Of a DNA stretch of 41,546 nucleotides, positions 1 to 41,546 are shown in pieces; position 1 is the first letter of the stretch; each line of letters begins with the position of its first letter. The stretch comes from a virus: IMG/VR virus record IMGVR_UViG_3300020156_000453, positions 1 to 41,546 of that record. One strand, 5' to 3'. A model generated the notes under the pieces. It worked only from the letters and a program-made list of their open reading frames with translations. It had not been told where the DNA came from and made no database searches. The translations under genes were made by a program, and so were the position numbers.

Positions 1-858
1 ATGCAGCTTTGGCCGAAAAGAGGCCTTCGGCTCCTGGCGGGCTGCGCGCCCTGCCAGCCATTCTCGAGCTTCCGTCGCGGCACGGACACGAAGGGGGATG
101 AAAAGTGGCCTTTGTTGGACGAGTTTAGGCGCTTGGTCGAAGCGACTCGCCCGGAACTGGTCACCATGGAAAACGTCCCGGGGTTGAAGTCGACCGAAGT
201 CTTCGCGAGATTCGTCCGTGCGCTAGAAGATGTCGGATACAGCGTGGCTTACAAGTCATGCTATGGGCCGAAGTATGGGCTGCCGCAACATCGCAGGCGG
301 CTTGTACTGCTGGCATCGCTCTTGGGGCCCATCGGCTTCCCTGCGGAGACGAACGATGCGAGTAACTTTGTTACTGTCAAAGACGTCATCGCTGGGCTGC
401 CAAAGCTCCAGGCCGGACAGGCCGATCCGGCTGATCCACTGCATAAGGCACGCTCGCTCACCCCGTTGAATCTCGCGAGAATTCGGGCATCGAAGCCTGG
501 AGGCACGTGGCGGGATTGGCCGTCTCATCTTCGGTCGCCGTGTCATACGCGGGCAACCGGGGCCTCCTTCCAGAGTGTGTACGCACGGATGACGTGGAGC
601 GAGCCCGCCCCCACGATCACAACGCAGGCGTATAACTTCGGGACGGGTAGATTCGGCCACCCCGACCAGGATCGCGCCATATCGCTGCGAGAGGCCGCGA
701 TGCTGCAGGGGTTTCCTCGTGACTATGCATTCGTTCGCCCGGATGCCGAGCCGGAGTTCTTGTCGATTGGGCGGCTGATTGGGAACGCGGTACCGCCGCC
801 GCTGGGTCGCGCGATTGGCGAGCAGATCAGCGTGCATACCAAGGTCTCAAAACGCTAA
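1..858 (+). CDS. C5-cytosine DNA methyltransferase, N-terminus missing
   Basis: Modification enzyme that would methylate carbon 5 of cytosine. Visible family motifs in order: motif IV with the catalytic Cys (P17-C18-Q19), motif VI E57-N58-V59, motif VIII around Q96-R100 (QHRRR), motif IX-like REAAMLQGFP near residue 235, and motif X GNAVPP near residue 263. Motif I (the SAM-binding DLFxGxGG) normally lies some 60-80 residues before motif IV and is absent, so the real gene almost certainly starts before base 1, or is truncated in the genome. The ATG at base 1 is therefore not trusted as a start. It is followed after 18 bp by the GHKL/nuclease gene on the same strand, as a modification gene would be. 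It appears less G+C-rich than the phage genes, which suggests acquisition. Confidence 0.9.
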   Translation: MQLWPKRGLRLLAGCAPCQPFSSFRRGTDTKGDEKWPLLDEFRRLVEATRPELVTMENVPGLKSTEVFARFVRALEDVGYSVAYKSCYGPKYGLPQHRRRLVLLASLLGPIGFPAETNDASNFVTVKDVIAGLPKLQAGQADPADPLHKARSLTPLNLARIRASKPGGTWRDWPSHLRSPCHTRATGASFQSVYARMTWSEPAPTITTQAYNFGTGRFGHPDQDRAISLREAAMLQGFPRDYAFVRPDAEPEFLSIGRLIGNAVPPPLGRAIGEQISVHTKVSKR

Positions 859-876
859 AAGAGAGAGGACGCAAGG

Positions 877-2865
877 ATGACTAACAAGTTCAGGATGAAA
901 CTCGATTTTCGGGTGCTTGAGCATCTGGGTATTCGGCTCTACAGCAATGTTGCCGCCGTCATCAGCGAGCTCGTTGCGAATGGCTGGGACGCCGAGGCCA
1001 AGAATGTGCACATCGTTTTCGATCAAGCCGGCGATTCCTTGGTGATAAGCGATGACGGTGTAGGCATGGGGCTGTCCGAGATCAACGACAGGTTCCTTAC
1101 CGTGGGTTACGACAAGCGAGGTACGGAGGGAGGAACCTCGGCGTGCGGAAGGAAGTTCATGGGAAGGAAGGGGATCGGAAAACTGTCGGTTTTTTCAGTC
1201 GCCGACGTCGTGCGCGTGTACAGCACCAAGGACGGAGATTCCAACGCGTTCGAGCTCCGTGTGGCAGATCTCGAAAAAGCCATCAAGGCAACGGGCGAGT
1301 ACTATCCGCCCGAAATACCCTGGCTTGGCGACATAGCCAAGAAGGGCACCACCCTCGTCATGACGGGTCTCCAGGTCAAGCGCACAAAGATCACGGTCAA
1401 CGCGCTTAGAAAGCGACTCGCGCGACGCTTCTCGGTGATCGGATTCAAAAGCTCCGACGGTGATCAGTTCGAAGTCTCGATCAACGGTGATCCGGTGGGC
1501 CCTTCCGACCGCGATGATCTTCGGAGTCTGGAGTACCTGTGGGAAATTGGCCCGACGCCAGCGCTCGATGGGACGTCTATGCCGAACTTGGTGGAGAGGT
1601 ATCTCCTCAAGGACGACCTTGCCGGCGGCGAGCATGCGTGGGTCGTCCGCGGCTGGTTCGGAACGGCCAAGAAGCCTGCTCAGCTTGAAGGAGAAGAAAG
1701 CGGGTCGCTCAAGAATATCGTTGTCTTGGCACGTGGCCGACTGATTCAAGAGAGCATCCTGGACAAGCTAGGGTTCAATCGAATCTTTGGTTCGTATGTT
1801 ACGGGTCAGATTCAAGCCGACTTTTTGGATGAAGATGCTCAAGAGGACATTGCGACAAGTGATCGCCAGCGGTTGGTGGAAGACGACCCGCGCGTGATAG
1901 CGCTACGCAACTTCATGCGTAAGGCTCTGCTCGACGCTTCCGATACCTGGTCCGAGGTGCGCAAACAGCAAAAGGCCGTTGAGGCGCAGGAAGCGCATCC
2001 GGTTCTCAAGGACTGGATTGAAGGGCTTCCGAAGGAGCAACGGGGACCAGCCCGGAGCTTCATTGGATTGATCGAGGGGCTCACGCTGGATGACAGTCAT
2101 GAGCAAGATCGCGTGGACTTGTTTCGTTCTGGTGTGCTTGCGTTCGAGCGCCTTCGACTGAAGGAGGCGGCCCATCGGCTCGAGAATCTTAAGGAGCTAA
2201 ATGCGGATCACTTGCTGCCTCTCTTAGTCAATCAGGAGTATTACGAAGCTTCCTTGTACGGGGATATTGTCAAGTCCAGAGTTGAGGCTATTAGGCAGTT
2301 CCAGAATTTGACAGATAGCCATGCGAAGGAAAGGGTTCTGCAGATGCACCTGTTTAAGAATCTGTGGCTGCTCGACGCAGGCTGGGAGCGAGCTAGCGGA
2401 AGCGCAACTATGGAGAATAGGCTCAAGACGAACTTCCCCAAGGATTTCGGCGATGACCTTACAGAAGATGAGTCAAAAGGGCGCGTCGACATCCAGTACC
2501 GCTCGAATGCAGGCGTGCACATCATCGTCGAGCTGAAGAAGTACGAGCGCGTGATGACCCTAGAGGAGCTGCAGCAGCAGGGCACGAAATATAGGTCAGC
2601 GATGACGAAGCTCTTGGCTCAGCAGGGTGAGAGCAATCCGAAGATTGAGATCGTCTTTGTGCTCGGGCGACCGGTCAAATTGCCCGTCGATGCCGGTCTG
2701 CCATCCGACTTCGTCGAGAAGAATCTCGACACATGGGGTGCGCGAATAGTCTTCTACGACCGGTTGATTGAAAGCGCAATTGCGGCGTACTCGGATTATA
2801 TCTCGGCACATCAGGAGCTCGATCGGGTCGACAAGGTGGTCCAGGGGCTAGCCGCGGCTAGTTAG
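877..2865 (+). CDS. GHKL ATPase fused to PD-(D/E)xK nuclease; putative restriction enzyme of HgiDII/BbrUII type
   Basis: The N-terminal third is a GHKL (Hsp90/MutL/MORC-like) ATPase: N-box E31-x3-N35-x2-D38, G1 box D59-x-G61-x-G63-M64, then a Gly-rich lid around residues 90-105 (GRKFMGRKGIGK) and a later GTTLVMTG motif. Near the C-terminus D538 and E552-x-K554 (VDIQY ... VELKK) have the spacing of a PD-(D/E)xK nuclease active site. GHKL-nuclease fusions beside C5 methyltransferases are known from the HgiDII/BbrUII restriction family and from the MutL/MORC-like restriction proteins described by comparative genomics. The 18-bp gap after the methyltransferase gene, with AGAGAGGA before the ATG, supports one operon. 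Its stop overlaps the integrase stop on the other strand. The specificity (GTCGAC in the named relatives) is only a guess here. MORC-like defence ATPase is the alternative reading. Confidence 0.8.
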   Translation: MTNKFRMKLDFRVLEHLGIRLYSNVAAVISELVANGWDAEAKNVHIVFDQAGDSLVISDDGVGMGLSEINDRFLTVGYDKRGTEGGTSACGRKFMGRKGIGKLSVFSVADVVRVYSTKDGDSNAFELRVADLEKAIKATGEYYPPEIPWLGDIAKKGTTLVMTGLQVKRTKITVNALRKRLARRFSVIGFKSSDGDQFEVSINGDPVGPSDRDDLRSLEYLWEIGPTPALDGTSMPNLVERYLLKDDLAGGEHAWVVRGWFGTAKKPAQLEGEESGSLKNIVVLARGRLIQESILDKLGFNRIFGSYVTGQIQADFLDEDAQEDIATSDRQRLVEDDPRVIALRNFMRKALLDASDTWSEVRKQQKAVEAQEAHPVLKDWIEGLPKEQRGPARSFIGLIEGLTLDDSHEQDRVDLFRSGVLAFERLRLKEAAHRLENLKELNADHLLPLLVNQEYYEASLYGDIVKSRVEAIRQFQNLTDSHAKERVLQMHLFKNLWLLDAGWERASGSATMENRLKTNFPKDFGDDLTEDESKGRVDIQYRSNAGVHIIVELKKYERVMTLEELQQQGTKYRSAMTKLLAQQGESNPKIEIVFVLGRPVKLPVDAGLPSDFVEKNLDTWGARIVFYDRLIESAIAAYSDYISAHQELDRVDKVVQGLAAAS

Positions 2866-3958
2866 CGCCCGGCAATGAGCCAGGCGTCACCTCGCTCCAG
2901 GGAGCGTCATGGCCATCGAGATACACGGCGGTCATGGTTGTGCTCGCATGCCCCATTAGCTGCTGCACCTGCTGCAGCGTCCAGCCCGATTGGCGCAGCA
3001 GGGCGCCGCCCAAACTGCGGATCTCGTGGAAGGTCGGCGCGTTTTCAGCGTCGAGTCCGGCCGCCTCTCGCGCGTCCTGAAATGCGCGCGTGAGCTGCTC
3101 GGGCAAGACCTGGGTGTGGTGCTCTCGCGCCTTTGCGCGCTTCTGCTGCGGCCGTGCCTTCTCCGGTAGCCGGTGGACCAGGTAAGGCGACACCACGCTG
3201 TCGCGCGCGCGCGTGACGACGGCCTGCAGCTCCGGCGTCAGCGTGATCTTCAGCTTCACCAGCGTGCTGTCCTCGGTCTTGCTGGGCACTACCCACAAGG
3301 CACCGTCGTGCACGTCGGCGAACGTCAGGTTCACCACGTCGTCGCGGCGGAGCAGGGTGAGGAGCGAGAGGTCCATCGCCACCTGCAGCCAGTGCGGCGC
3401 CGCCCCGCGGATGGCGCGGAAGGTTTCCTCGGTGAGGCGCTCTCGCTTGCGGGTGAACGCGAACTTGCGCGTGACCGTCGCCGGATTTGACTCGATCCAG
3501 CCCTCCTCGACGGCGCAGGCGAGAATCCATCCCAGCACGAGGCGCCTGGTCTGCCGACCGCGCTCGGACTCAGTGTCCGCCCGAAGCCACTCGGCGCAGT
3601 CCTTGACGGAAAGCGTTTCGAGCTGGCGTTCGCCTAAGCCTTTTTCCACCCGGCGGATGATGATCTCGTACTCCGCCGCGGTGCGAGCGCCCCATTTTCG
3701 GCTGGGCACGTCGTCCTGCCGGAAGATGGCCACGGCGTCCGCCACGGTCTTTCCGGTACCGGTGACACGCGCGACGAGGTCCGCGCTCTGGCTCAGCAGC
3801 GCGTTGAGCTGCCTGGCGGCGGCGAACGCCTTCGCCTTGTCCTTTCCCATCCACGTCTCGCGCCGAGTCAGCGGGTGGCGGTACTTGTAGCCGTCCCGGT
3901 TCGGGTAGAGGTTGTCGGGCCATCCAGCCCTGCTGCGCGAGCGAACACGTCCCATCAT
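2858..3958 (-). CDS. int: Tyrosine site-specific integrase, lambda Int type
   Basis: Catalyses integration and excision of the phage. The N-terminus (GRVRSRSR..PDNLYPNRDGY) matches the arm-binding domain of lambda Int, residues 60-165 form the core-binding domain, and the catalytic domain shows R204, K228, H311-x2-R314, H337 and the nucleophile Y346. The length of 366 aa is close to lambda Int (356). It lies 6 bp after xis in the leftward operon, as in lambda. Two adjacent ATGs (3958 and 3955) are possible starts. Its 3' end overlaps the last bases of the convergent GHKL gene, so no separate attachment site fits between them; an att core could lie inside one of these 3' ends or left of the R-M pair. 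Confidence 0.96.
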   Translation of the reverse strand: MMGRVRSRSRAGWPDNLYPNRDGYKYRHPLTRRETWMGKDKAKAFAAARQLNALLSQSADLVARVTGTGKTVADAVAIFRQDDVPSRKWGARTAAEYEIIIRRVEKGLGERQLETLSVKDCAEWLRADTESERGRQTRRLVLGWILACAVEEGWIESNPATVTRKFAFTRKRERLTEETFRAIRGAAPHWLQVAMDLSLLTLLRRDDVVNLTFADVHDGALWVVPSKTEDSTLVKLKITLTPELQAVVTRARDSVVSPYLVHRLPEKARPQQKRAKAREHHTQVLPEQLTRAFQDAREAAGLDAENAPTFHEIRSLGGALLRQSGWTLQQVQQLMGHASTTMTAVYLDGHDAPWSEVTPGSLPGAN

Positions 3959-3964
3959 TCGAGA

Positions 3965-4165
3965 TTACCCCGCCTCCGCCAGAACGCGCAGGACCAGTTC
4001 GTCACCGCCAGCGAGCCACTGGTGTTCATCGACATACCAAGTCCCGCCGACCTTGCGGCCAGGCAGAACGCCATGTTGAAGCCAACGGCGCACCGTGAGT
4101 TCCGAGGGGGCGCTGCCTGGCGCGAAGTATTTGGCCGACCACACCGACACAGTCATCAGCAGCAT
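3965..4165 (-). CDS. xis: Excisionase-like DNA-binding protein
   Basis: A 66-aa protein with a winged-helix/MerR-like fold typical of phage excisionases: SELTVRRWLQHGVLPGRKVGGTW, in which the recognition helix is followed by a wing ending in the usual Gly-Gly-Thr-Trp. It would bend DNA at the attachment site to favour excision by the integrase. The start at 4165 is preceded by AAGGAG at 8 bp. It directly precedes int. A start at 4156 (MTVSVW) is less well supported by spacing. Confidence 0.85.
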   Translation of the reverse strand: MLLMTVSVWSAKYFAPGSAPSELTVRRWLQHGVLPGRKVGGTWYVDEHQWLAGGDELVLRVLAEAG

Positions 4166-4184
4166 GACGGCTGCTCCTTGAGAT

Positions 4185-4355
4185 TCATGCTGCTCTCCTC
4201 TGAAAGAAGCGCCGCCACCAGGGCTGGCGCAGTCGTTCGTTCTCGGCGCGCAAGCGCGCGTTCTCCTCGGCGGTTTCCGCCAGGCAGGTGCGCAAGTAGT
4301 GCTTGGTCGGCTGCCGCATGCGCTTGGGCGGCTTGGGGAACATCTGGTCGGTCAT
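4185..4355 (-). CDS. Small protein with leucine-zipper-like segment (56 aa)
   Basis: An open frame of 56 codons begins with ATG at 4355, overlapping the TGA of the methyltransferase gene, and ends at 4185. The N-terminus is basic and proline-rich (MTDQMFPKPPKRMRQP). Residues 27-43 (AEENARLRAENERLR) form a clear short coiled coil, and the end is very basic. It sits between a DNA methyltransferase and xis in a run of translationally coupled genes, so it is probably real. Function unknown; a small DNA-binding or dimeric accessory factor is conceivable but unproven. Confidence 0.65.
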   Translation of the reverse strand: MTDQMFPKPPKRMRQPTKHYLRTCLAETAEENARLRAENERLRQPWWRRFFQRRAA

Positions 4356-5686
4356 GCGGCCGCCTGCTTCTGGTCGGCGCGAGAAGCGCGCTCAATCTGC
4401 CGGCCGATCCAGCCAATCACCGGCACCGCGAAGCTGTTGCCCAGCATCTTGTAGCGAGGGCCGTCGGCCATCATCGGTCCTTCGTCAACGCCGCCGGAGT
4501 GCCGGGCGAGGTAGGCCACATAATGGGCGTCAGGCTCGTTCTTCCGCTGCTTGCGCGGCTTCCCCAGCTTGGGCACCAGTGTCCAGGCGTCCGGTGCGCC
4601 CTGCAGGCGCTCGCACTCGCGCGGGGTGAGGCGACGAACGCCCATTCGTCCAGCCACGGCGGCATGACCCCCACCATGGGCCGCACGGAGCGTGCCCGGC
4701 ACTTCGCCAATCGACAGCGCGGTCTCACCGCCGGCCTTGCAGTCGAAGGCGACGCACGGCGCACCAGAGGTGGCGCGGTCGCTGCCCGTGGTGAGCGTGC
4801 CGAACACCGCATCGCCGGTATCGAGGTTGGTACCGCGCACGGTGAAGGGCACAGGCACCAATGGCGTGCCTCGACCGGTGCCGTCTTCGCTGGCGTCGAA
4901 GCCATCGGCACGCAGCGTGTGCGCCACCATGTTGTAGCACTCGTCGCCGGCAGGGCCACCGCTACCCTTGGCCCATTTGCTGGTCACGGCTCCCGAAATG
5001 CGACCGCCATCAGGGCCGCCGCCAATGGCGCCGGCAAGGCCTTTCCGCGTTTCTCGGCGCGGCGCAGAATCCCCGCGCAGGCGGTCGGGCTCAAGAAGTA
5101 CCGGCGATCGACCGGTCCAGTCTCCAGTATCGAGGACAGCGAACACGCGACGGCGCCGCTGCGCCACTCCGAACCACTGCGCGTCAAGCACGGCCCACTC
5201 GACGAGTCCGTGCTCGCCCAGCGCCACGCCTTCGTTGCCCCAGCCATCTGCCGGGACATCGACTCGGCACCCTGCCATCGCTCCAACCACGACAGCAAAG
5301 TCGCGGCCGGCGTTGCTGCTGAAGGCGCCCGGGACGTTTTCCCAGACGAGCCAGCGGGCACCGCAAAGAGTCCGAGCTGCATTGAAGATCCTCAGTTGCT
5401 GGTGGAACAGGCTGGAGCGGGCACCGGCTAGACCGGCGCGCTTGCCTGCGACCGAAAGGTCCTGGCAGGGCGAGCCACCGATCACGACGTCGATGTGGCC
5501 GAGCGAAGCGATGCGAGCTTCGTCGACCGCGCTCACGTCGCCCAGGTTCGGCACGTGCGGGAGGCGATGCCGCAGTAGGGAACACGCCGCAGGCTCGATC
5601 TCCGCGACGCCAGCGCACTGCCAGCCGAGCGGAGCCCAGGCGAGATGCGCGGCCTCCATGCCTGAGAAGAGCGACAGGTACCTCAC
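4352..5686 (-). CDS. Phage C5-cytosine DNA methyltransferase (Dcm family)
   Basis: A complete C5 methyltransferase of 444 aa. Motif I is LSLFSGMEAAHLAW at residues 4-17, motif IV is GGSPCQDLS with the catalytic Cys, motif VI is WENVPGAF, motif VIII is QRRRRVFAV, motif IX-like TPRECERLQG and motif X GNSFAVPVIGW lie near the C-terminus. The long variable stretch of about residues 200-345 would be the target recognition region. The start is GTG at 5686, overlapping the upstream TGA as GTGA, with AAGGA upstream. No cognate nuclease is adjacent, so it is best read as an orphan phage enzyme that protects phage DNA from host restriction or affects gene expression. It is not closely similar to the methyltransferase at the left edge. 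Confidence 0.93.
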   Translation of the reverse strand: MRYLSLFSGMEAAHLAWAPLGWQCAGVAEIEPAACSLLRHRLPHVPNLGDVSAVDEARIASLGHIDVVIGGSPCQDLSVAGKRAGLAGARSSLFHQQLRIFNAARTLCGARWLVWENVPGAFSSNAGRDFAVVVGAMAGCRVDVPADGWGNEGVALGEHGLVEWAVLDAQWFGVAQRRRRVFAVLDTGDWTGRSPVLLEPDRLRGDSAPRRETRKGLAGAIGGGPDGGRISGAVTSKWAKGSGGPAGDECYNMVAHTLRADGFDASEDGTGRGTPLVPVPFTVRGTNLDTGDAVFGTLTTGSDRATSGAPCVAFDCKAGGETALSIGEVPGTLRAAHGGGHAAVAGRMGVRRLTPRECERLQGAPDAWTLVPKLGKPRKQRKNEPDAHYVAYLARHSGGVDEGPMMADGPRYKMLGNSFAVPVIGWIGRQIERASRADQKQAAA

Positions 5687-5823
5687 CCGCGCGCTTCCTT
5701 CCTGGCTTCGGACAGCATCTCGCGCAGGTCTTCCAGCACCTTGCGGTCCTCCCCGTGCTGCTCAGCGAGGCGGACGGCGCGCTCCAGCGCGTAGACCCGG
5801 TCGTTCGGATGGATGTACGTCAT
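5683..5823 (-). CDS. Small hypothetical protein (46 aa)
   Basis: The likely start is the ATG at 5823 (MTYIHPNDRVYALERAVRLAEQ); a longer open frame upstream has proline-rich, non-protein-like sequence and overlaps the opposed gene. The protein is charged and predicted helical (ALERAVRLAEQHGEDRKVLEDLREMLSEA). It overlaps the methyltransferase start by 4 bp, indicating translational coupling. Function not recognised. Confidence 0.7.
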   Translation of the reverse strand: MTYIHPNDRVYALERAVRLAEQHGEDRKVLEDLREMLSEARKEARG

Positions 5824-5861
5824 GGCAGAATCGGCTCTAACGTGGGCAGGGGGGAAGGTCA

Positions 5862-6479
5862 ATGGCGATTTGTCCGCTTTCGACGGATTGGGGAAATGTC
5901 GCGGACTGGGCCGCTGTGGTGGTCGCGGCAATAGCTGCGGGTGCCACGCTGTGGGCTGTGGTCGTTGCGATGGGAACGAGCCGTACTGCAGTGGAGGAAG
6001 CACGGCGTATGCGGCAGGAGGACCGAGACGCGCGGCTTAAAGCTGAGCGCGACAGAGCAGTAGCGCGAGCCATCGTGCTGGACCACGAGCTCTACATCCT
6101 CGGTGGGGAGATCCGGCGCATTGCGGACGGCATTGGAGCTTCGGTGTCGCGAGCGGATCCGGTGCAAGCGCGAACTTGGGCAGCCAAGCAGATGCCGGTA
6201 GATCCCCTTCCAATGCTCACGCGCTTCGCGGATGATCTCGATGCGTTCGGAACAGAGGGGGCAGCCGATTTGCTCTCCGCACTGAGCAGTTGGTACGTGA
6301 ATCGAACGCTGCTTGAAGATAGTCGCTTTGATGGCGACGAGGCCGACCGGATCGGTGAGGACCTGGCTTCGATCGAAAGCGCCTTCCGAACCTTCCTTGA
6401 CGTGCTGAGGATGGCTCGGAACTTGACGCATCACTGGGCGACTGAAGGAAAAGGTGGTTTGGCCGAGACTGACTTCTGA
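5862..6479 (+). CDS. Membrane-anchored protein in opposite orientation (moron candidate)
   Basis: A 205-aa protein with one strong transmembrane segment at about residues 15-37 (ADWAAVVVAAIAAGATLWAVVVAM), followed by a charged helical stretch (EEARRMRQEDRDARLKAERDRAVARA) and a largely helical cytoplasmic domain. No named family was recognised. AAGG lies 4 bp before the ATG. It is the only rightward gene inside the leftward early operon, so transcription from PL would run antisense to it. The arrangement suits expression in the lysogen, when PL is repressed. Exclusion of other phages is a reasonable but untested idea; a plain hypothetical membrane protein is the fallback. Confidence 0.8.
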   Translation: MAICPLSTDWGNVADWAAVVVAAIAAGATLWAVVVAMGTSRTAVEEARRMRQEDRDARLKAERDRAVARAIVLDHELYILGGEIRRIADGIGASVSRADPVQARTWAAKQMPVDPLPMLTRFADDLDAFGTEGAADLLSALSSWYVNRTLLEDSRFDGDEADRIGEDLASIESAFRTFLDVLRMARNLTHHWATEGKGGLAETDF

Positions 6480-6487
6480 AGTTGCGT

Positions 6488-6745
6488 TCATGCCGCCATC
6501 CCCACCGCCTGCAGGTCGATGTGGTCCACCTTGTCGCGCAGGAACCGGCGCGCGGGGCGCAGGTGGGCAGCGATCACCGCGCGATCGTCGTGTGCGAAGA
6601 ACGTCAGCACGTGCTTGTGCAGCGCACGGCGGTGGTCGCGGCGGTACAGGCGCCAGGTGACGAAGTCGCCGTCTGTGGTCGAGAAGCGGCCCCAGGAGAA
6701 GTCGCCGTTACGCTTTGGTGCGCGGCGGGTCGCGTGTCGGCTCAT
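6488..6745 (-). CDS. Small basic hypothetical protein (85 aa)
   Basis: Start ATG at 6745 overlaps the TGA of the upstream 74-aa gene. The protein (MSRHATRRAPKRNGDFSWGRF) is rich in Arg and His and has a compact central part (TTDGDFVTWRLYRRDHRRALHKHVLTFF is the region, residues 22-50). A longer open frame continues upstream but has no coding character and would cover the neighbouring gene. Member of the leftward early operon; function unknown. Confidence 0.65.
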   Translation of the reverse strand: MSRHATRRAPKRNGDFSWGRFSTTDGDFVTWRLYRRDHRRALHKHVLTFFAHDDRAVIAAHLRPARRFLRDKVDHIDLQAVGMAA

Positions 6746-6966
6746 GCGGCATACCTCAGCGGCTTGCCCCGATCGACCCAGCCGTGCCAGATCTCGGTGG
6801 CGTTGTTCAGTCGGACCTGGTGCGCATCGATGCTCATCGGAGCCGAGCGCGACCGCGCGCGCTGGATGTCCGATTCGCAGACCCGGCAGGTGGTGCGGCG
6901 ACGGTGTGCCGGCGGGAACTGATCGGCCGGCAGCACGCGGCAGCAACTGGAGCAGGTGCGACGCAT
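6742..6966 (-). CDS. Small zinc-ribbon-like protein (74 aa)
   Basis: Two cysteine pairs, C5-x2-C8 and C27-x2-C30, separated by a basic stretch, are typical of a small treble-clef or zinc-ribbon fold as found in HNH-like or recruitment proteins of phages. The remaining half is helical. Start ATG 6966-6964 overlaps the stop of the upstream gene by one base (TGATG). A nuclease activity cannot be claimed because no HNH residues are evident. Confidence 0.7.
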   Translation of the reverse strand: MRRTCSSCCRVLPADQFPPAHRRRTTCRVCESDIQRARSRSAPMSIDAHQVRLNNATEIWHGWVDRGKPLRYAA

Positions 6967-7247
6967 CAGACGCGCACCTCAGCCGCCGGGCGGAACGCGG
7001 GCACCTTGGGCACCGGCAAGGGAAGCGGGCGCTGATCCGTGCCCGGCGGCATCGCATGCCCGTGCTGCCGGCACCACTCGCGCAGCGCGTCGATGTATTC
7101 CTCGTGCCTGCTGCTGGCGCTGCAGGCGCACTCGACGAAGTGCCCGCCGCCGGCGGAGACTCGGCGCACGTCGAGCATGTGGCGCGCGCTGTGGCCGTTC
7201 TGGCAACGCGGCAGGGGCTGGTCGTCGCTGATCTGGCGCTGGCTCAT
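6966..7247 (-). CDS. Hypothetical protein with Cys/His motif (93 aa)
   Basis: The start at ATG 7247 is supported by GGAGG at 8 bp. The upstream extension of the open frame is low-complexity Arg/Ala/Gly sequence and antisense to other genes. The protein contains RCQNGHSARHM, HFVECACSASS and EWCRQHGHAMPPG, so several Cys and His residues that could hold a metal ion. Leftward early operon; function not recognised. Confidence 0.7.
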   Translation of the reverse strand: MSQRQISDDQPLPRCQNGHSARHMLDVRRVSAGGGHFVECACSASSRHEEYIDALREWCRQHGHAMPPGTDQRPLPLPVPKVPAFRPAAEVRV

Positions 7248-7423
7248 AGGGGCAGCCTCCGGGCCTCGCGCCACACGCGCGGCAGCTGGACGGCCAGGAC
7301 GACCGCGACGGTCAGCAGCAGCGAGGCGCCGGCCGCGCTGGCGCGCAGCGCGCACAGCACCGCGGCCAGCAGCGCCATCACCACAGAGACCACCATGACG
7401 ATGACCGCTCCATACCGGCTCAC
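7244..7423 (-). CDS. Small two-helix membrane protein (59 aa)
   Basis: Read by hand from a GTG start at 7423 (GTGA overlap with the upstream stop) to TGA at 7244. The product is very hydrophobic: two predicted membrane helices (about residues 5-25, GAVIVMVVSVVMALLAAVLC, and 28-46, SAAGASLLLTVAVVLAVQL) followed by a basic tail (PRVWREARRLPL). Its stop overlaps the next start, as elsewhere in this operon. Early phage membrane peptide of unknown function. Confidence 0.65.
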   Translation of the reverse strand: MSRYGAVIVMVVSVVMALLAAVLCALRASAAGASLLLTVAVVLAVQLPRVWREARRLPL

Positions 7424-7587
7424 GCGGCACGCTCCATGCCGACGCGCTCGGCCTCCGGCAGCTCCAAATCGGCATTGCCCTTCAGGATCGTGCCGGTCTG
7501 GGTGTACTCGCTGACCTCGAGGCCAGCTGGGATGTAGATCGGCGGCATACCCTTGTGCATCGCCGCGATGAAGTCGGTTTCGTTCAT
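7420..7587 (-). CDS. Small hypothetical protein (55 aa)
   Basis: Start ATG at 7587 (MNETDFIAAMHKGMPPIYIPAG), overlapping the stop of the following membrane peptide gene. The sequence is acidic in its second half (KGNADLELPEAERVGMERAA). It is one of the chain of coupled small genes downstream of PL; no family recognised. Confidence 0.65.
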   Translation of the reverse strand: MNETDFIAAMHKGMPPIYIPAGLEVSEYTQTGTILKGNADLELPEAERVGMERAA

Positions 7588-7712
7588 GAGGTCAACGCCT
7601 GGATGAGGAGGACGGCGCCGGCGCCTGCGACCAGGCAGCCGGCATTGATGGCGACTTCGAACCAGAAGAACCGGCGCAGCTCGGCCTCGAGCTTTGCCTC
7701 GAAGGTGGTCAT
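7584..7712 (-). CDS. Small single-span membrane protein (42 aa)
   Basis: Start ATG at 7712. A charged helix (MTTFEAKLEAELRRFFW) precedes one membrane segment at residues 18-40 (FEVAINAGCLVAGAGAVLLI). ATGA overlap with the neighbours on both sides argues for translation. Function unknown; such single-span peptides are common in the early region of temperate phages. Confidence 0.6.
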   Translation of the reverse strand: MTTFEAKLEAELRRFFWFEVAINAGCLVAGAGAVLLIQALTS

Positions 7713-7939
7713 GCCGGCTTCTGCTTGGCGGCCAGCGCCAGTTGCGCCCGGAGCTTGGCGACCACTGCCGCGGCGCTCCCGCGGCCGGCAAGCACGTCCT
7801 GCCGCGCGAGGCGGGCAGCGCGCAGAGCCAGGTGGTCGGCGTAGCCCATGCGGCGGGCCATGACGTTCACCGCGGCGAAGGCGCCGTCGGCGTGTGTGGC
7901 GCGAGCAGGCCGCGCGAAGGGAAGGATCACGGCGCTCAA
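7709..7939 (-). CDS. Small helical basic protein (76 aa)
   Basis: The most convincing start is TTG at 7939 (TTGA overlap with the upstream stop), with GGAGG 6 bp before it, giving MSAVILPFARPARATH at the N-terminus. A GTG at 7930 is in frame but worse placed. The second half is alanine-rich and helical (AAAVVAKLRAQLALAAKQKPA). Function unknown. Confidence 0.6.
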   Translation of the reverse strand: MSAVILPFARPARATHADGAFAAVNVMARRMGYADHLALRAARLARQDVLAGRGSAAAVVAKLRAQLALAAKQKPA

Positions 7940-8412
7940 TTGCGGCCTCCGCAGCGGGAGAGGGCGGCGCGCAAATCCTGCTGCGCGCCGTGCCGGCGGG
8001 AAATACCATTCAATCCCAGCACGGCGTAGGCGCCTTGAGCCGCCTCGATCAGCTCGGCCACGGCGTAATAGACCTTGCCCGTGACGCCTTGGCGGCGTAG
8101 CTCTGCCAGCACGTCGATATGGGCGATCATGCCTCGGTAGGTTTCGCGGCAACGCGCAATCGACTCGCCGCAGCAATGGCAGCGGCGATCATCGACCACG
8201 GCGGCCGCGCTTTCGGTATCGAAAATCACCCCGCCATCCAAGTCAAAGACACGATGGCGGCTACCGCGCTCCTTGGCCCAGGACTGAGCGGTCTCGATCG
8301 CGCTCTCCCGCGTCAGGCGGTTCATGCCGCCGTGCCAGCGGCCGCCAATAAAGGCTTCGATGTTGAATGTTCCGGACTGATGCACCGGCCCGTGTGCGTC
8401 AGGGGCGTTCAT
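7936..8412 (-). CDS. Hypothetical protein with cysteine cluster (158 aa)
   Basis: Start ATG at 8412 is chosen because it overlaps the upstream stop as ATGA; an ATG at 8421 is also in frame. N-terminal half resembles a small alpha/beta domain (IEAFIGGRWHGGMNRLTRESA, HRVFDLDGGVIFDTES). A compact Cys motif RCHCCGESIARC lies near residue 80 and may bind zinc. The C-terminal half is helical. Leftward early operon; no function assigned. Confidence 0.75.
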   Translation of the reverse strand: MNAPDAHGPVHQSGTFNIEAFIGGRWHGGMNRLTRESAIETAQSWAKERGSRHRVFDLDGGVIFDTESAAAVVDDRRCHCCGESIARCRETYRGMIAHIDVLAELRRQGVTGKVYYAVAELIEAAQGAYAVLGLNGISRRHGAQQDLRAALSRCGGRN

Positions 8413-8765
8413 GCGAGGCACCGCAAGCCAGCCAAGTCACCCTGCACGCACAGCACCTTGATGCGATGAGCGGTGGTCTTCACCGCAGCAGGGAAGCCTT
8501 GTACGCCACTTGGATGAGTGAAATTCCAGTCCACGTCCAGGCGCTCAAAGGCCTTCGCGGCTTCGACAGCCACCGTCATTTCGTCCGCCTGAGCGGCCAT
8601 AAGTCCGGTGGGGATGTGGGTGACGTTCCAACCATGCCCTTCCTGGTTGACGGCGAAGTGTTCGGTGACGACGAGAGCGTCCGTGATGCGGGACAGCGCT
8701 TCCTCGAACCCCGTGACACCTTGGCAGCCGACCTTGAGCTTGATCGAGCGGACCTCGACGTTCAT
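8409..8765 (-). CDS. Hypothetical early protein (118 aa)
   Basis: A soluble, mixed alpha/beta protein (MNVEVRSIKLKVGCQG at the start) with no recognised domain. Its start overlaps the stop of the first gene of the leftward operon and its stop overlaps the next start, so it is translated as part of that chain. It may relate to lambda delayed-early genes in position only. Confidence 0.75.
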   Translation of the reverse strand: MNVEVRSIKLKVGCQGVTGFEEALSRITDALVVTEHFAVNQEGHGWNVTHIPTGLMAAQADEMTVAVEAAKAFERLDVDWNFTHPSGVQGFPAAVKTTAHRIKVLCVQGDLAGLRCLA

Positions 8766-9097
8766 GCGGCGTCTCCCAGCTCGGCCACCGCGCGCTGCAG
8801 GTCGAACAGCAGCTCTTCAGTGGCGCGCGCGCTGTGCTGGCGCGGCTGGATGCCGGCGCCGCGCAGGACGGCCTCAGCGCGGCGCAGCAGTGCCGGCAGG
8901 GCGGAGCACTTGGCCAGGAACTTGGCGTTGGCCGCGTTGCCCTCGCGGCTCAGGGAGGGCGAGTGGCACTCGGCGACGAGGATGCCGCCGTTGCCGGACC
9001 AGACGGTGGTTGCGCCGGGTCCGGCGTAGAACGGGGCTACGGTTGGGGTGGCCGGGCGCTCGCCGGCCGTGTGCGTCAAAGTCACTTCCGTCTCCAT
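8762..9097 (-). CDS. First gene of the leftward operon, hypothetical (111 aa)
   Basis: The start at ATG 9097 (METEVTLTHTAGERP) is preferred to an ATG at 9148, which would lie inside the OL operator. A predicted PL transcript starting near 9131 would have a leader of roughly 30 bases. The C-terminal part is helical (LPALLRRAEAVLRG, ATEELLFDLQRAVAELG). By position it corresponds to N in lambda, but it lacks the Arg-rich N-terminus of N proteins, so antitermination is not proposed. Confidence 0.75.
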   Translation of the reverse strand: METEVTLTHTAGERPATPTVAPFYAGPGATTVWSGNGGILVAECHSPSLSREGNAANAKFLAKCSALPALLRRAEAVLRGAGIQPRQHSARATEELLFDLQRAVAELGDAA

Positions 9098-9136
9098 GCC
9101 CCTCGGCGGATGCCGGTCTCCTGGGGCGTGGCGGGA

Positions 9137-9176
9137 GTAAATCATCATTGACTGAGGGAAGTCAACAATAATTTAC
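9137..9176. promoter_or_regulatory. OL: two 16-bp repressor/Cro operators
   Basis: Two copies of an imperfect palindrome, GTAAATCATCATTGAC (9137-9152) and GTCAACAATAATTTAC (9161-9176), with starts 24 bp apart. The same motif occurs three times beside the repressor gene with the same 24-bp period. Consensus of the five: GT-M-AA-Y-N-AT-N-R-TT-K-AC with minor deviations. They overlap the -35 and -10 of the predicted leftward promoter, and lie also upstream of the rightward lipoprotein gene. Confidence 0.85.
9138..9165 (-). promoter_or_regulatory. Predicted leftward early promoter PL
   Basis: On the minus strand TTGACT (9165-9160) and GATTTA (9143-9138) are separated by 16 bp. The -35 box lies in one operator and the -10 box in the other, so bound repressor would block it. 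The predicted rightward promoter has the same two boxes and the same spacing, which supports both. Confidence 0.7.
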
Positions 9177-9235
9177 CCGATGCCAGGGGGAGGGCAGTCA
9201 GCTATCCTTCGGGCACATGGAGGAGGGGGGACTAC

Positions 9236-9700
9236 ATGCGTCTTCGGACCGCGGCGCGCGTCGCCACAATCGCCAGCTTTGCTCTTGCAGCGGCGGGCTG
9301 CGTCATGCCCACCAAGCAGCCCACCTCAGACGCCATCCGGGACGTGCCCCAAGAGCGCGTCTTCGCGTTCGGGCCGCAACCCGATCCGACCGGAGAAGTT
9401 GTGGTCGTGAGGGACATCGGCCTGATTGGCAGCGGGTGCTACCTCGGCGTTTTCGTGGACGGCAAGGAAGCAGTGCGGCTCGAAACTGCTGAGCGGGTCC
9501 GGTTGCAGCTGTCCGCAGGGCGCCACGTACTGACGCCGCGCTACATCGGCGGTCGCGGGCTATGCGGGACCTTCTACAACGAGAACTCTGCAACGGCGCG
9601 TGCTCGATCTGCCGAGGTGCTGGTGGAAGCAGGCCAATCACGCAAGTACCGCATCCATACGAACACCGACAACGAGCCCACCTTGGAGCCCGTCTTCTAG
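9236..9700 (+). CDS. Lipoprotein encoded between OL and the repressor
   Basis: A 154-aa protein with a lipoprotein signal peptide: basic N-terminus, hydrophobic core (ATIASFALAAAGC) and lipobox Cys at residue 22. The rest is a beta-rich domain (GEVVVVRDIGLIGSGCYLGVFVDGKEAVRL, within residues 53-85) with three further Cys residues, of a kind seen in periplasmic DUF2846-like lipoproteins; that resemblance is weak. The strong ribosome binding site GGAGG precedes the ATG. It points right, away from OL, and converges on the 117-aa gene with adjacent stops. A lysogenic-conversion or exclusion role is suggested by location only. Confidence 0.85.
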   Translation: MRLRTAARVATIASFALAAAGCVMPTKQPTSDAIRDVPQERVFAFGPQPDPTGEVVVVRDIGLIGSGCYLGVFVDGKEAVRLETAERVRLQLSAGRHVLTPRYIGGRGLCGTFYNENSATARARSAEVLVEAGQSRKYRIHTNTDNEPTLEPVF

Positions 9701-10054
9701 TCAGCCCTGCTGGGCTCGCAGCAGCCCCGCATCCTCGAAGCTGACATCGTCCCGGATGCAATCGAGGCCACGCTCCATGTCGCGCATCAACTGAACAAGC
9801 GCGTCGTCTGGGAGCTGCTCGATTCCGGCCACGCCAAAGCATGCCTGATCGATGAGCATCTGCATGGGCGCACCCCAGTGCCGCCTGTAGTGGCGGATCA
9901 TTCGGGTATAGGACTCGCGCCTGATCGGGTCCATTCCGCTCAGGCGGTCTTCGTTCTTGACGACGTGCAGTTTTGGCCGGTTAGCCGGCCTTGCGCCTTG
10001 GACTCGCGCGGCGATGGCCTTCGCCAGTGCCTCGAGTTCCGGTGATTCCTTCAT
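9701..10054 (-). CDS. Hypothetical protein downstream of the repressor (117 aa)
   Basis: The start ATG at 10054 has GGAGG 9 bp upstream and lies inside the 3' end of the repressor gene in another frame, so the two are probably co-transcribed from PRM in the lysogen. The protein is helical, with a basic middle (NRPKLHVVKNEDRLSG, YTRMIRHYRRHWG) and an acidic end. Function not recognised; position resembles that of rex genes after cI, but there is no sequence resemblance to claim. Confidence 0.75.
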   Translation of the reverse strand: MKESPELEALAKAIAARVQGARPANRPKLHVVKNEDRLSGMDPIRRESYTRMIRHYRRHWGAPMQMLIDQACFGVAGIEQLPDDALVQLMRDMERGLDCIRDDVSFEDAGLLRAQQG

Positions 10055-10532
10055 CCCCTGCTGCCTCCAGCGCCTTGCGCAGATACTTGCCGAAATCCAC
10101 AACGTTGTCCGACGAGACGACCGATTGCTGGCGCGCGACCAGGTACTGGTAGGCGAGCGCGGTCGGAACCCCGTCCTCTTCAGGATCGTGGGCGACTTCC
10201 AGATGGCGGAAAGTCAGGCGGATCAACTTGATTGCGGCCGCGAGTATTTCGGGGTCGAGTGTCACAGGATGAGACGTCGGAGCAGGGGCATCGCCGGCCG
10301 CCGCCGGGCTTGGCGTTCGCGGGCCTTTACCTGTAGCCAGCCACTGAATGCTGACGCCGAAGTGGCGCGCCCAGGCCTCAAGCATCTGCCCGTTCGGGAT
10401 CTTGTTCGCTCCCTTCTCCAGCTGGGAAACGTACTGCTTGCTGGTGTCGGCCAGCGCTGCCATTTCGGGCTGCGTCAGGCCGGCTTCAAGGCGGAGTTCC
10501 AGTAGGCGCTGGCCGATCGTCATGTCAACCAT
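9981..10532 (-). CDS. XRE-family phage repressor (CI-like)
   Basis: The N-terminal helix-turn-helix (GQRLLELRLEAGLTQPEMAA, then SKQYVSQLEKGANKIP) is a standard XRE/CI domain. No S24 peptidase with its Ser-Lys pair is visible in the rest, so induction by RecA-stimulated self-cleavage, as in lambda CI, is not supported. Likely start ATG at 10532 (MVDMTIGQ) or 10523 (MTIGQ); both touch operator OR3. It is transcribed divergently from cro across three operators. The last ~25 residues are encoded in the overlap with the next gene and look less protein-like. It would maintain lysogeny by binding the 16-bp operators. Confidence 0.88.
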   Translation of the reverse strand: MVDMTIGQRLLELRLEAGLTQPEMAALADTSKQYVSQLEKGANKIPNGQMLEAWARHFGVSIQWLATGKGPRTPSPAAAGDAPAPTSHPVTLDPEILAAAIKLIRLTFRHLEVAHDPEEDGVPTALAYQYLVARQQSVVSSDNVVDFGKYLRKALEAAGDEGITGTRGTGEGHRRASPRRKAG

Positions 10533-10548
10533 TGTTGACCCGCTCCGG

Positions 10549-10576
10549 TAAATAGTGATTGACACCGCCGAGTAAA
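10549..10576 (-). promoter_or_regulatory. Predicted repressor maintenance promoter PRM
   Basis: On the minus strand TTTACT (10576-10571) and TATTTA (10554-10549) are separated by 16 bp. Transcription would begin near 10542, giving the repressor message a leader of about 10-20 bases without a good Shine-Dalgarno sequence. Confidence 0.5.
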
Positions 10577-10586
10577 CGATGATTTA
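10559..10586 (+). promoter_or_regulatory. Predicted rightward promoter PR
   Basis: TTGACA (10559-10564), 16-bp spacer, GATTTA (10581-10586). The predicted start of transcription, near 10593, is only about two bases before the ATG of cro at 10595, so the cro message may be leaderless. Confidence 0.7.
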
Positions 10587-10594
10587 CTCGACGC

Positions 10595-10831
10595 ATGACG
10601 ATCCCTCTGACCAAGAAACGCGTGCGCGAGGCTCTGGGCTTCACGCTGGACCGGGAGCTCGCCGAGTTCTTCGGGACCTCCAAGCAGGCCGTCAGCCGAT
10701 GGCCGGAGGACGAAGCGCTCCCGGATGGCAGGCAATGGCAGGCGCGGGCGATGCGCCCGGACCTGTTCGTGCGAATCGGGGCTGACAACGACCCGGACTG
10801 CGGTCGGATCGTGCCAGTGGAGAGCGCCTGA
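10595..10831 (+). CDS. cro: Cro-like DNA-binding protein
   Basis: A 78-aa protein whose N-terminal 50 residues hold a helix-turn-helix (LDRELAEFFGTSKQAVSRW) followed by PEDEALPDGRQWQARAMRPDLF, the arrangement seen in P22-type Cro proteins (x-GT-x-A-VS-x-W, then a short P-rich link to a final helix). It is divergent from the repressor with three shared operators in between and is the first gene of the rightward operon. It would repress PRM to favour lytic growth. No Shine-Dalgarno sequence precedes the ATG, which fits a leaderless message. Confidence 0.88.
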   Translation: MTIPLTKKRVREALGFTLDRELAEFFGTSKQAVSRWPEDEALPDGRQWQARAMRPDLFVRIGADNDPDCGRIVPVESA

Positions 10832-10832
10832 C

Positions 10833-11024
10833 ATGCGCGCGCTGCCTGACCGCTGGAATCCGAGGGTGTGGCTCCGCGATTGGCTGCTCAGGCCGACAGT
10901 CACCGAAAGGGCGCTCCGCGACCGAATCCAAGCCAAGCGGCTCGAACGGGTTCGCCAGAACCTCGCAGCGATGGAGGCGGCCGAGGCGGCCGCCTCCGAC
11001 CGGGGGGAGGTCAGCTCATCGTGA
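10833..11024 (+). CDS. Small basic protein after cro (63 aa)
   Basis: Start ATG at 10833, 1 bp after the cro stop. Basic and aromatic N-terminus (MRALPDRWNPRVWLRDWLL) then a helical charged segment (ALRDRIQAKRLERVRQNLAAMEAAEAAAS). Co-transcribed with cro from PR. Its 3' end overlaps the opposed 64-aa gene by 14 bp. No function recognised. Confidence 0.6.
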   Translation: MRALPDRWNPRVWLRDWLLRPTVTERALRDRIQAKRLERVRQNLAAMEAAEAAASDRGEVSSS

Positions 11025-11205
11025 GCACCGTCGCAGCCTGCCTCAAGGCCTCGGCTTCGTCTGCCGACAGCTCGCTGGCTATCCCTTCGATTTCTTGCCG
11101 GACGTGTTGGTGGAAGTCCTTGTCGCTGCGTAGCCGTCTGGCGAGCACCGTCACGACGGCCTGCAGTGCCAGCACGTCCGTGCTCACTTCTTTCGCCGAC
11201 TTCAT
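11011..11205 (-). CDS. Small helical protein, opposed to the early operon (64 aa)
   Basis: Start ATG at 11205 with a very strong site AAGGAGG 5 bp upstream. The protein is entirely helical (MKSAKEVSTDVLALQAVVTVLARRLRSD; QEIEGIASELSADEAEALRQ, residues 37-56) and resembles small phage accessory proteins without a named role. It is transcribed against PR, between cro and cII. Its ribosome binding site can be locked in a hairpin (see 11210-11260), so translation may be controlled. Confidence 0.75.
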   Translation of the reverse strand: MKSAKEVSTDVLALQAVVTVLARRLRSDKDFHQHVRQEIEGIASELSADEAEALRQAATVLTMS

Positions 11206-11209
11206 GTCC

Positions 11210-11260
11210 CCCTCCTTGCGGGCTGTGCGTGTGGTGCCCGCAGCCTACCGCAAGGAGGGC
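11210..11260 (-). promoter_or_regulatory. Hairpin that would sequester the ribosome binding site of the 64-aa gene
   Basis: On the minus-strand transcript CCCTCCTTGCGG (from 11260 side) is followed 27 bases later by its exact complement CCGCAAGGAGGG (11221-11210), which contains the Shine-Dalgarno sequence. An alternative stem, TGCGGGC with GCCCGCA, overlaps the same downstream arm, so two exclusive folds are possible. Confidence 0.5.
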
Positions 11261-11280
11261 GACTCCCTTTGCGCCCACGG

Positions 11281-11421
11281 TCATGCCTTCCGTAGCAGGC
11301 GGACGAGCATCTGCCCGTCTGCCCACCGGAGCGCGAACACCGCGCCGTCCACCCGAACGATGGTCACCACGTTCGGGGCCCGCTTCCTTGCCGCCTTGAT
11401 GCGGCGCTGCAGTTCGTCCAT
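11281..11421 (-). CDS. Small basic protein (46 aa)
   Basis: Read by hand from ATG at 11421 to TGA at 11281: MDELQRRIKAARKRAPNVVT at the N-terminus, then a beta-like stretch (VVTIVRVDGAVFALRWADG) and a basic end. It precedes the 64-aa gene on the same strand. Lacking a strong ribosome binding site or family match, it is less certain than its neighbour. Confidence 0.45.
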   Translation of the reverse strand: MDELQRRIKAARKRAPNVVTIVRVDGAVFALRWADGQMLVRLLRKA

Positions 11422-11475
11422 GGCGCACAGCCTGCCGGACCTGCGCCACCCGAACCACGTTCAGGTATCCCGCCC

Positions 11476-11925
11476 ATGAACATCATCGACACCGCCCACA
11501 AGACCGTGCATGCCTATCCGGGCGGCAGCGAGTCGCTTGCCCCGCGCCTTGGCATGTCCGCCGCGGTGCTGCGCAACAAGGTCAATCCGAACAACACCAC
11601 GCATCACCTGACCCTGGCCGAGGCCAGCGAAATCATGGGCGTGACCGGTGACGACGGGATACTGCACGCGCTGGCGGCGGAACACGGCTACGTGCTGCAG
11701 CGGATCGACGCGGCGGGGCCGGGCGGGGTGTTCCCCTCGATGCTTGAGAACGCCTCCAAGCAGGGCGCGTTCGCGCAGGCGCTTCAGGACGCGCTGAGCG
11801 ACGGGCTCATCTCCGAGAACGAGATGCGCGCCATCGCTGCAGCGGGGACCGCGCAGATGGGTGCGCTGATCAACCTGTTGGCAAGGCTGCGCGAGGTGAC
11901 CGGCCGGCCTGGTGTCATGGCATGA
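11476..11925 (+). CDS. Phage regulatory protein, CII family (CP76-like)
   Basis: A 149-aa protein whose first 75 residues match the phage CII/CP76 family: a helical DNA-binding region with SLAPRLGMSAAVLRNKVNP, the HHLTLAEASEIMGVTGD segment and HALAAEHGYVL. The second half is a helical oligomerisation region. Family members control lysogeny or early transcription in temperate phages. It is the next rightward gene after the two opposed small genes and its stop overlaps the next start by 4 bp. Which promoter it activates cannot be read from the sequence. Confidence 0.82.
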   Translation: MNIIDTAHKTVHAYPGGSESLAPRLGMSAAVLRNKVNPNNTTHHLTLAEASEIMGVTGDDGILHALAAEHGYVLQRIDAAGPGGVFPSMLENASKQGAFAQALQDALSDGLISENEMRAIAAAGTAQMGALINLLARLREVTGRPGVMA

Positions 11926-12206
11926 CCAGGACACGCACGCCAACCAGCGCCGAGTACGCGCACCGCAAGTACGTGCGGGACCCGCGCGCCGGCCACCAGC
12001 CCAAGCCGGCGAAGCCGATGTCGATGATCGATGTGCAACTGGACATCGCGAAGGACGCCCTGACCCGCACCTTGGAGCAACTGGCCTCGGCCAAGCCGCT
12101 GTGGCTGCGCGACAGGCTGACGGAGGTCGCTGAGCTGCATCGGCAGCGGGTGGCGCGGCTTCTCGCGCAGAAGGCCGCCGATGAAGCCGGGGAGGGTGCC
12201 CCGTGA
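11922..12206 (+). CDS. Hypothetical early protein (94 aa)
   Basis: Basic N-terminus with a conserved-looking STAEYAHRKY-like segment (TSAEYAHRKYVRDPRAGHQP) followed by a helical domain (MIDVQLDIAKDALTRTLEQLA, residues 35-55) ending in a coiled coil. ATGA overlap with the CII gene shows coupling. No function recognised. Confidence 0.65.
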   Translation: MTRTRTPTSAEYAHRKYVRDPRAGHQPKPAKPMSMIDVQLDIAKDALTRTLEQLASAKPLWLRDRLTEVAELHRQRVARLLAQKAADEAGEGAP

Positions 12207-12370
12207 AGCGCGAACAGACTCTCGAACACCTGGCCGAGTGCATTGCGCTGGCCGCGCACGCGCCGCCGATGACCGAACACGAGGAGCGGGAGCACTGGTG
12301 CCGCTGCGCAGAGGAAGACGCGCGCGCCGAAGCCCGCCGGAAAGGCACGCCGCAGCTGCCGCTGCACTGA
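12203..12370 (+). CDS. Small hypothetical protein (55 aa)
   Basis: GTG start at 12203 overlapping the upstream TGA as GTGA, ending at 12370. MKREQTLEHLAECIALAAHA then a Cys/His-containing acidic part (EHWCRCAEEDARAEARRK). The stop is followed by a structured non-coding stretch. Function unknown. Confidence 0.6.
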   Translation: MKREQTLEHLAECIALAAHAPPMTEHEEREHWCRCAEEDARAEARRKGTPQLPLH

Positions 12371-12375
12371 CCGAA

Positions 12376-12502
12376 CCCCTGTCCCTCTCACCCCTGGGTA
12401 GCTCCCACGGGGACACGCCGAGCTCCCGGCTTGAGGGACGGGGCCCATAGGAGCTGGAGAAGACCATGCAACACACCATCAACGAAGCGCGGGGAGGCCG
12501 TC
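12376..12502 (+). other. Structured leader and 15-codon leader frame before the replication gene
   Basis: CCCCTGTCCCTC (12376-12387) can pair with GAGGGACGGGG (12433-12443) around a G+C-rich loop. It is followed by a tiny frame, ATG 12466 to TGA 12513 (15 aa), with GGAG upstream, which overlaps the replication gene start at 12503 in another frame. Translation of the leader could open or couple the start of the replication gene. No promoter was recognised here. Confidence 0.35.
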
Positions 12503-13414
12503 ATGGCCGCTGAGCACTGGCTGCGCTGGCACCACGGAACGATCACCGACCCGAAATGGCGGGTGATCGCTGCGCGCGCTGGGAACGCGTTGTCACGCAA
12601 TGTCACGGTTGGTCACGTCGTGTCCGTTTGGGCTGCGATGCTGGAGTGCGCGTCACAGGCAAATCCGCGCGGAACGCTCGTCGGATGGTGCGATGAAGAC
12701 GTGGCCGCGGCCCTGGGCCTGCCCGAGGAAGAGGTGGCCGCGATCCGCGCCGCGATGGAAGGCAAGACGGTTGCCGGCGACGAGCTCAGCGCGTGGAAAC
12801 GTAGGCAGCCCAAGGCCGAGGACGGAACGGCAGCACAGCGGAAGCAGGCCCAGCGGGAGCGCGAGAGAGCTGCGGCTAAGCCCGTGACGGGCGGTGACTC
12901 TGGCGAAGGTCACGAGGTGTCACGGTCTGTCACGACAGAGACAGAGACAGAGACAGAGGAGAAAGATAAATCCTCGCTTCGCTCGGATTCGTCATCGGCT
13001 GCGCCGGATGACCGCCCGCCGGCTCCGGTTCGGATCGACCAGGCCAAGGCCGAACGGCTCGGCCAGGTCACCGCCGAGGCGATCGCCGCGTTCAACGCCA
13101 GCCTGCTGGTCAAGGCCAACGGCGGCTTGCTCGCATCCGTCAGCCCCACGGTGGGCAGGGAGCGCCGCCAGCAGCAGGTCAGGCGTTGCCTGCGGGTGGC
13201 GCGCCAGATTTCCCGGGAGACCTACGGCACCGACCGCGTGCCGGCGCAGTTCTGGGTCGATTACTTCCAGGCCGTGGCCGCAGACGACTTCCACGCCGGG
13301 CGGCTGGGCGGCGGCCGTGGCCACGAGAACTGGCTGCCCGACTTCGAGTTCCTGACGCAGGAAAAGACCATGCTCAAGGTCTACGACCGTGCCGCTGACG
13401 AGGCCGCGGCATGA
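12503..13414 (+). CDS. Phage replication initiation protein (lambda O-like in role)
   Basis: A 303-aa protein with an N-terminal helix-turn-helix-like region (KWRVIAARAGNALSRNV.. and DEDVAAALGLPEEEVAAI), a charged low-complexity linker (residues ~110-165 including TETETETE) and a C-terminal helical domain (QVRRCLRVARQISRETYG). This three-part design and its place directly before dnaB are those of origin-binding helicase loaders such as O proteins or DnaT/DnaD-like proteins. Start ATG 12503 follows GGGGAGG. Two clusters of GTCACG repeats lie inside the gene, as the lambda origin lies inside O. Its stop overlaps the dnaB start. Confidence 0.78.
   Translation: MAAEHWLRWHHGTITDPKWRVIAARAGNALSRNVTVGHVVSVWAAMLECASQANPRGTLVGWCDEDVAAALGLPEEEVAAIRAAMEGKTVAGDELSAWKRRQPKAEDGTAAQRKQAQRERERAAAKPVTGGDSGEGHEVSRSVTTETETETEEKDKSSLRSDSSSAAPDDRPPAPVRIDQAKAERLGQVTAEAIAAFNASLLVKANGGLLASVSPTVGRERRQQQVRRCLRVARQISRETYGTDRVPAQFWVDYFQAVAADDFHAGRLGGGRGHENWLPDFEFLTQEKTMLKVYDRAADEAAA
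12592..12617 (+). repeat. Iteron cluster 1: three GTCACG spaced 10 bp
   Basis: GTCACG begins at 12592, 12602 and 12612. The 10-bp period equals one helical turn and is not a multiple of three, so it is not produced by repeated amino acids. Probably binding sites for the initiator encoded by the same gene. Confidence 0.65.
12909..12934 (+). repeat. Iteron cluster 2: three GTCACG spaced 10 bp, beside a purine/A-rich tract
   Basis: GTCACG begins at 12909, 12919 and 12929. One inverted copy (CGTGAC) is at 12883-12888. Four tandem ACAGAG units (12935-12958) and an A-rich stretch with GATAAAT follow, which could be the melting region of an origin. Confidence 0.65.
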
Positions 13415-14835
13415 GGCAGGCCATCGAGCCCTCGCTGCGCGTCCCGCCGCATTCGGTCGATGCCGAGCAGGCGGTGCTCGGCGGCATCATGCTCTCGCCG
13501 CAGGCATTCCACCGGGTCGATGATCTGCTGAGCCCCGGCGACTTCTACCGCCGCGACCACCAGCTCATCTACACCGCCATGCGCGAGCTCGAGGAGCGCA
13601 ACCGCCCGTTCGACGCGGTCACCCTGGGCGAGTGGTTCGAGTCGCAGGGCAAGCTGGAGCTGGTCGGCGATGGTGCGTACCTGGTCGAGCTCGCGACCAC
13701 CACGCCGAGCGCGGCCAACGTGCGCGCCTACGCCGAGATCGTGCACGACCGGGCGGTGAAGCGCGCGCTGATCGAGGCCGGCACCTGCATCGTCAACGAC
13801 GCCTTCGGCAACGAGGCGGGCGAGGGGGAGGAGCAGCTGATCGCGGCGCAGGCGCGCCTGGCGGACGTGCTGCGCACCCAGCCATGCGAGCTGGAGACGC
13901 CCATCCCGGTGCTCAAGCGCATCGCGGAGAACCTGACCCGCCGCATCGAGCACGGTGCCGGCAGCATGGAAGGGCTGGCCACCGGCTATGCCGACCTCGA
14001 CGAGATCCTGTGGGGGCTGAAGCCCGGTGACCTGGTCGTCGTCGCCGGCCGGCCTGGCATGGGCAAGACCACGCTGGCCATGAACATCGCCGAGCACGTG
14101 GCGCTGCGCCAGAACGTGCGCACTGCCATCCATTCGCTGGAGATGCCCTCCGACCAGCTGCTGACCCGCGCCATCTGCTCGGTGGGTCGCATCCCGCACG
14201 ACCACGTGCGCCGCGCCGACCTGACCGACGAAGACTGGAGCCGCTTCACCTCGGCGACCAGCATCCTGCGACACGCGCCGCTGGTCATCAGCAAGCCGCG
14301 CAACGCCCGGGTGCAGCAGATCATCGCGCAGACGCAGCGCGAGCACTCGGTGAATCCGCTGGGTCTGGTGGTGATCGACTACCTGCAGCTGATGGACACC
14401 GCGGGGGCCGAGAACAAAAACCTGGGCATCAGCGAGGCCACGCGCGCGCTGAAGCTGATGGGCGTGGCCATGGGCGTGCCGGTGGTGCTGCTGAGCCAGC
14501 TGTCGCGCGAGGTCGACAAGCGGCCGAACAAGCGGCCGGTGCTGGCCGACCTGCGCGACTCCGGCTCGATCGAGCAGGACGCGGACGTGGTGATCTTCGT
14601 GTACCGCGATGAGGTCTACGACAAGGCCAGCCCGGACAAGGGGACAACCGAGGTCATCGTCGCCAAGCAGCGCAACGGCGCCACCGGTGAGTGCCGGCTG
14701 CAGACCAGGCTAGACGTGTGCCGCTTCGATCCGCTGTCGCCCGATTGGCGCCCGGCGATCGCACAGGATGAGACGCCGCGCCCGCGCCGCAGCGCGTTCG
14801 CGCGCAGGGCTCGCCCGGGGGAGGCGCAGGACTGA
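13411..14835 (+). CDS. dnaB: Replicative DNA helicase, DnaB family
   Basis: A 474-aa hexameric helicase that unwinds DNA at the phage replication fork. The N-terminal domain begins with PPHSVDAEQAVLGGIML, the signature of DnaB; the RecA-like motor domain carries Walker A GRPGMGKTT near residue 212-220, Walker B VVIDYLQLM, and the QLSREVDKRPNKRPVLADLR loop with an arginine finger region. The length is normal for the family. It starts 4 bp inside the end of the initiator gene. It is phage-encoded, so the phage would not depend on loading host DnaB. The C-terminal 30 residues are basic and variable. Confidence 0.96.
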   Translation: MRQAIEPSLRVPPHSVDAEQAVLGGIMLSPQAFHRVDDLLSPGDFYRRDHQLIYTAMRELEERNRPFDAVTLGEWFESQGKLELVGDGAYLVELATTTPSAANVRAYAEIVHDRAVKRALIEAGTCIVNDAFGNEAGEGEEQLIAAQARLADVLRTQPCELETPIPVLKRIAENLTRRIEHGAGSMEGLATGYADLDEILWGLKPGDLVVVAGRPGMGKTTLAMNIAEHVALRQNVRTAIHSLEMPSDQLLTRAICSVGRIPHDHVRRADLTDEDWSRFTSATSILRHAPLVISKPRNARVQQIIAQTQREHSVNPLGLVVIDYLQLMDTAGAENKNLGISEATRALKLMGVAMGVPVVLLSQLSREVDKRPNKRPVLADLRDSGSIEQDADVVIFVYRDEVYDKASPDKGTTEVIVAKQRNGATGECRLQTRLDVCRFDPLSPDWRPAIAQDETPRPRRSAFARRARPGEAQD

Positions 14836-15020
14836 TGGACGCCAAACGCGACCAGCTGAAGCTGCCGATCAAGCTCAAGCCCACGGCCGAGGATTACCGC
14901 GTTGCCGCTGCGCGCGCGCTGCAGAACCCCTGGGAAACGCCGGAGGCCTGCCAGCGCCGGCACGACTTCTACCTGTCCGAGGCCCAGCGCCTTGAGCGGG
15001 AAGTCAGGAGGGCTGCGTGA
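14835..15020 (+). CDS. Small hypothetical protein (61 aa)
   Basis: Starts at ATG 14835 overlapping the dnaB stop by one base. MDAKRDQLKLPIKLKPTAED, then helical with aromatic residues (PWETPEACQRRHDFYLSEAQRLEREVRR). Stop overlaps the GTG start of the next gene. Function unknown. Confidence 0.65.
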   Translation: MDAKRDQLKLPIKLKPTAEDYRVAAARALQNPWETPEACQRRHDFYLSEAQRLEREVRRAA

Positions 15021-15790
15021 AGCCAGCAGAGGCGAAAGCTCATTTCCCCACGGAGGCGTCGCTTTGCGAGCTCTTCACACGCGACATCCAGGCCGTCGAG
15101 GGGTGGACGTGCTACCCGGAAACGGCCGGCTTCGACATCCTGGCCGTGCATGCCTCTGGCCGGCAGATCGGCGTGGAGGCCAAGCTACAGCTCAACGCTA
15201 AGGTGGCCGACCAGATACTTCCCTCGGATTTCGACGCGCGCTATGGGCGGGAGGGGCCAGACCACCGGGTGGTGATCGTCGCGTGCATCACCGACGCAAG
15301 CGAAGGCATCGCGCGCATGCTCAATATGCTCGGCGTGACGGTATGGACACCGCGCCATGACGGAAGGGCTCCCTACTTCAACGTTGCCAGCGAGCTGCAC
15401 TACGAAGCCATCGCGGACCGCGAAGATGGCAAATGGCGCGAGGTTGCCCTGGGGCACGTGCTGTTCGACTGGAATCCGGTGCAGCGCTGCGCGCTGCCCG
15501 ACATGGTGCCCAACGTCCCCGCCGGTGTGCCTGCGCCAATTCGCTGGACGCCGTGGAAGGCAGGAGCGCTCCGAGTGCTGGCCCTGTTGAAGCTCCACGG
15601 CCGCATCACCGCGAAACAGATCGCAGCCCAAGGCATCAGCCCCAGCACCTGGACGCAGCAGTGGCTCGCTCGCGCCCCCGACGCTGGCTTCTGGCTGCCG
15701 ACCGACAAGACCCCGTTCCGACTGATCGATCAGCACCCGGCCGAGTACGCAGCCGCGCTGGCCGAAATGTCGTCTGGGGAGGCCGCCTGA
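15017..15790 (+). CDS. PD-(D/E)xK nuclease-like protein with winged-helix end
   Basis: Start is GTG at 15017, overlapping the preceding TGA. The N-terminal ~150 residues have the restriction-endonuclease-like fold signature GFD40-ILAVHASGRQIGVE54-AK56, followed by DHRVVIVACITD and a further strand. The C-terminal part (ALRVLALLKLHGRITAKQIA, STWTQQWLAR) looks like a winged helix. Candidates are an exonuclease, a recombination nuclease or a nickase; its place before a Ref-like nuclease and RusA suggests recombination or fork processing. No specific family name can be given with confidence. Confidence 0.75.
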   Translation: MKPAEAKAHFPTEASLCELFTRDIQAVEGWTCYPETAGFDILAVHASGRQIGVEAKLQLNAKVADQILPSDFDARYGREGPDHRVVIVACITDASEGIARMLNMLGVTVWTPRHDGRAPYFNVASELHYEAIADREDGKWREVALGHVLFDWNPVQRCALPDMVPNVPAGVPAPIRWTPWKAGALRVLALLKLHGRITAKQIAAQGISPSTWTQQWLARAPDAGFWLPTDKTPFRLIDQHPAEYAAALAEMSSGEAA

Positions 15791-16164
15791 TGCACAGCAA
15801 GAATGCGAAGGCGATGACCGCTGAGGAAGGGCAGCGCATAGAGCTGGCGAAGGTCGGCCCTTGCATGGCGTGCCTCGTGCTGGCGATGCGCGGGCTGCTT
15901 GAGCATGCCGCGGTGGTGGTTGGTTGCGACTACAACCACTGCAAGAGCGGCAACCTGCGCCGCGGCCATGCCTTCGGATTTGCGTTGTGCGTCTGGCACC
16001 ACCGCCAGCACCCGATGTTCAACCTCTCAATGGGCGAGACCCGGGAGAAGTACGGTCCGAGCCTGATGGATGGCTCCCGGCTCTTCCACGACATCTATGG
16101 CACCGACGACGAGCTGATCGCCCAGCAGACCGCCGTCATCGAACTGAGGCAAGCAGCAGCATGA
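15790..16164 (+). CDS. Ref-like (HNH) recombination enhancement nuclease
   Basis: A 124-aa protein starting at ATG 15790 (TGATG overlap). CMACL, CDYNHCKSGNLRRGHAFGF and LCVWHHRQHP make the Cys/His pattern of the phage P1 Ref family, an HNH-type nuclease that acts on RecA filaments; the end FHDIYGTDDELIAQQT also matches the family's terminal helix. The usual histidine before the zinc loop is replaced by the DYNHC segment, so activity is likely but not certain. The longer open frame upstream of this start covers the previous gene and is not coding. Confidence 0.75.
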   Translation: MHSKNAKAMTAEEGQRIELAKVGPCMACLVLAMRGLLEHAAVVVGCDYNHCKSGNLRRGHAFGFALCVWHHRQHPMFNLSMGETREKYGPSLMDGSRLFHDIYGTDDELIAQQTAVIELRQAAA

Positions 16165-16682
16165 GCACGACCAACCGAACCGGCATCGGCGCCAAGGTGC
16201 GCGCGGTGTTCGCCAGTACCACCACCGAGCTGACCATGGCCGACATCTGCACGACGGTCGGCGCCATCGAAAAGAAGGACCGCATGCGTGCCGCGTGGGC
16301 AACCCGCGACCTGGTCAAGGCCGGCTACGTCTCCCAGCGGGGCGAGCGGCTGCACAGCCGGTACCGCGCCACCGGCAAGAAGCAGCCGGAGCGCTCGCGG
16401 CGCACGCCCGAGGAACTGCGCGAGATGACCCGGCAGGCGAGCCAGCGCTACCGGGCCCGCAATCCCGAGCGCGTGCGGGCCCTGGAGCGGCAGCGACGCA
16501 AGGCGCGCGCCCCCACTCGCAGGCCGGCGGCGCAACAGCCACGGCTTGCCCGTGTCGGCCTGGCCGCAGCGAACACGCCAGCGAAGGCGCGGCCAGCGCC
16601 GCCGCGCGCAGAGACCGTAGCCGAGTTCCTGGCGCGCGGCGGCCGCGTCGAGCGCCTGCAGACCGCATGGGAGGCCGCCTGA
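16161..16682 (+). CDS. Basic hypothetical protein with N-terminal helix-turn-helix-like domain (173 aa)
   Basis: ATG at 16161 overlaps the upstream stop. Residues 1-65 (GIGAKVRAVFASTTTELTMADICTTVGAI is residues 8-36) have the look of a winged-helix domain acting on modular early genes. The rest is highly basic (ERSRRTPEELREMTRQASQR) and proline/alanine-rich. Possibly DNA-binding; no family named. Confidence 0.65.
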   Translation: MSTTNRTGIGAKVRAVFASTTTELTMADICTTVGAIEKKDRMRAAWATRDLVKAGYVSQRGERLHSRYRATGKKQPERSRRTPEELREMTRQASQRYRARNPERVRALERQRRKARAPTRRPAAQQPRLARVGLAAANTPAKARPAPPRAETVAEFLARGGRVERLQTAWEAA

Positions 16683-17044
16683 TGCTCGAGCTCACCCTCC
16701 CGTGGCCCGAGCGCCTGCTGCACCCGAATTCGCGCCCGCACTGGCGGCCGAAGGCAACGGCCACCAAGAGCGCCCGGGAGACGGCCCAGGTGCTGGCGAT
16801 GGCGGCCGGTTGGAAAGCTGCGCAGCTTCCCGAGGGGAGGCTGCACCTGTGGATCGACTTCTACCCGCCGGACCGCCGCCGCCGCGACGACGACGGGCTG
16901 CTGGCCAGCTTCAAGGCCGCCCGCGATGGCCTGGCCCAGGCGCTGGGCATCGACGACAGCCGCTTCGTCAGCCACCCCATGTTGCGCGAGGAGGTGCGGC
17001 CGGGCGGCGAGGTCCATGTGCGCATCACCGGTGGCCCGTCATGA
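16682..17044 (+). CDS. rusA: RusA-family Holliday junction resolvase
   Basis: A 120-aa nuclease that cuts Holliday junctions. It has the RusA signatures: N-terminal HPNSRPHWRPK, the PDRRRRDDDG box with the acidic triplet D69-D71, and the GIDDSRF segment with D91-D92 that completes the metal site. Length matches the family. ATG 16682 overlaps the upstream stop (TGATG), and its own stop overlaps the next start. Together with the Ref-like and PD-(D/E)xK genes it forms a recombination cassette. Confidence 0.93.
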   Translation: MLELTLPWPERLLHPNSRPHWRPKATATKSARETAQVLAMAAGWKAAQLPEGRLHLWIDFYPPDRRRRDDDGLLASFKAARDGLAQALGIDDSRFVSHPMLREEVRPGGEVHVRITGGPS

Positions 17045-17262
17045 GCCGGCCCAGCTACCGGGTGGAGGTGGGCGGCCCACGCTCATCGGTGAACGCCGTG
17101 GCCGGCCTGGCCTTTCGCCTCGCCGCGGCATACCCGCAGCGGGTGCCGACGCCGCAGGAGCTGATGGACAGGTGGGGGATGCACCGAGCGACCGCGTATC
17201 GCTGGGTCCGAACAATGAAAGAGGCCAGGGGCCTACTGATGGAGGGGAACACAAATGGCTGA
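17041..17262 (+). CDS. Helix-turn-helix protein (73 aa)
   Basis: Start ATG at 17041 (ATGA overlap). The segment TPQELMDRWGMHRATAYRWVRTM is a clear helix-turn-helix, so DNA binding is likely. The position just before the Q-like gene suggests a transcriptional role late in the early phase, but its target is unknown. Confidence 0.75.
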   Translation: MSRPSYRVEVGGPRSSVNAVAGLAFRLAAAYPQRVPTPQELMDRWGMHRATAYRWVRTMKEARGLLMEGNTNG

Positions 17263-17953
17263 CGTAAGAGAGCTGCTGGCGCGACTGAACCCGCAGACGA
17301 TCAAGTTCGACATCGGTAAGGGCGGCGGCGTGCCGGCGCTGACCAATCAGGATATTGCCGCAGCCCTGGCAATGGTTCCGGCCGGACTGGGTCGCGAGCT
17401 GTTGGAGGCGTGCTGGTGGCCGGATGGTGCAGCACTACGCCGTCACCGCCTGCGGGACGCCGTGATCGCTCTGGTCGCCCCAGAGCTCCAGCGCCAGCAA
17501 CGACGCTTGGCAGATGCCCGGACCGACCTAGGCTTGGCGGAAGTGTGCATGGGGTGGTCGGGTACAGTCACGGTTGAGCAGCGAGCCGAACGCGACAGGG
17601 CCGCTCAGCGCCTGGGGCAGATCAAGCGACAGTGCTGGCCGCTATCGACCTTGGAATCGCTGCCAACGCTCGCCACGGCGATCATTCGGGAGATCGCGCG
17701 CTGCAACCACTGTCCCATGTGCGAAGGGCGGGGGCAGGTAATGTCTGGCGCGCTGTTAGTCTCTTGCACGGTGTGCTCTGGTAGCGGCATCGTGCCGATC
17801 AGCGATCGTGCCCGTGCCAGCGCCATCGGCAGGGATGAGTCAACCTACCGGGAAAGCTGGCGAAGCGTGTATGAGTGGATGTTGGCGCGGATGCGAGAGG
17901 CGGAACAGGAGGCGGCATGGCACCTCTTGCGCGCACTGGACCGTGCGGCCTGA
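17255..17953 (+). CDS. Q-like late antiterminator with DnaJ-type zinc motif
   Basis: A 232-aa protein with two CxxCxGxG-type repeats around residues 150-180 (CNHCPMCEGRGQV ... SCTVCSGSGIV), as in the Q proteins of phage 82 and relatives, where the zinc motif lies in the middle of the protein. It is the last early gene and precedes a terminator and the lysis genes, exactly where Q should be. It would load on RNA polymerase at the late promoter and allow read-through of the terminator at 18574-18602. Sequence similarity beyond the zinc motif is not obvious, so the call rests on motif plus position. Confidence 0.75.
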   Translation: MADVRELLARLNPQTIKFDIGKGGGVPALTNQDIAAALAMVPAGLGRELLEACWWPDGAALRRHRLRDAVIALVAPELQRQQRRLADARTDLGLAEVCMGWSGTVTVEQRAERDRAAQRLGQIKRQCWPLSTLESLPTLATAIIREIARCNHCPMCEGRGQVMSGALLVSCTVCSGSGIVPISDRARASAIGRDESTYRESWRSVYEWMLARMREAEQEAAWHLLRALDRAA

Positions 17954-17994
17954 ATGCTCAGGGCTGGGTTGGTTAGAACAAAGGGGGTAACGCA

Positions 17995-18501
17995 ATGCAA
18001 GCAGTGTCTCTTACATCCGCGCTCGCAATCTACGCGGCGGTCCTCTCTACGGTTGTCTTCCTCTGGAACCTCTGGGGGAGTCGCCCTCGTGTAAGGGTGA
18101 GATTGGCCTTCGGCCTGCAAGATGGGAAAGTCGGCGTCCATGCCTCGATCCAAAATGTGTCAGGGCACGATATCCACTTAGCCGCGGCAAGTATCCTCTA
18201 TCAGGATAGGCAGGCCAGTCTGCGAGAACGCATCAGAGACATGTGGGTGTACCGGCGGCTACCCCGGCGCGTGGGGTGGGTGCACACCAGGCTTTCCAAC
18301 TATGGCCTCACTGACGGATTTCCTTTGGTTCTTGTCGCGAGAGATGCGCACCATGTCTTCATCCCGGAGGATGTCCTTCGGCAGTTGTTTCGTGGTGCCG
18401 CGAGCCAGAAAGTTGTCGTTTCAGTCCAGGACAAACTGTGGAACGACGTGTACTCCCAGGCGTTCACATATAGCCTGCCCCGGGTCAAGGTGGACCGATA
18501 G
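17995..18501 (+). CDS. Membrane-anchored hypothetical protein (moron candidate)
   Basis: A 168-aa protein with one N-terminal transmembrane segment (SALAIYAAVLSTVVFLWNLW, residues 8-27) and a cytoplasmic beta-rich domain (VRVRLAFGLQDGKVGVHASI, QNVSGHDIHLAAASILY) that resembles an immunoglobulin-like fold. A Shine-Dalgarno sequence AAGGGGG precedes the ATG. The gene seems less G+C-rich than its neighbours and sits between Q and the late terminator, a usual place for cargo. Function unknown. Confidence 0.75.
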   Translation: MQAVSLTSALAIYAAVLSTVVFLWNLWGSRPRVRVRLAFGLQDGKVGVHASIQNVSGHDIHLAAASILYQDRQASLRERIRDMWVYRRLPRRVGWVHTRLSNYGLTDGFPLVLVARDAHHVFIPEDVLRQLFRGAASQKVVVSVQDKLWNDVYSQAFTYSLPRVKVDR

Positions 18502-18513
18502 ACCCACTTATCG

Positions 18514-18536
18514 GTGCGGGGTTGATGCCCCCGCAC
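18514..18536 (+). terminator. Hairpin after the membrane protein gene
   Basis: GTGCGGGG and CCCCGCAC form an 8-bp perfect stem with a 7-base loop, 12 bp after the stop. Only TTCT follows, so it is a weak intrinsic terminator or a pause element. Confidence 0.45.
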
Positions 18537-18573
18537 TTCTAGCAATAAATTCGTACCATCGCACGCGAACCCG

Positions 18574-18602
18574 CCCCGGCCTATCAGCTGGGGTTTTTCT
18601 TG
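18574..18602 (+). terminator. Intrinsic terminator before the lysis genes (tR'-like)
   Basis: CCCCGGC and GCTGGGG pair (one G-U) around CTATCA, followed by TTTTTCTT. It lies between the Q-like gene and the endolysin, where lambda has tR', the terminator overcome by Q. Confidence 0.7.
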
Positions 18603-18670
18603 TCCCGTCCCTCGCCAGATCACCTTCGGCCCCCGCCGGGTCGCGGGCCGGGCACCCATTGGAGCAACGC

Positions 18671-19156
18671 ATGGCGGCCATCACGCCCGAACAAGCAGGT
18701 GGCCGGAACGTCGTGGCGTTCCTGGACATGCTGGCCTGGTCCGAAGGGACCGACGACGGCAAGCAGCCCACCAACGACCACGGCTATGACGTGCTGGTGG
18801 GCGGCGGGCTGTTCCGTGGGTACAGCGATCACCCTCGCGTGCTGGTGGACCTGCCGAAGTTGAAGATCAAGTCCACGGCCGCGGGGCGCTACCAGCTGCT
18901 GCAGCGCTACTACGAGGCGTACCGGAAGACCCTGCGCCTTTCAGACTTTTCGCCCCTGAGCCAGGACCTCATCGCGTTGCAGCAGATCCGCGAGCGGCGC
19001 GCGCTGCCGCTGATCAAGGCCGGCTCCATCCGATCGGCCATCGCCAAGGTGTCCAACATCTGGGCGAGCTTGCCGGGAGCGGGCTACGGCCAGCACGAGC
19101 GCTCCATCGAGGATCTGCTGGCGGTGTACCGCGCGGCCGGCGGGGAGGTCGCATGA
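18671..19156 (+). CDS. R: Endolysin, lambda R-type lytic transglycosylase
   Basis: Peptidoglycan-degrading enzyme of 161 aa. It is plainly homologous to lambda gpR: FLDMLAWSEGTDDGKQ (catalytic Glu), HGYDVLVGGGLF, YSDHPRVLV, STAAGRYQLLQRYY, DFSPLSQDLIALQQI and SNIWASLPGAGYGQ follow in the same order. It has no signal peptide, so it needs a holin to reach the wall. Start ATG 18671 follows GGAG. The longer open frame upstream is non-coding and contains the terminator. Confidence 0.96.
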   Translation: MAAITPEQAGGRNVVAFLDMLAWSEGTDDGKQPTNDHGYDVLVGGGLFRGYSDHPRVLVDLPKLKIKSTAAGRYQLLQRYYEAYRKTLRLSDFSPLSQDLIALQQIRERRALPLIKAGSIRSAIAKVSNIWASLPGAGYGQHERSIEDLLAVYRAAGGEVA

Positions 19157-19476
19157 GCGAGTTGCAGGAGACCGCGCCCTGGTGGATGGCAGGCGGCCTT
19201 GCCGCGTTCTGGGTGGTGCGAGAGACGTGGGGCGCGGTGCTGTCCCGCAAGAAGGACCGCACCGAGACCGACGCCAACATTGAACTGCTGAGCGGCCTGG
19301 TCGAGCGGGTGAAGAGCCTGGAGTCCTCGCAGACGGAGATGGGCCGGCGCATCGAGGACGAAGTGAAGCTGCGCATGCAGGCCCAGGAAGAAGCGCACCG
19401 CCTGCGCCTGCGCGTCATGTCCCTTGAATCGGCCATGCGCCAGGTAGGCGCGGTCATTCCGCCGGAGCCCAACTGA
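19153..19476 (+). CDS. Membrane coiled-coil protein of the lysis cassette (possible holin)
   Basis: A 107-aa protein with one moderately hydrophobic N-terminal segment (WWMAGGLAAFWVVRETWGAV, residues 10-29), then a basic patch and a long coiled coil (ELLSGLVERVKSLESSQTEM ... HRLRLRVMSLESAM). It overlaps the endolysin stop (ATGA) and the Rz start. No other gene in the cassette looks like a holin, so this is the best holin candidate, but a single weak membrane segment with a coiled coil is unusual for one. Confidence 0.7.
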   Translation: MSELQETAPWWMAGGLAAFWVVRETWGAVLSRKKDRTETDANIELLSGLVERVKSLESSQTEMGRRIEDEVKLRMQAQEEAHRLRLRVMSLESAMRQVGAVIPPEPN

Positions 19477-19952
19477 TGAACCGTCTCCTGATTGCGCTGC
19501 TGGTCTTCATGGTCTGGTCGGCCGCCATGTTCGGCGCTGGCTGGGCATGGCGCGGGGACCGCGCGGAGACGGTGACCGCCAAGGCAACAACCACGGCCGC
19601 AACTGCAGCCATGGCCCAGGTCAACGAGGTCCGCACCACCGAACACACCCAGGCCGCCACGCTGGCCGACATCGGAGCCAAGCATGAAGAAGACCGCCGG
19701 GCAGCCCAAGCTGTCCCTGATGCTGTGGTTGCTGATCTGCACGCTGGCAATCTCCAGCTGCGCGACGACCTCGCCACCTGCAACACCGCTCGCCTGTCCG
19801 AAGCCGTCGCCGGCGCCGTCGAACGTGATGCGGGCGCCCAACTACGAGCAGAGGTCGCGGGCGCTCTTGTTCAAGTCGCCCGAGACGCCGACGACCAGGT
19901 CCGCGCTGCCCAAGCCGTGATCGCCGCCGATCGGGCGGAGCCCGCACGCTGA
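19476..19952 (+). CDS. Rz: Inner-membrane spanin subunit, Rz-like
   Basis: A 158-aa protein with an uncleaved N-terminal signal anchor (LLIALLVFMVWSAAMFGAGW) and a long periplasmic helical domain rich in Ala, Glu and Arg, as expected for an i-spanin. The o-spanin gene is embedded in it in another frame, which is diagnostic. Together they would fuse inner and outer membranes in the last step of lysis. Confidence 0.88.
   Translation: MNRLLIALLVFMVWSAAMFGAGWAWRGDRAETVTAKATTTAATAAMAQVNEVRTTEHTQAATLADIGAKHEEDRRAAQAVPDAVVADLHAGNLQLRDDLATCNTARLSEAVAGAVERDAGAQLRAEVAGALVQVARDADDQVRAAQAVIAADRAEPAR
19684..19920 (+). CDS. Rz1: Outer-membrane spanin lipoprotein, Rz1-like, embedded in Rz
   Basis: A 78-aa lipoprotein lying wholly inside Rz in the +1 frame. 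Signal peptide with lipobox LAISSC (Cys 26), and a proline-rich mature part (TTSPPATPLACPKPSPAPS) typical of Rz1. This completely nested arrangement matches lambda Rz/Rz1. Confidence 0.88.
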   Translation: MKKTAGQPKLSLMLWLLICTLAISSCATTSPPATPLACPKPSPAPSNVMRAPNYEQRSRALLFKSPETPTTRSALPKP

Positions 19953-20383
19953 TGGCGCGCCTGCATACGGTGCCCTCGCGCCTGGCGCAGGTGCCGAGCC
20001 GATTGGCCACGGTCAACTCCGATAGCTGGAGAGCGGGGAAGCAGGGCAGCACGGCGCGCGGCTACGGCTACCGCTGGCAGCAGTACCGCCTGCGCTACCT
20101 GGTCCAGCACCCACTGTGCGTGATGTGCGAGGCCGAGGGCCGAGTGGAGGCGGCGGTGGTGGTTGACCACGTGGTGCCGCATGGAGGTGACCAGCAGCTG
20201 TTCTGGTCGGCATCGAATCACCAGGCGCTCTGCAAGGCCTGCCACGACGGCACGAAGCAGCGACAGGAGGCTGCAGGCCGCTCGGCAGCGCGTGCCGCCA
20301 CGGGCCGCCTGCGGGCATCCAGCGGCACCGACCGAACCCATACGGGGGGTGGGTCGAAAGTACGGAACCCTCCGGAAATCTAG
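19952..20383 (+). CDS. HNH endonuclease of the packaging module
   Basis: A 143-aa protein with CVMCEAEG, the DHVVPHGGD motif (catalytic His), FWSASNHQALCKACHDGTKQ (HNH Asn/His and second Cys pair). HNH genes directly before terminase are typical of HK97-like cos phages, where the protein works with terminase large subunit in cos cleavage. Start overlaps the Rz stop by one base (TGATG). Confidence 0.93.
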   Translation: MARLHTVPSRLAQVPSRLATVNSDSWRAGKQGSTARGYGYRWQQYRLRYLVQHPLCVMCEAEGRVEAAVVVDHVVPHGGDQQLFWSASNHQALCKACHDGTKQRQEAAGRSAARAATGRLRASSGTDRTHTGGGSKVRNPPEI

Positions 20384-20439
20384 ACCGGCTGTCCTCTCAT
20401 GCAGAGAAAAAATTCCCCTTTGGGTGAGGTAATCAGCAA
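20384..20439. other. A+T-rich gap before terminase; possible part of cos
   Basis: The short interval between HNH and terS is notably A-rich (GAGAAAAAATTCCCCTTTGG) compared with its surroundings. Packaging sites of HNH-terminase phages usually lie here, but no staggered cut site can be recognised by eye. Confidence 0.3.
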
Positions 20440-20557
20440 ATGGCAGGCGTGAAAGGTAAGAGCGGCGGCCCGCGGAAGAATGCAGGCGGCGCAAGGCCTG
20501 GCGCCGGCCGAAAGCCGAAAGCAGTGGCTGCTCCGAACGCGAGGAAATCAGCAAATG
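20426..20557 (+). repeat. 17-bp direct repeat at the terminase small subunit start
   Basis: GAGG-W-AATCAGCAAATG occurs at 20426-20442 and again at 20541-20557 with a single mismatch. The first copy holds the ribosome binding site and start codon of terS, the second is inside the gene in another frame, so the repeat is not due to coding. It could be a terminase binding site. Confidence 0.55.
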
Positions 20558-20865
20558 CGCCAGCCACGGCGAAGGCCGCGGCAGTGCAGGTGCGATTGGA
20601 AGCCCAGCCGACGGGCGGCGCGCTCCGGCGTGCGAAGAGCCAGCCTGTCGAGCAGCCCGCCCAGGACATGCTGACCCTGCTGCAGAACATCGCGCTGGGC
20701 CGGACCGAGGCGACCGCGATCCAGGTGAAGGCGGCGGTCGCCGCGGTGCAGTACACCCACGCCAAGAAGGGCGAGGGCGGCAAGAAGGAAGAGCGGCAGA
20801 AGGCGGCCGAGAAGGTCGGGGGCCGGTTTGCGCCGACAGCACCGCCGCGGGCGCGGATGAACTGA
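20440..20865 (+). CDS. terS: Terminase small subunit
   Basis: A 141-aa basic protein beginning MAGVKGKSGGPRKNAGGARP, the start seen in many phage small terminase or packaging proteins, followed by an Ala/Lys-rich linker and a helical domain (QDMLTLLQNIALGRTEATAIQVK is residues ~73-95). It would bind the packaging site and recruit the large subunit. Assigned by its place between HNH and terL and by the N-terminal motif. Confidence 0.8.
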   Translation: MAGVKGKSGGPRKNAGGARPGAGRKPKAVAAPNARKSANAPATAKAAAVQVRLEAQPTGGALRRAKSQPVEQPAQDMLTLLQNIALGRTEATAIQVKAAVAAVQYTHAKKGEGGKKEERQKAAEKVGGRFAPTAPPRARMN

Positions 20866-20866
20866 G

Positions 20867-22567
20867 GTGGTGCCCCAGTACTCCACCGCCTGCCCGGACT
20901 GGGCGGCGCGACTGCGTGCGGGCGAGTCGATCATTCCCCCGCCGCTGTTCCCAGAGCGAGCCGAGGAGGCGCTGCGGGTCTTCAAGGAGCTGCGGATCGT
21001 CGATGCGCCGGGCAGCCCGACCTTCGGTGAGGCCTGCGAGCAGTGGGTTTTCGACTTCGTGGCGGCGATCTTCGGCGCCTACGACGCGGAGACCGGCCGC
21101 CGGCTGATCCGCGAAGTGCTGATGCTGATCCCGAAGAAGAACAGCAAGTCCACGTTGGCGGCGGGGATCATGGTCACGGCCATGATCCTCAACTGGCGGA
21201 TGTCGGCCGAGATGATCATCTTGGCGCCCACCATCAAGATCGCCAACAACGCATTCGCGCCGGCCCGCGACATGATCAAGGCCGACGATGAGCTGGTCGA
21301 GCTGTTCCAGGTGCAGGACCACATTCGGACCATCACCCATCGGCTGACGAAGGCGACGCTGACGGTACTGGCCGCCGACAGCGACACGGTCGGCGGCAAC
21401 AAGGCCAGCTGGGTGCTGATCGACGAAGAATGGCTGTTCGGCAAGAAGGCCAACAGCGACTCGATGTTCCGAGAGGCGGTGGGCGGCCTGACCTCGCGGC
21501 CGGAAGGCATCGTGATCAAGCTGAGCACCCAGTCGGACGAGCCGCCGGCGGGGGTATTCAAGGCGGATCTGCAGCGCATGCGCGCGATCCGCGACGGCTT
21601 GATCACGGACGCGACCTCGCTTCCGGTGCTGTACGAGCACCCGCCGGAGATGGTGGAAGCCGGCGATCACCTGAAGCTCGAAAACCTGCGCCTGGTGAAC
21701 CCCAATTACGGGGTCTCGGTTGATGCCGAGTACCTGCGGCGTGAGTACGAGAAGGCCGACCAGGAGGGCGAACATGCCCTCCGCGGCTTCCTTGCCAAGC
21801 ACGGCAACGTCGAGGTGGGGCAGAACCTGCGCTCGGATCGTTGGGCTGGCGCTGACTTCTGGCAGGCTCGTGCCGAAGTGGCGTTGACGCTCGACGACCT
21901 GATCGAACGCTGTGAAGTCGTGACCGTCGGCATTGACGGTGGCGGGCTGGACGACCTGCTAGGCCTGGCCGCGGTGGGCCGGGAGCGCGAGACGCGCCGT
22001 TGGCTGGCCTGGTGCCACGCCTGGGCGCACGAGATCGTGCTCGACCGGCGGAAAGACGTGGTGGCGTACCTCCGGGACTTCGAGCGCGACGGTGACCTGA
22101 CGATCGTCAAGTTGCCGGGCCTGGACGTGCAGCAGGTGGCGGACGCGATCTGCCAAATCAAGGACGCGGGCCTGCTGCCCGAGGAGAACGGGGTTGGCGT
22201 CGATCCGGCCGGTATCGGCGCGATCGTGGACGAGCTCACAACCGAAGACCGCGGGCTGGATATCAAGCAGATCGTGGCGGTGTCTCAAGGGTGGAAGCTC
22301 AACGGTGCGATCAAAACCACTGAGCGTGCTCTGGCCGGCGGAAGCCTGGTCCACGGCGGCCAGCCTTTGATGGCCTGGTGCGTCGGCAATGCCAAGGTCA
22401 TTCCCACGGGCAATGCCATCACCATCACCAAGCAGGTAAGCGGGTCCGCAAAGATCGACCCCCTGATGGCCCTGTTCAACGCCGTGTCGCTCATTGCACT
22501 CAACCCTGAAGGACAAGGCTGTATGGACGACTGGCTCAGCAACCCGATTCGGGCAGGCCGCGCATGA
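20867..22567 (+). CDS. terL: Terminase large subunit, HK97 type
   Basis: Packaging motor ATPase and nuclease of 566 aa, starting at GTG 20867 just after terS. Walker A-like PKKNSKST near residue 89-96 (a classic HK97-type variant), Walker B VLIDEEW near 184-190, coupling motif LSTQS near 222-227, and the RNase H-like nuclease with D in VGIDGGG near 355 and later acidic residues (GVDPAG; AKIDPLMALFNAV). Length is standard. Confidence 0.96.
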   Translation: MVPQYSTACPDWAARLRAGESIIPPPLFPERAEEALRVFKELRIVDAPGSPTFGEACEQWVFDFVAAIFGAYDAETGRRLIREVLMLIPKKNSKSTLAAGIMVTAMILNWRMSAEMIILAPTIKIANNAFAPARDMIKADDELVELFQVQDHIRTITHRLTKATLTVLAADSDTVGGNKASWVLIDEEWLFGKKANSDSMFREAVGGLTSRPEGIVIKLSTQSDEPPAGVFKADLQRMRAIRDGLITDATSLPVLYEHPPEMVEAGDHLKLENLRLVNPNYGVSVDAEYLRREYEKADQEGEHALRGFLAKHGNVEVGQNLRSDRWAGADFWQARAEVALTLDDLIERCEVVTVGIDGGGLDDLLGLAAVGRERETRRWLAWCHAWAHEIVLDRRKDVVAYLRDFERDGDLTIVKLPGLDVQQVADAICQIKDAGLLPEENGVGVDPAGIGAIVDELTTEDRGLDIKQIVAVSQGWKLNGAIKTTERALAGGSLVHGGQPLMAWCVGNAKVIPTGNAITITKQVSGSAKIDPLMALFNAVSLIALNPEGQGCMDDWLSNPIRAGRA

Positions 22568-23847
22568 AAGTCAAGCCAACAGGCGGCGTGGTCAGCCGCG
22601 TGCGCGCCGCCATCGATGGCTGGGTGCGGTCCTTCACCCTCCGCGACAGCGAGCTGTTCGTTGATCGCGCGATGGCCACCGAGGCAGGCGTTGAGGTCAC
22701 GGCGAAGACGGTACTCCAGCTCGACGCCGTCTGGTCGTGCGTTCGCCTGATTTCAGAGACCATCGCCACGCTGCCGCTGTCGATGTATGAGCGCACGTCG
22801 GCCGGCAAGCGTGTGGCCAGCCAGCACCCGCTGCACTTCGTCATCCACGACCAGCCAAACGACGAATCGACGGCGGCGGTGTTCTGGGAAGCCATGGTGG
22901 TGGCGATGCTGCTGCGCGGGAACGCGCGCGCGGAGAAGCTGTACGCCGGCACGCGCGTGGTCGGTCTGATGTTCCTAGACCCCGACAAGCTGACGGTCAA
23001 CCGTGACCAACGCGGGAACAAGCTATACCGGTACCTGAAGCCGGACGGCACCCCGCGCGTAATTCCGGCGTCGCGAATCTGGACGCTGCCGGGCTTCACC
23101 CTGGACGGCCAGCATGGCGTCTCGGTGATCCGATACGGTGCGAAGGTGTTCGGCAACGCGATGGCGGCGGACAAGGCCGCGGCGCAGACGTTCCGCAACG
23201 GCCTGCTGCAGACGATTTACTACAAGATCAGCGCGTTCCTGACGCCGAAGCAGCGCGCTGAGTTCAAGACCAATCTGGTCGGCTCGATTGAGCGCGGCGA
23301 GGCACCGCTGCTGGAGGGCGGCACCGAGGCCGGCACGCTGGGCGTGAACCCGGCCGACGCGCAGCTGCTGGAATCGCGCGGCTTTTCGGTCGAGTCGATC
23401 TGTCGCTGGTTTCGCGTCCCACCGTGGATGGTGGGCCACACGGAGAAGTCGACCAGCTGGGGGACGGGCATCGAGCAGCAGATGATCGGGTTCCTGACGT
23501 TCACGCTCGGCCCCTGGCTGCGCCGGATCGAGCAGGGCATCAGCAAGGACCTGCTGACCCCAGGCGAACGCCAGCAGTACTACCCGAAGTTCAACGTGGA
23601 AGGCCTGCTGCGCGCCGACAGCGCCGGCCGCGCTGCCTTCTACACCGCGATGGTGAACAACGGCATCCTGACCCGCGACGAAGTGCGCGAGCTCGAGGAC
23701 CGCGAGGCCATGGGCGGAAACGCCGCCGTGCTCACCGTGCAGTCGGCCATGACCACGCTGGACGGAATCGGCACCAGCACCGACGCCAACCAAGCCCGGG
23801 CCGCGATCCGCGCGTTCCTTGGCTTCTCCGACGACCAGAAGGACTGA
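22564..23847 (+). CDS. Portal protein, HK97 type
   Basis: A 427-aa protein forming the dodecameric ring for DNA entry. Typical portal segments: VLQLDAVWSCVRLISETIATLPL, HFVIHDQPN, FWEAMVVAMLLRGNARAEK, SICRWFRVPPWMVGHTEKSTSWGTGIEQQ and FYTAMVNNGILTRDEVRELE, the last characteristic of this family (each written in part). ATGA overlap with terL. Confidence 0.95.
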   Translation: MKVKPTGGVVSRVRAAIDGWVRSFTLRDSELFVDRAMATEAGVEVTAKTVLQLDAVWSCVRLISETIATLPLSMYERTSAGKRVASQHPLHFVIHDQPNDESTAAVFWEAMVVAMLLRGNARAEKLYAGTRVVGLMFLDPDKLTVNRDQRGNKLYRYLKPDGTPRVIPASRIWTLPGFTLDGQHGVSVIRYGAKVFGNAMAADKAAAQTFRNGLLQTIYYKISAFLTPKQRAEFKTNLVGSIERGEAPLLEGGTEAGTLGVNPADAQLLESRGFSVESICRWFRVPPWMVGHTEKSTSWGTGIEQQMIGFLTFTLGPWLRRIEQGISKDLLTPGERQQYYPKFNVEGLLRADSAGRAAFYTAMVNNGILTRDEVRELEDREAMGGNAAVLTVQSAMTTLDGIGTSTDANQARAAIRAFLGFSDDQKD

Positions 23848-23851
23848 TCCC

Positions 23852-24721
23852 ATGACCATCAAGACGCTGCCGGGTGCTCCGGAGGGTCGGCCGTGCGCCG
23901 GCGTCAGCAGCCAGTTGCAGCCGCGCGCCCTGGACCGGTGGAACGCGGGCGTGCGCGCCGCGGCCGACAGCGAGGGTGAGCGCAGCATCAGCATCTACGA
24001 CGTCATCGGCTACGACTACTGGACGGGCGACGGCGTCACCGCCAAGCGCATCGCGGCCGCACTGCGCGGCATGGGTGCAGGCCCGGTCACCGTGAATATC
24101 AACTCGCCGGGCGGTGACATGTTCGAGGGCCTGGCGATCTACAACCTGCTGCGCGAGCACGACGGCGAGGTGACGGTGAAGGTCCTCGGCCTGGCCGCCT
24201 CCGCGGCTTCGGTCATCGCCATGGCTGGCGACAAGATCCAGATCGCCCGTGCCGCGTTCCTGATGATCCACAACGCCTGGGTCATGGCCGTGGGCAATCG
24301 GCACGACCTGGAAGAGGTGGCCGCGACCCTGAAGCCCTTCGACGACGCGATGGCGAGCATCTACGCCGCCCAGACCGGCCAGGACAGCGCGGCCATGGCC
24401 AAGCTCATGGACCGCGAGACCTGGATCGCAGGCGAGGCTGCCGTCGAGGACGGCTTCGCCGACGAGCTGCTGCCGTCGGACAAGGTCGAAAAGGGCGCCA
24501 GCAAGGCCAGCGCATCGGCCGTGCGCCGCATCGAGTCGGCGCTGCGGGCCAGCGGCATGCCCAAAAGCGAGGCGATGCGCCTCATCAGCGAGATCAAGAC
24601 CAGCTCGGGCGACCCAGCTGGCGGCGGTGAGGGTGATCCCACCGAACGGGGCCAGGTTGCACCTGACTCTCTCAGCAATACCGCGGCGCTTGCCGCATCC
24701 CTCACTTCCATCCATGCCTAA
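23852..24721 (+). CDS. ClpP-like prohead maturation protease
   Basis: A 289-aa serine protease with the Clp fold. NINSPGGDMFEGLAIYN precedes the nucleophile Ser in GLAASAASVIAMAG (S117) and the His in LMIHNAW (H140); the third Asp lies in the later helix. It would process the capsid protein's delta domain in the prohead. The last ~60 residues are low-complexity. Start ATG 23852 is 4 bp after the portal stop; a longer frame upstream is not used. Confidence 0.93.
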   Translation: MTIKTLPGAPEGRPCAGVSSQLQPRALDRWNAGVRAAADSEGERSISIYDVIGYDYWTGDGVTAKRIAAALRGMGAGPVTVNINSPGGDMFEGLAIYNLLREHDGEVTVKVLGLAASAASVIAMAGDKIQIARAAFLMIHNAWVMAVGNRHDLEEVAATLKPFDDAMASIYAAQTGQDSAAMAKLMDRETWIAGEAAVEDGFADELLPSDKVEKGASKASASAVRRIESALRASGMPKSEAMRLISEIKTSSGDPAGGGEGDPTERGQVAPDSLSNTAALAASLTSIHA

Positions 24722-24731
24722 GGAGGCACCC

Positions 24732-25919
24732 ATGTCCCTCGACCAGGACATCCAGAGCATCAACGCCAGCCTGAAGACGGTTGGCGATCAGCTGAAGGCG
24801 CAGGCCGACTGCGCCGCCAAGAACGCCGAGCTCAGCACCGAAACCCGCGCCAAGGTGGACGACCTCTTGCTGAAGCAGGGCGAACTGCAGGCAAACCTGC
24901 AGGCTGCGGAGCAGAAGTTGGCCCGCATCGAGGCCAACGGCGCCGGCGGCGACGTCCAGCACCAGACCTTCGGCGAGCAGTTCGTCAACAGCGAACAGTT
25001 CAAGGCCTTCGTCGGCAAGACCACGCCTCGCGGTCGCGTCGACATGACGTTCCAGGCGGCGATCACCAGCATCACCACCGACACCGACGGCGCTGCCGGC
25101 GATCTGGTCCAGACGACCCGCCTGCCGGGCATCATCGCGCCGCCGGACCGCCGCATGACGGTGCGCGACCTGATTACCCCGGGCCGCATGGATGGCAGCA
25201 CGCTGGAGTACGTGAAGGAGACCGGCTTCACCAACAACGCGGCGCCGGTTGCCGAGGGTACGAAGAAGCCCGAGTCCACCCTGAAGTTCGACCTGGTGAA
25301 CACCAGCGCCAAGGTCATCGCGCACTTCGTGAAGGCCTCGCGCCAGATCCTCGACGACGCCTCGCAGCTCCAGAGCTACATCGACGGCCGCCTGCGCTAC
25401 GGCCTGGCTTTCAAGGAAGAACAGCAGCTGCTCAACGGCGACGGCACCGGCCAGAACCTGCTCGGCATCATCCCGCAGGCGACCGCCTATGCCGCGCCGT
25501 TCGACCCCGGCGATGCGACCGTGATCGACCAGATCCGTCTGGCGATGCTGCAGGCGGAACTGGCGGAGTACCCGGCCACCGGCATCGTGCTGAACCCGAC
25601 CGACTGGGCGCGTGTCGAGCTGCTGAAGGACACCACCGGCCGCTACATCATCGGCAACCCGCAGGGCGTCATCGGCGCCAGCCTGTGGAACCGTCCGGTC
25701 GTGGCTACCCAGGCCATCGCGGTGGACAAGTTCCTCACCGGTGCTTTCCGCCTGGGCGCGCAGGTGTTCGATCGCTGGCAGGCACGTGTCGAAGTGGCGA
25801 CCGAGAACGAGGACGACTTCGTCAAGAATCTGGTCACCATCCTGGCCGAGGAGCGTTTGGCGCTGGCGGTGTACCGTCCGCAGGCCTTCATCTACGGCGA
25901 CCTGGGCAACGTGGCCTGA
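24732..25919 (+). CDS. Major capsid protein, HK97 fold
   Basis: A 395-aa capsid protein. The first ~75 residues are a coiled-coil delta (scaffold) domain (SLDQDIQSINASLKTVGDQL ... LQAAEQKLARIE), followed by the mature domain with family motifs: TDTDGAAGDLVQTTRLPGII, DLITPGRMDGSTLEYVKE, AKVIAHFVKASRQILDDASQL and GDGTGQNLLGI (each in part). Strong AAGGAGG before the ATG fits the high need for this protein. A terminator hairpin follows the gene. Confidence 0.96.
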   Translation: MSLDQDIQSINASLKTVGDQLKAQADCAAKNAELSTETRAKVDDLLLKQGELQANLQAAEQKLARIEANGAGGDVQHQTFGEQFVNSEQFKAFVGKTTPRGRVDMTFQAAITSITTDTDGAAGDLVQTTRLPGIIAPPDRRMTVRDLITPGRMDGSTLEYVKETGFTNNAAPVAEGTKKPESTLKFDLVNTSAKVIAHFVKASRQILDDASQLQSYIDGRLRYGLAFKEEQQLLNGDGTGQNLLGIIPQATAYAAPFDPGDATVIDQIRLAMLQAELAEYPATGIVLNPTDWARVELLKDTTGRYIIGNPQGVIGASLWNRPVVATQAIAVDKFLTGAFRLGAQVFDRWQARVEVATENEDDFVKNLVTILAEERLALAVYRPQAFIYGDLGNVA

Positions 25920-25949
25920 TCGCAGCGCCGCCTGTTCGCAGGTGGCATT

Positions 25950-25975
25950 GAGAGGCGCGCTTCGGCGCGCCTCTC
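25950..25975. terminator. Strong hairpin after the capsid gene
   Basis: GAGAGGCGCGC-TTCG-GCGCGCCTCTC: an 11-bp perfect stem with a very stable TTCG loop, 31 bp after the capsid stop. It has little T run, so it may act as a partial terminator or as an RNA-stabilising end that raises capsid mRNA over the genes that follow. Confidence 0.65.
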
Positions 25976-25993
25976 CCATTTCGGAGGTATCCC

Positions 25994-26338
25994 ATGCTCA
26001 TCATGTTCAAGAAGCCGGATCCCCGCGCCGGGCAGACCGCCCGCATGGACAGCAGCCGCGGGCAGTACTTCATCGACACCGGGTCAGCGGTGCTGGTCAA
26101 AGAGGGCGCCGTGACCGACGTCGAACCGACCGCGCCGCCCGCCGACGGCCCGACCCCGGCCGAGCAGCTGGTCTCGGGCACGGCTGCCGACGTCATCGGC
26201 GGCCTGGACGCCGTGACCGACCTCGAGCTGGCGCGCGCCGCGCTGGCGGCCGAGCAGGCCGAGTCGGGCAAGAAGCGCAAGACGGTGATGGAGGCGCTGA
26301 CCGCGCGCATCGCCACGCTCGAGCAGCCGCAGGGCTGA
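25994..26338 (+). CDS. Hypothetical head protein (114 aa)
   Basis: Starts with MLIMFKKPDPRAGQTARMDS and a beta-hairpin-like segment (GQYFIDTGSAVLVKEGAV), then a proline-rich linker (EPTAPPADGPTPAEQ) and a helical end. GGAGG precedes the ATG. Its place between capsid and connector suggests a small head or decoration protein; no family match is certain. Confidence 0.7.
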   Translation: MLIMFKKPDPRAGQTARMDSSRGQYFIDTGSAVLVKEGAVTDVEPTAPPADGPTPAEQLVSGTAADVIGGLDAVTDLELARAALAAEQAESGKKRKTVMEALTARIATLEQPQG

Positions 26339-26342
26339 GCCC

Positions 26343-26690
26343 GTGGACCTGATCACCCTCGAGCAGGCCCGGCAGCACTGTCGGGCCGATGCCGGCGACG
26401 ACGACATGCTGACCGTGTACGCCGACGCCGCGGAGCAGGCTGCACAGGACTTCCTCAACCGGCGCGTGTTCAAAGACGCCGACACCCTGGCCGACGCGGT
26501 GATCGATGAGGTCGCCGGCGATGACCCCATGGTCGTCACCAAGCCGGTGATCGCCGCCATCCTGCTGATCCTGGGCCACCTGTACCGCACGCGCGAGGAT
26601 GTGCAGACCGGGCAGGGTGCCGCAGCGGTGCAGATCCCGATGGGCGCGCACAGCCTGCTGTGGCCGTACCGCGTCGGGCTGGGGGTCTGA
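26343..26690 (+). CDS. Head-tail connector protein, HK97 gp6-like
   Basis: A 115-aa protein, GTG start at 26343. MDLITLEQARQHCRADAGDDD and VIAAILLILGHLYRTREDV are the signature helices of the gp6-like connector family, which forms the ring under the portal. Length fits. Confidence 0.9.
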   Translation: MDLITLEQARQHCRADAGDDDMLTVYADAAEQAAQDFLNRRVFKDADTLADAVIDEVAGDDPMVVTKPVIAAILLILGHLYRTREDVQTGQGAAAVQIPMGAHSLLWPYRVGLGV

Positions 26691-26691
26691 A

Positions 26692-27048
26692 GTGGGCATC
26701 GCAGCCGGCGAACTCAACCGCCGCATCCGCATCGAGCGGCGCGGCACCGGCACGGACGGCTGGGGACAGCCGGCCGCCGATTGGGTGTTGGTAGGCGAGG
26801 TGTGGGCGGGCATCGCGAATGAGACCGGCATGGGCGCCATCCGCTCCAGCCTGCAGGGCAACGTGCCTGCCTCGATCGCGCGTTACAGCTTCCTCGTGCG
26901 CTTCCATACCGCGCAGGCGCTCGGCATCGACCAGAGCATGCGCATCGTGCATAACGGCCTCGTGTTCGACATCAAGGGCGTTACGCGGGACCTGCGTGAC
27001 CGCGACCGCGCCTACCTGATCACCGAACAGGGCGGCAACGATGGCTAG
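26692..27048 (+). CDS. Head closure / head-tail adaptor protein (SPP1 gp16-like)
   Basis: A 118-aa protein, GTG start at 26692. GELNRRIRIERRGTGTDGWGQP and VGEVWAGIAN, plus RIVHNGLVFDIKGV and RDRAYLITEQ, are the family's usual beta strands. It would plug the connector after packaging. Overlaps the next gene by 8 bp. Confidence 0.9.
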   Translation: MGIAAGELNRRIRIERRGTGTDGWGQPAADWVLVGEVWAGIANETGMGAIRSSLQGNVPASIARYSFLVRFHTAQALGIDQSMRIVHNGLVFDIKGVTRDLRDRDRAYLITEQGGNDG

Positions 27049-27520
27049 TCGCGTTGACCTGTCGGGCGCGCTGGCTGGCCTGGATAGTTTGGCCGAGATG
27101 ACCAACAGCGTGGCGCGTTCCATGGGCGTCGCGGCCGGCCAAGCTGTGCGGGACGAGGCCAAGGCCAGGGCTCCGGTGGACGACGGCACGCTGCGTGACG
27201 CGATCTACCTGGCTTACCGCGACGGCGATTCAACCCAGGCGCGCGTCGTGTATCAGGTGAGCTGGAACAGCAAGAAAGCCCCGCACGGCCATCTTCTCGA
27301 GTTCGGGCACTGGCGAACCAACGTCCTGGTGCGCGGCGAGGACGGCAAGTGGCGCGCCACGTCCGAACTGCTGCCGGCACCGGTGTGGACTGCCGCGCAT
27401 CCATTCCTCCGACCAGCCTACGAGGCCACGCTCAGCCGGCTGGCGGAGGTTGCCGCGGCGCGCGGTCGAAAGCGCCTGGCCGAGCTGTTGAACGGGGAGG
27501 GCACCGACGATGGCGTATGA
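27041..27520 (+). CDS. Tail-completion protein, HK97 gp10 family
   Basis: A 159-aa protein with the gp10 signature: AGQAVRDEAKARAPVDDGTLRDAIY (residues ~33-57), then HGHLLEFGHWRTN and AHPFLRPAYE. It joins the tail to the head. Neighbouring genes on both sides are its usual partners. Confidence 0.93.
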   Translation: MASRVDLSGALAGLDSLAEMTNSVARSMGVAAGQAVRDEAKARAPVDDGTLRDAIYLAYRDGDSTQARVVYQVSWNSKKAPHGHLLEFGHWRTNVLVRGEDGKWRATSELLPAPVWTAAHPFLRPAYEATLSRLAEVAAARGRKRLAELLNGEGTDDGV

Positions 27521-27866
27521 ACCGCAACTCGTGGCCTTGGCCGGCCCGCTGCTTGGCGGCCGGCTTTATGCCGACGTGCTGCCGGACAACCCCACTTTCC
27601 CGTGTGGCGTGTATCAGCAGGTCGGCGGCCAGGCCCTGTGGTTCGGCGAGGGCGTGATGCCCGACCACAAGCACGCGCGCGTCCAAATCACCCTCTGGGC
27701 GGCCACCCGCGCGCAGGCCAACACGCTGATGCGTGCCATCGAGGGCGCGCTGTGCGCCAGCCTGCCGAAGTCGGAAGCCATCGGAGCGTTCACCGCGACC
27801 TATGAGGACGCGATCAAGAAGTACGGGGCCAGGCAGGACTTCGGACTCTGGTACCTCGATCCCTGA
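27510..27866 (+). CDS. Tail-completion protein, DUF3168 (tail terminator)
   Basis: A 118-aa protein of the DUF3168 / lambda gpU-like tail terminator class (LPDNPTFPCGVYQQVGG, KHARVQITLWAATRAQANTL). The last gene before the tail tube gene, followed by an intrinsic terminator. Overlaps the upstream gene by 11 bp. Confidence 0.88.
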   Translation: MAYEPQLVALAGPLLGGRLYADVLPDNPTFPCGVYQQVGGQALWFGEGVMPDHKHARVQITLWAATRAQANTLMRAIEGALCASLPKSEAIGAFTATYEDAIKKYGARQDFGLWYLDP

Positions 27867-27881
27867 GCAGTTCTCTCCACC

Positions 27882-27908
27882 GCCCGGCCTTGCGCCGGGC
27901 TTTCTTTA
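27882..27908 (+). terminator. Intrinsic terminator between connector and tail tube genes
   Basis: GCCCGGC and GCCGGGC pair around CTTGC, followed by TTTCTTTA. The late transcript, if modified by Q, would read through. Confidence 0.75.
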
Positions 27909-27927
27909 TCCAACGTGAGGTTTTCCC

Positions 27928-28587
27928 ATGGCACTCAAGCTCCCCAAGGGCATCCAGTTCGGCTTTGCGTCGGTCCTCGCCGACATTGTCGCCGCCTCCG
28001 CCTTCTCGAAGGCCGCGCCGGCCGTCGCCACGGTCCCCACCGGAGCGGTGGACGCGGGCGAGGTGGTGCTGGTGCAGCTGGCCGGCTGGCCGCTGCTTAA
28101 CAACAAGATTGCGGTTGCGGGCGACGAAGTGGCCGGCGCGCTTCCCCTGCTCGGCACCGACACCACTGACGCGACCCTGTTCCGCGGCACCAGCGGCGCT
28201 GGATCGCTTCTCATCGCTGGCGAGTTCGTCGATTACACCCAGCAGGGCGATCCTTCCAGCTCCGGCGGCGATCAGCAGTACTGGACCGGCACTCTGTTGG
28301 AAGACCTGACCGGCCGGCAGATCTCGATCCCGACGACCAAGAACGCCAAGACCCTGACCCTGCCGCTGTACTACGACCCGAAACTGCCCTGGTACAGTGC
28401 AGCGAAGGCGGCGGACGCGCGCGGCGAGCCGGTGGTCTTGCGGGCGAAGATCCCGGGCGGCGACGTGCTGTACTGGTACGGCTACATGTCGTTCGACGGC
28501 GATCCGAGCATTGCATCGAACACGCCCATGGGTAACACCATGACCTTCACCGCGCTGAGCGAATCGACTCTGGTGGAGGCCGACTGA
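27928..28587 (+). CDS. Major tail tube protein (lambda gpV-like)
   Basis: A 219-aa protein with the tail tube fold: TGAVDAGEVVLVQLAGWPL, LIAGEFVDYTQQG, GRQISIPTTKNAKTLTLPLYYDP (in part) and AKIPGGDVLYWYGYMSFDGDP near the end. It would stack into hexameric rings. Position, length and the following G/GT and tape measure genes agree. Confidence 0.92.
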   Translation: MALKLPKGIQFGFASVLADIVAASAFSKAAPAVATVPTGAVDAGEVVLVQLAGWPLLNNKIAVAGDEVAGALPLLGTDTTDATLFRGTSGAGSLLIAGEFVDYTQQGDPSSSGGDQQYWTGTLLEDLTGRQISIPTTKNAKTLTLPLYYDPKLPWYSAAKAADARGEPVVLRAKIPGGDVLYWYGYMSFDGDPSIASNTPMGNTMTFTALSESTLVEAD

Positions 28588-28886
28588 TGCCCATTCGTAG
28601 GGGCGACGCGCCCAAGCACCTGAAAGCCGAACTGAATTTCTCATCGCCGGCCGAGAAGTTCACCCTGGCCGTGGCCTTCCGGAACCACACCAGCAAGCAC
28701 TACCGGGATCACCTGGCCAAGCTGGTCATGGGCGAGCTGGTGCTGGAGCTCGTAGATGGTTGGGATGCCGACTACCCACTCACCGTCGAGGGAATCGGCG
28801 ACTTCGAGGACGAGCACCCCGGTATCTGCGAGGGCCTGATCCAAGGCTGGTGGGACCTGCGGCGGGTGAAGCTCGAGGGAAACTGA
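28587..28886 (+). CDS. G: Tail assembly chaperone G
   Basis: A 99-aa protein (KHLKAELNFSSPAEKFTLAV, VLELVDGWDADYPLTVEGIG) in the position of lambda gpG, which coats the tape measure during assembly. Most ribosomes would stop at TGA 28884-28886; a few would shift back one base at the heptamer just before it to make GT. Confidence 0.87.
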   Translation: MPIRRGDAPKHLKAELNFSSPAEKFTLAVAFRNHTSKHYRDHLAKLVMGELVLELVDGWDADYPLTVEGIGDFEDEHPGICEGLIQGWWDLRRVKLEGN

Positions 28887-29194
28887 CCGAGGCGGTCGAG
28901 GCGCTGTATTTCCGCGTCCCGACCGCCGCCGAGCTGGAAGGCACGGGCTTCAAGCCCAAGCACTACGTACCGCCCGACGTGACGGTCTGGCCCGAGAACC
29001 AGGCCGCCATCGCTCTCTTCCAGCGCATCTCCAACCAGTGGCGCTGCGGGCCAGGCGGCCCGATCGGGCTGGACTACGCCGTGGTCTTCAACGAGCTGTC
29101 GCACATCGGCGTCGCTGGCGCCGAGCGCGATGACCTGATGGCGGCTCTGGCCGTCATCGAGGTGGCCGCCATCAAGCAGATCAACGAGAGCTGA
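28587..29194 (+). CDS. GT: Tail assembly chaperone GT, made by -1 frameshift
   Basis: Joined product of 28587-28883 and 28883-29194, 202 aa, produced by a -1 shift at GGGAAAC (28877-28883). The T part (LTEAVEALYFRVPTAAELEG ... MAALAVIEVAAIKQINES) has no start codon of its own with a ribosome binding site and continues in frame directly from the slip point. In lambda, G coats the tape measure and GT brings in the tube protein; the ratio is set by the shift. Confidence 0.87.
28877..28883 (+). promoter_or_regulatory. -1 frameshift slippery heptamer GGGAAAC
   Basis: In the G frame it reads G-GGA-AAC, the X-XXY-YYZ pattern (lambda uses GGGAAAG). The stop codon TGA follows immediately, and the -1 frame is open for 312 nt. 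Confidence 0.88.
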
Positions 29195-29198
29195 CCCC

Positions 29199-31916
29199 AT
29201 GGCAGACCAAAACATCGGCACCGCCCGAATCGACATCGAGATCGACACCAGTAAGGTCGAGCCGGGCGTCAATCGGGCGAAGCAATCGGTTTCTTCGCTC
29301 ACCACGGAGGTCGAGCAAGGCAGCCAGCGCCAGGTCCGCGCCACGGATCGCCAAATTAAGGCGCTGGAGCGGCAGATCGCGACCCTCGGCAAGGATCGCG
29401 AAGAGATTATCCGGTGGCGCATCGCGCAGCAGGCCAGCGGCGAACAGGCCGCGCGGCTGACGTCGCTGCTGGACAAGCAGGTCGCCTCGATGCAGAAGAG
29501 CGCGGCCGCGTCCGGCCAGTACCGCCAGGCGCTCGCGATGCTGCCTGCGCAGGGTACGGACATAATCACGTCGCTGGCCGGCGGGCAGAACCCGGCGCTG
29601 GTGCTACTGCAGCAGGGCGGACAGATTCGCGACCAGTTCGGCAGCGCCAGCCTTGCGATCCGCGGCGTGGGCACGGCGCTCGCTGGCCTGATCAATCCGA
29701 TCACCCTGACTGCCGGCGCGGTCGCCGCGCTGGCGCTGGCTTGGAAATCGGCCAGCGACGAGCAGTTGGCTTTCCAGAGCGCCCTGATCCTGACCGGCGG
29801 CTACGCTGGGAAGTCAGTAGCCGAGCTTCAGGCGTTGTCCGTGCAGCTGGACCGTCTGGATGGTGTTACCCGGGGCGGCGCCAGCGACGCTATTCGAGCC
29901 GTCGCGCAGTCCGGGCGCTTCGCCGGTGAGCAGTTCGAGCTCGTGGCGAGCGCTGCGGCGCGGATGGAGGCCAGCGCCGGCCAGGCCATCGATTCGACTG
30001 TTGATCGGTTCAAGGACATTGCCAATGACCCGGTCAAGGCGCTGCTTAAGCTCAACGAGGCAGAGCACTTCTTGACGCAGGCGCAGATGGAGCGCGTGCG
30101 CCTGCTGGCGGAGGAGGGCCAGGCGCAGGAAGCTGCGTCCGAGGGCATCCGAATCTATGCGGACCACCTGGACGAGGTGGCACGGCGCTCCGAAGCGGCG
30201 CTCCCCGCTACCACCCAGCTGTGGCGCGAGGTCAAGGACTACGCCAGCAGCGTTGTGGGCGAAGTGAAGACATACGCCGACCTGCTGGCGCGCATCGCAG
30301 CCATGAAGATTGGTGCAAAGGGCGTTCAGGGCTTCGGAGACCTGCTGCCGTTCACGACGCTACAGCAGTTGCAGCTGCTGAATGCCTATGGCCGCAAGTA
30401 CCTGGGCGAGCAAGGCGCCGCCGCCAGCACTGCAGGCCGCCCGCAGCACTCGCCGGGACGGGGCGCGGCCGATACGGTCGTGGACACGGCTGCCATCGAA
30501 CAGCAGATCGGCCTTGAGAAGCAGTGGTCCCAGATCACGCAGCAGAACCTCGACAAGGAAGCGAAGAAGCGCAAGGAGATCAACGACGCCAAAGAGGTGG
30601 GCAACAAGCTAGGAAAGACCCAGGCGGAGATCGCATCGCAGGTTGCATCGATCGAGGCCAAGTACGCCGACAAGACCGCGGCCAACGCCGCCGCCGCAAA
30701 GGCCAGGTCGGACTCGAACAGCGCCCAGGCCCTCCTGGAGTCGATCGAGCGGCAGATCACCGCGAACAAGCAGCTGGTGGATACGGGCGACAAGGTCACG
30801 GCGAGCGACAGCCTAGCCATCAAGGCAAAGCAGATGCTTGCCGACGCCAGCAACCATATGACGGACAGCTCACGGGCACTGCTCAAGGCAGTGCTTCCGG
30901 AACTCGCCGCGAGTGACCAAGCCGCCGAGAGCTATACGCGGCAGACCAAGGCCAAGGAGGCGCTGGCGCGCCAAAACGCAATCTTTGAACAGCAATCCGC
31001 GAACCAGCGGCGCGGCAACGAGGCTGACCTCGTGCAGATCGGTCACGGCTCTGAAGCGTCGGAGCTGCTGCGGCGGCAGCTGGATATCCGCCGCGCCTAC
31101 GAGGATGAGCTCAAGCGCCTGGGGGATAGAAGCGTCGCGGCGGACCAGGACAGCTGGGATGCCCAGGCTGCCAACGCCCAGCGCCATTTGGACGAGATGC
31201 TGGCGGCAGAGCGGGAATATCAGTCCCAGCGCATCGCCATGATGGGCAACTGGCGCAACGGCGCCAGCGCTGCCTGGGAGGACTACCGTTCCGAAGCGAT
31301 CGACACGGCATCGCAGACTGCTCAGGCCTGGTCCAATGGATTCAAGGGAGCGCAAGACGCGCTGACAGAGTTCGCGGTGAAGGGAAAGGCGGACGTCAAG
31401 GGCCTGGTTACCTCCATCCTGGCTGACTTGGCTCGCCTCGAGGCCCGCAAGGGGCTCGTCGCCATTGGAAGCATGATCGCAGGCGCATTCACCGGCGCGG
31501 CGACGAGCGATAACAGCGTTGCAATCGGGACCACCACCTACAACGCCAAGGGCGGCGTATACGACTCGCCCAGCCTCTCGCAGTACTCGAGCAGCATCGT
31601 CAACAAGCCGACCCTGTTCGCGTTCGCCCAGGGCGCTGGTGTCATGGGTGAGGCAGGGCCAGAGGCCATCATGCCACTGCGTCGCGGCCCCGATGGACGG
31701 CTCGGGGTGAGTGCGGCGGGAGGCGGTGGCGGCGGCATCGAGTTCAACACCAACATCATTGTGCAGGCTGATGGGTCTTCCCAGACCCAAACCAGCGGCC
31801 GCGGCCAACCCACCGGCGACGAAATCGCGCGCAACTTCAACTCGATGGCTAACCAGTGGGCACAGCAGCAGCTTCGCCCAGGTGGTCTCTTCCACAGGCA
31901 GGCGGTGGGCGCATGA
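29199..31916 (+). CDS. H: Tail tape measure protein (lambda H-like)
   Basis: A 905-aa protein that sets tail length. The N-terminus IGTARIDIEIDTSKVEPGVN is that of lambda-type tape measures. There is a hydrophobic segment near residues 155-185 (AIRGVGTALAGLINPITLTA ...), long coiled coils (KEAKKRKEINDAKEVGNKLG, AARSDSNSAQALLESIE region) and a lambda H-like C-terminal domain (KADVKGLVTSILADLARLEARK, GVMGEAGPEAIMPLRRGPDG). The preceding G/GT pair and the following M gene fit. Confidence 0.95.
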   Translation: MADQNIGTARIDIEIDTSKVEPGVNRAKQSVSSLTTEVEQGSQRQVRATDRQIKALERQIATLGKDREEIIRWRIAQQASGEQAARLTSLLDKQVASMQKSAAASGQYRQALAMLPAQGTDIITSLAGGQNPALVLLQQGGQIRDQFGSASLAIRGVGTALAGLINPITLTAGAVAALALAWKSASDEQLAFQSALILTGGYAGKSVAELQALSVQLDRLDGVTRGGASDAIRAVAQSGRFAGEQFELVASAAARMEASAGQAIDSTVDRFKDIANDPVKALLKLNEAEHFLTQAQMERVRLLAEEGQAQEAASEGIRIYADHLDEVARRSEAALPATTQLWREVKDYASSVVGEVKTYADLLARIAAMKIGAKGVQGFGDLLPFTTLQQLQLLNAYGRKYLGEQGAAASTAGRPQHSPGRGAADTVVDTAAIEQQIGLEKQWSQITQQNLDKEAKKRKEINDAKEVGNKLGKTQAEIASQVASIEAKYADKTAANAAAAKARSDSNSAQALLESIERQITANKQLVDTGDKVTASDSLAIKAKQMLADASNHMTDSSRALLKAVLPELAASDQAAESYTRQTKAKEALARQNAIFEQQSANQRRGNEADLVQIGHGSEASELLRRQLDIRRAYEDELKRLGDRSVAADQDSWDAQAANAQRHLDEMLAAEREYQSQRIAMMGNWRNGASAAWEDYRSEAIDTASQTAQAWSNGFKGAQDALTEFAVKGKADVKGLVTSILADLARLEARKGLVAIGSMIAGAFTGAATSDNSVAIGTTTYNAKGGVYDSPSLSQYSSSIVNKPTLFAFAQGAGVMGEAGPEAIMPLRRGPDGRLGVSAAGGGGGGIEFNTNIIVQADGSSQTQTSGRGQPTGDEIARNFNSMANQWAQQQLRPGGLFHRQAVGA

Positions 31917-32245
31917 CCGACACCTTCACGTGGCGCGCCACTACGCAAAGCTCCGGCACGGCCACGGGCAAGGTGAGCCGCGCCAACTTCGGCGATGGCT
32001 ACAGCCAGTCCAGTGCTGACGGAATCAACTCCGTGAGCCGGTCCTGGCAGGTCAGCTTTACCGATCGCGAATCGGTTGTGCAGGCCATCGCCGACTTCCT
32101 GCACGCGCACGTGGGCCGGTCGTTCCTGTGGAAGCCACCGCTTGCCGCCCAGGGCTACTACTGGTGCGACGCGCACAGCGTCAGTGACAACGGTCGCGGC
32201 GTGTACACGCTGACGGCGACCTTCCAGCAAACCTTCCAGCCCTGA
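31913..32245 (+). CDS. M: Minor tail protein M
   Basis: A 110-aa protein beginning MTDTFTWRATTQSSGTATGK, with SRANFGDGYSQSSADGIN and FLWKPPLAAQGYYWC: these are the conserved parts of phage minor tail protein M (gpM), which sits at the distal tail end. ATGA overlap with the tape measure stop. Confidence 0.92.
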   Translation: MTDTFTWRATTQSSGTATGKVSRANFGDGYSQSSADGINSVSRSWQVSFTDRESVVQAIADFLHAHVGRSFLWKPPLAAQGYYWCDAHSVSDNGRGVYTLTATFQQTFQP

Positions 32246-32252
32246 GACCACC

Positions 32253-33044
32253 ATGGCACAGCAGCACATCATCATCGGCACGCCGCCCGCCGGCCTCGAC
32301 GGCGACACGGGCCGCGTGGCGTTCGAGAAGACCGAGGCGAACTTCAACGAACTGTTCGGGGCATCCAAAGGGATGATCGTCGGCTTGCGGCTTGAGCGCG
32401 CTGCGGTAAATGCCATCCGGGTGAGCGCCGGAGCCGCACATATCGAGTCCAGTAACCAACTACTCGCGCTGCCCGCCGATACGACCACTTCAGGAGCGCT
32501 GGCGGCCAACACCTGGTACCACGTCTATCTGTTCGAAAGCGCCGGCGCCGCAGCCGTCGAACTGGTGACGACTGCACCGGGAAACCCATACAGCGGAACT
32601 GCTAGATCGAAGTCCACTGACGCCAACCGGAGATTTCTGGGTAGCGCAAAAACGAACGCTGTGGGTGCGCTCTACAACTTTGTGCATTCAGTAGCCAGCG
32701 GCAAGGTGTTGTACCAGGAGAACATCAGCCCGGCCCCTTTCAGTGTTGTCAGCGGATCGGCTACCAGTCCCACCACGGTCTCTTGCGCGGCTGTGGTTCC
32801 ACCATCGTCGAAGATCGCCATCCTCACATGCAACAACAACGATCCCGCGGTGACGGTTTTGTTGGGTAATAGCGATAGTCCGCCCCAGTCCTCGCCGTTT
32901 GCCTTCGTCGATTCGTGCCCGGCCAGTCGCACGATCAGCTCGGATTTCCCGCTGAACGCTGCGCAGGAATTCCAATACACATTCATCTCCGCGCCGTCGG
33001 GCAACTTCGTTGCGCGCGTCCGCGGCTATACGTTCGAGAGGTAG
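32253..33044 (+). CDS. Tail fibre-like protein inserted between M and L
   Basis: A 263-aa protein. The N-terminus (IIIGTPPAGLDGDTGRVAFE KTEANFNELF) is the short adsorption-type module found in many phage fibres; the rest is beta-rich with glycine and serine repeats (ALAANTWYHVYLFESAGAAA, SATSPTTVSCAAVVPPSSKI) as in receptor-binding domains. It interrupts the normal M-L order of lambda tails and appears less G+C-rich than L and M, suggesting a mobile host-range cassette together with the next gene. Confidence 0.75.
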   Translation: MAQQHIIIGTPPAGLDGDTGRVAFEKTEANFNELFGASKGMIVGLRLERAAVNAIRVSAGAAHIESSNQLLALPADTTTSGALAANTWYHVYLFESAGAAAVELVTTAPGNPYSGTARSKSTDANRRFLGSAKTNAVGALYNFVHSVASGKVLYQENISPAPFSVVSGSATSPTTVSCAAVVPPSSKIAILTCNNNDPAVTVLLGNSDSPPQSSPFAFVDSCPASRTISSDFPLNAAQEFQYTFISAPSGNFVARVRGYTFER

Positions 33045-33046
33045 CC

Positions 33047-33421
33047 ATGTACGCCATCAAGGGCCATCACTATCGTGCCATTTCTTCTGCAGCGGATCTT
33101 ACGGACGGTGAAGTTCTGGCTTCCGAGGTGCCGCAGGATTTGCAGCAACCCGACCCGGTCGCTGCTACCAAGGTGCTGATCAGCCAACTACTCGACAGAG
33201 TTGTGCAGGCCAAGGGGTATGACAACATTGTCTCCTGCGTGTCCTACGTTGGTGATCCGGATCCTCAGTTCGACGCTGAGGCTCGCGCGGCGCGCGCGTG
33301 GCGCAGCGCAGTTTACCGAGCCGGCTACGAGATTCTGGCCAACGTTCCCGAGGGCGTGACAACCCCAGAACAGGTGCTGGCCCTTTTGCCCGAGGCGAAT
33401 GCGTTTGGGTGGGTCGAATGA
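33047..33421 (+). CDS. Possible tail fibre assembly/accessory protein (124 aa)
   Basis: Start ATG 33047, 2 bp after the fibre gene stop. N-terminus MYAIKGHHYRAISSAADLTD followed by a helical part (VAATKVLISQLLDRVVQAKG, ARAARAWRSAVYRAGYEILA) that resembles the short chaperones found after fibre genes, including the WRSAVY-like helix. It pairs with the inserted fibre gene. Exact family uncertain. Confidence 0.7.
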   Translation: MYAIKGHHYRAISSAADLTDGEVLASEVPQDLQQPDPVAATKVLISQLLDRVVQAKGYDNIVSCVSYVGDPDPQFDAEARAARAWRSAVYRAGYEILANVPEGVTTPEQVLALLPEANAFGWVE

Positions 33422-34116
33422 CAGTCCTGGCCGACGTCCAGAGTCTGGAGCCTGGCGCACGATTCGTCGGCTTCGAGCTGGACGCGCGCGACATTGGCGC
33501 GGATCAGCTCTGGTTCCATGCGCACCTGCAGTCCACGCCGATCTTCTGGCAAGGGCAGGAATATGGCCCTTGGCCGATTGAAGCCACTGGCTTCGAGCGC
33601 ACCAGTGACCAGCCGCCCGCGCCGCGGCTGCGGGTGAGCAACATCGACGGCACCGTCACCGCAATGTGCCTGCTCTTCGACGATCTGGTGGGCGCCAAGA
33701 TCATCCGACGCCAGACGCTTGTGCAGTATCTGGACGCGGTCAACTTCCCGGGTGGCAACCCGACGGCGGACCCCGAAGAGCACTTCCCCGACGAGATCTG
33801 GTTCATAGAGCGGAAGGTCACCGAGACCCCGGAGGCGGTTGAGTTCCAGTTGGCCACGGCCATCGACCTCAACGGCGTGCAGCTGCCGCGGCGCCAGATC
33901 ATCGCCGGACTGTGCGGCTGGGTGACCATCGGCGGCTACCGCGGTCCGTACTGCGGCTACAGCGGCCCGCCTGTGGCCGATCTCAATGACCAGCCCACCA
34001 GTGACCCCGGCCTGGACCAGTGTGGCGGCCGACTGGCCAGCTGCAAGCTGCGGTTCGGGCAGAACGAACCTCTGCCGTATGGCGGTTTTCCGGCCAGCGG
34101 CCTGCTGAGGACCTGA
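33418..34116 (+). CDS. L: Minor tail protein L with four conserved cysteines
   Basis: A 232-aa protein (start ATG 33418, overlapping the stop of the previous gene). The C-terminal part carries Cys residues in GLCGW, PYCGY, DQCGGR and ASCKLRFG, matching the four Cys of lambda gpL that bind an iron-sulfur cluster. The N-terminal domain (ELDARDIGADQLWFHAHLQS) is the gpL head. It connects the tube to the tip. Confidence 0.92.
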   Translation: MTVLADVQSLEPGARFVGFELDARDIGADQLWFHAHLQSTPIFWQGQEYGPWPIEATGFERTSDQPPAPRLRVSNIDGTVTAMCLLFDDLVGAKIIRRQTLVQYLDAVNFPGGNPTADPEEHFPDEIWFIERKVTETPEAVEFQLATAIDLNGVQLPRRQIIAGLCGWVTIGGYRGPYCGYSGPPVADLNDQPTSDPGLDQCGGRLASCKLRFGQNEPLPYGGFPASGLLRT

Positions 34117-34119
34117 GCA

Positions 34120-34857
34120 ATGCAAGCAGCCACTTTGGCGGCCATCCACGCCCACGCGGTGGCCGAATACCCGCGGGAATGCTGCGGGCTGATCGTTGCT
34201 GTCGGCGAGGGCGAGACCTACGTGCCATGCCGGAATGTTGCGGCAACGCCGAGCGAGCACTTCCGCCTGCCTGGAGAGGACTACGCCATCGCCGAGGACA
34301 GCGGACAGGTGCTGGCGCTGGTCCACAGCCATCCGAACGCACCGGCCACGCCGAGTGATGCAGATCGCGTCCAGTGCGAGGCCAGCGGCCTGACCTGGCA
34401 CATCGTCAGCGTGGGGCAGGTGGACGGTAAGCCCGAATGCGGCGACGTGCGCACCATCGAGCCGTGTGGCTTCGAGGCGCCCCTGGTGGGCCGTCAGTTC
34501 GCCCATGGGGTGCTCGATTGCTACACGCTGGTGCGCGACTTCTACGCGCGCGAGCTGGGCATCCAGTTGAGCCAGTACGAACGCGAGGACGACTGGTGGC
34601 TCAAGGGGCAGCAGCTGTACAGCATGGATCGCCTGCGCGCCGAGGGCTTCGCGCCCGTGGCCGACGATTTGCGCCGCGGCGATCTGATCCTGATGCAGAT
34701 TCGCTCGACCGTCCCCAACCACGCGGGCGTGTACCTCGGCGACGGCCTGATGCTCCACCACCTTCACGGCCGACTTTCCGAGCGCGTGCCCTACGGCGGG
34801 TATTGGGCCGAGCGCACTTGCTACATCGTTCGCCACCAGGAGATGCTTCATGGCTGA
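34120..34857 (+). CDS. K: Tail tip assembly protein K: JAMM peptidase plus NlpC/P60
   Basis: A 245-aa two-domain protein. The JAMM/MPN metal site is E20, H69-x-H71 and D80 (HSHPNAPATPSD). The NlpC/P60 domain has its Cys at C134 (GVLDCYTLVRD) and the His at H201 (VPNHAGVYLGD), with GDLILMQI before it. It resembles lambda gpK, which acts in tip assembly and perhaps wall digestion at entry. Overlaps I by 8 bp. Confidence 0.93.
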   Translation: MQAATLAAIHAHAVAEYPRECCGLIVAVGEGETYVPCRNVAATPSEHFRLPGEDYAIAEDSGQVLALVHSHPNAPATPSDADRVQCEASGLTWHIVSVGQVDGKPECGDVRTIEPCGFEAPLVGRQFAHGVLDCYTLVRDFYARELGIQLSQYEREDDWWLKGQQLYSMDRLRAEGFAPVADDLRRGDLILMQIRSTVPNHAGVYLGDGLMLHHLHGRLSERVPYGGYWAERTCYIVRHQEMLHG

Positions 34858-35437
34858 CAAGCTGCGCACCATTCGTCTGTACGGGGCACTGGGCGCCAGG
34901 TTCGGTCGCGAATTCCGTCTGGCCGTCAACAGCACCGCAGAAGCCATGCGCGCGCTCTGCGTGCAGCTGCCGGGCTTCTCGGCATACCTCAATTCGGCCA
35001 AGGACCGCGGCGTGGTATTCGCGGTCTTTCTGGGCAAGCGGAACATCGGCGAAGGCCAGTTGCAGGACCCACCTGGCCAGCAGGAAATCCGCATCGCCCC
35101 GGTTCTGCAGGGTGCAAAGCGTGCCGGTGTGCTTCAGACCATAGTCGGCGCGGTCCTGGTGGTGGTCGGTGTTGTGCTCAATGCCTACACCGGCTTCAGC
35201 GGCACGCCCTTCATCAACCTCGGTATCGCCATGATTGCCGGCGGTGTCGTGCAAATGCTCTCCCCACAGCCAAAGGGCCTAGGTGCCAAGGACAGCCCCG
35301 ATAACCAGTCCAGCTACAGCTTCAACGGCCCCGTGAACACGCAGGCCCAGGGCAACCCGGTGCCGGCTGGCTACGGCGAGTGCTGGGGCGGCTCGGCGGT
35401 GATCAGCGGCGGCGTCTACGCGGAGGACCAAGCGTGA
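34850..35437 (+). CDS. I: Tail assembly protein I
   Basis: A 195-aa protein with a ubiquitin-like N-terminal domain (RTIRLYGALGARFGREFRLA, AMRALCVQLPGFSAYL) and a hydrophobic glycine-rich middle (IVGAVLVVVGVVLNAY, INLGIAMIAGGVVQMLSP) as in lambda gpI. Its C-terminus (NPVPAGYGECWGGSAVISGG) is also typical. GTGA overlap with J. Confidence 0.92.
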   Translation: MADKLRTIRLYGALGARFGREFRLAVNSTAEAMRALCVQLPGFSAYLNSAKDRGVVFAVFLGKRNIGEGQLQDPPGQQEIRIAPVLQGAKRAGVLQTIVGAVLVVVGVVLNAYTGFSGTPFINLGIAMIAGGVVQMLSPQPKGLGAKDSPDNQSSYSFNGPVNTQAQGNPVPAGYGECWGGSAVISGGVYAEDQA

Positions 35438-38400
35438 CCCAGGCCCTCGAACTTCACGGTGCTGGCGGCAAGAGCTCGAGCACGGCGCGTACGCCGGTTG
35501 AAACTCCGGACAGCCTGCACTCCATCGCCTACGCCAAGATCGTTGACTTGATCGGTGAAGGTGAGATCGTGGGCCTGGTCAACGGCCTGCAGTCGATCGT
35601 GCTAGACGGCGCGCCTCTTCAAGGTGCCGGCGGAGAACTGAATTTCCAGAACGTGACTGTCCAGACCCGTACCGGCACGCAGGACCAGGAGCACCTGGCG
35701 GGCTTTCCGAGCGTGGAGAACGAGGTCACCGTGGGCGTAGAGCTTCGCAGCGACACGCCCATCGTGCGCACCGTGTCTGGCTCCGAGTTGTCGGCTGTTC
35801 GCGTCCGCCTGGCTGTGCCGGCGCTGCAGAGGACCAATACGAGCAACGGCGACACCGTGGGGTACCGCATCACCTACGCGGTGGACGTGGCCACTGATGG
35901 CGGCGCCTACACCACGCTGCTGACGGACAGCTTCAGCGGGAAGACCACCACGCAGTACGAGCGCAGCAGACGCATTGATCTTCCTCCGGGCAGCACGTGG
36001 CAGATTCGCTTCCGCCGCCTGACCGCGAACGCGAACAGCGCGCTGGTCGCCGACACGCTGAACATCCTTTCGCTGACCGAGATCATCGACGCGAAGCTGA
36101 GGTACCCGAACAGCGCGCTGGTGGCGCTGGAGATCGACGCCAGCCAGTTCCAGAACATCCCCACCCGCGGCTACTACTGCCGCTGGCGGATCATTCGCGT
36201 GCCATCGAACTACGACCCCGAGACGCGCACTTATTCGGGCATCTGGGACGGCACCTTCAAATCGGCGTGGAGCAACAACCCGGCATGGGTGTTCTACGAC
36301 ATTGTCACCAACGACCGCTTCGGGCTCGGCAACGTCGTCGCGCCGGAGATGGTGGACCGCTGGCGCCTGTACCAGATTGCCCAATACTGCGATCAGATGG
36401 TCAGCGATGGTCAGGGCGGGCAGGAACCGCGCTTCACCTGCAATGTCTACCTGCAGAGCCGGCAGGACGCCTACAAGGTCCTGCAAGATTTGGCGTCGGT
36501 GTTCCGCGGCATCAGTTACTACGCCATGGGCCAGGTACTGGCGTCGGCCGACATGCCTACCGACCCGGTGTACACCTACACCGCGGCCAATGTCATCGAC
36601 GGTCGCTTCAGCTACGAGGGAAGCGGCAGGAAGGCGCGGCACACGGTGGCCCTGGTCTCCTGGAACGACCAGAGCGATTTCGGCCGACAGAAGGTTGAGC
36701 CCGTGACGTACCGCGAGGGCGTGGCGCGCTACGGCATTCAGCAGGTTGAAGTCACAGCATTCGGCTGCATATCCCGGTCGCAGGCCCAGCGCATCGGCCT
36801 GCATATTCTGCTGTCTGAGAATCTGGAGAAGGAGACGGTTAGCTTTTCCGTGGGCCTCGACGGCGTAGTGGCAGAGCCTGGCCAGATTATCCAGATCGCC
36901 GACCCCAATCGTGCTGGCCGGCGCATCGGTGGGCGCATCCGCTCGGCTAGCGGCCAGACGGTTGTGCTCGATCAGGCACCAGCCGGTATGGCCGTAGGGG
37001 ACAGCCTGGTGTTGATGCTGCCGACTGGCCGAAGCGAGGCCCGCACTATTGCCGGGATCGACGGCGACCAGGTGACGGTGGGCGCGCCCTGGTCAAGCGC
37101 GCCGCGGCCGCAAGCCGTGTGGGCGACGCAAAGCGATGAGCTGGCGCTCCAAACCTTCAAGGTCCTGTCCGTGACCGAGGGCGAGGGGACTACGTTCAAC
37201 ATAACCGCTCTCAAGCACGTGCCGCAGAAGTTCGCGGCGATTGATGACGGCGCGAAGATCGAGCTCCCCCCGATCAGCATCATCCCGCCGAGCGTCCAGC
37301 CGCCGCCAACCAACGTGACCTTGGCGTCGAACTCGATGATCGAGCAGGGCATTGCCAACCACGTGCTGACGATCAGCTGGGGTGCGGCCGACAAGGCTAT
37401 CGCCTACGACGTGGAATGGCGCCGCGACGACATGGACTGGGTGCGTGCCGGGCGCGTTTCTGCTGCCAGCATCGACATCCGGGGCATCTATGCGGGGCAA
37501 TACCTGGCGCGCGTGCGCGCTGTCAACGCGCTCGGTGCCGTGTCCATTCCAGCGCTCAGCGCGCTGACCGACATCCAGGGCAAGACCACCCCGCCGCCGG
37601 CGCTGGCCTCCCTGACAGCTTCCTCGGCGATCTTCGGCATCGACCTGAAGTGGTCCTTCCCGGAAGGCGCAAGCGACACCCAGCGCACCGAGATTTGGTA
37701 CAGCACCAACTCCGACCGCGCAGATGCGATCAAGCTGGGCGACTTCGCGTACCCCCAGGCCAGCCACACGATGATGGGCCTGGCGGCCGGCGCGCGCTTC
37801 TGGTTCTGGGGCCGCCTGGTGGATCGGTCCGGGAACATCGGGCCGTGGTATCCCGCTGTCGGCGGGGTGATGGGCGAGAGTAGTAGCGATGCGGGCCCCA
37901 TCCTCGACTACCTCACCGGCCAGATCACCAAGAGCCAGCTGGGCAGCAAGCTGCTCAGCGCGATCAACCTGGTTGACCCGTACATGGCCGGGGACACCCT
38001 GGCCTACGCCGGCGACGAGACGCGGTTTGCCGGCGCATGGACGTTCGTCGATGCCCAGCAGGACGGGGACCGAGCCCTGTCCACGAAGATCGACACCGTA
38101 GCGGCCCAATTCGACGACTCGCTCGCCGTCGTCCAGACCACCATCCAGACCGTCAGCACTCAGTCATCCGCGGCCGCGAGCATCGCAACCACGGCACAGG
38201 CGCAGGTGGGCGAGGTCAGCGCGGTGGTCCAACAGCAGGCCGAGGCCATCGCGTCCCTGGACGGCACGGTCAGCTCGAGCTGGTCGGCCAAGGTCGGCAT
38301 TACCGCCGACGGGAAGTACTACGCCGCCGGGTTCGCGGTCGGCATCGACAACTCCAGCGGCACTGTCCAGTCGCAGTTCCTGGTGCATGCCGACCTGTTC

Positions 38401-38706
38401 GGCGTGCTGAACGGCACGGGCGCCGGCGCTACGGTCAGCTCGCCCTTCATCATCACGGGCGGCCAGGTCTTTATCCGAAGCGCCTTTATTCAGGACGGCT
38501 CGATCACGAACGCCAAGATCGGCAACAGCATCCAGTCGGTCGCTACTGGCGCTGGAGGTAACCCGCGGTGGAAGCTCGACAAGAATGGTTCGCTCACGAT
38601 CTACGGCCCGGTCGGTGGCGACGGCCACATGGAATTGAATGACGCCGCGATGCTGGCTTTTGACGCCAACGGCATGAAGCGAGCGGCGTTCGGAGTTGGA
38701 ATCTGA
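35434..38706 (+). CDS. J: Host-specificity / central tail fibre protein J
   Basis: A 1090-aa protein, GTG start at 35434. It begins like lambda gpJ (PDSLHSIAYAKIVDLIGEGE, IVGLVNGLQSIVLDGAPLQ) and has a long tip-body region (TYSGIWDGTFKSAWSNNPAW). Residues ~620-800 look like fibronectin type III repeats. The C-terminal third contains coiled-coil-like Ala/Gln/Val repeats and a DUF1983-like region (YYAAGFAVGIDNSSGTVQ). The C-terminus should bind the receptor. Its stop overlaps the next start by one base. Confidence 0.94.
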   Translation: MTQALELHGAGGKSSSTARTPVETPDSLHSIAYAKIVDLIGEGEIVGLVNGLQSIVLDGAPLQGAGGELNFQNVTVQTRTGTQDQEHLAGFPSVENEVTVGVELRSDTPIVRTVSGSELSAVRVRLAVPALQRTNTSNGDTVGYRITYAVDVATDGGAYTTLLTDSFSGKTTTQYERSRRIDLPPGSTWQIRFRRLTANANSALVADTLNILSLTEIIDAKLRYPNSALVALEIDASQFQNIPTRGYYCRWRIIRVPSNYDPETRTYSGIWDGTFKSAWSNNPAWVFYDIVTNDRFGLGNVVAPEMVDRWRLYQIAQYCDQMVSDGQGGQEPRFTCNVYLQSRQDAYKVLQDLASVFRGISYYAMGQVLASADMPTDPVYTYTAANVIDGRFSYEGSGRKARHTVALVSWNDQSDFGRQKVEPVTYREGVARYGIQQVEVTAFGCISRSQAQRIGLHILLSENLEKETVSFSVGLDGVVAEPGQIIQIADPNRAGRRIGGRIRSASGQTVVLDQAPAGMAVGDSLVLMLPTGRSEARTIAGIDGDQVTVGAPWSSAPRPQAVWATQSDELALQTFKVLSVTEGEGTTFNITALKHVPQKFAAIDDGAKIELPPISIIPPSVQPPPTNVTLASNSMIEQGIANHVLTISWGAADKAIAYDVEWRRDDMDWVRAGRVSAASIDIRGIYAGQYLARVRAVNALGAVSIPALSALTDIQGKTTPPPALASLTASSAIFGIDLKWSFPEGASDTQRTEIWYSTNSDRADAIKLGDFAYPQASHTMMGLAAGARFWFWGRLVDRSGNIGPWYPAVGGVMGESSSDAGPILDYLTGQITKSQLGSKLLSAINLVDPYMAGDTLAYAGDETRFAGAWTFVDAQQDGDRALSTKIDTVAAQFDDSLAVVQTTIQTVSTQSSAAASIATTAQAQVGEVSAVVQQQAEAIASLDGTVSSSWSAKVGITADGKYYAAGFAVGIDNSSGTVQSQFLVHADLFGVLNGTGAGATVSSPFIITGGQVFIRSAFIQDGSITNAKIGNSIQSVATGAGGNPRWKLDKNGSLTIYGPVGGDGHMELNDAAMLAFDANGMKRAAFGVGI

Positions 38707-38993
38707 TGGCCGCAGGCGTGAAGGTGTGGGATGCCGCGGGCAACCTCATTGTGGACATCACGAGCCGGCTGTCCCGCGTGGCTGGCACGCGCGCCATTGG
38801 AGCGACCGAGGTGGGCAACTTCATCATCCCGACCGGGTACGGCCAGATTTGGGTACACCCTCTGAGTGCTGATGTGCATGGCTATACGCCGCATCTGGAT
38901 GTGAGCCAAGAGACCGGACAGATCATTTTTGGCCCGGACTTCACTTACCCCGGCGGGCCTCGGCCAGTCACGCTCATCTATGGGTATCGGTGA
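38706..38993 (+). CDS. Small fibre-like protein after J (95 aa)
   Basis: Starts at ATG 38706 overlapping the J stop (TGATG). N-terminus GVKVWDAAGNLIVDITSRLS is a module also found in the next gene (GIKVWNAAGQLQFDAGKK), a common opening of small phage tail or surface proteins. Likely a virion or tip component; function not proven. Confidence 0.75.
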   Translation: MAAGVKVWDAAGNLIVDITSRLSRVAGTRAIGATEVGNFIIPTGYGQIWVHPLSADVHGYTPHLDVSQETGQIIFGPDFTYPGGPRPVTLIYGYR

Positions 38994-39658
38994 TGGGCGC
39001 TGGCCTGCGTGTGATTTCCCAGGATGGCAGCAATGCCTTCCAGATCGATGACAACTACCAGAACTTGTTCCTGCGGCACAAAGGCACCATTGCCACGACC
39101 CTGGTGTCCAACCCGACGTACAACACCACGTACACCGTGGCGGTGACGGTGAGTGGCTGCAGAGGGGTCCCCATGATCGCCTCGCGCTGCGGCGTTCCGT
39201 GCCACAGTTACGCGGGGCCAACAGGCACGCCTGGCGAGTACCTTATCTCGTTCATCGTCATGGGTCCGCTCGGTACGGTCATCGACTACTACGTGTTTGA
39301 TGTGCTCGGAACCGACGAGGGCAGCAACTTCGGCATCAAGGTGTGGAACGCCGCTGGTCAGCTGCAGTTCGATGCTGGCAAGAAGCCGATGCGCGTCGTG
39401 GACTATTTCGCAGACCAAGAAACCGGGCCGCGAACGTACCCCAGCGGGCGGACCTATGCGGTTGCACTGGCGGGCGGTGGCGGGTCCAACTCGCTCTCTG
39501 GCGGCGGCGGCGCGGGATACGTCATCCTCACCTCCGGCGCCGTTGTCGCGGGTAACGTCGTGCAAGCGACGTTCTTCCAGATTCTAGGCGGCTCGGGCGG
39601 CGGGACCAACATGCGTCAGACCTTCTTTGCGTTGGTGCTTGACGTGACCAACTACTGA
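38993..39658 (+). CDS. Fibre-like protein with glycine-rich end (221 aa)
   Basis: Start ATG 38993 overlaps the upstream stop; GTG at 38990 is the alternative. Contains the same KVW-x-AAG module as the preceding gene near residue 118, and a Gly-rich segment (LAGGGGSNSLSGGGGAGYVI) as in adhesive fibre tips. Three N-terminal Cys (SGCRG, SRCGVPCHS) are unusual. Last structural gene; its stop overlaps the opposed lipoprotein gene. Confidence 0.75.
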   Translation: MGAGLRVISQDGSNAFQIDDNYQNLFLRHKGTIATTLVSNPTYNTTYTVAVTVSGCRGVPMIASRCGVPCHSYAGPTGTPGEYLISFIVMGPLGTVIDYYVFDVLGTDEGSNFGIKVWNAAGQLQFDAGKKPMRVVDYFADQETGPRTYPSGRTYAVALAGGGGSNSLSGGGGAGYVILTSGAVVAGNVVQATFFQILGGSGGGTNMRQTFFALVLDVTNY

Positions 39659-39936
39659 TCGAGGCATGTGGCCAGCTCGTGATCCAGAGGACCGCGGGTG
39701 GTCACAACCGAACCGGTGCCGCTCGGGCGTATGGCCATTCCAACAGGCTTCTCAGGCCAGCCGCCTTGGACACCGACGCCGCCGTAGTACCGCGGCGTGA
39801 ACACTTCCGCGACGCACGCGCTGACCTCAGCGGCCGGCCGCGCGCTCTGGTAGCTGTGGATGGCCTGGCTGGGCGACCGGGTGGTCACGCAGGCGGTGAG
39901 GGAAGCGGTGAGGGCGATGGCGACTATGATGCGCAT
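39652..39936 (-). CDS. Small opposed lipoprotein (94 aa)
   Basis: A lipoprotein with signal peptide MRIIVAIALTASLTACVTT (lipobox LTAC, Cys 16) and AGGAGAG before the ATG. The mature part is short with two more Cys residues and a glycine-rich patch (YYGGVGVQGGWPEKPVG). It points left against the tail genes, so it needs its own promoter, and could be expressed in the lysogen. Position after the tail genes is where lambdoid phages keep exclusion or conversion genes such as cor, but sequence similarity is not evident. Confidence 0.75.
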   Translation of the reverse strand: MRIIVAIALTASLTACVTTRSPSQAIHSYQSARPAAEVSACVAEVFTPRYYGGVGVQGGWPEKPVGMAIRPSGTGSVVTTRGPLDHELATCLDQ

Positions 39937-40106
39937 GGTCTCTCCTGATGGCTGTGTGATTCGTCAGGGAGGTTGCCCCTGCGCGAAGGCGACTTGCGCG
40001 CAAGAATTGAGGCGCGCCAAGGTAGGTTGACGACCACGCCGCGGGAGGAAAACGTTCGTTTGAACCAGTCGCGGCACATGAGATCGGCGAACCGGAACAT
40101 GCGCCG
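39937..40106. other. Intergenic region with divergent outputs
   Basis: 170 bp between the leftward lipoprotein gene and the rightward 63-aa gene. It contains the palindrome TTGCGCGCAA and one TTGACG box, but no convincing -10 partner, and no copy of the 16-bp operator. No gene is supported here. Confidence 0.4.
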
Positions 40107-40298
40107 GTGACGATCAATTACCGGAAGGCCCGCTGGGCCGCGCAGCGGGCGGAAGCCTTGGAGCGGCAAGCCGCATCACTTGACGACTTCACGGGGGAAT
40201 GGCGGGCGCGCCAGCGTCGCCGACAGACACAGGACCGGCTCAGGACCGAGGCTGCACGCTTCAGGCAGCTGGCGGCGCGGTTCTGTGCTGCGGCATGA
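40107..40298 (+). CDS. Small basic helical protein (63 aa)
   Basis: GTG start at 40107. Product is almost entirely Arg/Ala/Gln-rich helix (YRKARWAAQRAEALERQAAS, WRARQRRRQTQDRLRTEAAR). Could be a DNA-binding or structural peptide. No good ribosome binding site was found, so it is a moderate call. Confidence 0.5.
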   Translation: MTINYRKARWAAQRAEALERQAASLDDFTGEWRARQRRRQTQDRLRTEAARFRQLAARFCAAA

Positions 40299-40362
40299 CG
40301 CCCGGATCGCCCGCTCACAGCGGTGGTGATAGCCTTTCGGCCCGTCTCCGGAGGCCCGTCTG

Positions 40363-40605
40363 ATGCCCGTTTCTCGTGCCGAATTGAGCGCCCAGTTGGC
40401 CGAGCTGGATCGGTCGGTTGAGGACCTGCGCGCCGACTACACCGACGAGGGCGACGTTGTGGAGGCGGTCGCCTCGCAGGGCGATGACATTGCCGCCCAG
40501 GCGGGGCCCGACCGCTGCTGGGTCGAGGACCAGGTCGAAGAGATCCTGCGCCGCCACGGGCTGCTGCTCGAAGGTGCCGGAGCGCCCGGTGAGCTGGAGG
40601 GCTGA
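40363..40605 (+). CDS. Small acidic protein (80 aa)
   Basis: Start ATG at 40363 after GGAGG at 8 bp. Acidic, helical (AELSAQLAELDRSVEDLRAD, WVEDQVEEILRRHGLLLEG). It ends 2 bp before the SRAP gene start, so the two are likely co-transcribed. Function unknown. Confidence 0.7.
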   Translation: MPVSRAELSAQLAELDRSVEDLRADYTDEGDVVEAVASQGDDIAAQAGPDRCWVEDQVEEILRRHGLLLEGAGAPGELEG

Positions 40606-40607
40606 CC

Positions 40608-41546
40608 GTGTGCTACTCCGCCCAGGTCAAGGCCGACTACCGCAAGCTGGTGCGCACCTACGGCGCCATCATGTCGCTGGACGACTTCGCCAAGCTCTAC
40701 TTCCACGACCCCGGCAAGGCCCGGCCGAAGACGCCGAAGGCCATGGACGATGGCTTCCTGCTCTCGGATGAGCCGGCCGTCGCCGGCATCGCCGCGGAGG
40801 TTCGCCAGTGGAACCAGGACGAGGCCAGCCGCTGGGAGGCGGAGCTGTTCGCCCAGAAGACCCGCCTGAACGCCGCCGAGCGCTCGCTGCAGGCCAAGGC
40901 CACGAAGAAGGCCGAGAACGACGTGCGCGTGGCCACCAACAAGATCGAGCGCGCCAGCCTCAAGCTGGCCGACCTGCGCCGCGCAGAGCCGCAGGACCGC
41001 GACAGCCGGATTTTCCCGGGCATGTACGCGCCGGTGATCGTGTGGGAAGGCGGGAAGCGGGTCATCAAGCCCATGCGCTACCAGTGCAGGCTGTGCGGCA
41101 AGCCGGCCTCCTACGACAAGACCTACTCCGGCACCTACAACGCCCGCCGGGACAGCCTGGAGAGCTACTGGCGCGAAGCCTTCGGCCGCAACCACGGCAT
41201 CCTGGTGGTGGACACCTTCTACGAGAACGTGGAGGGGCCGGACGGCAAGAACCAGGTGCTGCAGTTCACGCCGCGGGACCGCGAGCCCATGCTGGTCGCC
41301 TGTCTGTGGTCAGCCTGGAGCGACCCGAAGGGCCAGGAGCCAGACCTGCTGAGCTTCGCGGCCATCACCGACGAGCCGGAGCCCGAGGTCGCCGCGGCCG
41401 GCCATGACCGGACGATCATCAACATCAAGCCCGAGCACATCGACGCCTGGCTCAACCCAGAGCCGGGCAACCTGGCCGCCCTGTACGCGATCTTCGACGA
41501 CAAGCGGCACCCGTTCTACGAACACCGGTTGGAAAAGGCTGCTTGA
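40608..41546 (+). CDS. SRAP (YedK/HMCES) family DNA-protein crosslink peptidase
   Basis: Protein of 312 aa that would covalently trap abasic sites in single-stranded DNA through Cys2. GTG start at 40608 gives M-C2-YSAQVKADY, the invariant Cys2 becoming N-terminal after Met removal. The other active-site residues appear in YNARRDSLESYW (Asn), VVDTFYENVEG (Glu) and the AAGHDRTII segment (His). A helical insert (residues ~65-125) and a CRLCGKPASYDKTYSGT segment make it longer than YedK (about 220 aa). It may protect phage DNA during replication or repair. It is the last gene, ending at the window edge. Confidence 0.9.
   Translation: MCYSAQVKADYRKLVRTYGAIMSLDDFAKLYFHDPGKARPKTPKAMDDGFLLSDEPAVAGIAAEVRQWNQDEASRWEAELFAQKTRLNAAERSLQAKATKKAENDVRVATNKIERASLKLADLRRAEPQDRDSRIFPGMYAPVIVWEGGKRVIKPMRYQCRLCGKPASYDKTYSGTYNARRDSLESYWREAFGRNHGILVVDTFYENVEGPDGKNQVLQFTPRDREPMLVACLWSAWSDPKGQEPDLLSFAAITDEPEPEVAAAGHDRTIINIKPEHIDAWLNPEPGNLAALYAIFDDKRHPFYEHRLEKAA

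Follow-up and report, generated by a model that had tools for sequence, protein, structure and literature searches.

A probable replication origin of one-turn-spaced units inside a phage initiator gene

Why does a phage gene for a replication initiator carry the same hexamer three times at exact 10-bp steps, and do so at two separate places? The question is raised by IMGVR_UViG_3300020156_000453, a complete IMG/VR record of 41,546 bp that was analysed over its whole length and is called the window below. The genome is of siphophage type, and in the terminase-portal region its closest matches are Klebsiella and Stenotrophomonas phages, at about 70% DNA identity. The early region runs from a CII-like regulator through two small ORFs to an O-like initiator and then DnaB, the start codon of which overlaps the stop codon of the initiator. 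The following features are concerned.

11476-11925, plus strand: gene for a CII-like regulator, upstream of the initiator (Phage_CP76, E 3.7e-40; phrog_101)
12503-13414, plus strand: gene for an O-like replication initiator of 303 amino acids (phrog_3729, E 1.3e-18; phrog_345, phrog_5810 (C-terminal part))
12592-12617, plus strand: cluster 1, three GTCACG at 10-bp steps (12592, 12602 and 12612), coding for residues 30-39
12652-12657, plus strand: GTCACA, identical to the unit in five of six positions, four 10-bp steps past 12612; also in L429 and L571
12883-12898, minus strand: two inverted units, GTGAC at 12884 and 12894, ahead of cluster 2; kept in L429 and L571
12909-12934, plus strand: cluster 2, three GTCACG at 10-bp steps (12909, 12919 and 12929), coding for residues 136-144
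12935-12969, plus strand: A-rich purine array, ACAGAG four times and then GAGAAAGATAA, beginning directly past the last unit of cluster 2; candidate tract for unwinding and helicase loading
12969-12989, plus strand: inverted repeat AATCC-tcgcttcgctc-GGATT, a possible hairpin past the array; also in L568, and as ATCC...GGAT in L429
13411-14835, plus strand: gene for a DnaB-like replicative helicase (Pfam DnaB_C, E 2.6e-87; DnaB N, E 5e-35)

The initiator belongs to the phrog_3729 family, the profile of which it matches over residues 3-159 and which is matched by all 52 proteins of alignment A2 (P0001, L429 and 50 of the relatives described below). Its C-terminal part has a weak match to the O-like phrog_345, and no ATPase family was matched when PHROG and Pfam profiles were compared with the protein. 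Both GTCACG triplets, together with an inverted copy (CGTGAC) at 12883, had been reported in a first-pass annotation of this DNA and are all present. Another inverted unit, the GTGAC at 12894, lies exactly 10 bp away from this copy and was overlooked in the annotation. L429 and L571 have retained the pair despite differing flanking bases; in the family at large it is rare, being present in 3 of 52 genes.

GTCACG as such is not unusually frequent in the window, with 37 copies where dinucleotide shuffles predict 32.8, but the triplets are unusual: nowhere in the 41.5-kb window other than in clusters 1 and 2 is a hexamer present in three copies separated by a constant step of between 7 and 15 bp. 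Similar clusters elsewhere in the window would have spoken against an origin, and none were found. When the synonymous codons of the gene were shuffled with the protein fixed, six phased units were obtained in none of 20,000 trials. The cumulative GC skew of the whole window shows no turning point at the initiator gene.

Three scans of viral contigs, for GTCACG triplets with a step of 10, 9 or 11 bp, were compared by the destination of their hits among the matches listed. Among these matches, one BLAST-linked set of genes holds 102 of the roughly 129 loci that have 10-bp chains and 76 of the 119 that have 11-bp chains, as against 2 of 126 loci with 9-bp control chains. Within this set 178 of the 180 loci with 10- or 11-bp chains, again among the matches listed, are on the coding strand, and its 58 coding-strand subfamily representatives are mostly assigned to replication-initiator, DnaD-like or replisome-organizer PHROGs. 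The set was built by single linkage, by which similar linkers could have pulled in a few unrelated genes, and it is therefore a working group and not a proven family. Its profile aligns with that of the window family with an hhalign probability of 99.8% over 140 columns, a comparison that is partly circular because both sets share some close relatives.

A second sample was drawn without use of the hexamer. Viral contigs were searched with peptide patterns lacking the residues coded by the units; the patterns cover the C-terminal half of the N-domain and the following basic stretch of six seed proteins, which themselves carry GTCACG units; other words were not among the seeds. The best 80 loci among the matches listed gave 52 genes after removal of near-copies. 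Phased chains of at least two units are present in 50 of these 52 relatives, and 48 are individually significant (p<0.03) in synonymous-codon shuffles with the protein fixed. Over the whole sample 281 phased units were seen, compared with 25 +/- 7 in such shuffles. Of 255 distances between nearest neighbouring units, 193 measure 10 or 11 bp, and additional peaks are seen at 20-22, 30-33 and 40-42 bp. The units are spread almost evenly over the three codon phases (139/118/107). Judged from these comparisons of sequences, the spacing is helical phasing of the DNA, and the arrangement has been selected as DNA and not as protein. Whole-genome draws by phylum yielded 3 of 398 (pattern) and 9 of 299 (phrog_3729) matches, which are too few to use.

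The units of cluster 2 are followed by a further element. In the window, ACAGAG is repeated four times at 12935-12958 and is followed by AGAAAGATAAAT; the A- and purine-richest 30-mers of the window are almost confined to the array at 12935-12969. The repeats and the A-rich stretch are thus where the first-pass annotation had placed them, but a strongly A+T-rich region is not the right description of a tract that is purine- and A-rich, with a best 40-mer of 57.5% A+T (top 0.3% of the window). The array is found in 50 of 52 relatives at an offset of 2-4, 9 or 12-13 bp past the last unit. In 42 of the 51 genes its first AGA lies 2, 3 or 4 bp past the ACG of the unit; the other nine have it at 9, 12 or 13 bp, where the longer offset mostly amounts to one extra turn and sometimes holds a decayed unit. 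Positions 2-27 of the stretch that follows the last unit have 51% A and 29% G, compared with gene means of 25% and 31%. The form varies (ACAGAGACAGAG, AGATACAGATAC and AGAGAAGAGAAG), and all three codon phases are used among the relatives, which makes the array a feature of the DNA.

The word of the unit also varies. It is GTCACG in 26 of the 52 genes, CGAACGC in 15, GGAACGC in five and GTAACGC in four, with the same step and mostly at the same two places for all four words. Neighbouring words in the series GTCACG, GTAACGC, GGAACGC and CGAACGC are one or two bases apart. In a tree of the N-domain, built on 98 columns, the word types are clustered, yet at least 10 changes over five states are needed (shuffled mean 23), and the supported branches force at least four changes for the GTC type. 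A change of word with the layout kept should give related phages origins that are mutually blind.

The two clusters are not kept to the same degree: cluster 1 is present in 32 of 51 genes and cluster 2 more widely. Cluster 2 codes for part of a disordered linker. Cluster 1 codes for a loop between two helices of the N-domain, and its placement varies by clade, so that different loops of this domain are used. In the clade of the window it sits in an insertion of six residues between the first two helices, as seen in the alignment with relatives, and in E. coli-type and CGA-type genes it is further on, before the second helix-turn-helix. Because the loop differs between clades, this suggests that cluster 1 has been placed repeatedly and independently. 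Since it is common and found at differing sites of the N-domain, cluster 1 probably matters.

The initiator is predicted to consist of a winged-helix N-domain (about residues 8-105), a disordered linker (about 125-175) and a helical C-domain. With 40 homologous N-domains as input, AlphaFold2 models the winged-helix domain confidently (pLDDT 90.6). When full-length homologs are used, residues 134-173 of the linker, the stretch to which cluster 2 and the array correspond, score below 50. Foldseek searches with the whole model and with the N-domain rendered no match at E<=0.001, and a PDB sequence search with the initiator rendered none. The VIA-align rows reach Z 7.7 (the CRP DNA-binding domain), all at the level of winged-helix domains in general, and DnaD is not among the structures listed. 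The entries 4pt7 ('Structure of initiator') and 4pql ('N-Terminal domain of DNA binding protein'), presumably N-domains of plasmid RepA proteins, have Z 5.0-5.2 and an rmsd of 3.1 over 77 aligned residues and are tied with other winged-helix rows. The C-terminal parts of the relatives match varied families (DnaD-like, DnaT, O-like and Phg_2220_C). A significant match to the DnaB of the window is found just downstream in 14 of the 52 relatives, and other proteins are encoded there in the others.

Taken as a whole, the site is very probably a phage replication origin embedded in the initiator gene. This had been proposed in the first-pass annotation and is now strongly supported by comparative evidence, namely the spacing, the independence of codon phase, the concentration in initiator genes and the array in fixed register. 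The comparison of sequences also establishes that the layout, with one-turn units mostly in one orientation, two clusters and an in-register array, is common to most relatives of the initiator. It is a reasonable inference that the encoded initiator binds the units and brings in DnaB, because a winged-helix N-domain is confidently predicted and dnaB is next door. The winged-helix N-domain would bind one unit per subunit, which would place the subunits next to one another along a single face of the DNA and, as the spacing suggests, in a polar row. Where it ends at cluster 2, this row might then push into the purine array or capture one of its strands, leading to opening, an order of events suggested by the spacing. 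The adjacent-encoded DnaB would be loaded at the opened array with help from the C-domain of the initiator. Cluster 1 might form another row for binding, with a possible role in cooperative loading or in autoregulation.

Initiator dimers might instead wrap both clusters into one looped or wound structure similar to the O-some of lambda, in which case the site would still be an origin and only the mechanism would differ. The 32 of 51 genes with two clusters are in line with this, as is the inter-cluster distance kept at 306-318 bp in the clade of the window. However, the distance is kept only in that clade and is 199-320 bp over the relatives, and because these distances share no helical phase, the DNA looping suggested in the first-pass annotation is unsupported. 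The short asymmetric unit is also unlike the 18-bp iterons of lambda at 20-24 bp steps, and a wrapped structure is considered unlikely.

The comparison with lambda is appropriate as an analogy of layout. In lambda ori/O and its Stx-phage relatives the origin is likewise inside the initiator gene, with direct iterons followed by an A-rich tract (PMC7466680). The sequence of the window has this same arrangement of repeats in the coding sequence of the initiator and then an A-rich tract. In both, a helicase function is encoded next door and a CII-type gene upstream, so the gene order is that of lambda cII-O. The size and the step of the iterons differ: lambda has 18-bp iterons at steps of 20, 24 and 23 bp, about two turns, whereas the window has asymmetric 6-bp units at 10 or 11 bp. 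The iterons of lambda are bound by O dimers in one cluster of four (six in Stx phages) and not in two clusters, and the neighbouring gene encodes the loader P where the window has DnaB itself. No similarity is detectable between lambda O, as a single sequence, and the initiator (hhalign probability 0.2%).

If the phased units were operators by which the initiator or another phage protein, for example the CII-like regulator, controls the replication operon, replication would start elsewhere. Initiators often autoregulate, sites spaced by one turn also suit a polymerising repressor, and cluster 1 is near the 5' end of the gene. Cluster 2, however, lies some 400 bp into the gene, is conserved more widely than cluster 1 and abuts the array in fixed register in nearly all relatives. 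Control by operators explains neither the array nor the concentration of the units in replication initiator genes, and this explanation is regarded as improbable.

A role at the RNA level, as an mRNA element for translation or antisense control instead of a DNA site, would fit the hairpins found past the array in about half of the relatives. A perfect stem of at least 6 bp is present there in 27 of 50, a moderate excess over controls. Helical periodicity of 10/11 bp is a property of DNA, though, the direct units do not pair with each other, and no Rfam match was found, so that an RNA element is very improbable. Just past the array, L591, L596, L603, L629, L581, L579 and L604 have perfect hairpins of 6-8 bp in which the loop CTAACG or CTATCG recurs with differing stems.

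A protein repeat or low-complexity linker giving periodic DNA by chance can be dismissed even though disordered linkers tolerate odd peptides and the array codes for TETETE-like ones, because, as the first-pass annotation had argued from the 10-bp step, steps of 10 and 11 bp, both of which occur within single clusters, are not divisible by three, the units stand in every codon phase and are destroyed by synonymous shuffles, and 9-bp repeats of the same hexamer are not concentrated in the initiator gene among the matches listed.

Returning to the origin, a similar architecture is known from plasmids. The RepA of pSK41, a RepA_N initiator, has an N-domain of winged-helix type, a separate C-domain and a DnaD-like relationship, and its origin sites lie midway in the gene, where they code for a dispensable linker (PMC5703833). 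The window initiator is similar in the position of the sites in the linker and in its separate C-domain, and a winged-helix N-domain is predicted for it. Unlike the window system, pSK41 has four Rep boxes with A+T tracts and a tetrameric N-terminal domain. No match to Pfam RepA_N (PF06970) was found in the window protein or among the families matched by its relatives, and the structural match to RepA N-domains (4pt7 and 4pql) is no better than that to general winged-helix regulators.

The basal unwinding element of Bacillus subtilis, with DnaA boxes, DnaA-trios and DRE, has oriented double-strand sites followed by a repetitive strand-biased tract at a fixed distance, for opening and strand-specific loading (PMC10201434). 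The likeness is in the oriented binding sites with a repetitive tract at a fixed distance. The tract of B. subtilis is made up of a defined trinucleotide, whereas the arrays described here are of AGA/AN type (ACAGAG, AGATAC, AGAGAAG) with a period of 5-6 bp. DnaA is an AAA+ ATPase, whereas the window initiator has no matched ATPase family.

The Rac prophage of E. coli K-12 has an initiator-like DUF1376 gene, ydaU, in the linker of which repeats of TGTTCAA type are followed by AAAGATACAGATAAAGATC (L550, 3509-3640), an array of the same type as in the window. There is no GTCACG in ydaU and no hexamer triplet phased at 10/11 bp. It is offered as a suggestion only that these repeats and the array are a candidate for the oriJ sequence with a different repeat word.

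Named phages and bacterial genomes have the same layout. In Escherichia phage Tritos (L551) units are located at 1945, 1955, 1965 (as GTCACA) and 1976 and again at 2205, 2215, 2225, 2236 and 2246, followed by ACAGATAAAGATACAGATAAAG. It is also present in Aeromonas phage pAEv1818, in Pseudomonas phage Marin and in a circular 50.9-kb element of P. aeruginosa. Among 5426 complete E. coli genomes, 2208 contain a segment resembling the E. coli form, a count of similarity and not of units per genome.

It has long been known that an origin with iterons and an A-rich tract can lie inside an initiator gene (lambda; pSK41 RepA, PMC5703833; Stx phages, PMC7466680). No phage iterons at 10-bp spacing were found in an open literature of 5.39 million papers, where the three papers pairing 'GTCACG' with 'iteron' concern other subjects according to title and abstract. 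A review of phage replication modules by Weigel and Seitz reportedly treats origins inside initiator genes in general. A short asymmetric unit phased at one turn, the presence of such units in many initiator families, a word that changes stepwise and a purine array in register were not found described in the open literature, and subscription papers may contain an earlier description.

The chances seem evenly balanced that phages of hosts from several phyla share a single origin code. This code would be an asymmetric hexamer repeated every turn on one face, with an in-register A-rich purine array opened by a polar row of a winged-helix initiator that has no recognised ATPase; the word would drift in single-base steps together with the protein, and the VT/CH/SR and TETETE peptides would be its coding shadow. 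Such a simple DNA signature allows the replication origins of many temperate phages and prophages to be read from sequence, and the unusual peptides of phage initiators are accounted for as by-products of sites in the DNA. The differing words provide a natural series of matched pairs of initiator and site for studying shifts in specificity. The system can also serve to test how DNA is opened by an initiator that lacks a recognised ATPase domain.

The N-domain is inferred to be the part that reads the units, but L578 (2402-3343) counts against this: its N-domain is nested among CGA types and its linker has GTCAC units. One CGAACGC remains at the position of cluster 1 in L578, which is possibly a recombinant and could tell which part of the protein reads the word.

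Units are absent from three relatives of the initiator (L609, L627 and Microcystis phage Mwe-JY25). The linker in L609 (2399-3472) and L627 (2396-3505) is replaced by a domain that resembles GIY-YIG/T5orf172 by eye only, and no phased units are present there. In the window, an inverted repeat CCCCTGTCCCTC...GAGGGACGGGG is located at 12377-12443, 5' of the initiator gene. It was considered as a structured leader and rejected, as its RNA stability is no greater than that of shuffles (z -0.56).

The circular 50.9-kb P. aeruginosa record is filed as a plasmid. Its segment L649 (CP137943.1, 43509-46796) has a CII-like gene, a DnaB-like helicase and an initiator of the present type in which both phased clusters are found, and the record is probably a phage-plasmid or a circular phage. 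Several arrays of the 11-bp set (L311-L428) have the unit GTCACGTGACA, which contains the palindrome GTCACGTGAC, and some lineages may therefore use both orientations.
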